A stretch of DNA of 64,000 nucleotides, taken from Bacteroidota bacterium. GTDB lineage: Bacteria > Bacteroidota > Bacteroidia > Bacteroidales > FEN-979. Positions within the stretch are counted from its first letter, which is position 1; every line of letters starts with the position of its first letter. The translations under genes were made by a program, and so were the position numbers. This document shows positions 1-64,000 of the stretch, one piece after another. The notes beneath the pieces were generated by a model, which was not told the DNA's origin, made no database searches, and was given only the letters and a program-made list of their open reading frames with translations. The stretch is from assembly GCA_026391835.1 (NCBI GenBank), contig JAPLDF010000046.1, positions 1 through 64,000 on the forward strand, in the 5' to 3' direction.

Positions 1-1
1 A

Positions 2-1585
2 CAAACCTTCACCATCACGGTGAACCCCTCGGGCCAGGTGAACGATCCTGCAGACATGGTTGTCTGCAATGATGCATCGGCTTCGGTGACCTTTGGAACG
101 CTGAATACAGGAGGTACTACAACATATAGCTGGTCCAACAATACCACTTCGATCGGGCTGGGTGCAAGCGGAACAGGCAATATATCGTCATTTACAGCAA
201 CAAACACCGGGACTTCCCCGGTTTTAGCAACTATTACTGTCATACCAACTTTCACCAATGAGTTTATCAGTTGCACGGGTGCGGCACAAACCTTCACCAT
301 CACTGTGAACCCCTCGGGCCAGGTGAACGATCCGGCAGACCAGGTGGTCTGCAACAGCGCATCGGCTTCAGTGACCTTTGGTACGCTGAATTCAGGAGGC
401 ACTACAACCTATAGCTGGTCCAACAATACTACTTCAATTGGACTGGGAGCAAGCGGAACAGGCAATATATCTTCATTCACGACAACAAACACCGGGACTT
501 CCCCGGTTGTGGCGACCATTTCAGTCACTCCAACATTCACCAATGAGTTTATCAGTTGCACGGGTGCAGCACAAACCTTCACCATTACGGTGAATCCCTC
601 GGGCCAGGTGAACGATCCTGCCGACCTTGTGGTCTGCAACACTGCATCGGCCTCGGTGACCTTTGGTACGCTGAATACAGGAGGCACTACAACGTATAGC
701 TGGTCCAACAATACCACTTCGATAGGGCTGGGTGCAAGCGGAACAGGCAATATCACTTCATTTACTGCAACAAATACCGGGACTTCCCCGGTTTTAGCAA
801 CTATTACTGTCACACCAACTTTCACCAATGAGTTTGTCAGTTGCCCGGGTGCGGCACAAACCTTCACCATTACGGTGAACCCTTCTGGCCAGGTGAACGA
901 TCCTGCAGACATGGTTGTCTGCAACAACTCATCGGCTTCGGTGACCTTTGGAACGCTGAATACAGGAGGAACGACAACGTACAGCTGGTCCAACAATACC
1001 ACCTCGATCGGGCTGGGAGCAAGCGGAACAGGCGATATCTCGTCATTTACCGCGACAAACACGGGGACCTCCCCGGTTGTAGGTACCATTTCGGTCACGC
1101 CCACCTTTACCAATCAACTGATCAGTTGCGCGGGCACTGTACAAACCTTCACCATCACGGTGAACCCCTCGGGACAGGTGAACGATCCGGCAGACATGGT
1201 TGTCTGCAACTCGGCTTTGGCTTCGGTGACCTTTGGAACGCTGAATTCAGGAGGCACTACAACATATAGCTGGTCCAACAATACCACCTCGATCGGGCTG
1301 GGTGCAAGCGGAACAGGCAATATATCTTCATTCACGGCAACAAACACCGGGACCTCCCCGGTTGCAGCGACCATTTCGGTCACTCCGACATTCACCAATG
1401 AGTTTGTCAGTTGCACGGGTGCTGCACAATCGGGCTGGGTGCAAGCGGAACAGGCAATATATCTTCATTCACGGCAACAAACACCGGGACCTCCCCGGTT
1501 GCAGCGACCATTTCGGTCACTCCGACATTCACCAATGAGTTTGTCAGTTGCACGGGTGCTGCACAAATCTTCACCATCACGGTGA
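2..1585 (+). CDS. N-terminal repeat part of a giant PKD-like T9SS surface protein (5' partial, frame broken)
   Basis: The frame is open from the first bases of the window, so the start lies upstream. It consists of near-identical 95-residue Ig/PKD-like units beginning near 20, 305, 590, 875 and 1160. Each carries the blocks NPSGQVNDPAD, VVCN, GGTTTYSWSNN, IGLGASGTG and PTFTNEF, resembling the PKD-like adhesin domain of long exported Bacteroidota proteins. Real homology ends near 1429. The last 52 codons, to the stop at 1583-1585, are an out-of-frame reading of a duplicated 137-bp segment. The same protein seems to continue in frame 1 (1430-1852) and then frame 3 (1853-6506). Whether this is a true frameshift or an assembly error in the repeats cannot be decided here. 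Function is probably surface adhesion, by family only. Confidence 0.75.
   Translation, partial: QTFTITVNPSGQVNDPADMVVCNDASASVTFGTLNTGGTTTYSWSNNTTSIGLGASGTGNISSFTATNTGTSPVLATITVIPTFTNEFISCTGAAQTFTITVNPSGQVNDPADQVVCNSASASVTFGTLNSGGTTTYSWSNNTTSIGLGASGTGNISSFTTTNTGTSPVVATISVTPTFTNEFISCTGAAQTFTITVNPSGQVNDPADLVVCNTASASVTFGTLNTGGTTTYSWSNNTTSIGLGASGTGNITSFTATNTGTSPVLATITVTPTFTNEFVSCPGAAQTFTITVNPSGQVNDPADMVVCNNSSASVTFGTLNTGGTTTYSWSNNTTSIGLGASGTGDISSFTATNTGTSPVVGTISVTPTFTNQLISCAGTVQTFTITVNPSGQVNDPADMVVCNSALASVTFGTLNSGGTTTYSWSNNTTSIGLGASGTGNISSFTATNTGTSPVAATISVTPTFTNEFVSCTGAAQSGWVQAEQAIYLHSRQQTPGPPRLQRPFRSLRHSPMSLSVARVLHKSSPSR
1293..1566 (+). repeat. Exact 137-bp tandem duplication that shifts the reading frame
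   Basis: Bases 1293-1429 and 1430-1566 read identically by eye, and the same 137 bases occur again from about 1719. The length is not a multiple of three, so the second copy throws the long repeat gene out of frame. Confidence 0.9.
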
Positions 1586-1884
1586 ACCCCTCGGGCCAGG
1601 TGAACGATCCTGCAGACATGGTTGTCTGCAACACCGCATCGGCTTCAGTGACCTTTGGGACGCTGAATACAGGAGGCACTACAACTTATAGCTGGTTCAA
1701 CAATACCACATCGATCGGGCTGGGTGCAAGCGGAACAGGCAATATATCTTCATTCACGGCAACAAACACCGGGACCTCCCCGGTTGCAGCGACCATTTCG
1801 GTCACTCCGACATTCACCAATGAGTTTGTCAGTTGCACGGGTGCTGCACAACGGGTGCATCACAAACCTTCACCATCACGGTGA
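1411..1884 (+). pseudogene. Middle frame-shifted fragment of the same PKD-like repeat protein
   Basis: Between about 1430 and 1852 the 95-residue repeat continues in a different frame, with IGLGASGTGNISSF, the NPSGQVNDPADMVVCN block and PTFTNEFVSCTGAAQ. It is entered through a 137-bp duplication and left through a 14-bp duplication, each shifting the frame by +2. It has no start signal of its own: the ATG at 1411 is an out-of-frame codon inside the preceding repeat. It should be read as part of one long gene with the flanking pieces, not as a separate protein. Confidence 0.6.
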
Positions 1885-4800
1885 ACCCCTCGGGCCAGGT
1901 GAACGATCCTGCCGACCTTGTGGTCTGCAATACTGCATCTGCTTCGGTGACCTTTGGAACGCTGAATTCAGGAGGCACTACAACGTATAGCTGGTCCAAC
2001 AATACCACATCGATCGGACTGGGGGCAACTGGTATTGGAGATATCTCTTTGTTTACAACCACCAATACCGGAACTTCACCAGTTGTGGCGACCATTTCGG
2101 TCACACCAACGTTCACCAATGAGTTTATCAGTTGCACGGGTGCGGCACAAACCTTCACCATCACGGTGAACCCATCAGGCCATGTCAACAGCATCGTGGA
2201 CAAATCATTATGTCACATGGAAATCACCGCGCCAATGTACTTTACAACCAACAACACAGGAGGCACTACCAGCTATACCTGGTCAAATGACAATGTTTCC
2301 ATCGGATTGGGATCCTCAGGAATAGATTATATTCCATCGTTTACGGCAATAAATACAAGTATATCAAACGTAGTGGGTAACATCTCTGTTATACCAACCT
2401 TTACAAACGGGTCCTCGGGATGTACGGGATCACCGGGAGCATTTACCATTACAGTAAATCAAACTCCGATCATCCCGAACCGCACCCTGACTGTTTGCAG
2501 TGGTCATGCATTTACCATTACTCCCCACACCTTTATCCCGGATACAATTGTACCTGCAAACACAACATATTCCTGGAATACACCGGCTGTTTCATCCCCA
2601 CTGCTATTAGGGGGCATTGCAGGCACGGGGATGTCAAATATAAGCTGCATACTTACCAACTATTCAACGGCAAACCAAACGGCTGTTTATACAGTGACTC
2701 CAAAATCCGGGACTTCAGGCAATTGCGACGGTGCACCTTTTACCATCACCATAGAAGTCGTTCTTCCCCAAACACCAACGATTTCTTCGACTGCCCAGGC
2801 TGTGACACCATGTGTTAACTCTGCAAATAATGTCTATTCTACCGAGCCCGGAATGACAAATTATACCTGGACAGGTGTCAATCCGCCAAATACATTTACA
2901 GTCGGGCCGACATCAAATTCGATCACGGTAACATGGGTAACACCCGGACTGAAAATGTTAAATGTCAGTTACGCTTCTCCCTATTGCGATCAGGTCAACT
3001 CTTCAATACCATACCAGGTTTTTGTGATGCCATTGCCAACCCCTTCAATTACCAGTGTTCCGCCAGGGATAAATTCATGTTGTATGGGTGATCCTCCAAT
3101 AACATTTTCGACGGAATCAGGAATGACGGGTTACAGTTGGGTGGTAACCGGTGGTGTGCAGGTTGGCGGGAACGGAAATACAATTTCTGTATTGTGGAAT
3201 TCGATTGGTCCACCGCCCCCACCATACAATGTTAGTGTGAGCTATACAGATGGCTTTGGTTGCACATCTGCATCACCAACAATTTATCCTTTCACTGTAA
3301 ATCCCATACCACCGACACCAACTGTTTTTGGCAATTCAACTGCCTGCGAAGGTTCAACGGTAAATTACACGACCGAAGGAGGAATGTCAGGATACAATTG
3401 GAATGTAACACCCCCGGGGACCATCACTTTTACAGGGAATTCTGCTGTTGCCACCTTTCCATCACCTGGAACATACCAGGTGACCGCTTACTTTCATAAC
3501 GCAAGCAACTGCTATCCTTTACTCCCGGGCACAAAAACTGTTGTTGTCCACCCGGTTCCTGTTCCTGTTGTGACCTCCGGCCCGGAAAGTGTTTGCGATT
3601 CCTCGACAGCCATATACTCGACCGTACCGAACCAGTCCTCTTATTTTTGGACAATTGACCCACCCAGTACCATTCCCAGTGGTCAGGGTACCAGTACGGT
3701 AACAGTAAAATGGATCAGGAACGGGAATTCATCACACACTATTCGCGTGAACTATACGAGTCCTGACACATGTGCCGGGGTTGATCCCACGCCGGTATAC
3801 AATGTTACCGTAAACCCGGTTCCTGTTCCATCCTTTATCAACACTCCTCCGGTATCGGCCTGTGTGGACTCCATTAGTGACACTTATAAGTTCACCACCC
3901 AGTCAGGCAAAGTGAATTATGTCTGGGATTATCCCCTGGCAATGCTTCAAGGTGGTGGTGGAAGCAATGACGATTTTGTCAGGCTGTCCTGGAATTCCCC
4001 CGGTCAGAAAACAGTACAGGTGTCCTATTCTGAACCCGGGCCCCCTGAATGTCCTGCACTGACTCCTGCAATTCATCATATTGCCGTTGAACCACGCCCT
4101 GCGCCCTACATTATTGGTGCAGATACGGTTTGCAAAGGCGACGTGAAGCAATATTTTACACAAAGCGGCATGGCTGAGTATATTTGGGCTGTTTCAGGCG
4201 GAGGTGAATTTGTCCCGGCCGGTGTTTCGAACACAAATCCTGTTACCGTAAGATGGAGGGACCATGGCATACAATCAATTTCCGTGGATGTAAAGAATTC
4301 AAATGGCTGCTGGGCTTCCCAATCCACTGATTCAATTGTCTGGGTCAATCCAAAACCCTCGGCAACGATTATGGCAATGCAAAATGAACGCATCTGCGCG
4401 GGAACTGGTGGCTGGATGTACCGGACAATCCCAGGGCAGGAACAATATGAATGGACAACCTCCGAGGGAAGTATAAATATTTTGGGAAACGGATTGTATG
4501 AAGTCACCGTAACATGGAATACACCGGGACCACAATGGATTAAATGCAAGGTAACCAATGCATCCCATTGTGACTCGGTGAGCGACCCATATCCCGTTGA
4601 GGTAGTACCCAGGGCAAATCCGGTGATTACCGCACCCTTTGGTCAGACCATCAGTTGCTCGGACTCTTTAAACAACATCTACAGGACTGATCCTGGCATG
4701 CTACAATACCATTGGACTGTCGAGGGGGGGACATTTATACCACCTTATGATGGTTATGAAGTGACGGTTACCTGGGGGGCTACAGGACCTTATTCAGTAA

Positions 4801-6506
4801 GTGTGAATTATGAAAATGCAAATAACCTTTGTCTTGCGGTGGAACCTGCAACACTTACCGTCGATGTGCGTCCGCGTCCGACCGCTGCATTTACCTATTC
4901 CCTGAGCGTTTGTGACAGTACAATCACATTGATGAACAATTCCGGCCCAAACAATCCGCCAAATACAACATTCCAGTGGAACTTTGGAGACGGAACCATT
5001 GTGCCAAACAATCCTGCTCCAATCCCGCACGACTATCGGACCACCAATCTTTATCGTCCGAGTTATCTCGTATCACTGAAAGTAATCAACACAAACCTGT
5101 GTCCCGACACAACTTCCACACGGGTGATGATGCGGCCTTGTGTGAAAGCTGATTTCACCTATAATGCCCTCATGGGATGTGCCAGGTATGACATGCTGTT
5201 CAAAGATAACTCCATGGATACAAACTACATTTCCAAAATGACATGGGATTGGGATGATGGTTTTAAAACCACCTACAATTCATATCATGCTACGGCAACG
5301 CACTCCTTTGAAGCGAGTGGCACATATCATGTGAACTTGTTGATCGAGACGTCTGTGGGCACTTCTCTGGTGACCGACAACGTCACAAAACCAGTGACCA
5401 TCAACCCCACACCCTTGCCTGATTTTACGAGCAAAGGCATGTGCAGGGACCAGGTGGCATTGTTTACGGATAAGTCGGTTACGTATGATCCTTACGGAGA
5501 TCTTGATATTACCCGCCTCTGGAATTTTGGAGACCCGACCACACTGCTTAACAACCAATCAACACTGACGAATCCCGGTCATAAATTTTCCAAAGTTGGG
5601 TTATTCGAGGTCAAACTCGTTATTAACAACAAATACGGATGTTCTGATACCAGGATTGATACCTTACGGGTTCATCGCCTGCCCACTGCTGAGTTTACGC
5701 ATTCCATGGCGTGTACCGACAAACCTGTGAACTTTACAAATCAAACATTAATTTCCGATACCACCATTCACACATGGGGATGGGATTTTGGCGATTTAAC
5801 CACCTACACCGATGTTTCTGCTGATTCATGCCCGGCCTACCAGTATAATTATGATTCAAACTACCTGGTAAGACTGATTATTGAGGATAACTTTGGATGC
5901 CTTGATACCGCAAGTTCAACTTTAAAAGTATATACTTCCCCGGTTTCTGCTTTTACGGTTACCAGCAATTATAATGGAAAGCAAGGGCAGATAGAGCTCA
6001 ACAACCAGTCTGTCGGGGATAGTTTGAGCTATTTATGGAATTTCGGCAACGGGAAGCATTCGACGGAAAAAGATCCGGTGGCCCTGTATACGGAAGATAA
6101 CAGCTATACAATCATGCTTATATCACGGAATAAACATGATTGTGCCGACACTACCTATTTCCAGTACGAAATGCTTTTCAAAGGTCTGTTCGTCCCAAAT
6201 GCCTTTCAACCCGAGAGTACCAACCTTGGGGTGAGATTATTCAAGCCGATCGGGGGAAATCTCAAACAGTACCATGTTTCGGTGTTTGACATCTGGGGCC
6301 ACCTTATGTGGGAGTCGACTGCAATTGACGCCAAGGGCATGCCTGCCCAGGGATGGGATGGCACCTTTGAGGGTGTACTCCAGCCCCAGGGCAACTATAT
6401 ATGGAAAATCAGTGCCTTGTTTCTCGATGATTCGCAGTGGGAGGGATCGGATATTGGTGTAGGAACCTCTACCAAGACCATGGGCACAGTAACATTAATC
6501 CGATAA
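1833..6506 (+). CDS. Giant PKD/Ig-like repeat protein with gliding-motility (T9SS type B, CHU_C) C-terminal domain
   Basis: This is the C-terminal 1550 or so residues of the interrupted gene. The first residues before GASQTFTITV are a frameshift artefact, so no true start is assigned. It opens with one good and one degenerate 95-residue PKD-like unit. Many diverged Ig/PKD-like domains follow, each with a Cys-containing first strand and a Y-x-W strand, then several classical PKD domains containing WNFGDG-type motifs (about residues 1020-1440). The end, from about 1450 (GLFVPNAFQPE to TKTMGTVTLIR), matches the gliding-motility-associated CHU_C domain used as a type B sorting signal by T9SS. The PorP/SprF gene 18 bp downstream is the usual partner of such proteins. 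The likely product is a very large cell-surface adhesin exported by T9SS; its ligand is unknown. Confidence 0.85.
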   Translation: MHGCCTTGASQTFTITVNPSGQVNDPADLVVCNTASASVTFGTLNSGGTTTYSWSNNTTSIGLGATGIGDISLFTTTNTGTSPVVATISVTPTFTNEFISCTGAAQTFTITVNPSGHVNSIVDKSLCHMEITAPMYFTTNNTGGTTSYTWSNDNVSIGLGSSGIDYIPSFTAINTSISNVVGNISVIPTFTNGSSGCTGSPGAFTITVNQTPIIPNRTLTVCSGHAFTITPHTFIPDTIVPANTTYSWNTPAVSSPLLLGGIAGTGMSNISCILTNYSTANQTAVYTVTPKSGTSGNCDGAPFTITIEVVLPQTPTISSTAQAVTPCVNSANNVYSTEPGMTNYTWTGVNPPNTFTVGPTSNSITVTWVTPGLKMLNVSYASPYCDQVNSSIPYQVFVMPLPTPSITSVPPGINSCCMGDPPITFSTESGMTGYSWVVTGGVQVGGNGNTISVLWNSIGPPPPPYNVSVSYTDGFGCTSASPTIYPFTVNPIPPTPTVFGNSTACEGSTVNYTTEGGMSGYNWNVTPPGTITFTGNSAVATFPSPGTYQVTAYFHNASNCYPLLPGTKTVVVHPVPVPVVTSGPESVCDSSTAIYSTVPNQSSYFWTIDPPSTIPSGQGTSTVTVKWIRNGNSSHTIRVNYTSPDTCAGVDPTPVYNVTVNPVPVPSFINTPPVSACVDSISDTYKFTTQSGKVNYVWDYPLAMLQGGGGSNDDFVRLSWNSPGQKTVQVSYSEPGPPECPALTPAIHHIAVEPRPAPYIIGADTVCKGDVKQYFTQSGMAEYIWAVSGGGEFVPAGVSNTNPVTVRWRDHGIQSISVDVKNSNGCWASQSTDSIVWVNPKPSATIMAMQNERICAGTGGWMYRTIPGQEQYEWTTSEGSINILGNGLYEVTVTWNTPGPQWIKCKVTNASHCDSVSDPYPVEVVPRANPVITAPFGQTISCSDSLNNIYRTDPGMLQYHWTVEGGTFIPPYDGYEVTVTWGATGPYSVSVNYENANNLCLAVEPATLTVDVRPRPTAAFTYSLSVCDSTITLMNNSGPNNPPNTTFQWNFGDGTIVPNNPAPIPHDYRTTNLYRPSYLVSLKVINTNLCPDTTSTRVMMRPCVKADFTYNALMGCARYDMLFKDNSMDTNYISKMTWDWDDGFKTTYNSYHATATHSFEASGTYHVNLLIETSVGTSLVTDNVTKPVTINPTPLPDFTSKGMCRDQVALFTDKSVTYDPYGDLDITRLWNFGDPTTLLNNQSTLTNPGHKFSKVGLFEVKLVINNKYGCSDTRIDTLRVHRLPTAEFTHSMACTDKPVNFTNQTLISDTTIHTWGWDFGDLTTYTDVSADSCPAYQYNYDSNYLVRLIIEDNFGCLDTASSTLKVYTSPVSAFTVTSNYNGKQGQIELNNQSVGDSLSYLWNFGNGKHSTEKDPVALYTEDNSYTIMLISRNKHDCADTTYFQYEMLFKGLFVPNAFQPESTNLGVRLFKPIGGNLKQYHVSVFDIWGHLMWESTAIDAKGMPAQGWDGTFEGVLQPQGNYIWKISALFLDDSQWEGSDIGVGTSTKTMGTVTLIR
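1837..1864 (+). repeat. 14-bp imperfect direct duplication causing a second frameshift
   Basis: ACGGGTGCTGCACA (1837-1850) is followed directly by ACGGGTGCATCACA (1851-1864), where the other repeat units have only one copy. The extra 14 bp shift the frame by +2 and lead into the final frame of the gene. Confidence 0.85.
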
Positions 6507-6524
6507 CCGCTAAAAACATTCCCT

Positions 6525-7631
6525 ATGAAAAACCGATACCTGTACCCGATTCTTGTGATTCTGAGTACGTCTGGGATTGTTCCGCATGCGCACAGCCAGG
6601 ACATGAACTATTCGCAGTATTTCAGCACACCGATGTACTACAATCCGGCCTTCACGGGCATTAACACGGGTGTAAGGGCGAGGTTTCTCTATCGCAACCA
6701 GTGGCCGAGCCTGCCGATTTCGTTCAAGTCGTACTTTTTTTCAGCAGACCTTGGCGACAGGAGCCTGCCTGGAGCAGGTGGCATCGGGATCATGATCAAC
6801 CAGGATACACCTGGCGTGGGCCTGATCAACAACTTCGGCGCAGCCCTGACGATCGGCGTACGTATCCCCATCACAAGTTTCATGGTCAGCCAGATCGGCA
6901 TCAAGGCGGGCATTATGCAGCGCAGGATCAACTGGGACGACCTGGTGTATTCCAACAACCTTGATCCGAAATATGGCAACATCTATCCTTCAATGGTGGC
7001 TTCACCGGACGCGAACAAACGCGTGGTACCAGATTTTGGGGTAGGCGGCGTTTTGCAGTTCATCAACCCGGGCGGGAATGTGAGCGGGAATATCGGCCTT
7101 GCGGTTGATCATATCTTCAAACCGGATGTAAGCTTTCTCTCCACAGGTTCATCACCCTACCCGCGCAAATGGGTTGGCCAGTTCGACGTGATCATCGCCA
7201 CCGGTCCCGGTGGTTCATCGATGATGTCGCGCAGCAGTGACGATCCCTTAAAGGTGAACATCGGCGGGATCTACCAGAACCAGGGGGGCCTGAATTCATT
7301 GCAGGCCGGGCTTAACCTGTTGAAATATAATATTTATGTAGGCGGCTGGTTCAAATCAACCATGACGGGTGTGGTCAACAGCGCGATTGCGCTGGTAGCC
7401 GGGTACAAGTACAATTTTTACGAAGACATGAACCTCAAGTTCATGTACAGTTACGACCTCCAGATCTCCGGGGCCCTCCAGGGCACCGGTGGGGCACATG
7501 AAATCTCGCTGATCCTGGAGTTTGACAAGTTGTCGATCTTCGGAGGCGGCAGTGGTGGTGGCTTTGTTCCCGGCGGCAGTGGCCGGCGGGGGAATGGTGG
7601 CGGAGCGATGGAATGCCCGACATTTTATTGA
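6525..7631 (+). CDS. PorP/SprF family type IX secretion system membrane protein
   Basis: A 368-residue protein with an N-terminal signal peptide (hydrophobic YLYPILVILSTSG, cleavage near AHSQ). The typical PorP/SprF opening follows: MNYSQYFSTPMYYNPAFTG, a beta-rich barrel body with SADLGDR and GVGLINNFGA motifs, and a glycine-rich tail ending CPTFY. Members are outer-membrane proteins that assist export or surface anchoring of gliding adhesins such as SprB. It starts 18 bp after the stop of the CHU_C-domain protein, an adhesin-plus-SprF pairing common in Bacteroidota, so it probably serves that adhesin. A second paralogue lies at 61380-62477. The ATG at 6525 is preferred because it gives a clean signal peptide. 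Confidence 0.9.
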   Translation: MKNRYLYPILVILSTSGIVPHAHSQDMNYSQYFSTPMYYNPAFTGINTGVRARFLYRNQWPSLPISFKSYFFSADLGDRSLPGAGGIGIMINQDTPGVGLINNFGAALTIGVRIPITSFMVSQIGIKAGIMQRRINWDDLVYSNNLDPKYGNIYPSMVASPDANKRVVPDFGVGGVLQFINPGGNVSGNIGLAVDHIFKPDVSFLSTGSSPYPRKWVGQFDVIIATGPGGSSMMSRSSDDPLKVNIGGIYQNQGGLNSLQAGLNLLKYNIYVGGWFKSTMTGVVNSAIALVAGYKYNFYEDMNLKFMYSYDLQISGALQGTGGAHEISLILEFDKLSIFGGGSGGGFVPGGSGRRGNGGGAMECPTFY

Positions 7632-7657
7632 TAACAGAAATCTAGTAAATACTATCC

Positions 7658-10600
7658 ATGAAAATCCCTACAATCCTCCTCCTCCTCCTAACCCTTACCA
7701 CCCTCCAAAGCTTCCCGCAAATAAACAGGCAAAACACCAGGATGACCATCGCCTACAGGTCAAACTACCAGCGTATTTCAGCGGGGCATTCGCACGCTCT
7801 TGAATTGCGGGGAGGCAAACTTTGGGTCTGGGGTGGAAATGCCTATGGCGAACTGGGAGATGGCACCACTGTGAATAAAATCAGCCCGGTGCAAATTGGC
7901 AACGACAGCAACTGGGTAATCGTGGCGGCAGGGAACTGTTTTACGCTGGGGTTGAAGTCCGACGGCACCTTGTGGGCCTGGGGAAGAAATAACTATGGTC
8001 AGCTGGGTGATGGCACGATCGTGAATAACAGCAGTCCCTTGCAAATAGGTACCGGAAACAATTGGATCAGCATCACGGCAGGGAATGAATGCTCCTTTGG
8101 ATTGAAGTCTGATGGCACATTGTGGAGCTGGGGCAGGAATAATTACGGGCAGTTGGGCAATGGCAGCATCATTGATAAACTGGTCCCTGTGCAGGTCGGG
8201 TCCGATTTTAAATGGATCAGCATCGCAGCAGGCGAAAACCATACACTGGGATTGAAAGCAAACGGTACCTTATGGTCCTGGGGCCGGAACAATGCCGGCC
8301 AACTTGGTGATGGAACCCTGGCGGACAAAACCAGCCCTGTACAAACCGGAACGGACAATAAATGGGTCAGCCTGGTGGCTGGCGACAACCACTCCCTTGG
8401 ATTGAAATCAGACGGTACGGTATGGGCATGGGGAGCCAATGCCGGCGGACAGCTGGGCGATGGAACAAATGCCGATAAAAACATTCCCGTCCAGGCTGGT
8501 ACCGATAACAAATGGGTAAGTATCAGTGCAGGAACCTCGTACTCCCTGGGATTGAAATCAACCGGCACCCTCTGGTCCTGGGGCCTCAATGACAGGGGGC
8601 AACTGGGCGATGGTACCAATGTGAACAAAAACAGCCCTGTCCAGGTCGGTACGGATAATAAATGGGCAGGCATGGAAACCGGGATGAATTATACTTTTGG
8701 CTTAAAAACAAAAGGTACCCTCTGGGGATGGGGCGATAATTCATCCGGGCAGCTGGGCGACAACACCACCATCGATAAAATCATCCCCTCCAGGACCAGC
8801 GTCACACTTGATCTTTGGCTTGGCCTTGCAGGAGGCGGGGGGCATTGTATGGGTGTAAAAACAAACGGTACGCTCTGGGGTTGGGGAGCAAACTATCCAG
8901 GCCAACTGGGAAATGGATCCAATGCAAATGTAAATACCCCTGTTCAGGTAACTGTCGACAGCAGCTGGGTGGGGGTTTCAACAGGCGAAGGTTATACCTT
9001 TGGTTTGAAATCAGACGGTTCCCTGTGGTCATGGGGATACAATAGTTACGGTGGGCTGGGGAACGGAACCAATGTAAATGCAAACTGCCCCGTACATATT
9101 GGCGCGGATGTCAATTGGGTAAGTGCCGGTGGAGGAATCCAGCACTCAATCGGGTTGAAGGCCGATGGCACGCTTTGGTCCTGGGGATTCAACAATTACG
9201 GGCAACTGGGAATCGGAACAACCGTGAACAGCTACACCCCGGTGCAGATTGGCACTGATAATAAATGGAAAAGCATTGCTGTTATGGTGTATAGCTCTTA
9301 TGGTATGAAATCTGATGGCACCCTTTGGGCATGGGGACATAATTTTTCGGGACAGTTGGGTGATGGCACTACGGTGGACAAAAGCACGCCGGTGCAAATA
9401 GGGACGGATAATACCTGGGTTAAAATAATTGCCAGCAACAGCACCGTCCTGGCCATTAAATCGAATGGAACCCTCTGGGCCTGGGGCATGAATGGCACCG
9501 GAGAATTTGGCAACGGAACTACCACAGGATCAAAATTCCCGATCCAGATCGGCACTGAAAATACATGGCTGACGCTCGGGGCAGGCACGAGCAGTTCGCA
9601 CACCCTGGCTGTGAAATCAAATGGTACTTTATGGGCATGGGGCTACAATGCCGATGGCCAGTTAGGCGATGGTACTACGGTTAACAGGAAAAGTCCCGTG
9701 CAGATCGGCAATGAGACAGGATGGACAGGTGTTACCGGGGGCGATTACTATTCTGCAGGCATGAAAGCCGGCAGGACCACGTTCTGTGCCACGGGAGCCA
9801 ATCCCTATGGACAACTGGGGAATGGCACTTTCATCGGCAGCAAGGTATTTCTTTGTTCCACCAACCCGCCTCCGCCGGCACCGGTAAACAGTACACCACC
9901 CTCCGGTGCAACCATTTGCAGTGGAACCAGCACTGCCCTGACAGCAACGGGAACAGGCACCCTGGGATGGTACAGCGCTTTAACCGGTGGAACCTATTTA
10001 GGGGGAGGGGATACCTACATCACACCCGTACTTTCTGATTCGGTAACATATTATGTCCAGGACAGCATTGTCTGTGCCTGCGGGGGTATAACCATCCTGC
10101 GCACGCCGGTGCATGTTGCAGTCCACCCGTTGCCGGCAAATGCAGGGATCATTACAGGCATCCAGGCTGTCTGCCAGGGACCTGACGCTTTGATCTATTC
10201 CGTTGCAGCAATCGAGCATGCAACCTCCTATATATGGACATTGCCTTCGGGGGCAACCGGGGCCAGCACGACCGACAGCATAACTGTTACGTTTGGATTA
10301 TCAGCAGTTTCAGGATATATTACCGTGTCGGGACACGATTCCTGCGGAAATGGAATGTCCTCCTTGCTTGAAGTTACGGTATCCAGGGTTCCCGGAAATG
10401 CATGTACAATTACCGGCAGCCCGGTTGTATGCCAGTTGCAGAATGCAGTGACCTATGCAGTGCCCGAAATAGCAGGTGCAACATCCTATGTCTGGACATT
10501 GCCTGCAGGTGCCGCGGGAACAAGTTCAACAAACAGTATTTCGGTGGATTTCGGGGCATCGGCTCTTTCCGGCGACATTTCCGTGATGGGTGTTAATACG

Positions 10601-11107
10601 TGTGGAGATGGCGCCGCATCATTGCTGCCGGTGGTCGTAAATCCGCGGCCTCCTGATCCTGCGATTGTATTGAATGGGAATACATTGACTTCCAGCGCTG
10701 CTTCCGGGAATCAGTGGTATGACCAGAACGGGGTGATCACCGGGGCAACAAACCAGTCGTACATAGCCGCAACCAATGGCGATTATTATGTGATTGTCAC
10801 GGATAATGGCTGTAGTTCCGGCCCGTCCAATGTGATACACGTGGTAATCGAAGGATTCGGAAGCACGGCATTGCATGAAGCGGTAAAAGTCTATCCCAAT
10901 CCGGTGTCGGACGAATTGATCATTGAAATCCCCGGTAACACCCGGCCCGCGACTTTTGAAATACTGAATTCAATTGGCAGGATCGTCTTCACCGGTGTCT
11001 TGCTCGAAATGACAACCGTGAATACATCGTCCGTTGCTGCGGGAATTTACCTGGTTAAACTTCAGGTTGATAACACTATCGAATTCAGGAAAATTCTCAA
11101 AGAATAA
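7658..11107 (+). CDS. Secreted RCC1-repeat propeller protein with Ig-like domains and T9SS type A sorting domain
   Basis: 1149 residues. A signal peptide (IPTILLLLLTLTTLQSFPQ) is followed by about 14 RCC1-like repeats of roughly 50 residues (LWxWGxNxxGQLGDGT ... W ... GLKSDGT, about residues 50-730). Fourteen would suit two seven-bladed propellers. Then come an Ig-like segment and two PKD-like domains (ATSYIWTLPSG and ATSYVWTLPAG, about 800-960), another Ig-like stretch, and a C-terminal T9SS type A sorting domain beginning VYPNPVSDELIIEIPG (about 1075-1149). RCC1 folds mostly bind proteins; no catalytic motif is visible. It lies 26 bp after porP/sprF on the same strand and may be co-transcribed. 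The product is probably surface-attached or released; its ligand is unknown. Confidence 0.88.
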   Translation: MKIPTILLLLLTLTTLQSFPQINRQNTRMTIAYRSNYQRISAGHSHALELRGGKLWVWGGNAYGELGDGTTVNKISPVQIGNDSNWVIVAAGNCFTLGLKSDGTLWAWGRNNYGQLGDGTIVNNSSPLQIGTGNNWISITAGNECSFGLKSDGTLWSWGRNNYGQLGNGSIIDKLVPVQVGSDFKWISIAAGENHTLGLKANGTLWSWGRNNAGQLGDGTLADKTSPVQTGTDNKWVSLVAGDNHSLGLKSDGTVWAWGANAGGQLGDGTNADKNIPVQAGTDNKWVSISAGTSYSLGLKSTGTLWSWGLNDRGQLGDGTNVNKNSPVQVGTDNKWAGMETGMNYTFGLKTKGTLWGWGDNSSGQLGDNTTIDKIIPSRTSVTLDLWLGLAGGGGHCMGVKTNGTLWGWGANYPGQLGNGSNANVNTPVQVTVDSSWVGVSTGEGYTFGLKSDGSLWSWGYNSYGGLGNGTNVNANCPVHIGADVNWVSAGGGIQHSIGLKADGTLWSWGFNNYGQLGIGTTVNSYTPVQIGTDNKWKSIAVMVYSSYGMKSDGTLWAWGHNFSGQLGDGTTVDKSTPVQIGTDNTWVKIIASNSTVLAIKSNGTLWAWGMNGTGEFGNGTTTGSKFPIQIGTENTWLTLGAGTSSSHTLAVKSNGTLWAWGYNADGQLGDGTTVNRKSPVQIGNETGWTGVTGGDYYSAGMKAGRTTFCATGANPYGQLGNGTFIGSKVFLCSTNPPPPAPVNSTPPSGATICSGTSTALTATGTGTLGWYSALTGGTYLGGGDTYITPVLSDSVTYYVQDSIVCACGGITILRTPVHVAVHPLPANAGIITGIQAVCQGPDALIYSVAAIEHATSYIWTLPSGATGASTTDSITVTFGLSAVSGYITVSGHDSCGNGMSSLLEVTVSRVPGNACTITGSPVVCQLQNAVTYAVPEIAGATSYVWTLPAGAAGTSSTNSISVDFGASALSGDISVMGVNTCGDGAASLLPVVVNPRPPDPAIVLNGNTLTSSAASGNQWYDQNGVITGATNQSYIAATNGDYYVIVTDNGCSSGPSNVIHVVIEGFGSTALHEAVKVYPNPVSDELIIEIPGNTRPATFEILNSIGRIVFTGVLLEMTTVNTSSVAAGIYLVKLQVDNTIEFRKILKE

Positions 11108-11116
11108 GCCTGCATA

Positions 11117-11199
11117 ACTTTGTGACTTTGTGACTCTGTGACTTTGTGACCCTGTGACTTTGTGACTCTGTAACCCTGTGACTCTGTGACCTTGTGACC
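11117..11199 (+). repeat. 9-bp tandem array (GTGACTTTG words) directly after the RCC1 gene
   Basis: Nine imperfect copies of a 9-bp word of the type TTTGTGACT begin about 10 bp after the RCC1 stop codon. The same word in the same orientation relative to its upstream gene recurs after the DUF2231 gene (28513-28618). No open frame here is credible. Confidence 0.9.
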
Positions 11200-11281
11200 T
11201 CCCCGCTTTTCTCCCTCTAAAAAAGTTATTAACAATCCCGCACCTTTCTCCTTCATTCCCGATTAAGCTGAAAAACGGGCT

Positions 11282-11845
11282 ATGAAAACAACATTGCTTG
11301 AACCGGGGAAATACTACCACGTATACAACCGGGCAAAAAACGGCGATCCGCTGTTCGAAAGCGAAGAGGCCTATCGCTTCTTCCTCAAACTCTACCAGGC
11401 GCATATCTGTCCCATCGCGGAAACCTATGCCTATTGCCTGCTGAGCGACCACCTCCATTTCCTGATCCGCATCCGCGACGATGCCGGGGGAAGCCTCTAC
11501 AAACCCTTTGCGTTGCTCTTCAACGGCTACGCAAAAGGTTATAACCGGCACAATGAAAAAGAGGGTAAGGTCTTTAAATTCAAACTCAAAAGGAAGGAGA
11601 TCCGGTCAACGCCAAGCTTCCTGGAAATGATCCGGTACGTTAACCAGAACCCCTGGCGGCATGGTGCCACCGAGCACCCGGCAAACTACCGGTACTCCTC
11701 CTTCAGGGCGACGATGTCCGCCTCACCGACCATGGTGGCGAAAGAGCAGGTCCGGGAGCATTTTGGCTCACATGAAAACCTGGCAGCCAACCTCCTTACA
11801 CTGGTCGATGAAACCGCCATCCGGTCGTTGCTGCTTGAAGAGTAA
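11282..11845 (+). CDS. REP-associated tyrosine transposase (RAYT, IS200/Y1 family)
   Basis: 187 residues of the Y1/HUH transposase fold. The N-terminal strand KYYHVYNRAKNG, the HUH motif in LSDHLHFLIRI (His57 and His59), and a tyrosine helix FNGYAKGYNRHN (Tyr83 or Tyr87 as nucleophile) are all present, followed by the family's YVNQNPWRHG and YRYSSFRA blocks. HUH enzymes nick single-stranded DNA through a 5'-phosphotyrosine link. RAYTs are single-copy, domesticated relatives linked to dispersal of REP palindromes. No IS-type terminal repeats are seen beside it, but several REP-like palindromes occur elsewhere in the window (13310-13378, 14267-14287, 21695-21716). It looks intact. The name RAYT rather than an active IS200 is inferred from length and context. 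Confidence 0.85.
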   Translation: MKTTLLEPGKYYHVYNRAKNGDPLFESEEAYRFFLKLYQAHICPIAETYAYCLLSDHLHFLIRIRDDAGGSLYKPFALLFNGYAKGYNRHNEKEGKVFKFKLKRKEIRSTPSFLEMIRYVNQNPWRHGATEHPANYRYSSFRATMSASPTMVAKEQVREHFGSHENLAANLLTLVDETAIRSLLLEE

Positions 11846-11925
11846 CCTGAAAAAAATCAGTTTTGAAAAGTTAAATTAATTCGTTTTGTTCCGTGGTTGA
11901 TTAAGTGGTGTTTTCTGGTGGTTGA

Positions 11926-11961
11926 GGGGAGGGGACGTGGTTTATCCCCTTCCCCTTTTTT
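11926..11961 (+). terminator. Probable intrinsic terminator after the RAYT gene
   Basis: GGGGAGGGGA (11926-11935) pairs with TCCCCTTCCCC (11945-11955) with a single-base bulge and is followed by a run of six T. It lies about 80 bp after the transposase stop and before the next gene. A weak -7-like TACCTTTA follows at 11965-11972 and could start the downstream transcript. Confidence 0.6.
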
Positions 11962-11989
11962 CCCTACCTTTATTGAAATTTTCCAACGC

Positions 11990-13276
11990 ATGCAAAAAAT
12001 CGGTTTCCTGGCGGTCGTATTGTTTCTTTTACAGTCATTCTTGGGGAGCCGGGCAATTTCACAGGAAGTTGCGGCACTGTCAGGCACTGTATTTGACTCC
12101 GCTACCGGGATTGCCCTTCCTTTTGCCCAGATATCCGTTCAAAACAGCACCATTGGTACCGTTACCAATGAAGAGGGCCAATTCAAACTGGATGTTCCGG
12201 CGAGATTTGCAAAAGATACCCTGCTGGCAACCTATATGGGCTATGAAACACTGAAGCTTCCTGTTTCGGGGATTGCAGGGAATCCCACCCGGCTGGCATT
12301 AAAACAACATGCGCTGCAACTCGCCGAGGTTGAAATTCTTGCCCTTTCGGCGGAAGAGGTGATCCGGCGGGTGGTGGCAAACATTCCCGACAATTATGGC
12401 AGGGACTCCCTGATCCTCACCGCATTTGTCCGCTCACAAAAATTTGCCGGCGGCAAACTGGCCGAATATACAGAGGCCATCATCGAGGACCTGAAAACAG
12501 GGTACAATCTGTACAAGCGCAAGGATGAGAAGGAGAGGAGCCGTCAGTCCAACATCCCATTGTTGCTGAAGGGACGCGTCATCTCCGACACCAGCCTCGT
12601 GAATTCCATCGGCGACCTTGGAAAAAGTGCGGGCTGCCTTGGTTGCAATTTTATCCATGATTTCGTGGAATTCTACTACCAGACCGTACTGGATGAGAAA
12701 CTGTTCCGGTTTTATAATTTCAAGATTGAAGAGTTGCTCAAACCCGAAGGGGGAAAGATCTACCATATCCGGTTCGACCAGAAAAAAGGGGTGAAAGAGA
12801 CCTTGTGGAAAGGAGAGATGTTCATCAACGGGGGTGACTTTGCCCTGCTGAAGATCACCCAGAAACCAAGTTTTGAAGCATATGACCAGTTTGAAAAGCA
12901 GAAGTACAGGAAACCCTATACGATCCTGAACAGCACCGGCTGGTACCAGGAAATGCCGCTGATGGAGTGGACCACAACCTATTCCGCCAGGAACGGCAAA
13001 TATTACCTCAATACCATCCAGGTCCAGAACTGGCTGACATTCATCAACCCTGCAACAAGGAGAAAATTAAAATTTGCCCACCGGAATGAAGTCGTTGTCA
13101 CCGGGGCCACGCGCGACCCGGAAAAAATCAAAAACTTCAAAGGGGATAAATCGATCGGCGTCAACCAGCGCTGGGACCAGGTGGTCGGATCATCGGATGA
13201 CCTGTTCTGGGAAAAATTCAATTACCTGCCCATCGAGGAGAAGCTGAAAAAAGAGCTGGTTCAGATCGGCAGGTAA
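11990..13276 (+). CDS. Exported carboxypeptidase-regulatory-like domain protein, function unknown
   Basis: 428 residues from the ATG at 11990. That start is chosen because it places a signal peptide (FLAVVLFLLQSFLGSRAISQ) at the N-terminus; the longer open frame upstream crosses a terminator. A CarboxypepD_reg-like beta-sandwich follows (LSGTVFDSATGIALPFAQI through TLLATYMGYETLKLPV, about residues 25-100). After it comes an alpha/beta region with AEEVIRRVVANIPDNYG that is shared by many uncharacterised Bacteroidota envelope proteins. It lacks the TonB-receptor barrel and lacks a T9SS tail, so it is probably periplasmic or outer-membrane associated. Its 3' end faces the phosphatase gene. No specific function can be given. 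Confidence 0.75.
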   Translation: MQKIGFLAVVLFLLQSFLGSRAISQEVAALSGTVFDSATGIALPFAQISVQNSTIGTVTNEEGQFKLDVPARFAKDTLLATYMGYETLKLPVSGIAGNPTRLALKQHALQLAEVEILALSAEEVIRRVVANIPDNYGRDSLILTAFVRSQKFAGGKLAEYTEAIIEDLKTGYNLYKRKDEKERSRQSNIPLLLKGRVISDTSLVNSIGDLGKSAGCLGCNFIHDFVEFYYQTVLDEKLFRFYNFKIEELLKPEGGKIYHIRFDQKKGVKETLWKGEMFINGGDFALLKITQKPSFEAYDQFEKQKYRKPYTILNSTGWYQEMPLMEWTTTYSARNGKYYLNTIQVQNWLTFINPATRRKLKFAHRNEVVVTGATRDPEKIKNFKGDKSIGVNQRWDQVVGSSDDLFWEKFNYLPIEEKLKKELVQIGR

Positions 13277-13309
13277 AATTTTCCGGAAGAAAACCGTTTT
13301 ATGCAATAA

Positions 13310-13378
13310 TTCCGCACCTACGGCGCGGAAAATCAACATGAAACCCAACGGGCTACCATAATAAAGCTCCTCCGGAGC
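13310..13378. repeat. REP-like element with two small palindromes
   Basis: TTCCGC (13310-13315) pairs with GCGGAA (13325-13330), and GCTCC (13366-13370) pairs with GGAGC (13374-13378). Both lie in the convergent gap between the exported regulatory-domain protein and the phosphatase. The composite looks like a dispersed intergenic element rather than a gene part. Copy number elsewhere cannot be seen from here. Confidence 0.5.
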
Positions 13379-13410
13379 AAAACAACCGGCAATCTTCAGC
13401 CCTCATTGTC

Positions 13411-13531
13411 TATGTTGCCTGCATTGCCTGCATTGCCTGCATTGCCTGCATTGCCTTCATTGCCTTCATTGTTTGCATTGCCTTCATTGTTTGCATTGCC
13501 TGCATTGCCTTCATTGTTTGCATTGCCTGCA
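13411..13531. repeat. 9-bp tandem array (CATTGCCTG words)
   Basis: About 13 imperfect copies of a 9-bp unit CATTGCCTG, with CATTGCCTT and CATTGTTTG variants. It ends 4 bp from the stop codon of the minus-strand phosphatase gene. The Ala-Leu-Pro-rich open frames it creates are not genes. The rest of the 259-bp convergent gap holds the palindromes at 13310-13378. Confidence 0.9.
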
Positions 13532-13535
13532 TTTC

Positions 13536-14252
13536 TCAAAGATCCATATTGTACTGGATCACCATCTCCATGCTCCCGAGTTCCAGGGCAACCAGGTTGC
13601 CGAAACCATCTTTTCCCGAAAGATAGGGGCCGTTGTCGAGGTCGATGAATTTGTATACCTTGTTCCTGATCGACTGGGTGATCAGCTCCATGTTGACCGG
13701 TACATGGCCGTGAATGATGCGCCTGCCGCCGATTTTTTCAGGTTTGATCTCGTACTCGCGCAGCCAGAGCATTGACTGCAGGTCTTCGTACGGGTTCTCA
13801 TTCCTGAAGTTCAGCCCGGCATGGACGAGCACAAACCGGTCCAGTTCAACATAATGGGTGAGGTTCCGCATCCATTCGATATAATCGGCAGGAACATCCC
13901 GGATGTGCGACGCATCGAAACTCGCGAGCGTTGGCTTTCCTCCGATTTCAAGCCAGGTCTTGTGTTTTTTGTTGCCAAAGTTGTGCCACCAGGCATTTTT
14001 CGATCTCTTTTCGGCATCATACAGTTCCACCATGAAATCCTCGTGGTTCCCCTTGAGTGCAGTGACATTGTACCCGCTTTTCTCCAGCGACCTGATAAAG
14101 TCGATCACCCCTTTCGAGTCGGGGCCCCGGTCGACATAATCACCGAGGAAGTAGATCTCATCAGTGCGCATCGGCCTGATCAGTTCCTCGACCAGCGATG
14201 TAACCGTCTTTACGTAACCGTGTATGTCGGGGATTACCCAGCGTTTTGGCAT
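13536..14252 (-). CDS. Serine/threonine-type protein phosphatase (calcineurin-like metallophosphoesterase)
   Basis: 238 residues with the metallophosphoesterase signature in order: DIHG (residues 9-12), GDYVDRG (about 37-43), GNHE (about 69-72) and a late HGHVP motif. These ligate two metal ions for phosphoester hydrolysis. The compact size matches bacterial PPP-type phosphatases (PrpA/PrpB, ApaH-like). The substrate may be phosphoproteins or diadenosine polyphosphates; the sequence does not decide. It lies downstream of gpmA on the same strand, separated by a 47-bp gap that holds a strong hairpin, so it may have separate expression. The product should be cytoplasmic: no signal peptide is seen. 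Confidence 0.88.
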   Translation of the reverse strand: MPKRWVIPDIHGYVKTVTSLVEELIRPMRTDEIYFLGDYVDRGPDSKGVIDFIRSLEKSGYNVTALKGNHEDFMVELYDAEKRSKNAWWHNFGNKKHKTWLEIGGKPTLASFDASHIRDVPADYIEWMRNLTHYVELDRFVLVHAGLNFRNENPYEDLQSMLWLREYEIKPEKIGGRRIIHGHVPVNMELITQSIRNKVYKFIDLDNGPYLSGKDGFGNLVALELGSMEMVIQYNMDL

Positions 14253-14266
14253 ATCTTATATTCATT

Positions 14267-14287
14267 GGGCGAGTCGGGGACTCGCCC
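14267..14287. repeat. Perfect 9-bp-stem palindrome, REP-like or terminator
   Basis: GGGCGAGTC (14267-14275), loop GGG, GACTCGCCC (14279-14287). It sits 13 bp downstream of the gpmA stop codon on the minus strand and just upstream of the phosphatase gene. It lacks a clear T-run, so it resembles a REP palindrome as much as an intrinsic terminator. Confidence 0.65.
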
Positions 14288-14299
14288 TTACGGAACATA

Positions 14300-15046
14300 C
14301 TATTTTTTCTTGCCCTGGTTGGCTACCTCGTCCATCAGTTTTTTGATGACATCCGGATCGCCGAGGAAGTAGTCCTTCTGCAGCTTCATCTGGTCATCGA
14401 ACTCGAAAACGTATGGTATCCCTGTTGGGAGGTTGATGCCTACGATATCCTGGTCGGAGATGTTTTTCAAATATTTCAGGATGCCGCGGAGGCTGTTGCC
14501 ATGCGCAGCAACCACGATCTGCTTGTGCCTGGCAAGTGCAGGTTCCATCTGCTCTTTCCAGTAGGGCACGATGCGTTCAACGGTATCTTTCAGGGCTTCG
14601 GTGCCGGGAATATCCCTGGGATCAAGATCACGGTAGCGATGGTCGAAACGCGGATGACGCGGATCGTCCATTTCCAGAGCGGGTGGCCGTACATCATAAC
14701 TCCTGCGCCAGGTCAGTACCTGCGCATCACCATATTTTTCGGCCATTTCCGATTTATTCAGTCCCTGCAGCACGCCATAATGTTTTTCGTTCAGGCGCCA
14801 GGATTTCTCCACCGGGATCCATTGCAGGTCCATCTGCTCAAGTACCAGCCACAAGGTGCGAAGGGCGCGCGTGAGATAGCTGGTATAGGCCACTTTAAAT
14901 TCAAATCCCTCTTTTTTCAGTACTTTGCCGGCTTCGATGGCTTCGGCGATCCCGCGTTCAGAGAGGTCGACATCCGTCCATCCGGTAAACCGGTTTTCCT
15001 TGTTCCAGGTGCTTTCACCATGGCGTATCAATACGAGTTTGTTCAT
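14300..15046 (-). CDS. gpmA: 2,3-bisphosphoglycerate-dependent phosphoglycerate mutase
   Basis: 248 residues, the usual length for the cofactor-dependent enzyme that interconverts 3- and 2-phosphoglycerate in glycolysis and gluconeogenesis. The N-terminus [13 protein letters not shown] holds the phospho-accepting histidine. [14 protein letters not shown], the KEEGF-like helix region and the late [12 protein letters not shown] motif with the second catalytic histidine are all present. The start at 15046 (MNKLVL) is chosen over a 28-codon longer frame because it begins directly at the first beta-strand and sits just downstream of a good -7 element. It is divergent from the DUF2723 glycosyltransferase gene. 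Confidence 0.96.
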
Positions 15047-15069
15047 GCATGAAGGTTTTACAATAGCCG

Positions 15070-15078
15070 GCAAAAATA
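15070..15078 (-). promoter_or_regulatory. Bacteroidota-type -7 element for gpmA
   Basis: On the minus strand the sequence reads TATTTTTGC, a match to TAnnTTTGC, about 24 bp upstream of the gpmA ATG. No convincing -33 TTTG box was found at the usual distance. Confidence 0.5.
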
Positions 15079-15099
15079 CAAAAATGTTGCTATTTTTCC

Positions 15100-15108
15100 T
15101 ACCTTTGC
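15100..15108 (+). promoter_or_regulatory. Bacteroidota-type -7 element for the DUF2723 gene
   Basis: TACCTTTGC fully matches TAnnTTTGC and lies 20 bp before the ATG at 15129, so the leader would be short. It is back to back with the gpmA -7 element, so the two divergent promoters may interfere or be co-regulated. The -33 box is degenerate. Confidence 0.55.
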
Positions 15109-15128
15109 CGCGCTTTAAGCCATACCCC

Positions 15129-18100
15129 ATGAACAGCTATAAAAAGATCAACAACATCCTTGGTTGGATAGTGTTTGCCATTGCCTCCACCGTCTATATC
15201 CTTACCTCCGAGCCTACGATGAGTTTCTGGGATTGCGGGGAATATATCGCCACCGCTTTCAAACTCGAAGTAGGCCACCCGCCGGGAGCCCCCCTGTTCC
15301 AGCTGCTCGGCAGGTTCTTTTCGCTGTTTGCATTCGGCAACCTGGCACATGTGGCCCGGATGGTGAATACCATGTCGGCCCTCTCCAGCGGATTTACCAT
15401 CCTCTTCCTCTTCTGGACCATCACCATGATCGCCAAAAAAATCATGACCAGGAACGGCGCGATCACCAAGCAGAAAACCCATACCATCATGGCTGCTGCG
15501 CTGGTCGGTTCACTGGCTTATACCTTCACCGACTCCTTCTGGTTTTCGGCTGTTGAGGGCGAAGTGTATGCCATGTCGTCATTTTTTACCGCGATTGTTG
15601 TGTGGGCGATTTTCAAGTGGGAGGAACACGCCGATGAAAAGCACGCCTACCGCTGGCTTATCCTGATCGCCTACCTGATGGGGCTCTCCATCGGGGTTCA
15701 CCTGCTCAACCTGCTGGCCATACCTGCCATAACGTTCGTCTATTATTTTAAAAAACACCCCAGGCCCGAATGGAAAGGAATGGTCATCACCTTCGTGCTT
15801 TCCATCCTGATCCTTGCCGTGGTCATGTACCTGATCATCCCCTGGATCATCAAACTGGCCGGCCTGTTCGAACTGTTTTTTATCAATTCGGTGGGACTTC
15901 CCTTCAATTCCGGAACGATCATCTATTTCGTCCTGCTGATAGGGAGCATCATCTGGGGGCTCTCCTATACCCGGAAGATCGGGAAACCGGTGTGGAATGC
16001 CATCATCCTTGGAATAACATTTATCGTTGTAGGGTACTCATCATTCCTGCTGCTGGTGATCCGCAGCAATGCCGACACCCCGATTGACGAGAACAATCCT
16101 GAAAATGCCATGTACCTGCTGGCGTATCTGAACCGCGAACAATACGGTGACTGGCCCCTTGTGAAAGGCCAGTATTACAATGCACCCGTGATTGACCGCA
16201 CCGACGGAAACCCCGTGTATGCCAAAGACGTCAAATCGGGCAAATATATCATCACCGACAAGCGGGAGAAAGTGACCCCTGTTTACGATCCCCGTTTCAC
16301 CACGATTTTTCCACGTATGTGGGACCAGTCGGAACCTCGTTTTGAAGATGAGTATGTAAAATGGGGCCATGTGAAAGGCGTGCCGGTTGAACTTCAAATG
16401 GGCGAAAAGCCCGAAACACGCAATATTCCTACCTTCTCCGAAAACCTGGCATTTTTCTGGAACTACCAGCTGGTCCATATGTACTATCGCTATTTCATGT
16501 GGAACTTCGCCGGGAAACAGAATGATGTCCAGGGAATGGGCAACAAACTTGACGGGAACTGGAAAAGCGGGATCAAATTTATCGACCAGATGAGGCTGGG
16601 GCCGCAGGATATTCCTGAAGGGCGGAAAAACAAGGGGGACAACAGCTTTTTTTTCCTGCCGCTTCTGCTTGGGTTAATCGGGATATATTATACTTACCGC
16701 AACGACAAACAAAGCGCCTGGGTGATCTTCCTGCTCTTTTTTATGACCGGTATTGCCATCGTCCTCTATCTCAACTCTCATTCGCCGCAGCCCCGTGAAC
16801 GGGACTATTCTTTTGCCGGGTCGTTTTATGCCTTTGCCATCTGGATTGGCCTTGCGATTCCGCAACTGGTTGAATGGCTTGAGAAGGTACTGGGCAACTT
16901 CAGTGCCAAAATAGTTGCTTTTGTTTTCGGGCTGGGTGTTGTACAGTTGATGGCCCAGCAGGGATGGGATGACCATGACCGTTCAAACCGCTATACCTCG
17001 CTTGCCATTGCTGAGAATTACCTCAATTCCTGTGCCCCGGATGCCATCCTCTTCACCAACGGGGACAACGATACCTTCCCCCTGTGGTACGCCCAGGAGG
17101 TAGAGGGCATCCGTACCGATGTGCGGGTGGTGAATCTCAGCCTGCTCAATACCGAATGGTATATTGACCAGATGAAACGCAAAGCCTATGATTCTGATCC
17201 CGTGCCGTTTTCGCTCACGAAAGAGAAATACCGGCAGGGCAACCATGATGTGACCTACCTGATCCAGGACGAGGGGATCAAAAATACCTATGTAGATGTG
17301 AAGGCGTTGTTCGGCATCCTGGCCCAGGATGATACCAAGCTGAAGATGAACACTTCCCAGATCGGCATGATCGACTATTTCCCGACCAAAAAATTCATGG
17401 TCACTTACGATTCTGCGGCCCTGATGAAAACCGGAAGCATCGCTCCAAAAATGGCCGGCCGCCTCGATACCATCCGGTGGGAGGTGAAAGCCCAGGGCCT
17501 TGAAAAAGCGAACCTGATGATCCTTGACCTGCTTGCCACCAACGATTGGAAGCGTCCGGTATATTTTGTGATGACCACCGGTGCCGATACCTATATCGGG
17601 CTTGAGAAATATTTCCAACTCGAAGGACTTGCATACAGGCTTCTGCCGGTTAAGGCAAACAGCATCGAAGGCCAGGTGGGAGAGGTAAACACCGAGGTGA
17701 TGTATGATAATCTCATGAACAGGTTTAAATGGGGGAACATGAACAATCCCGGGGTGTACATCGATGAAACCAACTCCCGGATGATCATGAACATACGCGG
17801 TCTTTTCGGAAGGCTTGCCGAAGCCCTTATCCGTGAAGGCAAAGCTGATTCTGCTAAAAAAGTCCTTGACCGCTGTTTCGAAATGATGCCGGAAACCACC
17901 GTCGGCTATGATTTCTTTACAGTGCCGCTGATAGGTGCATACTATAAAACCGGTGAAACTGCAAAGGCAAATGCCATTGCCGAAAAACTCAGCAGGAGTG
18001 TTACGGATGATCTTGTGTATCTCTTTTCATTCCCCGACAAGGACCTGAAGCCCATGGACATGAGCATCCAGGAAGCAGTATTCACCATGCAGCGGCTTAC

Positions 18101-18203
18101 CGTGGTGGTGAAGGAGGGCGGACAGGAGAAGCTTGCTGCCAGCACCGAAGCGACCCTGAAAAAGTATTACGACCTGTACGTCGAAAAGGTTTATCAGCCC
18201 TGA
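15129..18203 (+). CDS. DUF2723 (GT117-type) membrane glycosyltransferase-like protein
   Basis: 1024 residues from the ATG at 15129; the longer frame upstream overlaps gpmA and is rejected. The first half is a polytopic membrane region. It starts with the DUF2723 hallmark [19 protein letters not shown] and [16 protein letters not shown], where the acidic Asp-Cys-Gly-Glu stretch sits where GT-C enzymes place their catalytic acid. After the TM bundle a soluble part contains [18 protein letters not shown] and a C-terminal helical repeat-like region (about 880-1020). The eukaryotic relative TMEM260 is a protein O-mannosyltransferase, so transfer of sugars to exported proteins is plausible here and would suit the many T9SS cargoes. 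The donor sugar is unknown. The NodB gene follows after 5 bp. Confidence 0.82.
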
Positions 18204-18208
18204 AAGCC

Positions 18209-18847
18209 ATGAACGCTGTACAGCCGCCCTTTTTTTTCAGGTGGTTAAGTCCCCGGTACCTCGTGTGCGATCAGCCCGGGAACGGGAAGGTGATCTATCT
18301 CACATTCGATGATGGCCCTGTTCCGGAAGCAACACCGGAAGTGCTTGATATCCTTGCAAAATACAAGGCAAAAGCCACCTTTTTTATGGTGGGTGACAAT
18401 GTCCGCAGGTATCCTGGTATTTTCAACAGGGTTGTGCAGGATGGTCATGCCATCGGCAACCATACATTTCACCATGTCAATGGCTGGCACACCCCGCCGG
18501 GGGCCTACATGGATGATGTGTGTCGCTGCAGGGAATATTTTGAAACAAGGTTGTTCAGGCCGCCCTATGGCCGGTTCACCCCTTCACAGTATTTCCTGCT
18601 GCGCAAAGATTTCCGGTTCATCCTCTGGTCGGTGCTTACCTATGATTTTCACAGGCATACCACACCTGAACAATGTCTGGACAATGCCATCGGCAACTCC
18701 GGCAGTGGTTCCGTCGTCGTTTTCCACGACAGCCCGAAATCAATGAATAACGTAAGGTACGCCCTGCCCCGGTTTCTGCAGCACTTTATGGATTTGGGAT
18801 TCAGGTTTGAGCCAATTCACAGCGCCCCTTCATCGGCAAAACTATAG
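18209..18847 (+). CDS. Polysaccharide deacetylase (NodB/CE4 family)
   Basis: 212 residues with the CE4 motifs in order: TFDDGP (metal-binding Asp and catalytic base), GNHTFHH (H-x3-H metal ligands), RPPYGRF, the Trp motif WSVLTYDF, and VVFHDS with the acid histidine. CE4 enzymes remove N- or O-acetyl groups from peptidoglycan, chitin-like or capsule polysaccharides. No signal peptide is obvious, as in several Bacteroidota members, so the site of action is uncertain. It starts 5 bp after the DUF2723 gene and is probably in the same operon, suggesting a shared glycan role. Its last 31 bp overlap the oppositely oriented radC. Confidence 0.92.
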   Translation: MNAVQPPFFFRWLSPRYLVCDQPGNGKVIYLTFDDGPVPEATPEVLDILAKYKAKATFFMVGDNVRRYPGIFNRVVQDGHAIGNHTFHHVNGWHTPPGAYMDDVCRCREYFETRLFRPPYGRFTPSQYFLLRKDFRFILWSVLTYDFHRHTTPEQCLDNAIGNSGSGSVVVFHDSPKSMNNVRYALPRFLQHFMDLGFRFEPIHSAPSSAKL

Positions 18848-19515
18848 TACGTGTCATCCCCGATGATCAGGTGGTCGAGCACTGTCACCTCCAGCATGGC
18901 ACCTGCATCGCACAGCTTTTTGGTGATCCTGCAATCAGCCTCACTGGGTGTGACAAGGCCCGACGGGTGGTTGTGCCCCAGGATGATGGAGGATGCGTGG
19001 TTGTCGAGGCTGATTTTGAAGATTTTCTTCGGATCGACGACTGTCCCAGAGATGCCGCCTTCGCTGATGTTGCATTTTTTCAATACTTTATTCGCCCTGT
19101 TCAGCAGGATGATCCAGAACTCCTCATAGGGGCGGTCGCCGATGGTACTTCGGAATATTTCAAAGGCGTCGCGGCTGGTTTTGATTTTGTCGCGCACCAG
19201 CACCTCCGATTCATTTCTCCTGCGCCCCAGTTCCATCGCCGCCAGGATCGTTACCGCCCGCACCTGGCCGATACCTTTCACTTTGACCAGGTCGGTAATG
19301 CTCAGCTTTGACAATTCGGCAAGGTTGAAGGAGGCAAGCTGCAGGATGTTTTTTGCCAGGTCGACTGCTGTTTCGTTCCTGTTGCCGGAGCCGATGAGGA
19401 TGGCCAGGAGCTCGGCATCGCTCATGCTGTGCCTGCCCTTTAGGATCAGTTTTTCACGGGGACGGTCATCCTCGCCCCAGTTCCTGATCGTTGCATGGTT
19501 TGTGTAGGTTTCCAT
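18817..19515 (-). CDS. radC: RadC family JAB/MPN-domain protein
   Basis: 232 residues. An N-terminal UPF0758 helix-hairpin-helix region (PREKLILKGRHSMSDAELL, then VKGIGQVRAVTILAAMELG) is followed by the JAMM-like metal motif HNHPSG with downstream Ser and Asp (PSEADCRIT). Length and order are typical for RadC. Despite the name, a direct role in DNA repair is not settled; the fold resembles Zn-dependent JAB isopeptidases. It converges on the NodB gene with a 31-bp overlap of coding ends. Confidence 0.95.
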   Translation of the reverse strand: METYTNHATIRNWGEDDRPREKLILKGRHSMSDAELLAILIGSGNRNETAVDLAKNILQLASFNLAELSKLSITDLVKVKGIGQVRAVTILAAMELGRRRNESEVLVRDKIKTSRDAFEIFRSTIGDRPYEEFWIILLNRANKVLKKCNISEGGISGTVVDPKKIFKISLDNHASSIILGHNHPSGLVTPSEADCRITKKLCDAGAMLEVTVLDHLIIGDDTYYSFADEGAL

Positions 19516-19574
19516 GGAAAATTTTCTGCTTAATCGGGTTAGCAGGCAAAAGGTAATACAACCGGGTGATAATT

Positions 19575-21641
19575 TTATTTCATGAAGCGGATAAGGGCAA
19601 TCTCACATGCAATAAAAATGAGCACCAGAATGATGAAGAATTTCCAGAGCGGGGTGCCCTGCTTGATCTGGTGGATTTCCCGGGTGAGCGACGACTTTTT
19701 CTCTTTCAGGATGCGGATATCCTTCAAAGGCAACCGGCTGATCTGTTGCTCCAGCTCAGAAGAGGCCAGGCAACTTAAATCCGACTCCCTGCGGTTGAAA
19801 TTGAATGCGAGTCCTGCAACTGGCTTGTTTCCCCGGCCGACCGAATAAAAACCAGCGTCTTTGATCTGGTCATGGGTAATGAGTGATATGTTTGTTCCGA
19901 ATTTCCTGATTTCAGGGATGACTTCGTAACCTGATTCGAGTTTTTTAAGCTTGTAAATGTTCGTTTCCGAAATTGAATCAGCAGGTATCTCGATTGTCGC
20001 ATTTTCGCCGGTAATGTAGTAGAGTGGGTGGACCGGGTTGCTCAGCAAGGCGATTTTATACAAGGTCGGAACAAAGATCATGTGTTTCGGGAACATGGTC
20101 CAGGCGTCGTCGGCAGGCGCCGAAAACAGGTACACCCTGCCTTTGCCGACCGGTGCTGACATCAGGAAAGGCTGGTTGTTCTGGAGCTTCAGCAGCACCT
20201 CTTCACCACTCCTGGTCTCCTGCTGCAGCACATAATGTTTCTGAACTACCGGCAGGTCGATATTCTCGGGAAGAACAACTTTACCGCTGCCGTTTTTTTC
20301 AAAAACATCATTGTATATGGCACTCTCCACGTTGATGCCCGCAATGCGCTGTTTTACTGTGTCAATACCGGAATAGCCCGGAAGGTTAAACAGGGATAAC
20401 AATGCGTTGTAAGAGTCTGTTTTGCCTTTCACCGGCGGAAAAACAACCAGGTTGCCGCCCGCACGGATGTACCTGTTCAATTCCTGTGCAAGCCCGGAAG
20501 ATATCTCTTCAACCCCGTTGACAATCAGCAAGGCATTGGCAAAGAGGTTGCCATAATCAAGTTGTTTGACCTGGCTGTTGGTGAAACGGATGGTGGAGTC
20601 ATTGTCAAACAGCGCGTTCAGGTAACTGTTTTCTGCTTTTTCGTTGATGCAAAGTACAGGAATTGAGGGCAAGACCGGATATGAAAAATAGAATTTATCG
20701 TCGTAAAAAATCGGGTAATCAACAACTTCTGCTTGCCCGTACTGGATGCCGGAGGTGTTTTCTGTAAATGGCAGGGTAACTTCAGTGGTTGAATTGGCCT
20801 CAACTGAAAAACTTGCCAGGGCTTTCTGAACGGAATTGATCGATAGTTTAACCGGGATCTTTTCGAGTGCTTCGCCGGATGCATTATGGATACGGATCCG
20901 AAGGTTAACCGGTTGCCCCGGCTGATGCACCGGTGAAAGAAAATAGACTGTATCGATATACAGGTTGTCTTTTTTCTCAGCGACCAGGGGAACCAGGAAC
21001 CAGCTGATGCCTGAGTCGGGCCTGGCCTGCAGGAACGAGGCTGTATTTTTCTGAAAATCAGAAACAAGATAGGCATCCCTGCTCATTTTTTGATTTTCCG
21101 AAAGAAAGTCGTTTTGCCTGGTAATTACTTCTGAAATCATTTTTGTTGAAGCGGAGATTTGCACCTCTTCAACCAGCTTGCGGAAATCTTCCTGGCTGAC
21201 AAACCGCTGGTGCCGCCCTTCAAAATCGTTGGTTACAAGTTGAAACAGATCCGACTGGGCATAGGCTGCAGCAATTTCAAGGGCCTTGGTTTTTGCCACA
21301 TCCATCAGTTTCCCTTCGGTTGCCACCGCCTCCATCGAGAAGGAGTTGTCAAGGTAAATGCTGACGGCACGCTGCCCGGTGATTTTTTTTTGCTGCTTTG
21401 AAGCGGGGAGGTATGGCTGGGCGAAGGCAAAGACCAGGCATGCTACGGCCAGCAAACGGGCCAGCAGGATAAGCAATTGGCGGAGTTGTGACTGTTTTTT
21501 TGTCTCCTGCTGGATCTCCTGGAGGAAATGGACATTGGTAAAATAGACCTTTTTATATTTCCTGAAATTAAAAAGGTGTATCAGTATTGGGATTGCCAGT
21601 GCTGCTAAGGCAACCAGGAAAAATGGGCTTACAAATTGCAT
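19575..21641 (-). CDS. BatA/VWA-domain membrane protein
   Basis: 688 residues from MQFVSPFF (ATG at 21641; an alternative ATG lies two codons upstream). The N-terminus is the BatA domain: a TM helix (FFLVALAALAIPILIHLFNF), a conserved basic loop (RKYKKVYFTNVHFLQ), and a second TM. A von Willebrand A-like domain with the MIDAS motif DNSFS follows (about residues 98-102), then a long beta-rich periplasmic region with a glutamine-amidotransferase-like segment, and a final TM (FFIILVLIFIACEIALIRF). Bat-type proteins belong to MoxR-linked systems associated with aerotolerance and envelope integrity. Here no MoxR or BatB lies next to it; the DUF58 protein that often accompanies it is 12 kb away. 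The gdhA terminator separates it from upstream gdhA. Confidence 0.88.
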   Translation of the reverse strand: MQFVSPFFLVALAALAIPILIHLFNFRKYKKVYFTNVHFLQEIQQETKKQSQLRQLLILLARLLAVACLVFAFAQPYLPASKQQKKITGQRAVSIYLDNSFSMEAVATEGKLMDVAKTKALEIAAAYAQSDLFQLVTNDFEGRHQRFVSQEDFRKLVEEVQISASTKMISEVITRQNDFLSENQKMSRDAYLVSDFQKNTASFLQARPDSGISWFLVPLVAEKKDNLYIDTVYFLSPVHQPGQPVNLRIRIHNASGEALEKIPVKLSINSVQKALASFSVEANSTTEVTLPFTENTSGIQYGQAEVVDYPIFYDDKFYFSYPVLPSIPVLCINEKAENSYLNALFDNDSTIRFTNSQVKQLDYGNLFANALLIVNGVEEISSGLAQELNRYIRAGGNLVVFPPVKGKTDSYNALLSLFNLPGYSGIDTVKQRIAGINVESAIYNDVFEKNGSGKVVLPENIDLPVVQKHYVLQQETRSGEEVLLKLQNNQPFLMSAPVGKGRVYLFSAPADDAWTMFPKHMIFVPTLYKIALLSNPVHPLYYITGENATIEIPADSISETNIYKLKKLESGYEVIPEIRKFGTNISLITHDQIKDAGFYSVGRGNKPVAGLAFNFNRRESDLSCLASSELEQQISRLPLKDIRILKEKKSSLTREIHQIKQGTPLWKFFIILVLIFIACEIALIRFMK

Positions 21642-21651
21642 GGCCAAAGAT

Positions 21652-21687
21652 AAAAAAAATCCCGGCAGGGTGGCCGGGATTTTTTTA
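21652..21687 (-). terminator. Intrinsic terminator downstream of gdhA
   Basis: CCCGGC (21661-21666) pairs with GCCGGG (21673-21678), and the stem is extended by A/T pairs on both sides. On the minus strand it ends in a run of eight T, about 45 bp after the gdhA stop codon. The flanking A- and T-runs could let it work in both directions. Confidence 0.8.
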
Positions 21688-21694
21688 TGACATG

Positions 21695-21716
21695 GAGACG
21701 CAGCATGCTGCGTCTC
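21695..21716. repeat. 22-bp perfect palindrome, REP-like
   Basis: Both halves (GAGACGCAGCA and TGCTGCGTCTC) are exact reverse complements with no loop. It lies between the gdhA stop and its terminator. Such GAGACGC palindromes are common intergenic elements in Bacteroidota genomes, and the RAYT at 11282-11845 is a candidate mobiliser. Confidence 0.7.
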
Positions 21717-21730
21717 TACAAATACAATGA

Positions 21731-23068
21731 TTAAATGACACCCTGGTCCAGCATGGCGTTGGCAACCTTGAGGAAGCCGGCCACATTGGCGCCTTTTACA
21801 TAGTTCACATAGCCTTCGCGGTCTTTGCCGTATTTTACGCAGGCTTCATGAATGCTGCACATGATATGATGGAGGCGTTCATCAACCTCTTTGCTTGGCC
21901 AGCTCAGTTTCATGGCATTCTGTGACATTTCAAGTCCGGAAGTGGCAACACCGCCGGCATTAACGGCTTTTCCGGGGGCAAAAAGAATTTTGTTTTCGAG
22001 GAATTGCTCAATAGCTTCAGGTGTGCTTGGCATATTGGCGCCTTCTGCAACACACATGACCCCGTTTTTGATCAGGGCCAGAGCATCGTCCTTGCCGAGT
22101 TCGTTCTGGGTGGCACATGGCAGGGCAATGTCGCACTTCACTTCCCATGGGCGTTTGCCCTGGTGGAACTGTGCATTGGGGAATTCATAGGAATATGGTT
22201 TTACGATATCCTGGTTCGAAGCTCTCAGTTCGAGGAGAAATTCGATTTTTTCACCCGAGATACCGTCCGGATCGTAAATATATCCATCGGGGCCGGAGAT
22301 GGTAACAACTTTGGCGCCGAGTTCAGTAGCCTTGATGGCAGCACCCCATGCAACATTGCCGAAGCCGGAAATGGCGACAACCTTGTTCTTGAATGTTTCA
22401 CCCTTTGTGGCAAGCATCTCTTTTGCAAAATACACAGCGCCGAAACCTGTAGCTTCGGGGCGCACGAGGCTGCCGCCCCAGTTGAGTCCTTTGCCGGTGA
22501 GCACACCGGTATTTTCACGTGCAAGTTTCCGGTACATCCCGTACAGAAAACCGATTTCACGGCCGCCAACACCAATATCGCCGGCAGGAACGTCTGTTTC
22601 CGGGCCGATAAGCCTCCACAGTTCCAGCATGAATGACTGGCAGAAACGCATAATTTCAGCATTGGATTTTCCCTTGGGATCGAAATCGGAACCTCCCTTG
22701 GCACCTCCCATCGGAAGTGTGGTGAGGCTGTTTTTGAAAATCTGTTCGAATCCCAAAAATTTCAAAATGCTCAGGTTGACGCTGGGATGGAAGCGTAAGC
22801 CGCCCTTGTAAGGACCGATTGCGTTGTTGAACTGGATTCTGTAACCCAGGTTTACCTGTACTTTCCCACTGTCGTCAACCCAGCAAACTTTGAAGGTTAG
22901 GATACGATCGGGCTCTACGAGCCGGTCGATGATGTTTGCCGATTCGAAGTGCGGGTTCTCGTTGTAAACTTCTTCGATCGATTCCAGTACTTCCCTGACA
23001 GCCTGGAGGTACTCATTTTCGCCCGGATGTTTTTTCTCCAGGTCGTTCATGATTTTCTCTAAGTTCAT
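21731..23068 (-). CDS. gdhA: NADP-type glutamate dehydrogenase
   Basis: 445 residues, the standard length of hexameric GDH that makes glutamate from 2-oxoglutarate and ammonia. The substrate-binding PYKGGLRFH (87-95), the catalytic lysine in LPMGGAKGGSDFDPKGKS (Lys124), and the Rossmann motif GFGNVAWGAA are intact. The DFDPKGKS form after the catalytic lysine is typical of NADP-dependent bacterial enzymes. It is probably monocistronic, with a good promoter (23147-23178) and an intrinsic terminator (21652-21687). It would be the main ammonia-assimilation route visible in the window. Confidence 0.97.
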   Translation of the reverse strand: MNLEKIMNDLEKKHPGENEYLQAVREVLESIEEVYNENPHFESANIIDRLVEPDRILTFKVCWVDDSGKVQVNLGYRIQFNNAIGPYKGGLRFHPSVNLSILKFLGFEQIFKNSLTTLPMGGAKGGSDFDPKGKSNAEIMRFCQSFMLELWRLIGPETDVPAGDIGVGGREIGFLYGMYRKLARENTGVLTGKGLNWGGSLVRPEATGFGAVYFAKEMLATKGETFKNKVVAISGFGNVAWGAAIKATELGAKVVTISGPDGYIYDPDGISGEKIEFLLELRASNQDIVKPYSYEFPNAQFHQGKRPWEVKCDIALPCATQNELGKDDALALIKNGVMCVAEGANMPSTPEAIEQFLENKILFAPGKAVNAGGVATSGLEMSQNAMKLSWPSKEVDERLHHIMCSIHEACVKYGKDREGYVNYVKGANVAGFLKVANAMLDQGVI

Positions 23069-23146
23069 TTTGATTCAGTTTTAATGATTAATGACCAGTT
23101 ATTATACGCAGTTAAAACACTATAATTGTGAACAAAATAACAAATA

Positions 23147-23178
23147 CAAAATTACTGAGTTCCCGCCGACTGACCAAA
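23147..23178 (-). promoter_or_regulatory. Complete Bacteroidota promoter for gdhA
   Basis: On the minus strand TTTG (complement of 23175-23178) is followed after 20 bp by TAATTTTG (complement of 23147-23154). That matches TTTG/TAnnTTTG in sequence and spacing. Transcription would start near 23140, giving a leader of about 70 nt. Confidence 0.7.
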
Positions 23179-23204
23179 CAAAAACACATAATAATTTTAT
23201 CCGG

Positions 23205-23849
23205 TCACTTTTTGATTTTATTTACCAGCTTTCCGAGTACAAAAACATTTACCACATCAGGGGAGCCATCGGGTTTGAAAAAAACCTCCTCGCCGTCTTT
23301 CTTGTTTTTTGTATAATGCGTCAGCTGTTTCGTGGTGCCGTTTTCATAAAAAGATTTTTGAACCCCCGTTCCACGGGTGAAATTTCCTTCACCCACGATC
23401 ATTCCCGAGGGGTCATAATAGAGCCAGAGTCCTTCGTGGTCACCGTCAAGATAATTGCCTTCAAGTTTTAAGGCTTTATTTTCGTAATATTCCGCATATC
23501 GGCCATGTATCACGTCATTCCGGTAATGTGCTTCCGACTGGAGATTTCCCTCCTTATCCCATGATTTTACGGTACCGTTCAGCTTCCCGCCGGTGAAATA
23601 CTGTTCCGCCTGGATCCTCCCGGATGGGTAGTAACTCCGCAACACACCGTCGACCAGGTTGTTCCTGTAGTTGCAGGAATTCTGAAGGGTGCCGTCATCA
23701 TACCAGTAACTGGCAGCACCTTCATATTTGTCTCCATCCGTGTGGATCTCGGATTTTTTGTTCCCGTTGGGCCAGTACTCCGTTTTGGTTCTGGAGCAGG
23801 AAGCAAGCAGGAGGGCCGCAACAACCAGGACAACTATGTTTCGTGTCAT
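23205..23849 (-). CDS. YwqK-like MORN-repeat lipoprotein
   Basis: 214 residues. A lipoprotein signal ends in LLLASC (Cys18). Six or more MORN-like repeats of about 22 residues follow (YYPSGRIQAEQYF, KLNGTVKSWDKEGNL, HGRYAEYYENKALKLEGNY, and others), matching the YwqK domain. Some database entries call such proteins toxin-antitoxin antitoxins because of B. subtilis YwqK, but nothing here supports that: there is no toxin partner. The product is probably an envelope lipoprotein of unknown function. Its start overlaps the end of the MarC gene by 4 bp, so the two are translationally coupled. Confidence 0.8.
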   Translation of the reverse strand: MTRNIVVLVVAALLLASCSRTKTEYWPNGNKKSEIHTDGDKYEGAASYWYDDGTLQNSCNYRNNLVDGVLRSYYPSGRIQAEQYFTGGKLNGTVKSWDKEGNLQSEAHYRNDVIHGRYAEYYENKALKLEGNYLDGDHEGLWLYYDPSGMIVGEGNFTRGTGVQKSFYENGTTKQLTHYTKNKKDGEEVFFKPDGSPDVVNVFVLGKLVNKIKK

Positions 23850-24505
23850 CGCTGGGGCTGGCTGAAAATATCCACTGTTCCCTCGATGCCATTGATCATC
23901 ATCTGAACCGCGATAACGGCCAGGATCAGCCCCATGATGCGTGATACCACCTTGAGCATGCTGGGGTTTATCCTATTGGCGATTACGCGGGAAGAGATAA
24001 AGAGCAGGTAGGTGATCAGGCACATGATTCCGAAAATGACAATAACCAGAATCACATTGGTTACTGATTTTTCAGCGCCAACAAAATTCATGGCAGTGGA
24101 TATGGTTCCCGGGCCTGCAAGCAGCGGGATTCCCAAGGGTGTGATGGCCATGTCGTGCGCAATTTTCAGCATCTGTTCCTTTTCATCGGCCGATTGGGCA
24201 TGGATGGGATTTTCTTTGGCATTCAGCATCTGGAAACCGATTATAAACACGATGATGCCCCCTGCGATCTGGAAGGCGGGCACCGTGATGCCGAAAACCC
24301 TGAAAATGATGTGCCCGAACACGCAGAAGATGGCGATGATCGTAAACGCAGTTGCGGTAGCACGGAGGGCTACCTTGTTTTGTGTTTTTTTATCAAAATC
24401 CTGGACCATGCCAAGAAACACCGGGATGTTGCCGATCGGGTTCAGCATGGCGAAAAAGCCCATGAACACCGTGAGTCCGTGGAGATAAAGATCGTGTATC
24501 CTCAT
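23846..24505 (-). CDS. MarC family integral membrane protein
   Basis: 219 residues with six predicted TM helices. The MarC signatures are visible: FFAMLNPIGNIPVFLGM near the N-terminus and ITPLGIPLLAGPGTISTAM at about 135-155, each half of an internal duplication with a Pro-Gly-rich re-entrant motif. Once linked to multiple antibiotic resistance, the family is now regarded as probable small-molecule (amino-acid-like) transporters; the substrate is unknown. Its stop overlaps the start of the YwqK-like lipoprotein gene, and the class-I amidotransferase-like gene ends 9 bp upstream, so the three are probably one operon. Confidence 0.92.
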   Translation of the reverse strand: MRIHDLYLHGLTVFMGFFAMLNPIGNIPVFLGMVQDFDKKTQNKVALRATATAFTIIAIFCVFGHIIFRVFGITVPAFQIAGGIIVFIIGFQMLNAKENPIHAQSADEKEQMLKIAHDMAITPLGIPLLAGPGTISTAMNFVGAEKSVTNVILVIVIFGIMCLITYLLFISSRVIANRINPSMLKVVSRIMGLILAVIAVQMMINGIEGTVDIFSQPQR

Positions 24506-24514
24506 ATGTTGAAT

Positions 24515-25315
24515 TTATTGATGTTTGTATGAATAGGTTGCCGACTGCAGTAAAAACTCCTCCGCGATTCTTGCCGAGAGCGGGTTCGCCTGCTCCATCC
24601 GTTCCGGGTGCCACTGAACGCCCAGTAAAAATGATTTGTCGTCGGGGTTTCGCCATTCAATGCCCTCGATGAGTTGGTCATCCGACATGGCATTGGCACG
24701 CAATGGGGGTGCCAGCCGGTTAACTGCCTGGTGGTGGTTCGTGGTGACCCGGGCTGAGTCGCACATGCTGATTCTGGCCAGCAGGGTTGAGTTCTGTATA
24801 TTGACCATGTGAAAACAATGCAGGTAATCATCGCACTGGTGAATGGTACCTGGTTTGTAATCCTTTGGGATGTCAATAATTAATGTGCCGCCAAAATATA
24901 CATTGAGAATCTGGTGGCCGCGGCAAATGCCAACAATGGGGATTTTTAAAGAAAGCGCCTTTTCGATCAGGGCCATGTCGAGGCTGTCGCGATGCGGGTT
25001 CATTTCGGTGCATCTCAGGGTGTCGGCAAGTTTGCCATACCTGCCCGGGTAAACATCTTCCCCGCCGGTGAGCAGCAGTCCGCTGCACTGGCTGAGTTGC
25101 TGAACTGCCACGGAAATGGGCATCAGGTAGAGGTCGATTGTTTGCACCGAAGGATCGGTGCGCTTCAACCAGTTGACATAATTTGATGAGGATTTGGAAA
25201 TGCCTATTTTCAATGGGGCTGGCTGGCAATTGGCCTGGTTCAGCAGCAGAAACCCTGCAATGAAACCGGTAAGCACTGTCATCACAGTTGATCTGATTTG
25301 CTCCATTCCCTGCAT
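24515..25315 (-). CDS. Exported gamma-glutamyl peptidase (class I glutamine amidotransferase-like, C26)
   Basis: 266 residues. An N-terminal hydrophobic signal segment (VMTVLTGFIAGFLLLNQANC) precedes a peptidase C26 domain. LLTGGEDVYPGRY leads to the nucleophile elbow GICRGHQ (Cys131), and GVQWHPERM supplies the catalytic histidine and glutamate. The closest well-known relatives hydrolyse gamma-glutamyl-GABA (PuuD) or act as folate gamma-glutamyl hydrolases. The signal segment implies a periplasmic substrate, unlike PuuD. Possible starts at codons 1 and 4 both keep the signal. It is followed after 9 bp by marC on the same strand. Confidence 0.83.
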   Translation of the reverse strand: MQGMEQIRSTVMTVLTGFIAGFLLLNQANCQPAPLKIGISKSSSNYVNWLKRTDPSVQTIDLYLMPISVAVQQLSQCSGLLLTGGEDVYPGRYGKLADTLRCTEMNPHRDSLDMALIEKALSLKIPIVGICRGHQILNVYFGGTLIIDIPKDYKPGTIHQCDDYLHCFHMVNIQNSTLLARISMCDSARVTTNHHQAVNRLAPPLRANAMSDDQLIEGIEWRNPDDKSFLLGVQWHPERMEQANPLSARIAEEFLLQSATYSYKHQ

Positions 25316-25352
25316 TTTAACTAATGTCGAAGTTGAAGTCTGGTTATGATTT

Positions 25353-25439
25353 CACGAAGTTACACGAAGTAAACACGAAATTACACGAAGAAATAAAAAA
25401 ACTTCGTGGATCTTCCGGCATACTTCGTGGACCTTCGTG
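25353..25439. repeat. Long imperfect hairpin built from CACGAAG words
   Basis: The left arm (25353-25390) has three CACGAAG words plus one variant. The right arm (25402-25439) is its imperfect reverse complement, about 29 of 38 positions by eye, with an A-rich loop. It lies about 30 bp downstream of the trmN6 stop on the minus strand. It resembles in design, but not in sequence, the hairpin after valS (36887-37006). It may be a terminator, an RNA 3' stabiliser or a mobile element. Confidence 0.8.
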
Positions 25440-25470
25440 CCACAAAGACCTTTTGATGCAAAAATAAACA

Positions 25471-26172
25471 TTAAAAATTGTGAAAGCAATCAGTAAGCGC
25501 TAAATATTCTGAAGTGTATTTTCCTGTTCTGTCAAGAATGGTCAATTCGGATGTTAAAGGTTGGGTGCAGGTGTGCCTGGTGAACTCCATCAGGGTTCGT
25601 TTCGGCGGGAGTCCATACTTTGGGTAAACCACCATGCTGCGGGAGGGAAACAACCTGTTTTCGGCGCAAATGGCCTGGAACCTGTCTGCCTGTTCAACGG
25701 GTAGAATGATTGCCAGGCAACCTGCAGGGGCCAGCAAAATGTACGACAAACGGACCAGTTCGGTGAGAGAAAGCTTGTCGTCGTGCCGGGCAAGGTTGAC
25801 CCGCTCCGAGGGTGACTTTAAGGAATTGGAGAAATAGGGGGGATTCGTGATGATGAAATCGAATATGGTCCTGGTTTTACAGGTAAATGCCTGCAGTGAA
25901 TCGTGGACCGAGGTGATCCTTTCAGGCCAGGGGCTGCTGTAAAAGTTTGCCCGTGCTTCATCAACCGATGGCTGATCGATTTCGACCGCTTCGATCAATG
26001 CCTCGCTTTTCTGGGCCATCATCAGGGCAAGCACCCCGCAACCTGTCCCAACATCAAGGATTGTTTTAGCCATTCCCGGGTTTGCCCACGATCCTATCAG
26101 CATGGCATCGGTGCCAACCCGCAGGGTGCTCTGTTTATCTTCGATGGTAAATTTGCGAAAACTGAAAGCCAT
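25471..26172 (-). CDS. trmN6: tRNA1(Val) (adenine(37)-N6)-methyltransferase
   Basis: 233 residues of the TrmN6/YfiC class. An early FRKFTIEDKQSTLRVGTDAMLIG segment is followed by the SAM-binding motif I ILDVGTGCGVLAL (about 40-52), an acidic residue ending motif II (AVEIDQ), and the N6-adenine methylase signature NPPY (about 112-115). The enzyme methylates A37 of tRNA-Val. It lies 8 bp after rimM on the same strand, so it is probably part of an rpsP-rimM-trmN6 translation operon, where other bacteria have trmD. Confidence 0.92.
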   Translation of the reverse strand: MAFSFRKFTIEDKQSTLRVGTDAMLIGSWANPGMAKTILDVGTGCGVLALMMAQKSEALIEAVEIDQPSVDEARANFYSSPWPERITSVHDSLQAFTCKTRTIFDFIITNPPYFSNSLKSPSERVNLARHDDKLSLTELVRLSYILLAPAGCLAIILPVEQADRFQAICAENRLFPSRSMVVYPKYGLPPKRTLMEFTRHTCTQPLTSELTILDRTGKYTSEYLALTDCFHNF

Positions 26173-26180
26173 GGGGCCGG

Positions 26181-26705
26181 TCAGAGGTAAATCTCGATCA
26201 ACCCCGGAGGGGCTTCGATCATGAGGAGTTTTTTCTTCCTGTCAACTTTCCGGATGATATCATCCACGATGGGGATGAGGATCTCCTTGTCCCCGTGAAG
26301 GATCTGGAAAAGGGACTGATGCGGTAATTCAAGGATGTCGCCGATCACGCCGATATTTCCATGGATATGATCGACAACCTGGAATCCTTTAATCTCATGG
26401 TAATAAAACTGGTTGCCTTTGAGTGCGGGAAGTTCGGTGATGGGCAGGTACATCTCAAGCCCCTGGAGGCTTTCGGCATCCTCAAGTGTGTCAAAGTCCT
26501 GGAATTTTACGATTGCTTTCCTGTTGTGTTTCAGTTCCAGCGCGGTGATGAAAAACGGGATCCGTTCACCATGTAAATCGAGGAAAACGGATTCCAGTTC
26601 CTGGTAAGTTTCGGGATCATCCACATCGAGATGCAACTGTACCTGGCCCCTGTTACCATGCGTTTTCAGGATTTTTCCCAGGTAATAAAAGTCATCCTTG
26701 TTCAT
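26181..26705 (-). CDS. rimM: Ribosome maturation factor RimM
   Basis: 174 residues from MNKDDFYYLGKI at 26705; the 15-codon longer frame starts inside the intergenic hairpin region and is rejected. The N-terminal barrel (GKILKTHGNRGQVQL) and the C-terminal PRC-barrel (YYHEIKGFQVVD ... ILIPIVDDIIRKVD) are both recognisable. RimM binds S19 and helps 16S rRNA 3' domain maturation of the 30S subunit. It follows rpsP, the conserved order, with a 102-bp gap that contains an A/T-rich hairpin. Confidence 0.93.
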   Translation of the reverse strand: MNKDDFYYLGKILKTHGNRGQVQLHLDVDDPETYQELESVFLDLHGERIPFFITALELKHNRKAIVKFQDFDTLEDAESLQGLEMYLPITELPALKGNQFYYHEIKGFQVVDHIHGNIGVIGDILELPHQSLFQILHGDKEILIPIVDDIIRKVDRKKKLLMIEAPPGLIEIYL

Positions 26706-26741
26706 CCGGAGGCGGTTTTGGAAAGTCAAATGTAACGTGGT

Positions 26742-26803
26742 AAAATGCAAAATGGCAAAACAGTAAACAAGTTACCATTTTGCCATTTTCTATTTTAGCA
26801 TTT
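26742..26803. repeat. A/T-rich imperfect hairpin between rpsP and rimM
   Basis: AAAATGGCAAAA on the left pairs with the complementary TTTTGCCATTTT on the right, extended by TAAAATGC and GCATTT ends. It begins 4 bp after the rpsP stop codon. It could attenuate transcription between rpsP and rimM, since ribosomal proteins are needed in larger amounts. Confidence 0.65.
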
Positions 26804-26807
26804 GTTC

Positions 26808-27578
26808 TTAGGCTTCGGGAGTTGTTTCGGGAGCTTCGTCAGCAGGTGTTTCAGCTACTTCGGCAACAGGTGCTTCAACTGCTTCGGCAACAGGAGCTTC
26901 AACAACTTCGGCAACAGGTGCTTCAACAACTTCGGCAACAGGAGCTTCAACTACTTCGGCAACAGGTGCTTCAACTACTTCGGCAACAGGTGCTTCAGCT
27001 GCTTCAGCGGCGGCTTTGGCTGCTTCAGCGGCTTCTGCCATTTCGGCTACCTTTGCGGCGAGGGCAGCAGCGGCGGCTTCGCGGGCTTCGGCGGCCTGTG
27101 CAGCTTCATCCAGACGCACTTTATTTAATTTTTTGGCAATGGCTTCAGATTTGGCTTCATTGACTTTCACTTCATTTTCCAGTTTCTTTTTACGCGCATC
27201 CTTGAGATTCAGGTCCTGTTCGTTTTTCTTGCTGGAGATTTTAACGTGTTTTTCGTCAAGCCACGTCTGGAATTTGGCATCAGCCTGTTCCAGTGTCATG
27301 GCACCTTTGTCGACACCTTTCAGAAGGTGGTTTTTGTACATGACACCCTTGTAGGCCAGGATGGCTTTTACGGTGTCGGTAGGTTGAGCGCCTTTCTTCA
27401 GCCAGTCGAGGGCTTTGTCGAATTCGAGCTCAATTTCTGCGGGTATTGCAACAGGGTTATAGATGCCAATTCGTTCTATGAACTTTCCGTCACGTGGTGC
27501 ACGACCATCCGCAATAACAATGTGGTAAAAAGCTTGTCCCTTTTTACCTCTTCTTTGTAATCTGATTTTGGTTGGCAT
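26808..27578 (-). CDS. rpsP: 30S ribosomal protein S16 with a long Ala/Glu/Val-rich C-terminal tail
   Basis: 256 residues, against about 80-90 in E. coli. Residues 1-85 are a normal S16 (KIRLQRRGKKGQAFYHIVIADGRAPRDGKFIERIG, split here as two adjoining conserved blocks). The next 60 residues are charged and helical (MTLEQADAKFQTWL and a KKKLENE-type stretch). The last 110 are low complexity: an Ala-rich helix, then about seven 8-residue units of APVAEVVE type. Long S16 extensions are known in Bacteroidota, but the repeated tail is expandable DNA (24-bp units) and may vary between strains. It heads the rpsP-rimM-trmN6 cluster. The essential core is intact. Confidence 0.93.
   Translation of the reverse strand: MPTKIRLQRRGKKGQAFYHIVIADGRAPRDGKFIERIGIYNPVAIPAEIELEFDKALDWLKKGAQPTDTVKAILAYKGVMYKNHLLKGVDKGAMTLEQADAKFQTWLDEKHVKISSKKNEQDLNLKDARKKKLENEVKVNEAKSEAIAKKLNKVRLDEAAQAAEAREAAAAALAAKVAEMAEAAEAAKAAAEAAEAPVAEVVEAPVAEVVEAPVAEVVEAPVAEVVEAPVAEAVEAPVAEVAETPADEAPETTPEA
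26849..27000 (-). repeat. 24-bp in-frame tandem repeat in the rpsP tail
   Basis: About six imperfect 24-bp units, each encoding an 8-residue APVAEVVE-type block. Period-24 DNA repeats of this kind change number by slippage without breaking the frame. Confidence 0.9.
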
Positions 27579-27628
27579 TTGTTAAATGATTGATTGAATG
27601 AAATATTGAATTGATTATTAAAAGGGGT

Positions 27629-27637
27629 GCAAAATTC
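27629..27637 (-). promoter_or_regulatory. Possible -7 element for rpsP
   Basis: The minus strand reads GAATTTTGC, one mismatch from TAnnTTTGC, with TTGG about 20 bp further upstream. It lies about 50 bp before the rpsP start. The rest of the 253-bp gap upstream of rpsP holds a short ATTTACGA-type word repeat (27677-27714) and the 8-bp array at 27721-27831. Confidence 0.35.
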
Positions 27638-27720
27638 GGGATTTTTTTTGAATTAACCAATAAAAATAAAAGAGATGTTCGATTTACGATATACGATTTA
27701 CAATTTACGATTGAAAACAC

Positions 27721-27831
27721 CCCCTGTCCGCCCGTCCGCCTGTCCGCCTGTCCGCTTGTCCGCCTGTCCGCCCGTCCGCCTGTCCGCCTGTCCGCTTGTC
27801 CGCCTGTCCGCTTGTCCGCCTGTCCGCCTGT
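27721..27831. repeat. 8-bp tandem array (GTCCGCCT words)
   Basis: About 13 imperfect copies of an 8-bp unit CCTGTCCG, with CTTGTCCG and CCCGTCCG variants. It abuts the stop codon of the minus-strand rubrerythrin gene with no gap. A fragment of the same word array recurs after dnaE (about 32787-32808). The Pro/Arg/Leu open frames through it are artefacts. Confidence 0.92.
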
Positions 27832-28452
27832 TTATTTCCCAAACTTAATAAACTTCTCCTTCTTTGTGCTGCAAAACGAGCAGGAAGCTTCCGGAGCAGC
27901 CACATCATAGGTATTCCCGCACTTCGGGCAAACCCAGTAAACTTTTGGCAGCGTATCCGTTTTTTTATTGTTCAGTGCATTCAATGCATTCTGGTACATC
28001 ACCTGGTGTTTCTTTTCGGTTTCCATGGCCCAGCGAAATGATTTTGCAGCGCCAGCGGCATCCTCCGCTTTGGCGGTTGCAATAAACCCGGGATACATCG
28101 TTGTCATTTCATAGGTTTCACCGCTGATGGCATCCTGCAGGTTTTCAGGCGTTGTTTTCAGGGTGAATTCAGGCTTCACAGGGTCAGCCTTCTGTCCCAT
28201 CTGAACCAGGACGGTCTGATGATTTGCCGCATGAATTTGTTCAGCCCTTGAAGTTGCCTCAAACATGGCTGCGATCTGGATCTGCCCTTCCTGCCGGGCC
28301 TGCCGGGCATATGCTGCATATTTGGCACTGGCTGTCGATTCTCCTTTGAAGGCGGCTTTGAGGTTTTCGATGGTTTTATCAGCTCCGCCGGCAATCATCT
28401 GCTGTCCGGCACCGAATATCAGCGCCAGGCAGATTAACATCATTTTTTTCAT
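27832..28452 (-). CDS. Exported rubrerythrin
   Basis: 206 residues. A signal peptide (MMLICLALIFGAGQQMIAGG) precedes a four-helix diiron domain with ligands at the expected spacing: Glu38, Glu71 and His74, Glu112 and Glu115, and a terminal ExxH at 146-149. A C-terminal rubredoxin-like domain follows with VCPKCG (Cys175 and Cys178) and CSFC (Cys191 and Cys194). Rubrerythrin reduces hydrogen peroxide with electrons from rubredoxin or NAD(P)H in anaerobes, normally in the cytoplasm. The signal peptide suggests a periplasmic peroxidase, whose electron source would then be unclear. It has no obvious partner gene; the DUF2231 gene upstream on the same strand is separated by a 9-bp-word array. Confidence 0.9.
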   Translation of the reverse strand: MKKMMLICLALIFGAGQQMIAGGADKTIENLKAAFKGESTASAKYAAYARQARQEGQIQIAAMFEATSRAEQIHAANHQTVLVQMGQKADPVKPEFTLKTTPENLQDAISGETYEMTTMYPGFIATAKAEDAAGAAKSFRWAMETEKKHQVMYQNALNALNNKKTDTLPKVYWVCPKCGNTYDVAAPEASCSFCSTKKEKFIKFGK

Positions 28453-28512
28453 GTTGGTTGTTTTTGGTGGTTCAATTGTTGAGTATGCTCCGAAAAATAT
28501 TTGTTTGACAAG

Positions 28513-28618
28513 AAGTCACAAAGTCACAAAGTCACAAGGTCACAAAGTCACAAAGTCACAAAGTCACAAAGTCACAAGGTCACAAAGTCACAAGGTTACA
28601 AAGTCACAAAGTCACAAG
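28513..28618. repeat. 9-bp tandem array (AGTCACAAA words)
   Basis: About 12 imperfect copies of the 9-bp word AGTCACAAA. Read on the minus strand, in the direction of the flanking genes, it gives TTTGTGACT, the same word as the array after the RCC1 gene at 11117-11199. It lies between the DUF2231 stop and the rubrerythrin start. Confidence 0.92.
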
Positions 28619-28699
28619 GAATGTTGTGCAAATGGTTGATCTTTTTGTGCAGCTTCGTGTCCTGGTGCCCTGGTGGCATATTGGCATGTTGGCCTTGTG

Positions 28700-29128
28700 T
28701 TACAACCCTATCATGTAATCGATCACCAGCGATCCGCCAAGGTACCCGGTTACAGATACAAATACGAATGCGAGGAAGAACAGGCAGAGCGAGAGGTATT
28801 TCATGCTGGTGTTTTCTTTGTGAAGGTATGTTATCACGATCCTGAACAATGTGGCGGCAATGATGGAAATAAGGGTGAAGGTTGCATACAACTCATGTTT
28901 TTCGCGCATGATGCCTGCTTCGCCATCCATCGGGCTGGTGAAAAAGTAACCTGAACCAAAGGCGAAGATGGCTCCTGCCATCCCGATGATTTCAAGCCAG
29001 TAGCCGGTCCTGGACAAACAAGGGTCCTTCTTTGCAATGAGCGAAACCAGGTCGAAAAGAAAACCAACGGTGATGATGGCGATCGGGAAATGGACCAGCA
29101 TCGGGTGAAAATGAGTTGAAGCAAGCAT
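28700..29128 (-). CDS. DUF2231 small integral membrane protein
   Basis: 142 residues with four TM helices. The DUF2231 signature ASTHFHPMLVHFPIAI is at the N-terminus, where the conserved histidines could bind metal or heme. Further helices are IIGMAGAIFAFGSGYFF, LISIIAATLFRIVITYL and LCLFFLAFVFVSVTGYL. The family is uncharacterised and is often found near cytochrome or metal-redox genes. It is divergent from dnaE, and rubrerythrin lies downstream on the same strand beyond a repeat array. The function is unknown. Confidence 0.85.
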   Translation of the reverse strand: MLASTHFHPMLVHFPIAIITVGFLFDLVSLIAKKDPCLSRTGYWLEIIGMAGAIFAFGSGYFFTSPMDGEAGIMREKHELYATFTLISIIAATLFRIVITYLHKENTSMKYLSLCLFFLAFVFVSVTGYLGGSLVIDYMIGL

Positions 29129-29145
29129 GACTGTCTATTTTTTAA

Positions 29146-29153
29146 CAAATATA
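29146..29153 (-). promoter_or_regulatory. Possible -7 element for DUF2231
   Basis: The minus strand reads TATATTTG, matching TAnnTTTG, 17 bp before the ATG. The -33 box is weak. On the plus strand of the same gap the near-match TAATTTTA (29202-29209) could serve dnaE. Confidence 0.4.
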
Positions 29154-29244
29154 CGCCAAAAGTAATTTATCAACAACGGCATTTCGATGGCGATTTTAAA
29201 ATAATTTTACAAACCCGTTCCACACGATTTATTTTCCCTTATCC

Positions 29245-32200
29245 ATGGTCGATTTTATACACTTACATTTACACACCCAATATTCAATACTCGACGGCGC
29301 ATGCCGGATAAAGGAAATGGTTGGCAAAGCGGTAGCTCTGGGCATGAAAGGCGTTGCCGTGACGGATCATGGCAATTTATTCGGCATGATGGAGTTTTCG
29401 GAAGCCGCCGCAAAAAAGGATGGTTTCAAGCCGATTTTCGGATGCGAAACCTATGTTGCAAGGCGGAGCCGGTTTGAAAAAACCGAAATCATTGACCGCA
29501 AGGGGGACCACCTCATTTTGCTGGCAAAAAATGCCACCGGTTACAAGAACCTGCTCAAACTCATCTCGTTTTCATGGACCCAGGGGCATTATTACAAACC
29601 CCGGATCGACAAAGAACTCCTGAAACAATACCACGAGGGGCTGATTGCCTCTTCGGCATGCCTTGCAGGTGAGATACCACGCGCCATCCACGCCGGAAAC
29701 CTGGAGAGAGCCGAGCAGGTTATCCTTGAATACAAGGAGTTGTTTGGCGAGGATTTCTACCTTGAACTGATGCGCCATCCGGCCACGGACCCAACCCGCG
29801 ACGGCGATGTGTATAAACGGCAGATGGTTGTCGGTGATGAGCTTATCAAGCTGGCCCACAAGCACCAGGTGAAATTACTGGCAACCAACGATGTCCATTT
29901 TTTAAATGAGATTGATGCGGAAGCGCATGACCGGCTGCTCTGTGTGAACACCGGCAAGTTCATGGATGATATCGACCGGATGCGTTACACCGGGCAGGAG
30001 TGGTTCAAGTCGAAGGAGGAGATGAACAAGCTCTTTGCCGATATCCCTGAGGCACTGGAGAATACGATTGAGGTGCTCAACAAGGTTGAAGCCTACAGCC
30101 TGCGGCGCGATCCCATCATGCCCGATTTCCCGCTTCCTGACGAATTTACCGACCCCGATGAATACCTGAGGCATATCGCCTACGAAGGAGCGCGGAAACG
30201 ATACCCGGAACTCACGCCTGAAATCGTTGACCGGATTGATTTTGAACTTGCCACCATCAAGAAGATGGGATTTCCCGGCTACTTCCTGATTGTCCAGGAT
30301 TTTTTAAATGCAGCCCGTGACATGGGGGTCTCCGTGGGACCGGGCCGTGGTTCCGCGGCAGGATCAGTGGTTGCTTACTGCATCCGCATCACCGATGTGG
30401 AACCCCTGAGGTTCGATTTGCTGTTCGAGCGGTTCCTGAACCCCGACCGTGTGTCCATGCCCGATATCGATATCGATTTCGATGAAGATGGCCGCGACCG
30501 CGTTCTGAAATGGGTTGTTAACAAATATGGCAAAGATAAGGTTGCCCAGGTGATCACCTTTGGAACAATGGCTGCCAAGGGCGCCATCCGCGATGTGGGA
30601 AGGGTGCAGCGGCTGCCGCTGGACGAGGTGAGCAGGCTTACAAAGTTGATCCCTACCCGGCCGGGTATAACCCTCAAGACCGCCTACGAGGAGGTGCCCG
30701 AGCTGAAGGCCGCACGCACTTCTTCAAACAAGGCAATTGCCGAAACCCTCCGGTTTGCTGAAAGTCTCGAGGGATCGGTTCGCCAGACGGGCATCCATGC
30801 CTGCGGGATCATCATCAGCCGCGATAACCTGATGGAATACATCCCGGTTACCACATCTAAGGAGTCGGAATTGCTTGTTACCCAGTTTGATGGTGAATAT
30901 ATCGAAAAGGTGGGCATGCTCAAGATGGATTTCCTGGGATTAAAAACGCTTGCCATTATCAAAGATGCGGTGCAAAACATCCGCGATTCGCGCGGCGTTG
31001 AGGTGGATCCCGAAAACCTGCCTTTCGATGATGCCCTTACCTACGAATTGTTCAGTCTTGGTAAAACAACCGGGATTTTCCAGTTCGAGTCGGATGGAAT
31101 GAAAAAATACCTGAGGGACCTGAAACCCAATAAAATTGAGGACCTGATCGCCATGAACGCGCTCTACAGGCCGGGCCCCATGGACTACATCCCAAGCTTC
31201 ATTGCACGGAAACACGGAAGGGAAAAAATCGCCTACGACATCCCGGTGATGGATAAATACCTCAAGGATACCTACGGCGTTACCGTGTACCAGGAGCAGG
31301 TGATGCTTCTGTCGCAGGAGCTGGCCGGGTTTACCAAGGGACAGGCTGACTCGTTGCGCAAAGCCATGGGCAAGAAGATCGAATCGATGATGAATGACCT
31401 GAGGCCGAAATTTTTCGACGGCTGCAAAAACAACGGGCACGATCTGACCGTGGTAACAAAAATATGGAAGGACTGGGAGGCATTTGCAAATTATGCTTTT
31501 AACAAGTCACACTCAGCATGTTACGCGTATGTTGCTTACCGCATGGCCTATCTCAAGGCACACTATCCTGCCGAATTTATGGCAGCAGTGCTTAGCCGCA
31601 ACATCACCGAACTGAAGGAAATCACCCTTTTTCTCGACGAATGCAAGCGCATGCACATCCCTGTGCTGGGACCCGACGTGAACGAAAGTTCCACAGGCTT
31701 TGTGGCAAATAAGAAAGGCGAGATCAGGTTTGGCATGGCAGGAATAAAAAATGTCGGCGAGGCTGCTGTCAAGGCCATTGTTGCTGAGCGGATTGCAAAT
31801 GGTCCATATCTCAACATCTTTGACATGACCCGCCGGATAAACTCCCACATGGTCAACAAAAGATGCATGGAGTCACTGGCCAAGGCCGGCGCATTTGATT
31901 GTTTTGAGAATACCCACCGTGCACAATATTTTTTCCAGGAAAACAGTGATGACATGATATTCCTGGAGAAGATCGTGCGGCATGCCGCCGATTACCAGGC
32001 CCGGAAGGACTCCATCCAGCAGTCGCTGTTTGGGGAAGCGGAAGAGGTTCATTTCAAAGAAATTACCTTGCCCGACTGCCGGCCATGGTCAAAGCTGGAA
32101 CAACTTAAATTTGAAAAGGATGTCACCGGTTTTTACATGAGCGGTCATCCGCTCGATGACTACCATTTTGAGATGGACCAGTTCTGCAACAAGACCATCG

Positions 32201-32748
32201 AAGATCTTAAACAGGACCTGAAGCATTTAAAAGGCAAGGAGATCACCTTTGCCGGGATTGTGATCGAGGCCAACCATAAAATCGGTAAGACCGGAAAACC
32301 TTACGGCTCATTCGTGGTTGAAGATTATTTCAACTTTATCTCGCTCACCATGTTTTCCGAAGAGTACCTCAAATGGAAACACATGCTGGAGGAGGGGCAA
32401 TATGTATTTCTGAAAGCCCGCATCGAATCGAGGTTCGACAGCCCCGACCAGATGACGATCCGCATCAACCAGGTCATCCTGCTTTCGGAAGTGATGGAGA
32501 AATTTTCAAAGGTGCTGTCGCTTACCCTGATACTCAATGAACTCACCGTTGATACGATCCACAAGCTGCACCAGGCTGCCAATAAGAACAAGGGAAAGTG
32601 CCGGATGCGCATCAGGGTTCATGACCCTGATGATAACATCACCATTGACCTGCCTTCAAGAAAATACAGGGTAAACCCCAAGGAGATGATCCATGCCCTC
32701 GAAGACCTGCCTGAAATTCATGTCCGGGTATTTGGCGAAACACAGTGA
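29245..32748 (+). CDS. dnaE: DNA polymerase III alpha subunit
   Basis: 1167 residues, typical for replicative DnaE. The N-terminal PHP domain begins FIHLHLHTQYSILDG and contains VAVTDHGNLFG. The polymerase core has GPGRGSAAGS and the catalytic acidic motif PDIDIDFDEDGR (about 405-416). The helix-hairpin-helix and fingers region includes RPGPMDYIP and FNKSHSACYAYVAY. A C-terminal OB fold (ITFAGIVIEANHKIGKTGKP) starts near residue 1010. It catalyses chromosomal DNA synthesis in the Pol III holoenzyme. It appears complete, and trxA follows after 128 bp with its own promoter. Confidence 0.98.
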   Translation: MVDFIHLHLHTQYSILDGACRIKEMVGKAVALGMKGVAVTDHGNLFGMMEFSEAAAKKDGFKPIFGCETYVARRSRFEKTEIIDRKGDHLILLAKNATGYKNLLKLISFSWTQGHYYKPRIDKELLKQYHEGLIASSACLAGEIPRAIHAGNLERAEQVILEYKELFGEDFYLELMRHPATDPTRDGDVYKRQMVVGDELIKLAHKHQVKLLATNDVHFLNEIDAEAHDRLLCVNTGKFMDDIDRMRYTGQEWFKSKEEMNKLFADIPEALENTIEVLNKVEAYSLRRDPIMPDFPLPDEFTDPDEYLRHIAYEGARKRYPELTPEIVDRIDFELATIKKMGFPGYFLIVQDFLNAARDMGVSVGPGRGSAAGSVVAYCIRITDVEPLRFDLLFERFLNPDRVSMPDIDIDFDEDGRDRVLKWVVNKYGKDKVAQVITFGTMAAKGAIRDVGRVQRLPLDEVSRLTKLIPTRPGITLKTAYEEVPELKAARTSSNKAIAETLRFAESLEGSVRQTGIHACGIIISRDNLMEYIPVTTSKESELLVTQFDGEYIEKVGMLKMDFLGLKTLAIIKDAVQNIRDSRGVEVDPENLPFDDALTYELFSLGKTTGIFQFESDGMKKYLRDLKPNKIEDLIAMNALYRPGPMDYIPSFIARKHGREKIAYDIPVMDKYLKDTYGVTVYQEQVMLLSQELAGFTKGQADSLRKAMGKKIESMMNDLRPKFFDGCKNNGHDLTVVTKIWKDWEAFANYAFNKSHSACYAYVAYRMAYLKAHYPAEFMAAVLSRNITELKEITLFLDECKRMHIPVLGPDVNESSTGFVANKKGEIRFGMAGIKNVGEAAVKAIVAERIANGPYLNIFDMTRRINSHMVNKRCMESLAKAGAFDCFENTHRAQYFFQENSDDMIFLEKIVRHAADYQARKDSIQQSLFGEAEEVHFKEITLPDCRPWSKLEQLKFEKDVTGFYMSGHPLDDYHFEMDQFCNKTIEDLKQDLKHLKGKEITFAGIVIEANHKIGKTGKPYGSFVVEDYFNFISLTMFSEEYLKWKHMLEEGQYVFLKARIESRFDSPDQMTIRINQVILLSEVMEKFSKVLSLTLILNELTVDTIHKLHQAANKNKGKCRMRIRVHDPDDNITIDLPSRKYRVNPKEMIHALEDLPEIHVRVFGETQ

Positions 32749-32832
32749 AATAATTAATTACGAATTACGAAAGGAGATGCATTCAAGTCCGCCTGTCCGC
32801 TTGTTCACCCGTTTAATCTGAAAGGTTTTTTG

Positions 32833-32841
32833 TAATTTTGC
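32833..32841 (+). promoter_or_regulatory. Bacteroidota-type -7 element for trxA
   Basis: TAATTTTGC matches TAnnTTTGC and lies 36 bp before the trxA ATG. The only -33 candidate is TTTA 17 bp upstream. The start of this 128-bp gap, after dnaE, holds AATTACGA words and a short GTCCGCCT word array. Confidence 0.55.
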
Positions 32842-32876
32842 ACCAGAAGTTATTCACACGTTAAAAGTATATTCAT

Positions 32877-33194
32877 ATGTTCGAAACATTGACTGATTCA
32901 AATTTTGAGGAGAAGGTTGTAAAGAGCGATAAGCTTGCGGTTGTTGACCTGTCGGCTGCCTGGTGCGGCCCCTGCCGGATGGTATCACCCATCATCCATG
33001 AACTTGCAACGGAGTACGAAGGACGTATCGTGGCCGGCGAGCTCAACGTAGATGATAACCCCACTGTGACTGCATTGTATAAGGTCAGGAATATTCCCAC
33101 CGTCCTTTTTATCAAAGGCGGCCAGGTTGTTGACAAACAAGTTGGAGCAGTTCCAAAGGCAACGTACAAAGCGTTGATTGAAAAGTATATATAA
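32877..33194 (+). CDS. trxA: Thioredoxin
   Basis: 105 residues, the standard thioredoxin length. The active site is AAWCGPCRM (redox Cys pair about residues 30 and 33), and the cis-proline loop is RNIPTVLF. No signal peptide, so it is a cytoplasmic dithiol reductant. The codon after the ATG is close to a -7 element upstream. The DUF58 gene follows after 20 bp and may share the transcript. Confidence 0.97.
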   Translation: MFETLTDSNFEEKVVKSDKLAVVDLSAAWCGPCRMVSPIIHELATEYEGRIVAGELNVDDNPTVTALYKVRNIPTVLFIKGGQVVDKQVGAVPKATYKALIEKYI

Positions 33195-33214
33195 ATTATC
33201 AGCAAAGCCTTTCC

Positions 33215-34150
33215 GTGTCCGCTACCATTGAACAAAGTCGCCTGGAGCAGTTCTCCTCACTTGAATTCCTGGCCCGCCAGGTGGTGGAGGGGTTTATAAC
33301 CGGTTTGCACAAAAGCCCTTTCCATGGCTTCAGTGTTGAGTTTGCCGAACACCGGTTATACAATGCAGGCGAATCGATCCGTTCGATCGACTGGAAGCTT
33401 TTCGGACGCACCGACCGATTGTATACGAAACGGTACGAGGAGGAGACCAACCTGCGGTGCCAGGTGTTTATCGATAACTCATCATCGATGTACTACCCCG
33501 TGCTGGCCAAACCCGACATCGACCATCCCAATAAAATCACCTTTTCGGTGTATGTCGCCGCAGCCCTCATCTACCTTTTCAGGAAACAACGGGATGCCGC
33601 GGGGCTCAGCATTTTTTCGGATGAGGTGGAGCTGCATACGCAGACAAAATCAAACCCGGTTCACAACAGGTACCTCTATGCTGAACTTGAAAAGCTTTTA
33701 ATTCCCCGGCCGCCTGACCAGTTGAGGGGTACCAACGTGGCCCGCACCATCCACGAACTGGCCGAAAGGATACACAAACGCTCGCTGGTGATTATTTTCA
33801 GCGACATGTTTGATAAATCGGCGCAGCCTGAAGAGTTGTTTTCGGCGCTGCAGCACCTGAAACACAACAAGCACGAGGTGATCCTGTTTCACGTGGTTGA
33901 TAAAAGCAAGGAACTTGACTTTGACTTTGAAGACCGTCCCTACAAATTCATTGATATTGAGACCGGGGAACAGCTCCGGGTGCATCCCTCCAAACTCAGG
34001 GAAAAATACGTGGAGTCCCTTGCCAGGTTTCGCAACGAACTCAAACTCCGGTGCGGGCAATACCATATCGATCTGCTTGAAGCCGATATCAATGCGGGGT
34101 TTGAACAGGTGTTGCTTCCTTACCTCGTCAAGCGGAGCAAGTTGTTTTAA
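33215..34150 (+). CDS. DUF58 domain protein (MoxR-associated, VWA-like)
   Basis: 311 residues, starting with GTG at 33215 (no suitable ATG upstream; translation begins SATIEQSRLEQFSSLEFLA). The DUF58 core motif IRSIDWKLFGRTDRLYTKRYEEE is represented by RSIDWKLFGRTDRL followed by YTKRYEEET. A VWA-like fold with the MIDAS-type DNSSSM comes next. There is no N-terminal membrane anchor, so this is the short soluble type. DUF58 proteins usually pair with MoxR ATPases and BatA-type proteins in envelope stress and aerotolerance. Here no MoxR is adjacent, though a BatA-like gene is at 19575-21641. Upstream trxA is 20 bp away. Confidence 0.88.
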   Translation: MSATIEQSRLEQFSSLEFLARQVVEGFITGLHKSPFHGFSVEFAEHRLYNAGESIRSIDWKLFGRTDRLYTKRYEEETNLRCQVFIDNSSSMYYPVLAKPDIDHPNKITFSVYVAAALIYLFRKQRDAAGLSIFSDEVELHTQTKSNPVHNRYLYAELEKLLIPRPPDQLRGTNVARTIHELAERIHKRSLVIIFSDMFDKSAQPEELFSALQHLKHNKHEVILFHVVDKSKELDFDFEDRPYKFIDIETGEQLRVHPSKLREKYVESLARFRNELKLRCGQYHIDLLEADINAGFEQVLLPYLVKRSKLF

Positions 34151-34167
34151 CCTTCCCTTATTTTTAC

Positions 34168-34176
34168 TAATTTTGC
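34168..34176 (+). promoter_or_regulatory. Bacteroidota-type -7 element for valS
   Basis: TAATTTTGC matches TAnnTTTGC, 58 bp before the valS ATG. It is followed by TTTCGCC/TTTTGCC word repeats up to the start codon. TTGT about 22 bp upstream is a possible -33 box. Confidence 0.5.
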
Positions 34177-34234
34177 CGTTTGGCCATTTCGCCACGTTGC
34201 GATTTTGCCATTTCGCTATTTAACACATAAATTT

Positions 34235-36886
34235 ATGGAAATTGCTTCCAAATACGACTCTTACGGGGTTGAAGACAAGTGGTATGATTACTGGATGAAA
34301 CAGGGTTTCTTCCACTCCGTTCCCGATGAACGTGAACCATATTGCATTGTGATCCCGCCGCCGAATGTTACAGGTGTCCTGCACATGGGGCATATGCTCA
34401 ACAATACCATCCAGGATATCCTCGTCCGCCGTGCAAGGATGCTTGGAAAAAATGCCTGCTGGGTTCCGGGAACCGACCATGCCTCCATTGCGACCGAGGC
34501 AAAGGTGGTTGCGAAACTCAGGGAACAGGGCATTGACAAAGCCAGCCTTACGCGTGACGAGTTTCTCGAACATGCCTGGGAATGGAAAACCAAGCATGGA
34601 GGCATCATCCTCGACCAGCTGAAAAAGCTTGGCGCTTCCTGCGACTGGGAGCGTACCTGTTTTACCATGGACGACGGGTTGTACGATTCAGTCATCGACG
34701 TATTCATCGACCTCTACAACAAGGGGCTGATATACCGTGGCATCAGGATGGTGAACTGGGACCCGAAGGCGCTTACCGCCGTTTCTGACGAGGAGGTGAA
34801 CTACAAGGAGGTCAATTCAAAACTCTATTATGTGCGGTATAAGGTTGAAGGCACACAGGATGAGTGGATTACCATTGCAACCACCCGGCCCGAGACGATT
34901 CTAGGGGATACGGCCATCTGCGTGCATCCTGAGGATGAGCGTTACAGTCACCTGCGGGGAAAACGGATTCTTGTTCCGCTGCTCAACCGGTCGGTGCCGA
35001 TGATTTTTGACGAATATGTCGACCGGGAATTCGGAACAGGTGCCCTGAAGGTGACTCCGGCACATGATATCAACGACTACAACCTCGGGCTCAAATATAA
35101 GCTCGAAGTGATCGATACCTTCAATCCGAACGGCACCATGAGCGAGGCCGCCCGGCTGTTTGTGGGGGAGGACCGGTTTGTGGTACGGCGAAAAATCACC
35201 GAAGAGCTTAAAAACAATGGGCACATAGTTAAGATTGAAGAGTACACCAATAAAGTAGGATATTCTGAACGCACGGATGAGGTGATCGAGCCGCGCATCT
35301 CGGTACAGTGGTTCATGAAAATGAAAGAACTTTCAAAGCCTGCTCTCGACATGGTTGAAGATGATACGATCCTGTTTCATCCCGCCAAATATAAAAACAT
35401 GTACCGCCACTGGATGGCCAATGTGACCGACTGGTGCATCTCCCGCCAGTTGTGGTGGGGACAGCGTATCCCGGCCTTCTACCTGCCAAACGGCGAATTC
35501 ATTGTCGCAAAATCAAAGGAAGAAGCCCTGGCAATTGCCCGGTCAAAAACCGAATATCGTGATGCTGAAATCACCCTTGATGATCTCAAACAGGATGAAG
35601 ATGTGCTCGATACCTGGTTTTCGAGCTGGCTCTGGCCAATCTCCGTTTTCGACGGCATCCGCAATCCCGGCAACCCGGATATCAACTACTATTACCCGAC
35701 CAACGACCTGATTACCGCTCCTGAAATCATCTTTTTCTGGGTGGCCAGGATGATCATGGCCGGCTGGGAATACCGCAAGGCGATCCCGTTCAAAAATGTT
35801 TACTTCACCGGGATCGTTCGCGACAAGCAAGGCCGGAAAATGTCAAAATCGCTAGGCAATTCGCCGGAGCCGCTCGACCTCATCAGGCAGAACGGCGCCG
35901 ACGCCGTACGTGTGGGAATGCTGCTCTGCTCCCCGGCAGGGAACGATTTGCTTTACGATGATGCCCTGATTGAGCAGGGTCGTAATTTCTGCAACAAATT
36001 ATGGAATGCCATGCGGCTTGTTAAAGGCTGGCCGGTGGATGATTCCCTTGCACAACCTGAGGTGAACAAGGTGTCGGTTGACTGGTTTAACTCGGCATTC
36101 AACGCCTCGTTGCTGAATATCAACGCACTTTATGACGATTACCGGCTTTCGGAGGCATTGATGGCCGCATACAAACTGGTGTGGGATGACTTCTGTTCCT
36201 GGTTTTTAGAAATGATCAAGCCGGCGTACCAGCAACCCATCGACCGCCCTACTTTTGAAGCGGTGACCGGGTACTTTGAAAAACTGCTGAAGGTGCTGCA
36301 TCCGTTCATGCCTTTTATCACCGAAGAGATCTGGCATATCCTTGCTGAACGGGGAAGCACCGAATCGATCATGCTGAGTCTGCAGCCTGTCCCCGACGGG
36401 TATGACCAGTCGCTGATCGATAAGTTTGTCTTTGCCGAAGATGTGATCATGGCCGTCCGCAATGTAAGGAAGGAAAAGAATATCCCCCAGAAGGAATCGA
36501 TCCGGCTGTTCATCCGGAAAAACAACAATGAAGAACCGGATACCACCTTCGATACCCTGGTTGGAAAACTCTGCAACATCTCCGAACTTGGATATGTCGC
36601 TGAAAAGGTTGACGGGAGCGTCTCTTTTATCGTTGGTTCCACTGAATTTTTTATTCCGTTAACCGGAACGATCGATATCGCTGAAGAGCTGAAGAAACTT
36701 GAAGAGGAGCTGACCTATACCACAGGTTTCCTGGGGAAGGTAATGCAAAAACTTGGCAATGAAAGCTTTGTAAACCATGCGCCCGCTGCCGTCGTTGATG
36801 TTGAGCGCAAAAAACAGGAGGATGCGGCATCCCGTATCCGGGTTTTGGAAGAGCAGATCAGGGGCCTTAAAGTACAGCAACAGTAA
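34235..36886 (+). CDS. valS: Valyl-tRNA synthetase
   Basis: 883 residues from the ATG at 34235 ([20 protein letters not shown]); ten extra in-frame codons upstream read through repeat words and are rejected. Class I motifs are clear: HMGH at residues 50-53 in [13 protein letters not shown], and KMSKS near 535 in [10 protein letters not shown]. The editing domain ([12 protein letters not shown]) lies between. The C-terminal coiled-coil arm ([12 protein letters not shown] to VLEEQIRGL) is typical of ValRS. It charges tRNA-Val. The very next base after the stop begins a 120-bp hairpin. Confidence 0.98.
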
Positions 36887-37006
36887 CCACTGAGGCACTA
36901 AGAACACTTAGTGGCACTAAGTAAGAATGTGTTTTTATGACAATGGATTGTTTTGTCATAAAAACCTGCATCTTAGTGTTTCTTAGTGTCCTTAGTGCCT
37001 TCGTGG
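36887..37006. repeat. 120-bp imperfect hairpin built from CACTAAG words
   Basis: The left arm starts CCACTGAGGCACTAAG directly after the valS stop codon. The right arm ends CTTAGTGCCTTCGTGG at 37006. Outer arms pair as CACTAAG words and inner arms as TTTTTATGACAA (36932-36943) with TTGTCATAAAAA (36953-36964). It probably acts on the valS transcript 3' end, or is a MITE-like element. It separates valS from the SDR gene. Confidence 0.85.
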
Positions 37007-37032
37007 TAAAAAAACAATCAAAACAAAAAAAA

Positions 37033-38097
37033 ATGACAAACATAGATAAAAGCAAACCGGTGATGGTCACCGGCGCCACAGGTTACGTAGCCGGCTGGCT
37101 GATCAAAAAACTGCTGGAAGAAGGGATCACGGTTCATGCAACTGTTCGGAACCCGGAAAAAAAGGAGTCGCTGAAATACCTTGATGCCATTGCCGCTAAT
37201 ACAAAAGGAAGCATCAGCTATTTCAAGGCAGACCTGCTTACCGAAGGTGCCTACGACGAGGCGATGAAAGGATGCGAACTGGTATTTCACACGGCATCAC
37301 CCTTTACAAGCAAGATCAAAGATGCACAGAGGGATCTCGTGGACCCGGCACTCAAAGGGACCAGGAATGTCCTTGGATCTGTTAATCGCACTGAATCAGT
37401 AAAACGGGTGGTGCTGACCAGCAGTTGCGCTGCCATCATCGGCGATGCCAAAGATTGCCTGGGCTATCCCGGGGGGATCGCTACCGAAGCACAGTGGAAC
37501 CTCACCTCAACAGTTGATCACCAGCCATACTCATACTCGAAAACGGTCGCAGAACAAGCCGCGTGGGAAATCAGCAAGGCGCAAAACCGCTGGGATCTTG
37601 TGGTCATCAATCCATCGTTCGTCATCGGCCCGGGGATCAATCCCGACGCCACCTCCGAAAGTTTCAGCCTCGTCAGGCAGCTGGGCGATGGCAGCATGAA
37701 ATCAGGGGTTCCCGCGTTTTTTATCGGGGTTGTTGATGTCAGGGACCTGGCAGAGGCACATTTCAAGGCCGGGTTTACACCGGAAGCCAGTGGCAGGCAT
37801 ATCATTTCAGCCGAAAATACTGATTTTATGACATTGTCCTCATTTCTGCAAAAGAAGTTTGGCAATGCCTATCCCTTTCCGAAAAAGATATTGCCGAAGT
37901 CTCTCATATGGCTCATGGCGCCGGCCGCAGGTTTCACACGAAAAATGATCCGGCTGAACGTCGGCTATCCCTGGCGGGTTGACAACGCAAAAAGCATCAG
38001 GGAACTGGGCATGAAATACCGGCCAGTCGAAGGTTCGATCATCGATTTCTTCCAGCAGATGATTGACAACAAGGTATTCGTGAAGGGAAAAAAATAA
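37033..38097 (+). CDS. NAD(P)-dependent SDR reductase (dihydroflavonol-4-reductase-like)
   Basis: 354 residues from MTNIDKSKPVMVTGATGYV at 37033. The longer open frame upstream only reads through the hairpin element and is rejected. It is an extended SDR: the Rossmann motif VTGATGYVAGWL is at the N-terminus, HTASPF follows a central strand, SSCAAI supplies the catalytic Ser, and YSYSKTVAEQAAW supplies Tyr and Lys. The pattern is closest to the dihydroflavonol reductase and cinnamoyl-CoA reductase branch, whose bacterial members reduce varied aldehydes or ketones. The substrate is unknown. It converges on a CrtI-like oxidoreductase gene; no clear pathway context exists. Confidence 0.87.
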   Translation: MTNIDKSKPVMVTGATGYVAGWLIKKLLEEGITVHATVRNPEKKESLKYLDAIAANTKGSISYFKADLLTEGAYDEAMKGCELVFHTASPFTSKIKDAQRDLVDPALKGTRNVLGSVNRTESVKRVVLTSSCAAIIGDAKDCLGYPGGIATEAQWNLTSTVDHQPYSYSKTVAEQAAWEISKAQNRWDLVVINPSFVIGPGINPDATSESFSLVRQLGDGSMKSGVPAFFIGVVDVRDLAEAHFKAGFTPEASGRHIISAENTDFMTLSSFLQKKFGNAYPFPKKILPKSLIWLMAPAAGFTRKMIRLNVGYPWRVDNAKSIRELGMKYRPVEGSIIDFFQQMIDNKVFVKGKK

Positions 38098-38113
38098 GAC
38101 CGCCGGACTTTAG

Positions 38114-38143
38114 CTGCCCGAAATTCCTAAGAATTTCTGGCAG
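38114..38143. terminator. Hairpin between convergent genes, overlapping the end of the CrtI-like gene
   Basis: CTGCCCGAAATTC (38114-38126) and GAATTTCTGGCAG (38131-38143) form a 13-bp stem with one mismatch and a CTAA loop. It spans the stop codon and last codons of the minus-strand CrtI-like gene and lies 17 bp after the SDR stop. It may serve as a bidirectional terminator, although no T-run is present. It may equally be an inserted repeat that supplied the gene's last residues. Confidence 0.6.
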
Positions 38144-39662
38144 ACCTGATTTGAAAAGAGACCTTGTTGCGGTGGCAGATAATTTTGGCAACATCGCGTG
38201 CCGATTTGACCGCAACAGGCAAACCGCCCCCCGGAATTGACCAGTGGCCGACAAAGTAAAAGTCCTTCAACCCTGGCAGCTCACTTTTTACCGGTGACTG
38301 CGCAACAAGGTTTTTCCCCGGGAGCCAGCCCTGCACGCTGCCTTTCCAGTTGTTGGTGTATCGCTCGAATGTAGCAGGGGTTGCAATGTCGACCACCTCG
38401 ATGTTCTCTTTCAACCCGGGAACCTTTTCATCTGCCAGGTCGATGATTTTTTCAGCGAATTTCTGCTTGGTGAGCCTGTAGTCTTCCGGGTTCGCCTTCC
38501 GTGCCTCAATCCAATAGTCGGCCCGGAGGGTGTAAAAACTGATGTAGATCACCGATTTTCCCTCGGGGGCAAGCGTCGGATCGTAATTGTTGAAGTGTAC
38601 CTCGATAAACTCGTATTGCGTGCCGTCAGGGGATACCAGGGGTTGGGCAAGCGGGTACCGGTGAATATAGGATTGACCGTCGAAGGTGCTGTTCACCCCC
38701 AGCGATACCACGAACACGGAATAGTAAACCTTCATTTTTTCCTGGCTTTTAAGGCTCAGAATGACCGGATTCACATATTTCCCTTCCAGTGCCGTGAATA
38801 GGGTGAAATTCCAGTCGGCTGCCGAGATGGTGATATCAGATAATGAAGTTTCCCCGGTTTTTAAAAGGACTCCCTTTGCGTGGTTGTTTTCTGTCAGGAT
38901 TTTTTCGACTTCGGTTGAATACCTTATTTTTCCGCCCAGTTCAAGGTACCTCTGCTCAATTTTCGAAACGAAGCCAACCGATCCGCCAATGGGGTACCCG
39001 GTTCCTTTCAGGTCGTTGAAGGCTAGCGGCAGCGTAACGATCAGCATGGATAGTTCATCGCCGTCAAAGAGCATCCTGAAAGCCTCCTTCAAAAATGGAC
39101 TCTTAAATTTTTCAGCCAGGGTGAAATTGGTTTCCCGTTTTACCCGGTTGAGGAAGAGCAGCAATGGAAGGTATTTGGCATACCTGATTTTCTTATACCA
39201 GGGCATTAGCTGGGGAACCTCCCTGATCATGGGGGGTATTTCAAATGACTGTATCCTGCGCATGGTCCGGATCAGTTTCCTGATCACGGCAGTGTCCATG
39301 GGCGCTATGGAGAGCATGTATTGCTCAAGCCGGTCCAGGTTTGAATAGATGTGAAAGACCTTATCGCCAAAGATGTCGGTGTTGTCTCTTAATTCTATTT
39401 CCAGCCTCACGTCATGATGGATGAACCTGATTGAACCCATATCGGCCAGTTCCGACCATAGGAGGTAAAAGGGATTGCTGTCACCTGATCCAAGCAGCCA
39501 CTGCAGCCCGCTGTCGAAAGTGAACCCCTTTCGCTGCCAGCCCGTGCAAAGGCCGCCGAAGGTGGAATGGCGTTCGAAAATTTCGGTATCGAACCCGTTC
39601 ATCTGCAGGTAGCACCCGGCCGACAACCCTGCGACACCGGCACCGATGATGTTAATTTTCAT
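38127..39662 (-). CDS. Phytoene-desaturase-like (CrtI family) FAD-dependent oxidoreductase
   Basis: 511 residues from MKINIIGAGVAGLSAG at 39662; six extra upstream codons are rejected because the dinucleotide-binding strand starts here. The FAD-binding GAGVAGLSAG and FERHSTFGGLCTGW motifs are classic for the CrtI/CrtO/RetSat superfamily, and a late VGHWSIPGGGLPVAVKSARD closes the FAD site. Family members desaturate or saturate carotenoids, retinol or other isoprenoids. No crt genes are nearby, so a carotenoid role is not supported; it is an amine-oxidase-superfamily enzyme of unknown substrate. The last residues overlap a hairpin element. Confidence 0.82.
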   Translation of the reverse strand: MKINIIGAGVAGLSAGCYLQMNGFDTEIFERHSTFGGLCTGWQRKGFTFDSGLQWLLGSGDSNPFYLLWSELADMGSIRFIHHDVRLEIELRDNTDIFGDKVFHIYSNLDRLEQYMLSIAPMDTAVIRKLIRTMRRIQSFEIPPMIREVPQLMPWYKKIRYAKYLPLLLFLNRVKRETNFTLAEKFKSPFLKEAFRMLFDGDELSMLIVTLPLAFNDLKGTGYPIGGSVGFVSKIEQRYLELGGKIRYSTEVEKILTENNHAKGVLLKTGETSLSDITISAADWNFTLFTALEGKYVNPVILSLKSQEKMKVYYSVFVVSLGVNSTFDGQSYIHRYPLAQPLVSPDGTQYEFIEVHFNNYDPTLAPEGKSVIYISFYTLRADYWIEARKANPEDYRLTKQKFAEKIIDLADEKVPGLKENIEVVDIATPATFERYTNNWKGSVQGWLPGKNLVAQSPVKSELPGLKDFYFVGHWSIPGGGLPVAVKSARDVAKIICHRNKVSFQIRSARNS

Positions 39663-39758
39663 GAGGTAAAGATAGGCCAAATCCTGACACTCACCAGGCT
39701 AAAGGTGAGGACTTAATCCTCCCCCAAATCGTAAATCCTAAATCGTCAATCGTAAATG

Positions 39759-39789
39759 TTTGTTGCGTCGATATTTAGCGTACCTTTGC
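39759..39789 (+). promoter_or_regulatory. Complete Bacteroidota promoter for typA
   Basis: TTTG (39759-39762), an 18-bp spacer and TACCTTTGC (39781-39789) match the consensus in both boxes. The ATG follows 35 bp after the -7 element. Upstream, 39729-39757 holds CGTAAATC-type word repeats. Confidence 0.75.
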
Positions 39790-39823
39790 AGACCATTTCA
39801 AATAGCCATTTTAAGATTTTAAC

Positions 39824-41629
39824 ATGCAGGATATCAGAAATATCGCCATTATTGCCCACGTCGACCACGGTAAAACAACCTTGGTTGACCGCATCTTACA
39901 CCAGGTACATATGTTCCGTGACAACCAGGAGATGGGGGATCTCATCCTTGATTCAAACGACCTGGAGCGTGAGCGCGGAATCACCATATTGTCAAAAAAT
40001 GTCTCCGTCAGGTACAAGGGAGTTAAAATTAACATCATCGACACACCCGGCCATAGCGATTTCGGAGGCGAAGTTGAACGCGTGCTCAACATGGCCGACG
40101 GCGTGCTGATCCTCGTGGATGCTTTCGAAGGCCCCATGCCGCAAACCCGTTTTGTATTGCAAAAGGCACTCGAACTCGGCAAGAAACCCATTGTTGTGAT
40201 CAACAAGGTAGATAAACCAAACTGTTCCCCGGATGAGGTGCACGAGGCGATGTTTGACCTGATGTTCAGCCTCGATGCCAGTGAAGACCAGTTGAATTTC
40301 CCCACTGTGTACGGTTCTTCGAAAAACGGATGGATGTCGGACGACTGGCGCAATGAGACCACCGATGTCAGTTACCTCCTCGACCAGATCATTGAACATA
40401 TCCCTGCCCCGTTGCAACTGCCGGGTACCCTGCAGATGCAGATCAGTTCACTCGATTATTCCTCGTATGTAGGCAGGATTGCCGTAGGAAGGATAACCCG
40501 CGGATCGGTGAAAGCCGGTATGCCCATCTGCCTTGTTAAAAACGACCGGACGGTTGTCAAATCGGTTGTAAAGGAGTTGTATCTCTTCGAAGGGCTCAGC
40601 AAGGAGAAGGTTAAAGTGGAAGTGAGTGCCGGCGAGATCTGCGCCATCCTCGGTCCCGAAAATTTTGACATTGGCGATACCATTGCTGATTTTGAAAACC
40701 CTGAAGGCATGTCACCCATCAGCGTGGATGAACCCACCATGAGCATGCTTTTCACCATCAACAACTCCCCGTTCGCAGGAAAGGAAGGCACATTCGTCAC
40801 TTCCCGTCATATCCGTGAACGGCTTTTCAAGGAGACGGAAAAAAATCTTGCCCTGAAAGTTGAGGAGATGGATTCTCCCGACCGTTTCCAGGTTTTTGGC
40901 CGCGGTATCCTTCACCTGGCCATCCTTGTGGAGACCATGCGCCGTGAAGGGTATGAGTTTCAGCTGGGGCAGCCGCAGATATTGACAAAGGAAATTGACG
41001 GCCAGCGGTGTGAACCGGTTGAATTGCTGAAAGTACAGGTTCCCGAAGCATTTGCCGGCAAGGTGATTGAACTTGTCAGCCGCAGGAAAGGCGACATGAC
41101 CCACATGGAGCACAAACGTGAACGCGTCATCCTGGAGTTTGATATCCCGGCCCGCGGGTTGATCGGTCTACGGAACCCCGTTCTTACAGCTACCGAAGGT
41201 GAAGCCGTGATGGCGCACCGCTTCAAAGCATACCAGCCGTGGAAAGGCGACCTGCCCGGCCGCAACAATGGTTCGCTCATATCGATGTATACCGGGCTTG
41301 CCATTACCTACGCCATTGACAAACTGCAGGACCGCGGCAAGTTTTTCATCGAACCCTTCGAAGATGTCTACAACGGGCAGGTGATCGGCGAAAGCACCCG
41401 CAGCGACGATATCGTGATCAATGTGAACAAGACCAAAAAGCTCTCCAACGTCCGTGCATCGGGTTCCGATGACAAGGCTGTGATCTACCCGGCTACCAAG
41501 TTTTCGCTCGAGGAGGCCATGGAATATATCAAAGGGGATGAATACGTGGAGGTTACACCGAAATCAATTCGTCTTCGTAAGATTTTGCTGGATGAGATTG
41601 ACCGGAAACGGAGCAGCAAACAGTCTTAG
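39824..41629 (+). CDS. typA: Ribosome-associated GTPase TypA/BipA
   Basis: 601 residues, standard for BipA. G-domain motifs are in order: AHVDHGKTTLVDRIL (G1), RGITI (G2), DTPGHSDF (G3) and NKVDK (G4). Domain II and the EF-G-like domains III and V follow, ending in the BipA-specific C-terminal domain (MEYIKGDEYVEVTPKSIRLRK). It is a translational GTPase needed for ribosome assembly and for growth at low temperature or under stress. It has a strong promoter. Its last 77 bp overlap the 3' end of the convergent Hdr-like membrane subunit gene. Confidence 0.97.
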   Translation: MQDIRNIAIIAHVDHGKTTLVDRILHQVHMFRDNQEMGDLILDSNDLERERGITILSKNVSVRYKGVKINIIDTPGHSDFGGEVERVLNMADGVLILVDAFEGPMPQTRFVLQKALELGKKPIVVINKVDKPNCSPDEVHEAMFDLMFSLDASEDQLNFPTVYGSSKNGWMSDDWRNETTDVSYLLDQIIEHIPAPLQLPGTLQMQISSLDYSSYVGRIAVGRITRGSVKAGMPICLVKNDRTVVKSVVKELYLFEGLSKEKVKVEVSAGEICAILGPENFDIGDTIADFENPEGMSPISVDEPTMSMLFTINNSPFAGKEGTFVTSRHIRERLFKETEKNLALKVEEMDSPDRFQVFGRGILHLAILVETMRREGYEFQLGQPQILTKEIDGQRCEPVELLKVQVPEAFAGKVIELVSRRKGDMTHMEHKRERVILEFDIPARGLIGLRNPVLTATEGEAVMAHRFKAYQPWKGDLPGRNNGSLISMYTGLAITYAIDKLQDRGKFFIEPFEDVYNGQVIGESTRSDDIVINVNKTKKLSNVRASGSDDKAVIYPATKFSLEEAMEYIKGDEYVEVTPKSIRLRKILLDEIDRKRSSKQS

Positions 41630-43445
41630 GCAGGGACTCATAAACCAGTTCAGCAATATCCTTTACAGCAACCGGGGATTGTTTTTCCAATGTTTTCTTA
41701 CACAACGGGCAAGCCGTGGCCAGAACATCAGGCTGCGCTTGCAGCAGGATGTTCAATACTCCGGCCGTCATCGTATTGCGTTGTCCCTGGGATGCTTCAA
41801 ACATGCCGAGGCTTCCGCCGCAGCACAGCGCCTTGTTTGCCTCCTGTGACACAGGAACGGAAATCGCAAAATGACCAATCAGGTCACGGGGCGCCTCATA
41901 CACACCTGAGCCTCGTCCAAGGTCGCAGGGATCGTGATAGGCAACTTTTTTATAGTCGCCCTCAAATGAAATTTTTCCCGTCTTCACCAGGTCAAGGATG
42001 AACTGCGTATGGTGCTGGATCCGGATGGGAATGTTATACTCTTCCCTGAAAACACGGTAGCAGATCGGGCAGGAGGTAACCAGTGTTTTCGCCCCGGTAA
42101 GCCGGATAAGCTTTTTGTTAAATTCAATCAGTTCATTTGCCTGGCGGTCTTTTCCGGCGAGTTTCAGCGGGCGGCCGCAGCAAATGCTTTTGTCGGCATC
42201 CAGGTGGGTGAATGAAACCCCTGCATGTTCCATGATACCTTTCATCGCCCGGATGATGGAAGGTGTAAGGTGAGACATACATCCGGCAAAATAGGCCACT
42301 TCACCCTGCCGGGGGGGCTCATCAAACCGGGACGCGGCACCTGGCCGGGGTGCGAGGTAACTGAAATCGGATGCCTGCCCCGAAACCAGCTCTCTCCGCT
42401 TGATCAGCCTCAGTGAATCCGTGCTGATGCCAACCGGGCACGCCTCCTGGCAGCGGCCGCACACCAGGCACTTTCGCGAAATTTCTTCGGGAACATATTT
42501 GTCCCGCACGCCACGGATAAAATAGACCGCCTGGGAATCATGGATGCCGGCCTCGTTCAGCTGGCAAACATCGATACACACGCCGCAACGGGAACAGGCC
42601 TGCACTTCAACATCCGAAAAACTTGAATACCATTTCCCGGGCTGGATTCCGAAATGGCGAAAAAATATCAGTAAAATTTCGGTCGGGATATGCATGTAAC
42701 GTGAGTAGGGGAGCGTGATAAAGAAAATTCCCAGTACAAGTGAATAGCCCCACCATAATCCATAAGCCACAAAATCATCGCGAAAAGGGACGATCCACAC
42801 TAATAAGTTTCCAAGGGGCTGCGTCAAAAAGCCTCCCCCGCTGCCATAATACCCTGCCGTATAACTTTCGGCAAGCAGCCGCATCGGGAATATAAGCCAC
42901 AGTGAGCCAAGGGAAACAATATCCGTCAGCTGGAATGCCGTGGTCCGTTTCATGCCGAACCAGTTTGACTTCTGCCTTTTGATCAGGGCAAGCACCAGCC
43001 CGCTTAACACGAATAAAAGCAGAAAGTCCATCAGGAACCTGAAGATCCCCGGCACGGAGAATACTTCGAAAAATATGACCAGCCTGTCATGGATAAAAAA
43101 CTTGAGAAAAATCGGGTAGTAGGGGGCATTGAGGTGGGTGCCGCTGTAAAAACGGCTTTCGATGTTGCCAAATACGATCAGCAGGAACCAGCCCAGCGCG
43201 AAACTCATGTGCATGTAACCGAGCAGCGGGTTCTGTTTCCACATGCGGCGGTGGATAAGCCCTTCAAGAAAGACCTCTTTGAGTGCGCCAAAAATCTGTC
43301 CGGGGCTCCGGATCCCTGAAATAAACCTCACTTTGTCTATGGCCGGCAGTTTCCGGACCCACCTGTACCAGCTTTTTCCTATGGCAATCACCACATAGAT
43401 GAGCCCCAGGAAAAACGGAAGTACAAACAGGTTGAAATTAATCAT
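41553..43445 (-). CDS. HdrE/HdrD-like fusion: membrane cytochrome-b-type domain plus 4Fe-4S and two CCG domains
   Basis: 630 residues. The first 260 or so are a multi-TM region resembling the HdrE/NarI/DsrM cytochrome-b type, with histidines in helices (YMHMSFALGWFLL). Two 4Fe-4S motifs follow (CSRCGVCIDVCQ and CLVCGRCQEACPVG). Two CCG domains come next: FAGCMSHL with SICCGRP and TSCPIC, then HDPCDLGRG with ALCCGGSLG and TACPLC; such domains hold non-cubane 4Fe-4S clusters in heterodisulfide reductases. By family it should exchange electrons between menaquinone and a thiol/disulfide or protein partner. It is the last gene of a five-gene operon, overlapping the upstream gene by 4 bp, and its end overlaps typA by 77 bp. 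Confidence 0.85.
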   Translation of the reverse strand: MINFNLFVLPFFLGLIYVVIAIGKSWYRWVRKLPAIDKVRFISGIRSPGQIFGALKEVFLEGLIHRRMWKQNPLLGYMHMSFALGWFLLIVFGNIESRFYSGTHLNAPYYPIFLKFFIHDRLVIFFEVFSVPGIFRFLMDFLLLFVLSGLVLALIKRQKSNWFGMKRTTAFQLTDIVSLGSLWLIFPMRLLAESYTAGYYGSGGGFLTQPLGNLLVWIVPFRDDFVAYGLWWGYSLVLGIFFITLPYSRYMHIPTEILLIFFRHFGIQPGKWYSSFSDVEVQACSRCGVCIDVCQLNEAGIHDSQAVYFIRGVRDKYVPEEISRKCLVCGRCQEACPVGISTDSLRLIKRRELVSGQASDFSYLAPRPGAASRFDEPPRQGEVAYFAGCMSHLTPSIIRAMKGIMEHAGVSFTHLDADKSICCGRPLKLAGKDRQANELIEFNKKLIRLTGAKTLVTSCPICYRVFREEYNIPIRIQHHTQFILDLVKTGKISFEGDYKKVAYHDPCDLGRGSGVYEAPRDLIGHFAISVPVSQEANKALCCGGSLGMFEASQGQRNTMTAGVLNILLQAQPDVLATACPLCKKTLEKQSPVAVKDIAELVYESLPKTVCCSVSGQSHPAKSYEDELISV

Positions 43446-43777
43446 CCGAGATGCTCAATGGCACGGTTAATGGTTAATATAACATTCCTCAGATTCACAC
43501 CTCTCGGGCAAACCAGCTGGCATTTTCCGCAAAACATACACTTCTGGATCTCTTTCTTGATGTGTTTTGTTTCGCCACGCAGGATAAATGTATGCATCCG
43601 GCGGATGTTGAAATCGGTAAAGTGGCCTGTTGAACAGGTTGCCGTACAACTTCCGCAACCGATGCACAGGTTTATGGAAGGTTCATGTTCAACCAGGTAC
43701 CTGGCGATAAGCTTGTCGTTACGATCAAAATCGATAGACTCACCTGGAAGAATCTTGTATCCGAAGTTTTTGGCCAT
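43442..43777 (-). CDS. HdrC-like small 4Fe-4S dicluster protein
   Basis: 111 residues with two classic clusters: CIGCGSCTATCSTG and CMFCGKCQLVCPRG. Its size and cluster spacing match HdrC, the electron conduit between flavin and CCG subunits. It starts 4 bp after the HdrA-like gene ends and overlaps the membrane HdrE/D-like gene by 4 bp (ATGA), implying a fixed stoichiometry. It is the second HdrC-type protein of the operon; the other (45882-46595) is longer. Confidence 0.87.
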   Translation of the reverse strand: MAKNFGYKILPGESIDFDRNDKLIARYLVEHEPSINLCIGCGSCTATCSTGHFTDFNIRRMHTFILRGETKHIKKEIQKCMFCGKCQLVCPRGVNLRNVILTINRAIEHLG

Positions 43778-43781
43778 TTCG

Positions 43782-44813
43782 TTACTTCAACATTTCGCCA
43801 TTTAAATAGCTCTTTACCTGCATTGCCGTCGCCCTTGCATCAGCCATTGAATTTACAATGCACGCCGGCCCTTTGACTGCACCGGCAAGAAACAGCCCGG
43901 GGATGGTGGTGGTGTTGTCGTGAAAATGTTCATCGGCGGGCAGTAAAAATCCATCCGGACCGGATGACAGTCCTAACATTCGGGCAATTCTCACTGTTTC
44001 AGGGGAGGGGACAAATCCGACAAGCAGGATCATCATATCAACAGTCATCTTGAGGGGCCGCCCGGTAAGCGTGTCTTCGGTTTTCAGCACCAGTGAGTGA
44101 TCAGGATTTTCGGCACATTCCGACAGGCGCCCCCGGATAAAGCTGACTCCCCATTTCTGCTGGGCTTCAAAGTAGAGCTCCTCGAAGTTCCTGTCGTACA
44201 TCCGCAGGTCCATGTAAAAGGAAAACACTTCGCAGCCTGGCAGCATCTCCCTGATCTCAATGGCCTGTTTCACCCCGGTTACGCAGCACACTTTGGAACA
44301 GTAGAGATTTCCCACTTTCTCATCGCGTGAACCGACACAGTGAATGATCCCGATCCTCTGCGGTGTTGTGCCCTGGTGGGTGGTAAGTTTTTTCCCCTCG
44401 CTGAAGATGGTTTCCAGCTCGGCAGACGTGATCACATTGTCGTAAATGCCGTATCCGTATTCCTCCTTTTTCCGGGCATCGAAAAGATCATATCCCGTGG
44501 CAAGTACCACGCTCATGGCGTTAACAGGCTCGCCTTTCACCGGGCGGATCGTGAAAATCCCCTTGTTGTGTCCGATTGATTCTACAGCGCTCCCGCACCG
44601 GATGTCAACACCCGTGGCCATACTTTTTCCGGTGAAGTCAAGCACCTCTTTCGCGGGCCGGCGGCTGGGAAACAGGCGGTCCCAGTTTTTAACATGTCCG
44701 CCCGTATGCTCCTCTTTTTCGAGTAAAATCACATCGATTCCCAGTTCCGAGAGTGCGCCTGCGGCTGTCATGCCGGTAATGCCCGCACCGATTACGGCTA
44801 CCTGCCTATTCAT
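43782..44813 (-). CDS. HdrA/QmoA-like FAD-dependent oxidoreductase
   Basis: 343 residues, about half the length of methanogen HdrA and nearer to QmoA. It has the N-terminal FAD motif VIGAGITGMTAAGAL, the HdrA-type CVGSRDE followed by NLYCSKVCC, and the C-terminal FAD motif GLFLAGAVKGPACIVNSMADARATA. The extra ferredoxin-like inserts and the selenocysteine/cysteine region of full HdrA are absent. It overlaps the upstream HdrB-like gene by 8 bp. It is the probable flavin subunit where electrons enter, leave or bifurcate; bifurcation is unproven, as no hydrogenase, FdhA or MvhD partner is in view. Confidence 0.85.
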   Translation of the reverse strand: MNRQVAVIGAGITGMTAAGALSELGIDVILLEKEEHTGGHVKNWDRLFPSRRPAKEVLDFTGKSMATGVDIRCGSAVESIGHNKGIFTIRPVKGEPVNAMSVVLATGYDLFDARKKEEYGYGIYDNVITSAELETIFSEGKKLTTHQGTTPQRIGIIHCVGSRDEKVGNLYCSKVCCVTGVKQAIEIREMLPGCEVFSFYMDLRMYDRNFEELYFEAQQKWGVSFIRGRLSECAENPDHSLVLKTEDTLTGRPLKMTVDMMILLVGFVPSPETVRIARMLGLSSGPDGFLLPADEHFHDNTTTIPGLFLAGAVKGPACIVNSMADARATAMQVKSYLNGEMLK

Positions 44814-45885
44814 GCTGGTAGAATTTCAGGTGCGAAGGCGGCTCGGGCTGCCCCATCAACTGGCCGTCCATGGTAAGGAATTTCCGCCGCGAATCATATG
44901 GGATACCGATTTTGTCAAGCAAAGGCTCAACCGGGACCTGGTGAACCTGCAAACCGATATCCCAGGGATCATACCCTAGGAGCATTCCTGCCAGTTCTTC
45001 ATAGGTTAAAACCGGAATACCCAGGCCGTTGGCACCATAGGTAATGCCTTCCATCTCGCTGAGGGCATATTGCCACCGGTCAAGGAACATCGGACAACCG
45101 GGGCAGTTGGTGAGGATAAAATCAGGCTTGTAGGGAGCCATGGAATCAAATTTCTTTTTCGAACACGCCAGCGAGTACCCGCGGTTTGCCTGGACCAGGT
45201 ACTGCCTGAATCCGAATCCGCAGCAATGCCTGCGTTCAGGGTAGTCGATCACTTCGCCGCCCCAGTCTTCGATCATTCCTGCCAGCACGTAAGGGTATTC
45301 AGCGCCCCCCACACCTTTGGAAGGAAACATCTTCGAATAATGACAGCCGATGTGCTCAACCACCTGCAGCGGTTGCCCGGTATGCCTGTTTACCAGCCTG
45401 TAGGTGCTGTTTTCAGCGATCTCACGCCTGAATTTAAAAAATACATCACTGGCATGTGAAAGATTGGCAGGTTTTAAGAAGGTTCTCCCCGTCGCATTGA
45501 GCAAATGTTGCCTTACCCGCTCTTCAACTTCGGGGAAATGGTGCCAGGTTTCAAGGATCTCGGAATAGAGCCCGAACGAGGTGATGCAGGAGGTCGTAAA
45601 ATTTTCATAACCCGATTCCGTCATGATTGAAAACTGGCGTGCCACCATGGTCATGGCGGTTTCGAAGGGAACCACATCGCTGTGATAACCGATGCCGGAG
45701 CAGGTGGTATGGGCTGCATTTTCAAATACATCTTTGTGCAGCACATCTTTCATGATCCGCAGAAAAGTCTTTTCGGAACCAGGGAAAAAATTCTGGCGCA
45801 CGCAACTCCTTACATAGAAAAACCGGTCGGTGGCGATCTCTTTCTGGTAATCTTTCCAGATACTTCTTTTTCCTTCGATTTTCAT
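44806..45885 (-). CDS. HdrB-like CCG-domain protein
   Basis: 359 residues. The second CCG domain is complete: EHIGCHYSKMFP, RHCCGFGF and TNCPGCPMF. The first is altered: YVRSCVRQ, then HTTCSGIGYH (Cys-Ser where Cys-Cys is expected), then TTSCITSFG. At least one non-cubane 4Fe-4S site is therefore likely, with the other doubtful. HdrB carries the catalytic disulfide-reducing site in methanogens. It overlaps the upstream HdrC-like gene by 4 bp and the downstream HdrA-like gene by 8 bp. The real substrate in Bacteroidota is unknown, since they lack CoM/CoB. Confidence 0.85.
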   Translation of the reverse strand: MKIEGKRSIWKDYQKEIATDRFFYVRSCVRQNFFPGSEKTFLRIMKDVLHKDVFENAAHTTCSGIGYHSDVVPFETAMTMVARQFSIMTESGYENFTTSCITSFGLYSEILETWHHFPEVEERVRQHLLNATGRTFLKPANLSHASDVFFKFRREIAENSTYRLVNRHTGQPLQVVEHIGCHYSKMFPSKGVGGAEYPYVLAGMIEDWGGEVIDYPERRHCCGFGFRQYLVQANRGYSLACSKKKFDSMAPYKPDFILTNCPGCPMFLDRWQYALSEMEGITYGANGLGIPVLTYEELAGMLLGYDPWDIGLQVHQVPVEPLLDKIGIPYDSRRKFLTMDGQLMGQPEPPSHLKFYQHE

Positions 45886-46595
45886 GCGTCCTTTGTATGA
45901 TCGATATCGTTGGTGGTATAGATATGGCGGATGTAATCGTTGTCAAGGCCCTCTCCAAGGCTGATCCCCATCTCTTCGGCTTTGATGCGGGAGAACTCTT
46001 CGATCTGCCGGTAGCGCTCTGTGGCCCCGGTTTCATCAAAAATCCGCTGCACTTCATCCAGGTCCTCCTGTGGGATCTTCCGCAGGATGCCGGGACCGGT
46101 TTTACGGTAGTTTGCGCCAAGCCGGTGCATCACGGCATCGATGTTTTCATGCTCCCATTCCCAGATCGGACCCTGTTCGGGGTGCATGGCAGGTAAGATT
46201 TCGGAAGGATAGAGACAATACCCGTATTTGAGGATCCATTCACCCACCGTGCGTTTGATGGCAAGCTGCTGCCGGCCTTTTTCCGACTCGACAAAATATC
46301 CCAGCTCCTGGGATACCGCGCGAAGCACTGTGATCAGCAGTCCCGGCGCATTGCCACGGGGGCAGCGTGTAACGCATGACATGCATTCGCCGCAATACCA
46401 GATGGTTTCGCTTTTCAGAAGGGATTCGATCTCTGCATCGTCGCGCGATTGGAGGAGGTCGACAATCTGGCGCGGCTGGTAATTGTAAAATTCAGCAGCA
46501 GGGCATATGGCAGTGCATGTGCCGCAATTCAGGCAGGCTTTCAATCCTTCAGTGAAGCGGACATCTTCGGCGAGTTTGTCGTAGAGTTTTCCCAT
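45882..46595 (-). CDS. HdrC-like 4Fe-4S dicluster protein, first gene of the Hdr-like operon
   Basis: 237 residues with two clusters: CLNCGTCTAICPAAEF (about 21-36) and WYCGECMSCVTRCPRGN (about 66-82). A C-terminal extension of about 130 residues is rich in charged helices (AMHPEQGPIWEWEHENID). It is longer than methanogen HdrC; similar extended forms occur in Hdr-like complexes of sulfur and sulfate metabolisers. It heads the operon C-B-A-C-E/D with 4-bp or 8-bp overlaps, and a TAACTTTG promoter element lies just upstream. Confidence 0.85.
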   Translation of the reverse strand: MGKLYDKLAEDVRFTEGLKACLNCGTCTAICPAAEFYNYQPRQIVDLLQSRDDAEIESLLKSETIWYCGECMSCVTRCPRGNAPGLLITVLRAVSQELGYFVESEKGRQQLAIKRTVGEWILKYGYCLYPSEILPAMHPEQGPIWEWEHENIDAVMHRLGANYRKTGPGILRKIPQEDLDEVQRIFDETGATERYRQIEEFSRIKAEEMGISLGEGLDNDYIRHIYTTNDIDHTKDA

Positions 46596-46602
46596 GAGCA
46601 GT

Positions 46603-46610
46603 CAAAGTTA
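46603..46610 (-). promoter_or_regulatory. Possible -7 element for the Hdr-like operon
   Basis: The minus strand reads TAACTTTG, matching TAnnTTTG, only 7 bp before the ATG at 46595, in the 51-bp gap after the subtilase gene. Transcription from it would be almost leaderless, and no -33 box is clear, so read-through from the subtilase gene is an alternative. Confidence 0.35.
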
Positions 46611-46646
46611 TGAAAAAAACTGCCCTGAAGGTCATTCGGGTGAAAG

Positions 46647-48350
46647 TTATTGAGCCGGCTCACAGGTATAGCTGAGTTTCCATCCTTTGCCCACTGAATG
46701 ACCATCTGTTAAAAACCAGACCAGGATTTTATTGGAGAGTGAGGTTATCACGGGAGGCTGGGTGATGCCCGAAAATTTTGCCAGGAGATTTTCAGGCAGC
46801 GTGGAGGTCCCGTCAAAAATCCACACAAAATCCACGTTGGGCTGGGTATCAATGTCGGAAAATTCCAGCCTGATGCGCTTATCCGCAGGAACGGATATCT
46901 GCCACTTGCAGGAACTGTTGTTTGCATAGTTCCCGTCGCCACTTCCGTCCTCAATGGATCCATTATCCGCGGAAACATATTGGATATCATGACAATAAAG
47001 TGATGTGGAGTCAATGGTTTCCATATAATAGCTCAATCCCAGGTCCTTCGGAAGGCCGGTTTTGGGTTGCAGTTCAACCTTGAACCTGCTTCCCGGGATG
47101 AACATCCATTTTGAGAGGCCACCCAGCGTCCCGTTGTACCAGAGTGAATCACCGGTGTAAATTTTGACAATTTTCCTGTTGTCGGGGCAAACCGAGGATA
47201 TATGGACCCCCTTGTAGGCCCCATACGGCCGGATGTTCCATGTTTGAAGGCGCTCCTTTTTTCTGAAAAATATTTTCCCTTTGGAGCGTGATGACGCAAA
47301 GCCCGAAAATTTGTAATCCGGATCTGAGATATACGCGATTGCCTTTGACATGTCGGGCAACCCTGCACCAAGTTTCCCGCACCAGCTCAGGTTCAGGCTG
47401 TCAACCGGTGTGGCGGTGTTTGTGAGGGCGTCAAAAATGTCCGACGCGGAAGCTTTCGGGTTGATGGCTTTTAACATTGCGGCACATCCTGTTATAATTG
47501 CAGTGGCGGGCGAGGTTCCATTTTCATGAATGAATGCATTGTCTGCCAGCGGATGCGGACCGTACACCGAATCGCCCGGTGCTGCAATGTCGATCCTCAT
47601 GCCATAGTTTGAGTACCTGCTTTTTTTCAGGGTACTGTCAAGTGCCGCCACACAGAACACACCGGCGTAAGAGGCAGGAGGATCAACCTTTTCCGCATAT
47701 AAATTCCCTGCCGAACCGATGATCATGATTCCTTTGCGGATGGCACCATCCAGGATGGATTTTTCCTCCTCCGAAATTTTGCCTCCGCTCCACGCGCAGC
47801 AGATGATGTCGGCCCCGAGGTCACTGGCATATTTGATCCCTTTGTATCCATCCTGGAGATAGAGGTTGTTCGCATGGTCGGATAGCACTTTTACCGGGAT
47901 GATCTGCAAAACCTTGCCTGCATCCCCGCCAAAACACGACTGAAATAAGTTTGCTATGATCCCTGCCACATAGGTGCCATGGTAAAACATGTTCTCCCTC
48001 CCTTTCGGAACAGAGACGTCGGGATCATTGTCCGAAATATCCCATCCATGTAAGTCATCCTGGTAGCCGTTGTTGTCATCATCCTGGAAATTTCCGGGAG
48101 ATTCCAGCCTGTTTGTATAGATAAAATCCTTCAGCGACAGGTGCGAAAGCCTGAATCCGTCGTCAATCACCGCAACCTTTACCACAGCACCGGCTGCGGC
48201 CTTTTGCCGGACCATGTTCAGTATAGCGTAAACCCGGGTATCGGGAATCCCCTTTTTTACAGTATCATCCTGTAATTGAGAAACAAGTCCTGCGTGACCT
48301 CTGGGCAGAAATGCAAAAAAGATCAGTGCGAACAGGCAGAAGTACTTCAT
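46647..48350 (-). CDS. Exported subtilisin-like serine protease (S8) with C-terminal CUB-like domain
   Basis: 567 residues. A signal peptide (FCLFALIFFAFLPRGHAG) precedes a subtilase domain with the triad Asp63 (AVIDDGF), His124 (YHGTYVAG) and Ser280 (ENGTSPATA), plus the oxyanion Asn216 in GSAGN. Two departures from consensus are the HGTY form where HGTH is usual, and SPA for SMA after the serine. A CUB-like domain from about 455 (CHDIQYVS to WKLSYTCE) holds paired cysteines. There is no T9SS tail, so it may stay periplasmic or be exported another way. It lies 34 bp downstream of the collar-domain gene on the same strand, and could process the neighbouring surface proteins. Confidence 0.88.
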   Translation of the reverse strand: MKYFCLFALIFFAFLPRGHAGLVSQLQDDTVKKGIPDTRVYAILNMVRQKAAAGAVVKVAVIDDGFRLSHLSLKDFIYTNRLESPGNFQDDDNNGYQDDLHGWDISDNDPDVSVPKGRENMFYHGTYVAGIIANLFQSCFGGDAGKVLQIIPVKVLSDHANNLYLQDGYKGIKYASDLGADIICCAWSGGKISEEEKSILDGAIRKGIMIIGSAGNLYAEKVDPPASYAGVFCVAALDSTLKKSRYSNYGMRIDIAAPGDSVYGPHPLADNAFIHENGTSPATAIITGCAAMLKAINPKASASDIFDALTNTATPVDSLNLSWCGKLGAGLPDMSKAIAYISDPDYKFSGFASSRSKGKIFFRKKERLQTWNIRPYGAYKGVHISSVCPDNRKIVKIYTGDSLWYNGTLGGLSKWMFIPGSRFKVELQPKTGLPKDLGLSYYMETIDSTSLYCHDIQYVSADNGSIEDGSGDGNYANNSSCKWQISVPADKRIRLEFSDIDTQPNVDFVWIFDGTSTLPENLLAKFSGITQPPVITSLSNKILVWFLTDGHSVGKGWKLSYTCEPAQ

Positions 48351-48384
48351 TTATCCGGGTTGTCCTCAATTGGCCGATGTGCAA

Positions 48385-49146
48385 TTACTGGAATGTCACG
48401 GTGTGGGCATGCGCAGGAATTTGAGGTACAGATAAGTAGAAGTAATCACTTCCGCCGGTTTGTCCCATGACCCTGTTGGTCAATCCGGGACCTGTACCCT
48501 GGTTGATAGGAACCCGGCCCCTTAAATCAGGTAACCCGAATGTGTTAACACCATCACCGCCATACGTAGTTCCAAGCAAGGCAAACAATGCCGTGTTTTC
48601 ACTGATGGACATCAGTTGGCCATTGCATGCCGCCCAGCCGTTTGGCGTATAGCCAAAACCAAAAAGTTCAATCTCACCTGTAAATGCATCAGTTCCGCTC
48701 TGGGCAGGCCAGATACCATAAAGTGCAATGCAGTAATTCATGCAGAGATAGGGTTGCAGATGGGTTACCGGCTGGCTCCCTCCGGTTAATCCTACAACGA
48801 TATTCTTCGCAACCCAGTTTGTCCCGTCAAACGTCAGGAGATTGTTTGCTGGTGGATTGGCCGCAGTTGCCAGCGCATCAATCATCTGCTTCCAGCTGGT
48901 GCCGGTGTAATAATAATATCCCGCAGGAGCGTTGGTCTGATAAACCATTAACCCTGCAACAGGGCCGGAAATCAGGCCCCGCTCGGCGGAGGTCATCCGT
49001 GGAATAAGAATTCCCTTTGAACTTGACTTTACGTCGAGCATGGCCGAAGAATTCGGTGCGCTGCCATCGGTATTGATGGCTACCTGGGCACTGGTAAAGA
49101 GGCTGCAAAGCAACAACGAGCTTGCAAGTAGTATATTGATTTTCAT
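48385..49146 (-). CDS. Exported phage-tail-collar domain protein
   Basis: 253 residues. A signal peptide (NILLASSLLLCSLFTSAQ) leads into a Bacteroidota tail-fibre-like segment (SSSKGILIPRMTSAERG), then a Collar domain (GEIELFGFGYTPNGWAACNGQ, shown here in part, then GLPDLRGRVPINQGTG, ending IPAHAHTVTF). The collar fold occurs in phage tail fibres and in the MdpB/microcystin-dependent-protein group of bacterial surface proteins. The signal peptide, and the absence of any phage genes nearby, argue for a cellular surface protein. It sits between the cohesin protein and the subtilase on the same strand. No T9SS tail is seen. Confidence 0.82.
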   Translation of the reverse strand: MKINILLASSLLLCSLFTSAQVAINTDGSAPNSSAMLDVKSSSKGILIPRMTSAERGLISGPVAGLMVYQTNAPAGYYYYTGTSWKQMIDALATAANPPANNLLTFDGTNWVAKNIVVGLTGGSQPVTHLQPYLCMNYCIALYGIWPAQSGTDAFTGEIELFGFGYTPNGWAACNGQLMSISENTALFALLGTTYGGDGVNTFGLPDLRGRVPINQGTGPGLTNRVMGQTGGSDYFYLSVPQIPAHAHTVTFQ

Positions 49147-49173
49147 GTTTGTCTGAATGTGGTTGATAATTGT

Positions 49174-51702
49174 TTACTGTCTGATGATTTTACGGGTTTC
49201 GGCCATGTTTCCCGAGATCACCCGGATAAAATAGATTCCTGCCGGCTTTGCTGACAAAGAAAACACATGCTTCATTTCGTCTTTCAGTGTTGCTGAAATG
49301 ATCTTTTCACCCTGCATTCCGAAAATTTCAATATTCGACTGCCCGGAAGTACCTGCCTGGCCCAATACCAGGGTAAAATCTCCGGAAGTGGGGTTTGGGT
49401 AAACCTTGAACAGGGGCTGCGCCACTTCCTTGAAGGTCTCTTCCGTTCCTGCTGCCACCGGGGCAAAAGGAGGAAAAACGCAATAGGGGCCGCCCGGTGC
49501 AATGTAACCATGCATATAACCTCCGGCGTAAACTTTCGTGCCCGGCAGGTAAAGAATATTCTGCCCGGCGATCATGGTTGCGTACCCCCCGTTCTGAACC
49601 GTAAAAGTGTTGCCCGCCCCGGCTATGGTGATGGTACTGGTGGCACTGTAACACTTTGTTTGTCCGCCCGGGATGTCCGCCACAACGGCGAGGTTGACAG
49701 GAACAGTGCTCACCGTCATGACCAGCGGGCCGGAAGTGACCGGGTTGGTGGTTATACACGCTGCGTTTGAAGTCAGTACACATGTAACGGCATCATTGTT
49801 TAACGGTACATATGAATAGGTCTGATTGGTTGCTCCTGTGATGGCTATTCCATTCACTTTCCACTGGAAAAGTGGTCCAGGCCCGCCATTTTTTGGTGTT
49901 GCAGTAAATGTGACAGGGTTTCCTGAATAAACAGGGTTGACAGATGCAGCAACAGTAACACCCACAGGGAGATTCGGATTAACCCCCGAAATGTAACCGC
50001 TGAGGTCGACCAATGGATTAGGAATCCCTTCATTCAGGGTTACCGCGTTCAATTGCAGAAATGGCTGCGATCCAAGGATGAAAGCCGGCTTGAGCAGGAA
50101 TCTCATCTTTATAATGATTCCGGCCGTATTGAAGGCAGTTGCCCCTGAACCTGCAAAAATCACCTGCCCGGTGGTCGGGTTGGTCACAAAAGTCCATCCC
50201 TGGGTTTGTGTTCCTGTTGTCTCCAGTGCCTGGAAGGCGAGATAGGCCGAATTGTAGGTAACAGTTGCCTGGACTGAACTTACCGATTCCCCCGACGGCA
50301 ATGCAGTTATAAAGATGGGATAATAAAACTCACCGGCTGCTGGACAGGTATTCGTATCCGGCATGATCACCTGGGTATCGTAAACCAGCCAGTTTGCGGT
50401 AGTCGCAGAAGCCCCGTGAACATCTGTAGCAGTAACGGTAACATTTCCGCCTTTGAAAGTTGTCATCAGGCCGGTTTGACTGATGGTGGCAACCAGCGGG
50501 TTGCTGGTGCTCCAAACAATTGGCGGTGCGCCGCCACCATTCAGGGTGAACTGTTTGGTCTGCCCCGCAACCATCGTTCCACTGTTGGGTGTTATCGACA
50601 GAACCGGCAGGTTGATGGTTGAAAAATACCCGTCTGTATAATTCGGAATAAAGCTTTCGTTGAATAGTCCATTGCTGAATGTGATGGATGAAGCACCTGT
50701 ATTCAATGAAGAAACGTGAAATCTCACATATAGTAGGATCCCGCTTCCCGATAACGGTGTCGCTCCGGCAAAGTCGAGTGCAAGAGTTCCCGGGTTATTT
50801 ATGTTAACCAACGGTGCCGGGTAAGAAGCCAGCAGGGTTCCTGCCTGGATAACCCCGACAGGCGTTAGGATGTTTTGATTGAAACCAAGACTGAAACTAC
50901 CCGAATAGATGTTTAAACCGCTGAGATCAGTTGTGTTCACCGGCACATCAATATCCAGTCCCTGCCACTGGCTTAGCGTGGTTGAAATGGAAAGCCGCAT
51001 GGCCCGCACTTCAACCTGGGCATTTGTCGTATCCCGCAAACCGTTATTGTCCACCGCAACCACTTTTGTAAAACCCGCCAGGGTCCCGGTAAGCAGTCCT
51101 GAAGCACTGATGGCGGCCACCGACGGATTTGTCACAAACCATTGATAGGGCGCTGCCCCGCCCGAAACACTGAATTGCTGTGTTTCTCCTTTGGTTATGA
51201 GCCCTGAATTCGGTGACACGGAAATTGATGGAGGTGCTGAGATATTCATGTACCCATTGTGAAAACTCATGGCAGGGAGCCCCTCATTGAAGTAGTTATT
51301 CTGTGCTCCGGTAAAAATTATATAGAGACCTCCTGGTTGGAGGGCTTTAAAACGGATATAGATAAATTTCCCCGAACCGGAAAGCGGATTGGTACCTGCG
51401 CCTGCAATGGTGATCTGCCCTGGCACGGATGTGTTCACTGCCGGACTGCCGTAAGGTGCACTGATCGTCCCGGCCGTAATCACCGACACGACCTGGAAAT
51501 AAGTCTGGCTGAAGGATAATTGCAATACATATGAGAGTACATTCTTGCCTGTCAGGGTGTTGTCGGCATATATGGGTATATCGATGTTATTCCCTGCCAC
51601 CACGGTACTATCCGGAACCCTCATGCCGATGACCTGTGCCTGCAAAACAGGACAAGCCAGCATAATCAGCAAAAGAAGGGCAATGGTTGTAAATCTTTTC
51701 AT
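49174..51702 (-). CDS. Secreted three-cohesin protein with Ig-like linkers and T9SS type A sorting domain
   Basis: 842 residues with a signal peptide (ALLLLIMLACPVLQAQ). Three cohesin-like domains are seen at about 25-150 (VVAGNNIDIPIYADN ... YVLQLSF ... KFIYIRFKA), about 228-360 (LDIDVPVNTTDLSGLNIYSG ... LLYVRFHV) and about 445-585 (YPIFITALPSGESVSSVQATV ... IIKMRFLL). Big2-like Ig domains (SVSPNSGLITKGETQQFSV and SITPNSGTMVAGQTKQFTL) separate them. The C-terminus VYPNPTSGDFTLVLGQ to AETRKIIRQ is a T9SS type A signal. Cohesins bind dockerins; the adjacent upstream gene encodes a dockerin-like module. No catalytic domain is present. It is a possible scaffoldin-like surface protein; binding is inferred, not shown. 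Confidence 0.85.
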   Translation of the reverse strand: MKRFTTIALLLLIMLACPVLQAQVIGMRVPDSTVVAGNNIDIPIYADNTLTGKNVLSYVLQLSFSQTYFQVVSVITAGTISAPYGSPAVNTSVPGQITIAGAGTNPLSGSGKFIYIRFKALQPGGLYIIFTGAQNNYFNEGLPAMSFHNGYMNISAPPSISVSPNSGLITKGETQQFSVSGGAAPYQWFVTNPSVAAISASGLLTGTLAGFTKVVAVDNNGLRDTTNAQVEVRAMRLSISTTLSQWQGLDIDVPVNTTDLSGLNIYSGSFSLGFNQNILTPVGVIQAGTLLASYPAPLVNINNPGTLALDFAGATPLSGSGILLYVRFHVSSLNTGASSITFSNGLFNESFIPNYTDGYFSTINLPVLSITPNSGTMVAGQTKQFTLNGGGAPPIVWSTSNPLVATISQTGLMTTFKGGNVTVTATDVHGASATTANWLVYDTQVIMPDTNTCPAAGEFYYPIFITALPSGESVSSVQATVTYNSAYLAFQALETTGTQTQGWTFVTNPTTGQVIFAGSGATAFNTAGIIIKMRFLLKPAFILGSQPFLQLNAVTLNEGIPNPLVDLSGYISGVNPNLPVGVTVAASVNPVYSGNPVTFTATPKNGGPGPLFQWKVNGIAITGATNQTYSYVPLNNDAVTCVLTSNAACITTNPVTSGPLVMTVSTVPVNLAVVADIPGGQTKCYSATSTITIAGAGNTFTVQNGGYATMIAGQNILYLPGTKVYAGGYMHGYIAPGGPYCVFPPFAPVAAGTEETFKEVAQPLFKVYPNPTSGDFTLVLGQAGTSGQSNIEIFGMQGEKIISATLKDEMKHVFSLSAKPAGIYFIRVISGNMAETRKIIRQ

Positions 51703-51764
51703 TGTTTTTTCTGTAAAAATGAATAATACTCACTTTGATTTGGTTCGGGTTAAATCAGGTAGAT

Positions 51765-51830
51765 TTTCCCCGCAGATTTTAACAGATTCAATGATGTATT
51801 ATCTTTTAATCTGCGAAAACCTGCGGGAAA
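51765..51830. repeat. Imperfect hairpin built from CGCAGATT words
   Basis: The left arm (about 51765-51788) and right arm (51808-51830) are reverse complements at about 21 of 24 positions, with the word GCAGATT at both ends. It lies 16 bp downstream of the stop codon of the beta-helix gene (minus strand), before the cohesin gene. Confidence 0.75.
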
Positions 51831-51845
51831 TATCCGCGAGAAAAA

Positions 51846-54800
51846 TCATCGTATTATCTGAAGTGTCTGTGTCTGTGAATAGCCATTCACCGTCATCCTG
51901 ATGAAATAAGAGCCGGCATCAAGAATAGTGCCATGATCTGAAATAGATACAGTATATTTTCCTGTGCCCATGGTTGCATTCACCAGTGTTAAAACCTTTT
52001 GTCCCAACATGTTGAATACTTCTATGGTTACAGGGAGGTTGTCTCCACTCAGCTGGTAGTTCAGCGTTGCATTGCCTGATGACGGGTTCGGATAAACTGG
52101 CAAAAGTTTACCCTGCATCATGCCTGAGTTTGCTGCAATTCCGGTGGTGTTGTCGGTAATGGTCACACTTCCGGGAATAACACCCGCTGTCTGATCCATT
52201 TCATTGGCAAGGAAGCTGTCGGCAGTCAGCATCGTTGTGACCTGGTTTCCGCCGGGGACCATTGCATGGAAAGAGACATCTGCCAGCGTGGTATCGGTGG
52301 TCAACGCATTAGTCCCTGCAAGAGCAATCGACAGGATACCGTTCACACTGTCGTTGTGAAAGACCAGGTTCATATCGGTGAGCGTCGATGTGACCTGCCT
52401 TAGCTGCAGGTATGCCGGGTCATAATGAAGTTTTATGTCGGCAGAAACCATTCCCGAATCATTGATTACCTGCAGGGGAATATTGAAATCCGCACCGTTC
52501 ACTACATTGGCGCTGCCAATGACCAGTTGCTGGCCGGTAAGGGAAGAGAAAACAGGTTTTGCAAGTTCTGCCGGGAAATATTTGATCAGCCCGACCACAT
52601 ATTGCAGGATCAGTGAGGCATCGTAGGCGGTTATGCCTGCTGCAAAACTGACATCTGCAACCTGTTGCTGGGTGGCGTTCAGGGTGATGCTCCCAACCAC
52701 ATGCTGCAAGACCAGTGAGGCATCGAACGCCTGAACAACTCCGTTTAGACTCACATCGCCCATCATTGGGTTCGAGGCGCCGGTTAACAGGTATGGCGTA
52801 TAATTTACCGCCGTTGTGACCAGTTCCTGGATGCTGGTTCCATTCCCCTGGGTGTTCGTTTGGATTGGTCCAAGGTTGCTCCCCCACCAGCAGTTCGTTG
52901 CATCGATGACAAAGGATTTGTTCACATTGTTGATTGACCAGTAATAATTGTTGTCGAAATCGCAGTTGTGAAACACCGGGTTTGAAGCGGCAGCAGCGTA
53001 AACACCATAATAATTATTTGCAATGGTGCTGTATGTAACCAGCGGACTAGCACTGGTAATATTCAACCCGGAGTTGCTGTATTTGAGAATGCAGTGTCTT
53101 AAACGGCAGAGCGGATCAAGGGCCTGGTCGTTGAACCCGATGTAGTTCCAGTTAGCCAGGGCAGGGGTTGTCAGGGTAGAGTCGGAATTGGAATCACCTC
53201 CATAAAAATCATCCTTGATGCTGGTGAATACAATATTGCTGTCGGCACGGAATCCACCTTCCGCAATCAACCCTTTATTGACCGTGAGGCTGCCTCCGCC
53301 GTTGAATTTGCAAACAACACCCGGGTTGATCGTCAAAGTGGCCCCGGTGCCTACAACATATGATCCGAAAAGGTATGAAATGTTGGGAACACCGCCAAAC
53401 GATTGTTTTGCGAGGCTTACGTCCTGCGTGAGCGTTTCATCCCTCACTTTGATGACTTTGTATGTTGAGCCGGTAATGGTATTGTTCAAAATTGAAGCGG
53501 GGAAGGAAACAAGTGATAATTGTATCGGGTAATACTGGAGGTCCTGGAACTGGCTGTTGTCAAGTTTAGGCTGTGATACGCCATTCAGGTCAACACCGTA
53601 ATTCAGGGACCGGAAGATAACACGGTCGATGGTAGGCGAAGCGCTTGTCATGGCAATTCCCGCGTTCCCATATTTCAGGTTCGTGTACTGGATGATGCTT
53701 GAATCATTGGAAACATCATTGAAGGTAATCCAGGTTCCGCCCCAGCCGCCGGTTGGAGGCGCCGTGGCCGATCCATCCTGGTTCATGTCGGGAGGATTTC
53801 CGACAAGGTCATCACGGTAATCGGTAAACCTGACCCTGTTTGAAGAGATTCCCATTACATTTAACCTTCCGTTTACAGTAAACCCGTTTGCCCCGTTAGA
53901 TTTAAAAGCAATTCCTGCAGGTATTGTGATCGTGGTTCCGGAATTAATAACACAGGTTCCTTCCATGTAGTAGGTGATGTTGGTATAGCCGCCAAAATCC
54001 CTCATCGGGACAACCGCACTTTGTGAATATGTTTCAGGACGAACAGTCAAAGCCATCCTGCCCACATTGAGGGAAGTACAGTTCGTAAAGGTCGGGTTCG
54101 AGAACATGCTTAACCTTATCGGAGAGTTCTGAATGTTGTTAAACTGGCAGTTCCTGATATCTGGATTTGACGAGCCAAAGACATCGATGCCGCAGTCCGA
54201 CACCTGCTGAATAACGCAGTTGTCTACAATGGCGTGTGCATTGCTGAAAAAGACGCCCATATAGGGATACGATATTTCACAATTGACAAGGCTGTCATTG
54301 GCATGATTGGAATAATTGATCCCGCCTGTGGAATAACCCCAGTCGCCGCGGCTTGGCACGGAGGCATTCCCGTCATTGTTAGAATCGCCGCCCTTTGAAT
54401 CGTCGGCATAGGAGGTGAAATAGATTTTGTTCCCCGGAAGTCCTTTGGCTATAAGGTGCCCAAGCACACTGATGTTTGCATACCATACATTGAATTTTAT
54501 AACAACACCAGGCTGAATCGTCAGTTTGGCATTGGTCGAAATGGTCAGGTTCGTAATGATATAGGCAATGTTGGTAATCCCGGCAACATTACGGGTGGCA
54601 AGTGTGGCATCGGATGAAAGTGTTCCTTCGATAATCTTGATTGCTTTGCTTCCGTTGGCCGAAAAAGTGATGTTTGTCAGGGTGGGGTTTGAAAGCAGGG
54701 ACATGGCGATCGGGTCGAGCCTGGAATTCTGGATAACCAGGTTATCCACGAGGGGTGTCGAATTCCCGTTGACATAGATGCCATAATAGTAACTGTCGGT

Positions 54801-57800
54801 GATGGTTGAAAAGTTGATCTGTCCGCCGGCATTCTCAAATGTGATCCCGCCCTCACCGGTACTGCCGCCATATTTAACGGTGGTGTAGTTTATCTTGCAA
54901 TAGGCATCATCACTGGTCGCCCTGAACTTTATATTTCCCCAGTTTCCTGAAGCAGGTGCGGTTGCATTTCCATCGCCGTTTGTATCAAACGGGTTCCCTT
55001 CATTGTCATCCTTCAGGCTGGTGAACACCACCTTCTGTATGGCAACGCCGTCGGTTTTAAACCCGCCGTCAACATAGAGGTTGCAGCTGTTCACTTTGAT
55101 GACAACGCCCGGTTCCACATTGACATTGGTCCCGCTTTTAATGGTCATGTCGGCAAGCAGCACATAGGTAATGTTGGTATACCCTGCCACATCGCGTTTT
55201 TTAATGGTTCCGTTCTGGCACACATATCCGCCCAGCAGTCCTATTGCCCTCCACTTCACATTTGTAAAAGTGTTGCCGATAAAAGTTGGGTCTGAAGAAC
55301 CCGAGATACAGAACGGGGTATAGGTGATGTTGATCATATCGTTGTTGGAGATAACCGGGTTGGAGACCCGGTAGCAGGAAATGCCATAATTTAGATCCTT
55401 GAATTCGCAGTTGGAGATGGTAGGGCTTGCATCGATCATCCCGACGCCTGCATCATTGATATAATCACTGGTGCTGCAGGTCGAAAAATAGTAATTCCAT
55501 ACGGAGGCATATTTGAGCCGGCAATAGTTGAGGATACCGGTGCTCCCGGGGTCGAATACGATCCCGCCCCAGTCGCCGATCGCGGGGGAGGTAATTGTTC
55601 CGTCTTTATTGGTATCGCCAGGGTGTCCATAGTTGTCATCTTTTGACGAGGTGAAGGTGATCAGGCTGTCGGCCGTGGCATTGGCGGTGAGGGTTCCGTC
55701 CACAATGATCCGGTGCGCATAGGAGTATGATTTGATGACGATACCCTTGTTAATCGTCAGTGTTTTGCCGGCCGGAATGATGATCTGATCGAGCATCAGG
55801 TAGGTGATGTTCTGAATAGCGGTAACATTCCGTTTAATGATCACGGCGTTTGCAGTTAAAGTTCCGCCGATAAGCCCGATGGCATCATATGCATTGTCTG
55901 AAAAAGAGAGGATGTTGTTAGGCATGTTGGGATTGGCTTCGAACGACATGGCTATCGGCGTAAACTGGCTCGAACCGATGGTGTTGGATGAAAATACAGG
56001 ATTTGAGGCAAACTGCATGTACACGCCGTAATAGTTGTTCGAAAGGTCACACAAATCGATGGTCGGGCTCGCGTTGAACATTGAGATGCCGCCTGTATTG
56101 CCGCCACCTGCATACCGCACCTTGCACCGGCGCATCAAACAGGTTGCATCATTGCTGGGATCATTAAACCTCACACCATACCAGTTGCTTTGGGCCGGGG
56201 CGGTGGTGGTCCCGTCATTGTTGGTATCGCCTCCCCAGTTATCGTCACGGTAAGAGGTGAAAAAAATGTTTTCGCCGGGGTTGGCATTGGCAACCAGGGC
56301 GCCGTTTACATCAAGTGCATACCCTATCTGGAACTTTAATATGTTGTTGGAACCTACAACCATCCGGGCACCTGTGTTGATCGTCATGCCGTATTGAAAG
56401 AAGTAAGGTATGTTTAAAACGGGCAGGGTAATGGTATCGGACAAACTTGTGAACGCCATATTGACAGCCGTATTCACATTGCCGGTGAAAATATTGGTGC
56501 CATGAACAGTCAGGTCGGCTGAAGCCGCATACCAGATCGGCCATCTGCAGCCGGTAATGGTAACGTTGGTGATGTCGATGCCGGCGTTTGCCGCAAGAAA
56601 AAGACCGTAGTAAGTATTCTGCATGGTGACGCCGGAAAGTGTGGAATGGGCATTTGCGCTTGTCAGTATGGAGCAACCGTTTGCAAGGGCCCATGCACTG
56701 CTGGTGTTCATTGATCCGCCAAGCATATTGAGTGTTCCCAGTGTGCTGATTTGGGCCCCGTGATACAAAAAGTTCAGTAAACTGCAATTTGTCAGCGATG
56801 CCTTGCCGTTGTATACATAGAGTTGCTGCGCGTACTGGACCTGGCAGGCGTTCATGGTAACCCTGCCTGAATCAGCGACAGTACCCGAGCCAACCTGTAT
56901 GTGTCCCCAGTCTCCGGGAACCGGGACTGCATTGGCTGAGGTGAAACTTGAACCTGTGGCATCCAGTCTGCCGTAGATGTAAAGATATTGATTGCCGCCC
57001 ACTTTGAATGTGTTACCTGTCTGGAGGGTAAGCCATGAGCCATGCTGCACGGTCAAAGAACCCGGCAGGTAATAGGGCAGGCTGATGGTGGGTAAGGTCA
57101 TGGTGTCGGTCATATTCGTAAAGGCAAGGTTGACCAGCGAATTGGTGTTCCCGGTAAGGGTGTTGACGCCATGAAGGGTGAGATCGGCAGATGCCTGGTA
57201 ATAGATGGGCCAGTTACAGCTGGTAATGATGGTGTTGGTAAGGTCAAATACCGAATTGAGCCGCATATACAAACCATATTGAAAGTGCTGGATGGTTACG
57301 CCCGAAATGGTGTCCATCGACTTGCTGTACCCCCCGATCCCGTAGCCGGAAGCTGCAGCAGTGACACTGTTGGTGTTGATGCTGCCGCCGGTCATCTTAA
57401 ACCGGCAGTTTGCCTGGACGTCCACACCGTTGTTGTTGAAATTCAACAAATCCGTATTTGTGAGGTTGGCCTTTCCCCTGTATACATTGAAAGAGGACGC
57501 ATAAAGGACCTGGCAGCCGTTCATGATGACCGACCCGACATCGGTAATAAGTGTGCCTCCCGTCTGGATATAGGACCATATCCCGGGGACAGGACTGACG
57601 TTGTTTGATGTGAAGGTGGCACTGGTGGCATTCAGGGTACCATATACCAGCATATACTGGGCATCAGCGAACTTTACTGTTACCCCCGCATCAACGGTTA
57701 GCGTTACACCATTATTAACAGTTATGAATGATGTAACGATGTAAGGACTGCCTGCAAGATTCCAGGTTGTATTGGCTGCAATCACACCTGCCACGTTGGT

Positions 57801-57863
57801 TGCCTTAATAGTTGTCAGGGTACAAATCATGAACAGGACCAGTAGGGTAATTGTTTTTTTCAT
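51846..57863 (-). CDS. Giant secreted beta-helix protein with dockerin-like module, cohesin-like domain and T9SS sorting domain
   Basis: 2005 residues. The signal peptide (ITLLVLFMICTLTTIKA) is followed by about 1650 residues of right-handed parallel beta-helix repeats of the NosD/pectate-lyase type. Six Asp-rich loops recur about every 215 residues (DDNWGGDTNNDGT, DDNYGHPGDTNKDG, DDNEGNPFDTNGDG, DDSKGGDSNNDG, DDLVGNPPDMNQDG, DDFYGGDSNSDS), probably binding calcium. Near 1700-1765 lie two dockerin-type segments: GDVSLNGVVQAFDAS with all loop ligands, and ADVSFAAGITAYDAS lacking the position-5 ligand. A cohesin-like domain (about 1775-1910) and a T9SS type A tail (VYPNPSSGNATLNY to TLQIIR) follow. 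No catalytic residues can be assigned. It is the first of four same-strand exported-protein genes. Confidence 0.85.
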   Translation of the reverse strand: MKKTITLLVLFMICTLTTIKATNVAGVIAANTTWNLAGSPYIVTSFITVNNGVTLTVDAGVTVKFADAQYMLVYGTLNATSATFTSNNVSPVPGIWSYIQTGGTLITDVGSVIMNGCQVLYASSFNVYRGKANLTNTDLLNFNNNGVDVQANCRFKMTGGSINTNSVTAAASGYGIGGYSKSMDTISGVTIQHFQYGLYMRLNSVFDLTNTIITSCNWPIYYQASADLTLHGVNTLTGNTNSLVNLAFTNMTDTMTLPTISLPYYLPGSLTVQHGSWLTLQTGNTFKVGGNQYLYIYGRLDATGSSFTSANAVPVPGDWGHIQVGSGTVADSGRVTMNACQVQYAQQLYVYNGKASLTNCSLLNFLYHGAQISTLGTLNMLGGSMNTSSAWALANGCSILTSANAHSTLSGVTMQNTYYGLFLAANAGIDITNVTITGCRWPIWYAASADLTVHGTNIFTGNVNTAVNMAFTSLSDTITLPVLNIPYFFQYGMTINTGARMVVGSNNILKFQIGYALDVNGALVANANPGENIFFTSYRDDNWGGDTNNDGTTTAPAQSNWYGVRFNDPSNDATCLMRRCKVRYAGGGNTGGISMFNASPTIDLCDLSNNYYGVYMQFASNPVFSSNTIGSSQFTPIAMSFEANPNMPNNILSFSDNAYDAIGLIGGTLTANAVIIKRNVTAIQNITYLMLDQIIIPAGKTLTINKGIVIKSYSYAHRIIVDGTLTANATADSLITFTSSKDDNYGHPGDTNKDGTITSPAIGDWGGIVFDPGSTGILNYCRLKYASVWNYYFSTCSTSDYINDAGVGMIDASPTISNCEFKDLNYGISCYRVSNPVISNNDMINITYTPFCISGSSDPTFIGNTFTNVKWRAIGLLGGYVCQNGTIKKRDVAGYTNITYVLLADMTIKSGTNVNVEPGVVIKVNSCNLYVDGGFKTDGVAIQKVVFTSLKDDNEGNPFDTNGDGNATAPASGNWGNIKFRATSDDAYCKINYTTVKYGGSTGEGGITFENAGGQINFSTITDSYYYGIYVNGNSTPLVDNLVIQNSRLDPIAMSLLSNPTLTNITFSANGSKAIKIIEGTLSSDATLATRNVAGITNIAYIITNLTISTNAKLTIQPGVVIKFNVWYANISVLGHLIAKGLPGNKIYFTSYADDSKGGDSNNDGNASVPSRGDWGYSTGGINYSNHANDSLVNCEISYPYMGVFFSNAHAIVDNCVIQQVSDCGIDVFGSSNPDIRNCQFNNIQNSPIRLSMFSNPTFTNCTSLNVGRMALTVRPETYSQSAVVPMRDFGGYTNITYYMEGTCVINSGTTITIPAGIAFKSNGANGFTVNGRLNVMGISSNRVRFTDYRDDLVGNPPDMNQDGSATAPPTGGWGGTWITFNDVSNDSSIIQYTNLKYGNAGIAMTSASPTIDRVIFRSLNYGVDLNGVSQPKLDNSQFQDLQYYPIQLSLVSFPASILNNTITGSTYKVIKVRDETLTQDVSLAKQSFGGVPNISYLFGSYVVGTGATLTINPGVVCKFNGGGSLTVNKGLIAEGGFRADSNIVFTSIKDDFYGGDSNSDSTLTTPALANWNYIGFNDQALDPLCRLRHCILKYSNSGLNITSASPLVTYSTIANNYYGVYAAAASNPVFHNCDFDNNYYWSINNVNKSFVIDATNCWWGSNLGPIQTNTQGNGTSIQELVTTAVNYTPYLLTGASNPMMGDVSLNGVVQAFDASLVLQHVVGSITLNATQQQVADVSFAAGITAYDASLILQYVVGLIKYFPAELAKPVFSSLTGQQLVIGSANVVNGADFNIPLQVINDSGMVSADIKLHYDPAYLQLRQVTSTLTDMNLVFHNDSVNGILSIALAGTNALTTDTTLADVSFHAMVPGGNQVTTMLTADSFLANEMDQTAGVIPGSVTITDNTTGIAANSGMMQGKLLPVYPNPSSGNATLNYQLSGDNLPVTIEVFNMLGQKVLTLVNATMGTGKYTVSISDHGTILDAGSYFIRMTVNGYSQTQTLQIIR

Positions 57864-58242
57864 TGGTTTGGTTTTATTTTTAGAAACTGTTATTGTTTAC
57901 CGGTGAAGAAAAAAAGTGAATTAACGAGGGTACTGGCAGTTACGGGAAGGAGTAGTAGGTTAAAGGTCAAATATTTATAAATAAACTAACAAATTTATTT
58001 ATTATCAAATATTTAGAGCATATATTCAGATTAATTCCAAACAAAGATACATCTGTTTTATCCTGTTGTTTGAACAATTAACATTTTTTAACATAACTGG
58101 CGGACTCAAGGCAATTGTCTGCGGTTAACCCGGGTGCCATGAAAATGAAATTGATCATGGGCACAAGGATATTTTAAGTATATTTACCCAACGTTTGCAA
58201 AAAGGGAATACAACTTGGAACTTTGAATTAATAATATTTGGT
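57864..58242. other. 379-bp divergent intergenic region
   Basis: A/T-rich gap between the minus-strand beta-helix gene and the plus-strand kinase gene. It holds the minus-strand -7 candidate at 58042-58049. A GG-N10-GC string at 58099-58112 has the spacing of a sigma-54 site but poor surrounding match. CGGTTAACCCG near 58122 is a near-palindrome. No gene or structured RNA is recognised. Confidence 0.6.
58042..58049 (-). promoter_or_regulatory. Possible -7 element for the beta-helix gene
   Basis: The minus strand reads TATCTTTG, matching TAnnTTTG. It would give a leader of about 170 nt. The nearest TTG box upstream is 25 bp away, longer than usual. Confidence 0.4.
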
Positions 58243-59766
58243 ATGAATGATAAACTGTCGGTTCTTATCATTGAAGACAGCCAGGACGACGCTGAATTGA
58301 ATGCCTGGTATTTGAAGAAAGCGGGGTATAATATTGATTTTACACGGGTGGAAACTCCCGGCGAGATGAAAAATGCCGTCGCCTCACAAAAATGGGATAT
58401 GATCCTGTCCGATTACTCAATGCCAATGTTTGATGTTCTCTCAGCCCTTGCCATCTACCACGCATCGGGTCTTGATATACCGTTCATCGTCATTTCCGGT
58501 GCCATTGGCGAAGAAAAGGCGGTTGAAATGATCAAGGCAGGTGCACACGACTATTTGCTGAAGGATAACATGATGCGCTTTGCCCCGGTTGTAAAGCGTG
58601 AACTCAGGGAGGCCCACCTGCGGCAAAACCTGTCTGATGCGAATATAGCGCTTTCTGCAAGCGAAGAGCGGTATCGCACGATGATCAAGGCCTCTCCCGA
58701 TGGTATTTTTATTTTGGATATCAATGGTGTAATCACGGAAGTTACTGCAGCCGGTCTTGCCTTGTTCGGAACGGATGCTCCGGCCGACCTGGTTGGCAAA
58801 CCTTTTTCAGAGTTTGTTCCGGCTCCTGAAATCAGGGAGCTGGCAGAAATTTATGAAAAAACAATCAGGGAAGGACTTGCGCAAAATATTGAAATAAGAT
58901 TGCTGAAAAAAGATAAATCGTTGCTGGTTACCGAGGCCAGTGCGACATTGCTGCATGATCCGGTCGGGAGGCCGATCTCTTTTATGATCATCATCCGGGA
59001 TATTTCACAACGGAAAAACCTCGAAATGCAGCTGATCCATTCCGACCGGATGGCCGGATTGGGTGAAATGGCTTCAGGTATTGCCCATGAGATCAATCAG
59101 CCGCTGAATACCATATCCATGGCCATGGACAATATATTGGGTGAACTTGCCACTGATGAGAAAATAGAGAAGACCTACCTTCAGAAAAAAACCGATAAGA
59201 TATTCGAAAACATCACCCGCATCAGGAACATCATCGACCACATCCGGGTTTTTTCAAGGGGGCACGACGACTATATCTCTACCGCTTTCAGCATCAATTC
59301 AAGCATCCGGAATGCCATCTCGATGGTGTCGGAACAGTTTAAATACCATGCTATTAACCTTAATTTGCTGCTTGATGACGGATTGCCACAAGTTGTTGGA
59401 AATACCTTTAAATTTGAACAGGTTATCCTCAATTTGCTCTCAAATGCCAAAGATGCATTGCTTGAAAAGGAGAGCGGCCAGGACACTTGGGTCGACAAAT
59501 CGATCGAAATCAGGTCATTTGCTGAAAAACAGCAGTTGATTGTCGAAGTATCTGACAATGGAGCAGGCATTGCAGATGAAAATCTCCAGCAGGTGATGCT
59601 GCCGTTTTATACCACCAAGGATCCCGGGAAGGGAACAGGGCTGGGATTGTCAGTTTCTTACCAGATCATCAAGGAGATGCACGGAACCATTGAGTTTTCA
59701 AGTACAGTGTCGGTAGGAACAAAAATTAAGATAATTTTGAATATTCAAAACGCCAGGGAAGAATGA
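58243..59766 (+). CDS. Receiver-PAS-histidine kinase
   Basis: 507 residues from the ATG at 58243 (MNDKLSVLIIEDSQDDAEL); the 16 upstream codons lack any family similarity. Order: receiver domain with acidic DD pocket and phospho-acceptor Asp57 (WDMILSDYSMP) and the KD loop (YLLKDN); PAS domain (YRTMIKASPDGIFILDINGVI, about 145-260); H-box MASGIAHEINQPLN (His282); N-box; and ATPase motifs DNGAGIADENLQQV and GKGTGLGLS. No TM helix, so it is a cytoplasmic kinase that may itself be controlled by phosphorylation of its N-terminal receiver. The end overlaps the sigma-54 regulator gene by 4 bp, making them a cognate pair. Confidence 0.92.
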   Translation: MNDKLSVLIIEDSQDDAELNAWYLKKAGYNIDFTRVETPGEMKNAVASQKWDMILSDYSMPMFDVLSALAIYHASGLDIPFIVISGAIGEEKAVEMIKAGAHDYLLKDNMMRFAPVVKRELREAHLRQNLSDANIALSASEERYRTMIKASPDGIFILDINGVITEVTAAGLALFGTDAPADLVGKPFSEFVPAPEIRELAEIYEKTIREGLAQNIEIRLLKKDKSLLVTEASATLLHDPVGRPISFMIIIRDISQRKNLEMQLIHSDRMAGLGEMASGIAHEINQPLNTISMAMDNILGELATDEKIEKTYLQKKTDKIFENITRIRNIIDHIRVFSRGHDDYISTAFSINSSIRNAISMVSEQFKYHAINLNLLLDDGLPQVVGNTFKFEQVILNLLSNAKDALLEKESGQDTWVDKSIEIRSFAEKQQLIVEVSDNGAGIADENLQQVMLPFYTTKDPGKGTGLGLSVSYQIIKEMHGTIEFSSTVSVGTKIKIILNIQNAREE

Positions 59767-61154
59767 CAAAGCACGAAAAGATCGAAATCCTGATTCTTGA
59801 TGATGAAAAGCAATTCACGGAAGAATTACATGAATTTTTACAAAAATCGGGATTTGAGTCCTTTGAAACCAATACCTACCAGGATGCCAAACATATCCTG
59901 GCAGACCATGAAATTGATTTGCTGATCCTGGATGTACGTTTGCCGGGCATCAATGGTCTCGATATATTAAAAGAAGTTAAAATCCAGTATCCCAACCTGG
60001 AAGTTGTGATCATTTCCGCACATGGCGATATGGATACTGTTATCAAAGCCATGCGACTCGGCGCCTTCGACTATCTGCGCAAACCATTCAGGCATATCGA
60101 CATTCAAATCACCATCGAGCGTACGCAAAAATATCTCCATCTCCAGCGAAAACTTAAGCGGGTCCAGGAAAGGAATTCGCTCATTTCAAAAACACTGGAG
60201 GAGAAAATCGATCGTCACTTTATCGGGATAAGCCCGCTGATCCGCGAAGTGTTTGACGCTGCCCTGACTGCCGCAAACTACCCCGACGCCAATGTGCTGA
60301 TTACCGGCGAAAGCGGTACAGGCAAGGAAAATATTGCCAGGATCATCCATTTCTCAAGCCTCCGGAAGGAACATATTTTTTGCGCGGTAAACAGCAGCGC
60401 TATCACGGACTCTTTGCTTGAAAGCGAATTTTTCGGGCATAAAAAAGGGTCCTTTACCGGGGCGGTTGTGGATAAGATGGGCTTTTTCGAGGTATGCAAC
60501 CAGGGTACCCTTTTTCTGGACGAGATCGCCGACATGCCGCTGAACCTCCAGGCAAAAATTTTGCGTGCCGCCGAGGAAAAAGTGATCACGAGGGTGGGGG
60601 ATACAACCCCGATCCACACGGATTTCCGTATCATCTCATCGACCAACCATGACATTGAGAAGCGTGTGGAGGAAAATAAATTCAGGCTCGACCTTCTTCA
60701 CCGGCTGAACACTCTCCACATTCACATCCCGCCGCTCAGGCAGAGACCTGAAGACATCAGGCCGCTGCTGGTCCATTTTACGGAATCCTTTGCACAGAAG
60801 TTGAACCGTCCAAATCTTTCGATCCACAAGGATGTGTTTAAAACACTTGAAAAATATGCGTTCCCCGGAAATATCAGGGAGTTGAAGAACATGTCGGAAC
60901 GAGCCATCATGCTTTGTAAAAACAATTCGCTGACAGTTCACGATTTTCCATTGAAATCGCACACAATCTCATCTCCTGTTCCAGGTACAAAGTTGGCAAA
61001 CCTGAAGAACCAGGAGATTGACCTGATACGCAAAGCGCTGGTATCCACACAATTCAATCAAAAAGCGGCGGCCGACGTGCTTGGCATTACCCGTGATGCC
61101 CTCATCCGCAAAATGAAGAAGTACAGCCTGACTATTGAGAAAAGCGGAAATTAA
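59763..61154 (+). CDS. NtrC-family sigma-54-dependent response regulator
   Basis: 463 residues. The receiver domain (LILDDEKQF, phospho-acceptor Asp57 in LLILDVRLPG) is followed by an AAA+ domain with Walker A GESGTGKE (about 181-188), the sigma-54 contact loop GSFTGA (about 228-233, the family's GAFTGA with one change), Walker B GTLFLDEIADM, and an arginine-finger region FRLDLLHRLNTL. The C-terminal Fis-type HTH is ALVSTQFNQKAAADVLGITRDALIRKM, quoted here as AAADVLGITRDALIRKM. It activates sigma-54 promoters upon phosphorylation by the overlapping kinase. A candidate -24/-12 promoter lies 170 bp downstream, before a porP/sprF gene. Confidence 0.94.
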   Translation: MTKHEKIEILILDDEKQFTEELHEFLQKSGFESFETNTYQDAKHILADHEIDLLILDVRLPGINGLDILKEVKIQYPNLEVVIISAHGDMDTVIKAMRLGAFDYLRKPFRHIDIQITIERTQKYLHLQRKLKRVQERNSLISKTLEEKIDRHFIGISPLIREVFDAALTAANYPDANVLITGESGTGKENIARIIHFSSLRKEHIFCAVNSSAITDSLLESEFFGHKKGSFTGAVVDKMGFFEVCNQGTLFLDEIADMPLNLQAKILRAAEEKVITRVGDTTPIHTDFRIISSTNHDIEKRVEENKFRLDLLHRLNTLHIHIPPLRQRPEDIRPLLVHFTESFAQKLNRPNLSIHKDVFKTLEKYAFPGNIRELKNMSERAIMLCKNNSLTVHDFPLKSHTISSPVPGTKLANLKNQEIDLIRKALVSTQFNQKAAADVLGITRDALIRKMKKYSLTIEKSGN

Positions 61155-61163
61155 CGTTAAAAC

Positions 61164-61177
61164 CGCACACCTGTGCG
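61164..61177. promoter_or_regulatory. Inverted repeat CGCACA-CC-TGTGCG, possible activator site
   Basis: A perfect 6-bp inverted repeat with a 2-bp centre, about 176 bp upstream of the start expected from the sigma-54-like promoter at 61322-61336. That distance suits an NtrC-type enhancer. It also lies 9 bp after the regulator stop codon and might instead be part of a terminator, though a 2-base loop is poor for RNA hairpins. Confidence 0.4.
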
Positions 61178-61321
61178 ATTATTTCACTTTTCTTACCTAT
61201 AGCCTCCATAACAAACAGGTGAACTTCGCTTCGCTGAAAAATAGTTAAAATATTTTATTATACTCATAATAAGATAATTAGGTTCCATATTCTTTCCTGA
61301 ATCAAATGCCCCCGGATTTCC

Positions 61322-61336
61322 GGACCGCTTTTTGCA
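61322..61336 (+). promoter_or_regulatory. Candidate sigma-54 (-24/-12) promoter of the second porP/sprF gene
   Basis: GG at 61322-61323 and GC at 61334-61335 are exactly 10 bp apart, with TTTTTGCA at the -12 side. That agrees with TGGCACG-N4-TTGCW at 9 or so of 16 positions including all four invariant bases. Transcription would start near 61347, 33 bp before the ATG. It is supported by the NtrC-type gene directly upstream. Confidence 0.45.
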
Positions 61337-61379
61337 TTGTCTGCAATATTGTTGAGAAATTATCATCAAAAAATTGCAG

Positions 61380-62477
61380 ATGTCGTTGCAGGGGATTCTT
61401 AAAATAACCACTTCCGTTTTCCTGATCATGGTTCTTTTTGTACCGGATTCTATTTGCCGTGACCCTTATTACACGCAGTTTTCGAATGTTCCCTTGTTTT
61501 ACAATCCCGCTTTTACCGGGATTTATACCGGAGCCAGGGTGAGGTTCTGCTCACGCAGCCAAAGCCCTACACCTGCATCGGGGTTTAATTCTTACTATTT
61601 ATCCGCAGATATCGGCGACAGGAATTTACCTGGTAGCGGAGGTTTTGGTGTCATCGTTAACCAGGACAATGAAGGAATCGGATTTATTAAGAATTTTAAC
61701 CTCGGTGCATCTTTTTCGGCAAGGGTACCGCTTAGCCGCCTGATCATCGGCCAGGTTGGGATCAAGGCATCCTGGCTGCAAAAGCGTGTTTCGTGGGACG
61801 ACTTTGTATCTTCCCAAAAAGTATCCGAGAAATATGGCCACGTATATGATTCAGGTTTTGTCAGGCCGGATATCAATGTGTTGAATCTTCCCGATTTTGG
61901 CATCGGCGGACTGATACAGTTCACCAACTCCCAGGGTTGTTTATCCGGTACCGTCGGATTTGCAGTTGACCACCTGTTTGAGCCGGATGAGTCATTTCTT
62001 GAAACGGCGAAGTCCCCGTTGGCCAGGAAGTATACAGGACATGCCGATGTGGTTTTTTCGGTCAGGTGCCCGTCCGGGTTCAATGCCAGGGAAGATGATG
62101 CGTTGAAAATCAATCCCGGGATTATTTTTCAGAACCAGGGCAAAGCAAACGAACTTCAGGCAGGACTCAACCTTACAAACTACGGGATCTATTTTGGCGC
62201 ATGGTACAAGGGAACATATGGTCCTGTAACCGACCATTCGGTTGCCCTGCTGGGCGGTTACAGGTATGTGTTTGCCGAAAGCATGAGCATCAAGCTGACA
62301 TACAGCTACGACATGCATGTCATGGGCCCGCAGAAAAAGAGTGGTGGTGTGCATGAAGTAAGCCTGGTGCTGGAATTCAGCAGCCTGCATCTGTTCAGGA
62401 ACGGTGGCGGTTCTTCCTTCCGCTCCCTGACCCAGGCCCAGAAGTATAATTCGCAACTGGCCTATTCCGACTTTTAA
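61380..62477 (+). CDS. PorP/SprF family type IX secretion system membrane protein (second copy)
   Basis: 365 residues from the ATG at 61380; an in-frame TTG two codons earlier is possible. The signal peptide (KITTSVFLIMVLFVPDSIC) is followed by DPYYTQFSNVPLFYNPAFTG, SADIGDRNLPGSGGFGVIVNQ and FGIGGLIQFTN, the PorP/SprF pattern, closely parallel to the protein at 6525-7631. The glycine-rich tail is shorter. It stands alone, with no adhesin gene before it, and sits downstream of a sigma-54 two-component system, which suggests regulated T9SS function. The stop codon abuts the stop of the convergent usher-like gene. Confidence 0.9.
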   Translation: MSLQGILKITTSVFLIMVLFVPDSICRDPYYTQFSNVPLFYNPAFTGIYTGARVRFCSRSQSPTPASGFNSYYLSADIGDRNLPGSGGFGVIVNQDNEGIGFIKNFNLGASFSARVPLSRLIIGQVGIKASWLQKRVSWDDFVSSQKVSEKYGHVYDSGFVRPDINVLNLPDFGIGGLIQFTNSQGCLSGTVGFAVDHLFEPDESFLETAKSPLARKYTGHADVVFSVRCPSGFNAREDDALKINPGIIFQNQGKANELQAGLNLTNYGIYFGAWYKGTYGPVTDHSVALLGGYRYVFAESMSIKLTYSYDMHVMGPQKKSGGVHEVSLVLEFSSLHLFRNGGGSSFRSLTQAQKYNSQLAYSDF

Positions 62478-64000
62478 CTATTTCTCCTCTGTTTTATCCT
62501 TTTCAGGATTCGGAATCAAATGAATCTGGAGTCCTTCGATGTTATCTCCCTGCGCCAGTGCCTGTATTTCAAACTTCAATGCACCCTGTGGGTTTGTGAC
62601 ATCAAGGAACCCAAGTTGCGCCTTGTCTACCTCGATGGTGTATTTGCCAGGAGGGACGTCCATGATGTAAAACCCGCCATCAGAAAAAGTACGAACGGTC
62701 TCCTCATATTTATTGGTAATGCCTTTTATCAAAAGTCTTAACCCGCCCTGTGCCTGCGGGCCGGTGGCCTTGTCAACAAAGACCTTCCCGTCAACGATTC
62801 CTCCCCGGTAAAAAGCAATCTCGATGCGCTTGTACTGGTTCGGGTCGGTTACAAACGAGAATTCAGTTTCCAACGGCACCAGCGTCGGGTCCGAGATGGC
62901 ATTGCGGTTGACTTTCAGGTTATACCGGTAATAACTTTGAAGCTGGCTTAATCGCAATACCCCGTCTCTGCCAACTTTTGAAGAAACCGGATTGTCAAGG
63001 GTTACAGAATTATAAGGCAATATTTCATCCCCCTTGTCATAAACTCCAGAATTATTGTTGTCGATATACGAAACAATGGATACCGCTGAACGCCCAACCT
63101 GCTCACGATTTGACATGTCCAGTTTCCCGTTACGGGCATCCACACCAACGGAGCCATTTAGACTTTCACGAAATGCAGTTTCACTTCCAAATGAGTTGAA
63201 TGTCGTGGTCGACCGGATTGCATTCAGGTCAAGTGTAAATCCCACTTCAGTAGCAATATTTTTCTGAAGGAAGTTATAACCCAGGTTTATGTTTAGTCTG
63301 CCATTCTTGAATAAGGTCCGGGATAACTGTAAGTCAGCCTGTATGAAAGTTGTATAGTTAAAGTTATACTGTGCCTGAGCTCTGATGAACATACCACGCA
63401 CATAGACAGGTACACCGGGTGTCCGGGCAATGGTATATGTGAGGGATGTTGTCAGTGATTGTTCTGTATTCAGGATAAAATCATGGATATGACTTAAGGC
63501 ATGCCGGTAGTTGGCCCTAAAGTTGAACTGCCATATCCTTGAACTTAAGTCAACATTGTATTTTGTCGTGGTACTGCCCGGAAGTTGCGTTTGCTGACCA
63601 CCTAACCTGATACCCGCATTCATTCCGAAAATGTTAAGAGGCAGATAAACATTGCCTACTATGTCGTCCATCGCCCCAACGAGGTTAAATTTTCCCTGAT
63701 GCGGAAAATGTGAATACACCAGGTTGATGCTGAGGTCAGATGGATACATGACACTTCCAGAAAGCCGATAATAATTGTCAGGGGCTATGTCTGCCGTTAT
63801 CAGGTATTGCTTTGCTATCCTGGTGGAGATACTGCTGTATAAAAGTGGAGTTGACGCCCAGAGTTCTTTGGCGAAATAGTCAGCACCTGCTGAGACCGTT
63901 AGCCATTTTGCGATCCCCACTCCTACATCGCCATGTCCGACATATTTTTCCTTAGCCAATTCGGTTGGTGAATCTTCAACAATACCACCCTGCAGGTTAT
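62478..64000 (-). CDS. Outer-membrane usher-like beta-barrel protein (5' partial)
   Basis: At least 507 residues; the frame stays open to the window edge (upstream codons read NLQGGIVEDSPTELAKEKYV), so the start lies beyond 64000 and the TTG at 63957-63959 is not the true start. The visible part begins with alternating beta-strands (VGVGIAKWLTVSAGADYF, SGSVMYPSDLSINLVYS, ATSLTYTIAR-like strands) typical of an outer-membrane barrel of usher or FimD-like type. It continues with YIDNNNSGVYDKGDE, a DxNxxG loop. A carboxypeptidase-regulatory-like domain (VDGKVFVDKATG ... GGFYIMDVPPGKYTIEV) closes the protein at about the last 110 residues. The exact family and role are uncertain: it may export surface fibres or belong to a T9SS-linked system. 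Confidence 0.55.
   Translation of the reverse strand, partial: NLQGGIVEDSPTELAKEKYVGHGDVGVGIAKWLTVSAGADYFAKELWASTPLLYSSISTRIAKQYLITADIAPDNYYRLSGSVMYPSDLSINLVYSHFPHQGKFNLVGAMDDIVGNVYLPLNIFGMNAGIRLGGQQTQLPGSTTTKYNVDLSSRIWQFNFRANYRHALSHIHDFILNTEQSLTTSLTYTIARTPGVPVYVRGMFIRAQAQYNFNYTTFIQADLQLSRTLFKNGRLNINLGYNFLQKNIATEVGFTLDLNAIRSTTTFNSFGSETAFRESLNGSVGVDARNGKLDMSNREQVGRSAVSIVSYIDNNNSGVYDKGDEILPYNSVTLDNPVSSKVGRDGVLRLSQLQSYYRYNLKVNRNAISDPTLVPLETEFSFVTDPNQYKRIEIAFYRGGIVDGKVFVDKATGPQAQGGLRLLIKGITNKYEETVRTFSDGGFYIMDVPPGKYTIEVDKAQLGFLDVTNPQGALKFEIQALAQGDNIEGLQIHLIPNPEKDKTEEK

Follow-up and report, generated by a model that had tools for sequence, protein, structure and literature searches.

In this work, we analyzed two adjacent genes on the reverse strand of a 64,000-nucleotide stretch of Bacteroidota DNA (hereafter the window) which may together encode a T9SS-exported cohesin-dockerin assembly, whose tailed proteins would be cross-linked on the cell surface through predicted binding; we give this reading, drawn from domain content and gene order, an even chance. 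The dockerin of a long beta-helix protein would plug into the cohesins of a scaffold encoded directly after it, one scaffold gathering up to three beta-helix proteins. Since both partners bear their own T9SS tail, docking is not needed for attachment, unlike in a clostridial cellulosome, and the plug more likely links already anchored proteins laterally, forming a lattice or clusters, instead of tethering soluble enzymes to a scaffold. The beta-helix protein's own cohesin could enlarge this network or serve as a stalk, and the long beta-helix might be the outward part, engaged in adhesion or glycan binding, which is the weakest step of the model as it comes from the fold class. The features of the locus are as follows.

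51846..57863, minus strand: gene encoding a 2005-aa protein with beta-helix, dockerin, cohesin and T9SS tail, the putative cargo (ORF; Pfam; TIGR04183)
52794..57788, minus strand: beta-helix repeat region, about residues 26-1690 (PF13229, 142.4 bits, 7 stretches; outer limits our own)
52578..52766, minus strand: dockerin, residues ~1700-1762 (PF00404; genus profile A4, in which the window sequence is a seed)
52182..52529, minus strand: cohesin within the beta-helix protein (PF00963; genome search 38.1 bits, hmmscan 31.9 bits)
51858..52097, minus strand: T9SS type A sorting tail of the beta-helix protein, residues 1923-2002 (PF18962, TIGR04183)
51762..51834, minus strand: inverted repeat between both genes, two 34-nt arms, 79% complementary (RNA fold z = -6.6)
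49174..51702, minus strand: 842-aa scaffold gene with three cohesins (ORF; Pfam)
51331..51621, minus strand: scaffold cohesin 1 (PF00963, 36.5 bits)
50620..51000, minus strand: scaffold cohesin 2, residues 235-361 (PF00963, 35.4 bits at 50665-50988; fold match Z ~10)
50398..50598, minus strand: Big_2 Ig-like spacer separating cohesin 2 from cohesin 3, residues 369-435 (PF02368, 2 stretches in the scaffold)
49972..50376, minus strand: scaffold cohesin 3, residues 443-577 (third PF00963 stretch in hmmscan; own profile 102 bits, itself a seed; fold match Z ~10)
49177..49404, minus strand: T9SS type A sorting tail of the scaffold, residues 767-842 (PF18962, TIGR04183)

The initial annotation had assigned these modules by eye and proposed profile searches with PF00963 and PF00404, both of which gave matches. 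Where it had placed a dockerin, near residues 1700-1765, Dockerin_1 (PF00404) was found at residues 1702-1756, with 29.5 bits in the genome search (above the curated cut-off of 22.9) and 21.9 bits in hmmscan of the whole protein (slightly below it). The cohesin that it had ascribed to the same protein was recovered at residues 1779-1893 (31.9 bits against the curated Pfam cut-off of 24.1), Por_Secre_tail being a further Pfam match, and its three cohesin-like domains of the next gene were confirmed by 71.6 bits across three stretches (same cut-off), the third having no separate entry in the genome-wide cohesin search. It had also given both proteins signal peptides and T9SS type A tails: the tails are well supported by TIGR04183 (40 bits on the beta-helix protein and 46.4 bits on the scaffold, cut-off 23), and the N-termini are signal-peptide-like as judged by eye. 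The presence of a T9SS in the genome was read from the translocon protein SprA (TIGR04189, 2597 bits). A tblastn search of 50,697 phage records returned no relatives of the beta-helix protein at E 1e-5.

In type I dockerins, calcium is bound by two F-hand loops whose ligands sit at positions 1, 3, 5 and 12. The first loop of the window domain (D-V-S-L-N-G-V-V-Q-A-F-D) has D1, S3, N5 and D12, and its ligands are complete in all five orthologs. The second (D-V-S-F-A-A-G-I-T-A-Y-D) is one ligand short, Ala occupying position 5 in all five orthologs and Asn additionally replacing Asp at position 1 in that of genome G016. Thus, the expected calcium-loop geometry holds for loop 1 and is degenerate in loop 2, and, because loop 2 has no position-5 ligand in these five orthologs, the two-loop arrangement of PF00404 was not found and the domain is best classed from its residues as dockerin-like, not as a canonical two-calcium type I dockerin. 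The Dockerin_1 scores of the orthologs were 25.2 bits (in the metagenome-assembled genome L022), 31.1 (G002), 28.3 (G003) and 22.8 (G047, slightly below the cut-off of 22.9), and the dockerin of the G016 ortholog had no Pfam match.

The AlphaFold model of the scaffold had a mean pLDDT of 56. Within it, cohesins 2 and 3, the two of the three scaffold cohesins that the fold matches cover, resembled solved cohesins with Z 9.2-10.8 and rmsd 2.7-3.8 Å over 106-123 residues, among them 2xdh, named as an Archaeoglobus fulgidus cohesin in the fold list (Z 9.9). The dockerin-cohesin segment of the beta-helix protein (residues 1690-1910) was modelled from an alignment of two rows, the window and L022, with a pLDDT of 36, and the fold comparison of this low-confidence model gave no row at Z >= 8, which is uninformative and does not speak against a cohesin there; by sequence, 2xdh was the sole solved cohesin listed for it, at E 0.009.

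The gene arrangement recurs. The genome contains 25 Cohesin PF00963 matches at E <= 0.001, and the scan for other dockerins suggested earlier yielded seven dockerin-bearing ORFs in all. When our own cohesin profile was applied at all contig sites with cohesin matches, five ORFs with at least three cohesins were found; four of them directly follow a same-strand dockerin ORF (with a weak dockerin, 21 bits, in one case) and the fifth itself bears a dockerin. Three of the pairs, in the window and at C73 and C15, are strong, with the dockerin gene directly upstream of a gene for three or four cohesins. Within the genus, 18 such pairs are spread over 12 of 19 genomes, and the pair is also present in L022 and in G047, from another family of the class (50% and 47% identity). 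These pair counts are minima and are silent on how frequent solitary dockerins are, as the relatives' loci were picked mostly via dockerin matches. The dockerin profile and genus profile A4 include the window sequence as a seed. ORFs in the loci were chosen longest first, dropping those overlapping a longer one by at least 30% of their own length, with a minimum of 120-200 aa. In 15 pairs (14 of the genus set plus L022), the spacer is 7-143 bp long, and 7-30 bp in 12 of them. A locus of G009 (C350) with three S8-dockerin genes followed by an 832-aa ORF was left uncounted, since our own profile found no cohesin in that ORF, which has one Pfam cohesin match (35.7 bits). That so many relatives retain both genes side by side makes it probable that the encoded proteins form an assembly at the surface. 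The seven dockerin-bearing ORFs could alternatively mean that the scaffold is a general receptor whose real clients are dockerin proteins encoded elsewhere in the genome and not its neighbour. We consider this decidedly unlikely, as three of the multi-cohesin genes lie next to a dockerin gene of their own, and the loop and flanking helix residues of the window dockerin differ from those of other dockerins.

At a wider scale, a class sample of 119 genomes had cohesin in 11, dockerin in 28 and both in 7 (Fisher one-sided p 0.003, or 0.009 without the genome studied here; the genomes are related, so that p is indicative). Among the matches listed for 41 genomes (our own and 40 relatives), 17 had both (p 0.023, likewise indicative given their kinship), 8 had cohesin without Pfam dockerin and 5 dockerin without cohesin; as these 8 and 5 genomes match one module alone, cohesin and dockerin are not obligate partners.

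Comparison of the modules in four orthologs bears on what the dockerin binds. Its identity is 89/90/70/79%, as compared with 78/56/52/52% for the cohesin of the same protein and 65/64/46/64% for the T9SS tail, making it the best-conserved C-terminal module, although the figure rests on 63 residues and the beta-helix part (87/84/56/78%) comes near it. In the scaffold, the cohesins are 58-81% identical, against 28-62% for the region after them; their conservation is not special, since the Big_2 spacers (46-84%) are about equally conserved. The presence of a dockerin and a cohesin in tandem in one chain, seen in the window protein, in single ORFs of G085, G097 and G141, and in eight peptidase proteins of congeners described below, would suit a rival arrangement, foreseen in part by the initial annotation, in which copies of the beta-helix protein join to one another, dockerin to cohesin, as self-polymerised fibres, the scaffold being a separate adhesin or cap. 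This is unlikely in our estimation: it leaves unexplained why a gene for three or four cohesins is kept directly downstream, and, because conservation of the beta-helix protein is higher in the dockerin than in the cohesin, self-assembly may occur but is the less favoured option, behind docking to the scaffold.

The same figures bear on whether the modules bind at all. Dockerin and cohesin could be non-binding, calcium-stabilised stalk spacers before the T9SS tail, the pair being kept merely through co-expression. Both modules directly precede the tail in the dockerin proteins of the pairs, one calcium loop of the window dockerin is degenerate, the first loop of the C73/C15-type dockerin is incomplete, and the module after the latter has diverged so far that in most proteins it escapes HMMER. 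This module had been taken for a cohesin, but a seed chosen by eye made those matches circular and we downgraded it: with the two circular seeds removed, HMMER finds it in 1 of 14 proteins, weakly (15 bits), while an hhalign comparison of all 14 modules with the cohesin profile gives 93% probability (E 3e-7), so that from sequence it is cohesin-like only. Even so, we regard the spacer explanation as somewhat unlikely, given that segments of the form [AS]-[YF]-D-A-S-L-[IV]-L are common to the dockerins of all five orthologs, that the dockerin is better conserved than the adjoining cohesin and tail, and that dockerin-free multi-cohesin proteins repeatedly adjoin dockerin proteins.

Returning to the cross-linked surface assembly, its function would depend on what the dockerin proteins expose. 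The initial annotation had described the locus as non-catalytic, which stands for this genome and not for the system overall. Pfam recognised no catalytic domain in either window protein, and none over the cut-off in the seven dockerin ORFs; the C15 protein has a sub-threshold NANM epimerase match (33.9 bits, cut-off 45), and the presumed outward parts of the paralogous C73 and C15 pairs are Kelch/beta-helix. Since beta-helix folds can be enzymes, these dockerin proteins may yet have enzymatic activity. In the congeners G007, G009 and G010, by contrast, the dockerin and T9SS-tail ending is found on secreted peptidases (families C25, S8, C1 and M14, often with cohesin too) in 12 of the 21 proteins scanned out of 59 Pfam dockerin matches. 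Eight of these 12 have the dockerin-cohesin tandem, the dockerin of one of them coming from profile searches other than the peptidase-protein scan. It is tempting to speculate, and we do so tentatively, that a general Bacteroidota surface platform exists in which a C-terminal ending that combines a dockerin with a T9SS tail, mostly along with a cohesin or cohesin-like module, is placed on varied outward parts (beta-helix and Kelch, or peptidases in congeners) and served by adjacent multi-cohesin scaffolds. T9SS-anchored proteins would thereby be tied laterally into a lattice, the outward part setting whether it is adhesive or proteolytic.

With clostridial cellulosomes, the locus shares the cohesin fold (Z ~10 to several solved cohesins), a duplicated F-hand dockerin and a scaffold with several cohesins, three in this case. 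It differs in that none of the seven dockerin ORFs has a glycoside hydrolase domain, that no CBM family was found on the window scaffold at E <= 1 (Pfam), and that both partners have a surface tail. In Archaeoglobus fulgidus, a non-cellulosomal cohesin/dockerin pair is encoded by two adjacent genes, one with both modules; this archaeal pair is not known to have a multi-cohesin scaffold, T9SS tail or beta-helix. A report on ANME archaea describes many non-cellulosomal dockerin and cohesin proteins, including scaffoldin-like ones with up to five cohesins plus a dockerin, although the clients are ABC substrate-binding and S-layer proteins and section 32 of that report does not mention T9SS (PMC9012536). 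Similar features were described for Candidatus Stygibacter (Cloacimonadota), whose cellulosome-like complex is, as here, deduced from sequence: a tandem-cohesin scaffoldin with a T9SS-type C-terminal domain, and dockerins on secreted proteins that include S8 and C25 peptidases (PMC8542988). However, the dockerin proteins named for it are enzymes plus one glycine-rich protein and its scaffoldin has 3,755 aa with CBM2/CBM3 (PMC8542988), whereas the window has a beta-helix dockerin protein with its own T9SS tail and cohesin, a small scaffold directly after it, and pairs that recur within the genome.

A 2018 study of one family of rumen Bacteroidetes reported no cohesins or dockerins, consistent with other Bacteroidetes genomes (PMC5831590), and a later cockroach-gut paper reported dockerins in some Bacteroidota genomes, with its cohesin match elsewhere (PMC10266427). 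The titles and abstract beginnings found by literature searches, a scope outside which most subscription papers fall, name no such Bacteroidota gene pair. Against this literature stand one Bacteroidota genome with 25 cohesin matches and seven dockerin ORFs, and a genus in which 12 of the 19 genomes examined pair the genes. The finding suggests a route by which T9SS bacteria could assemble proteins on their surface, and the pairs are small, ready-made test cases for the role of non-cellulosomal cohesins and dockerins; if the peptidase versions act in this way too, extracellular proteolysis would be clustered by this plug.

As a minor observation, the hairpin between both genes is not a dispersed repeat, having one genome match at <=2 mismatches. 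Its sequence is not conserved: the hairpins of G002 and G003 differ from it and fold less strongly (z -2.6 and -2.1), and the pair spacers of G016, L022 and G047 are 10, 7 and 23 bp. By analogy with the cip-cel operon, for which two papers report a role in setting protein ratio (PMC4423207, PMC10311766), one idea is that this hairpin might set the ratio of both proteins.

The paired genes lie on the minus strand, with a repeat between them and two further genes downstream:

51846-57863, minus strand: beta-helix protein gene, 2005-aa ORF
51762-51834, minus strand: inverted repeat between the two genes, 34-nt arms, 79% complementary
49174-51702, minus strand: scaffold gene, 842-aa ORF
48385-49146, minus strand: gene for a secreted protein that has a PF07484 phage tail collar domain, downstream of the scaffold
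46647-48350, minus strand: S8 peptidase with a CUB domain, downstream, after the collar-domain gene

The initial annotation had described a dockerin-bearing beta-helix protein next to a three-cohesin protein, both with T9SS type A tails, and the ORFs, the Pfam matches and the tail model agree with this description. Pfam recognizes Beta_helix (142.4 bits), Dockerin_1 (1702-1756), Cohesin (1779-1893) and Por_Secre_tail in the beta-helix protein, and three Cohesin stretches (71.6 bits), two Big_2 domains and Por_Secre_tail in the scaffold. Both tails score well above the cut-off of the T9SS type A model, the T9SS marker SprA is present in the genome, and both N-termini resemble signal peptides when judged by eye. 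In the predicted scaffold model (mean pLDDT 56), cohesins 2 and 3 match solved cohesins with Z of 9.2-10.8. The window Dockerin_1 match is borderline when the whole protein is run through hmmscan (21.9 bits versus a cut-off of 22.9) and exceeds this threshold, with 29.5 bits, when the genome is searched. The orthologs of the named Bacteroidetes MAG L022 and of the related genomes G002 and G003 also exceed the Pfam cut-off (25.2, 31.1 and 28.3 bits), that of G047, from another family of the class, lies just below it (22.8 bits), and the Pfam search gives no dockerin match in the G016 ortholog. Calcium-loop geometry, named initially as one check of the dockerin, is intact in loop 1 but not in loop 2: D1, S3, N5 and D12 of loop 1 are present in all five orthologs compared (window, G002, G003, G016 and L022), whereas position 5 of loop 2 is Ala in all five and its position 1 changes from Asp to Asn in G016. 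The loop-end segments [AS]-[YF]-D-A-S-L-[IV]-L are conserved in the five orthologs in each loop. As the ligands of loop 1 are complete and loop 2 lacks one or more, the module is, judged by its sequence, dockerin-like: its first loop is good and its second degenerate.

Conservation was compared by identity, dN/dS being left aside because synonymous sites are mostly saturated. Relative to the orthologs of G002, G003, G016 and L022, in that order, identity is 89, 90, 70 and 79% for the dockerin, 87, 84, 56 and 78% for the beta-helix part, 78, 56, 52 and 52% for the protein's own cohesin and 65, 64, 46 and 64% for its tail. Between scaffold orthologs it is 58-81% in the cohesins, 46-84% in the Big_2 spacers and 28-62% in the region past cohesin 3.

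A scan of the genome for further dockerins, also proposed initially, returned five matches by Pfam and seven ORFs by the genus profile, together with 25 cohesin matches. Kelch, beta-helix, dockerin and T9SS tail are combined in two further proteins, of 1718 and 1990 aa, and each of their genes has a four-cohesin gene directly downstream on the same strand. The scaffolds of these two pairs (C73 and C15) share 46% identity; with the window scaffold they share 24-38% over the aligned parts, so there are at least two old pair lineages. Besides its cohesins, the C15 scaffold (L015 803-7408) has two stretches of SLH and nine of RHS, and the T9SS tail scan gave no match in it; a four-cohesin protein of G016 (L150) resembles it in cohesins and size. 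Upstream of a fourth four-cohesin gene (L018 3341-6154) lies a neighbour whose dockerin match is weak (21 bits) and which gave no match in the genus-profile search of the genome. The fifth ORF with at least three cohesins (L016 5977-8124) has its own dockerin; its 715-aa product, encoded amid other cohesin-bearing genes, shows three Pfam Cohesin stretches, a canonical second dockerin loop and no match in the T9SS tail scan. A 2850-aa protein (L164 2122-10674) combines 28 stretches of SprB repeat, a T9SS tail and a genus-profile dockerin match; close to its C-terminus it also matches cohesin weakly.

Across the genus, a dockerin ORF lies immediately 5' of a three- to four-cohesin ORF on the same strand in at least 18 pairs from 12 of 19 genomes, counting cohesins by our own profile in the fetched loci only and leaving out the weak L018 case. 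Three pairs occur in the window's own genome, two each in G001, G002, G003 and G016, and one each in G004, G006, G011, G013, G014, G017 and G018; G001 has an additional window-type pair truncated at a contig end. The remaining seven comprise G005, with neither type of match, G008, G012 and G015, without a dockerin match, and G007, G009 and G010, which are of a peptidase type. Spacers measured in 14 genus pairs and L022 range from 7 to 143 bp (7-30 bp in 12 of 15). The pair is also present in L022 and, at 50% and 47% identity, in G047. The L022 scaffold ortholog (10686-13523) ends not in a T9SS tail but in a two-loop dockerin of the DGSDM type (18.7 bits, below the Pfam cut-off), which may stand in for the tail in attachment. 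The closing segment of a 2193-aa protein of locus L019 is similar to this ending.

Among 41 genomes (its own and 40 relatives), dockerins occur in 22 and cohesins in 25, with both in 17, cohesin only in eight and dockerin only in five (p 0.023). Among 119 genomes of the class, cohesins occur in 11 (E <=1e-5), dockerins in 28 (E <=1e-3) and both in seven (Fisher one-sided p 0.003; 0.009 with the own genome removed); since the genomes are related, all these p values are indicative only.

The pair had also been read as a possible non-catalytic assembly. This fits the own genome, where none of the seven dockerin ORFs has a catalytic domain above the Pfam cut-off, but not three of its congeners. 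Even in the own genome it is no proof of inactivity, because some beta-helix proteins are enzymes and the C15 dockerin protein matches NANM below the threshold. In G007, G009 and G010 (17, 25 and 17 dockerin matches), 12 of 21 scanned dockerin proteins have a peptidase domain (C25 in five, S8 in three, C1 in one and M14 in three); the other nine have propeller, BNR, PKD or sortilin-like domains, or only the ending is recognized. A Pfam cohesin follows the dockerin in eight of the 12 peptidases and is absent from three S8 and one M14. In G009, three successive S8-peptidase dockerin genes (C350; L165 4364-12000, L116) precede an 832-aa ORF in which Pfam recognizes one cohesin (35.7 bits) and our own profile none; this arrangement may be the catalytic equivalent of the pair. 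G027, of another family of the order, has 38 dockerin and six cohesin matches, and two of its C25 (gingipain-like) peptidases (L118) bear a C-terminal dockerin and no recognized T9SS tail. In G131, a genome of another family, the gene of an S8 peptidase that also contains PA, CBM_20, a dockerin and a T9SS tail precedes a 342-aa gene (cohesin of 58 bits by our own profile, none by Pfam), after which comes a scaffold with five cohesins by our own profile (two stretches by Pfam), a dockerin and a T9SS tail.

The observed domains, tails, SprA, gene pairing and conserved dockerin are the base of a model in which the dockerin of the beta-helix protein would bind the scaffold cohesins. Because each of the two proteins brings a T9SS tail of its own, such binding would form lateral cross-links between surface-anchored proteins; a possible role of the outward beta-helix in adhesion or glycan binding is the weakest step. 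In the clostridial cellulosome, by contrast, the enzyme is attached through its dockerin. Archaeoglobus has an adjacent cohesin/dockerin gene pair, and its cohesin 2xdh is among the sequence matches of the dockerin-cohesin segment and the fold matches of the scaffold. In Ca. Stygibacter, S8 and C25 peptidases bear dockerins and the scaffoldin has a C-terminal domain of T9SS type (PMC8542988), a likeness in both respects to the systems found here. Many non-cellulosomal dockerin/cohesin proteins are described for ANME archaea, and archaeal cohesin-dockerin pairs are reported to bind (PMC9012536). Given these precedents, the variant found here is a two-gene pair conserved in Bacteroidota with T9SS tails on both partners.

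The intergenic inverted repeat shows strong RNA folding (z -6.6) and has one match in the genome allowing up to two mismatches; G002 and G003 have hairpins at the same place that are weaker and unrelated to it. Judged by place, order and similar size, the collar-domain and S8 genes have counterparts in G003 (L111 2103-2915 and 372-2075), and a collar-like counterpart occurs twice in G001 (L113).
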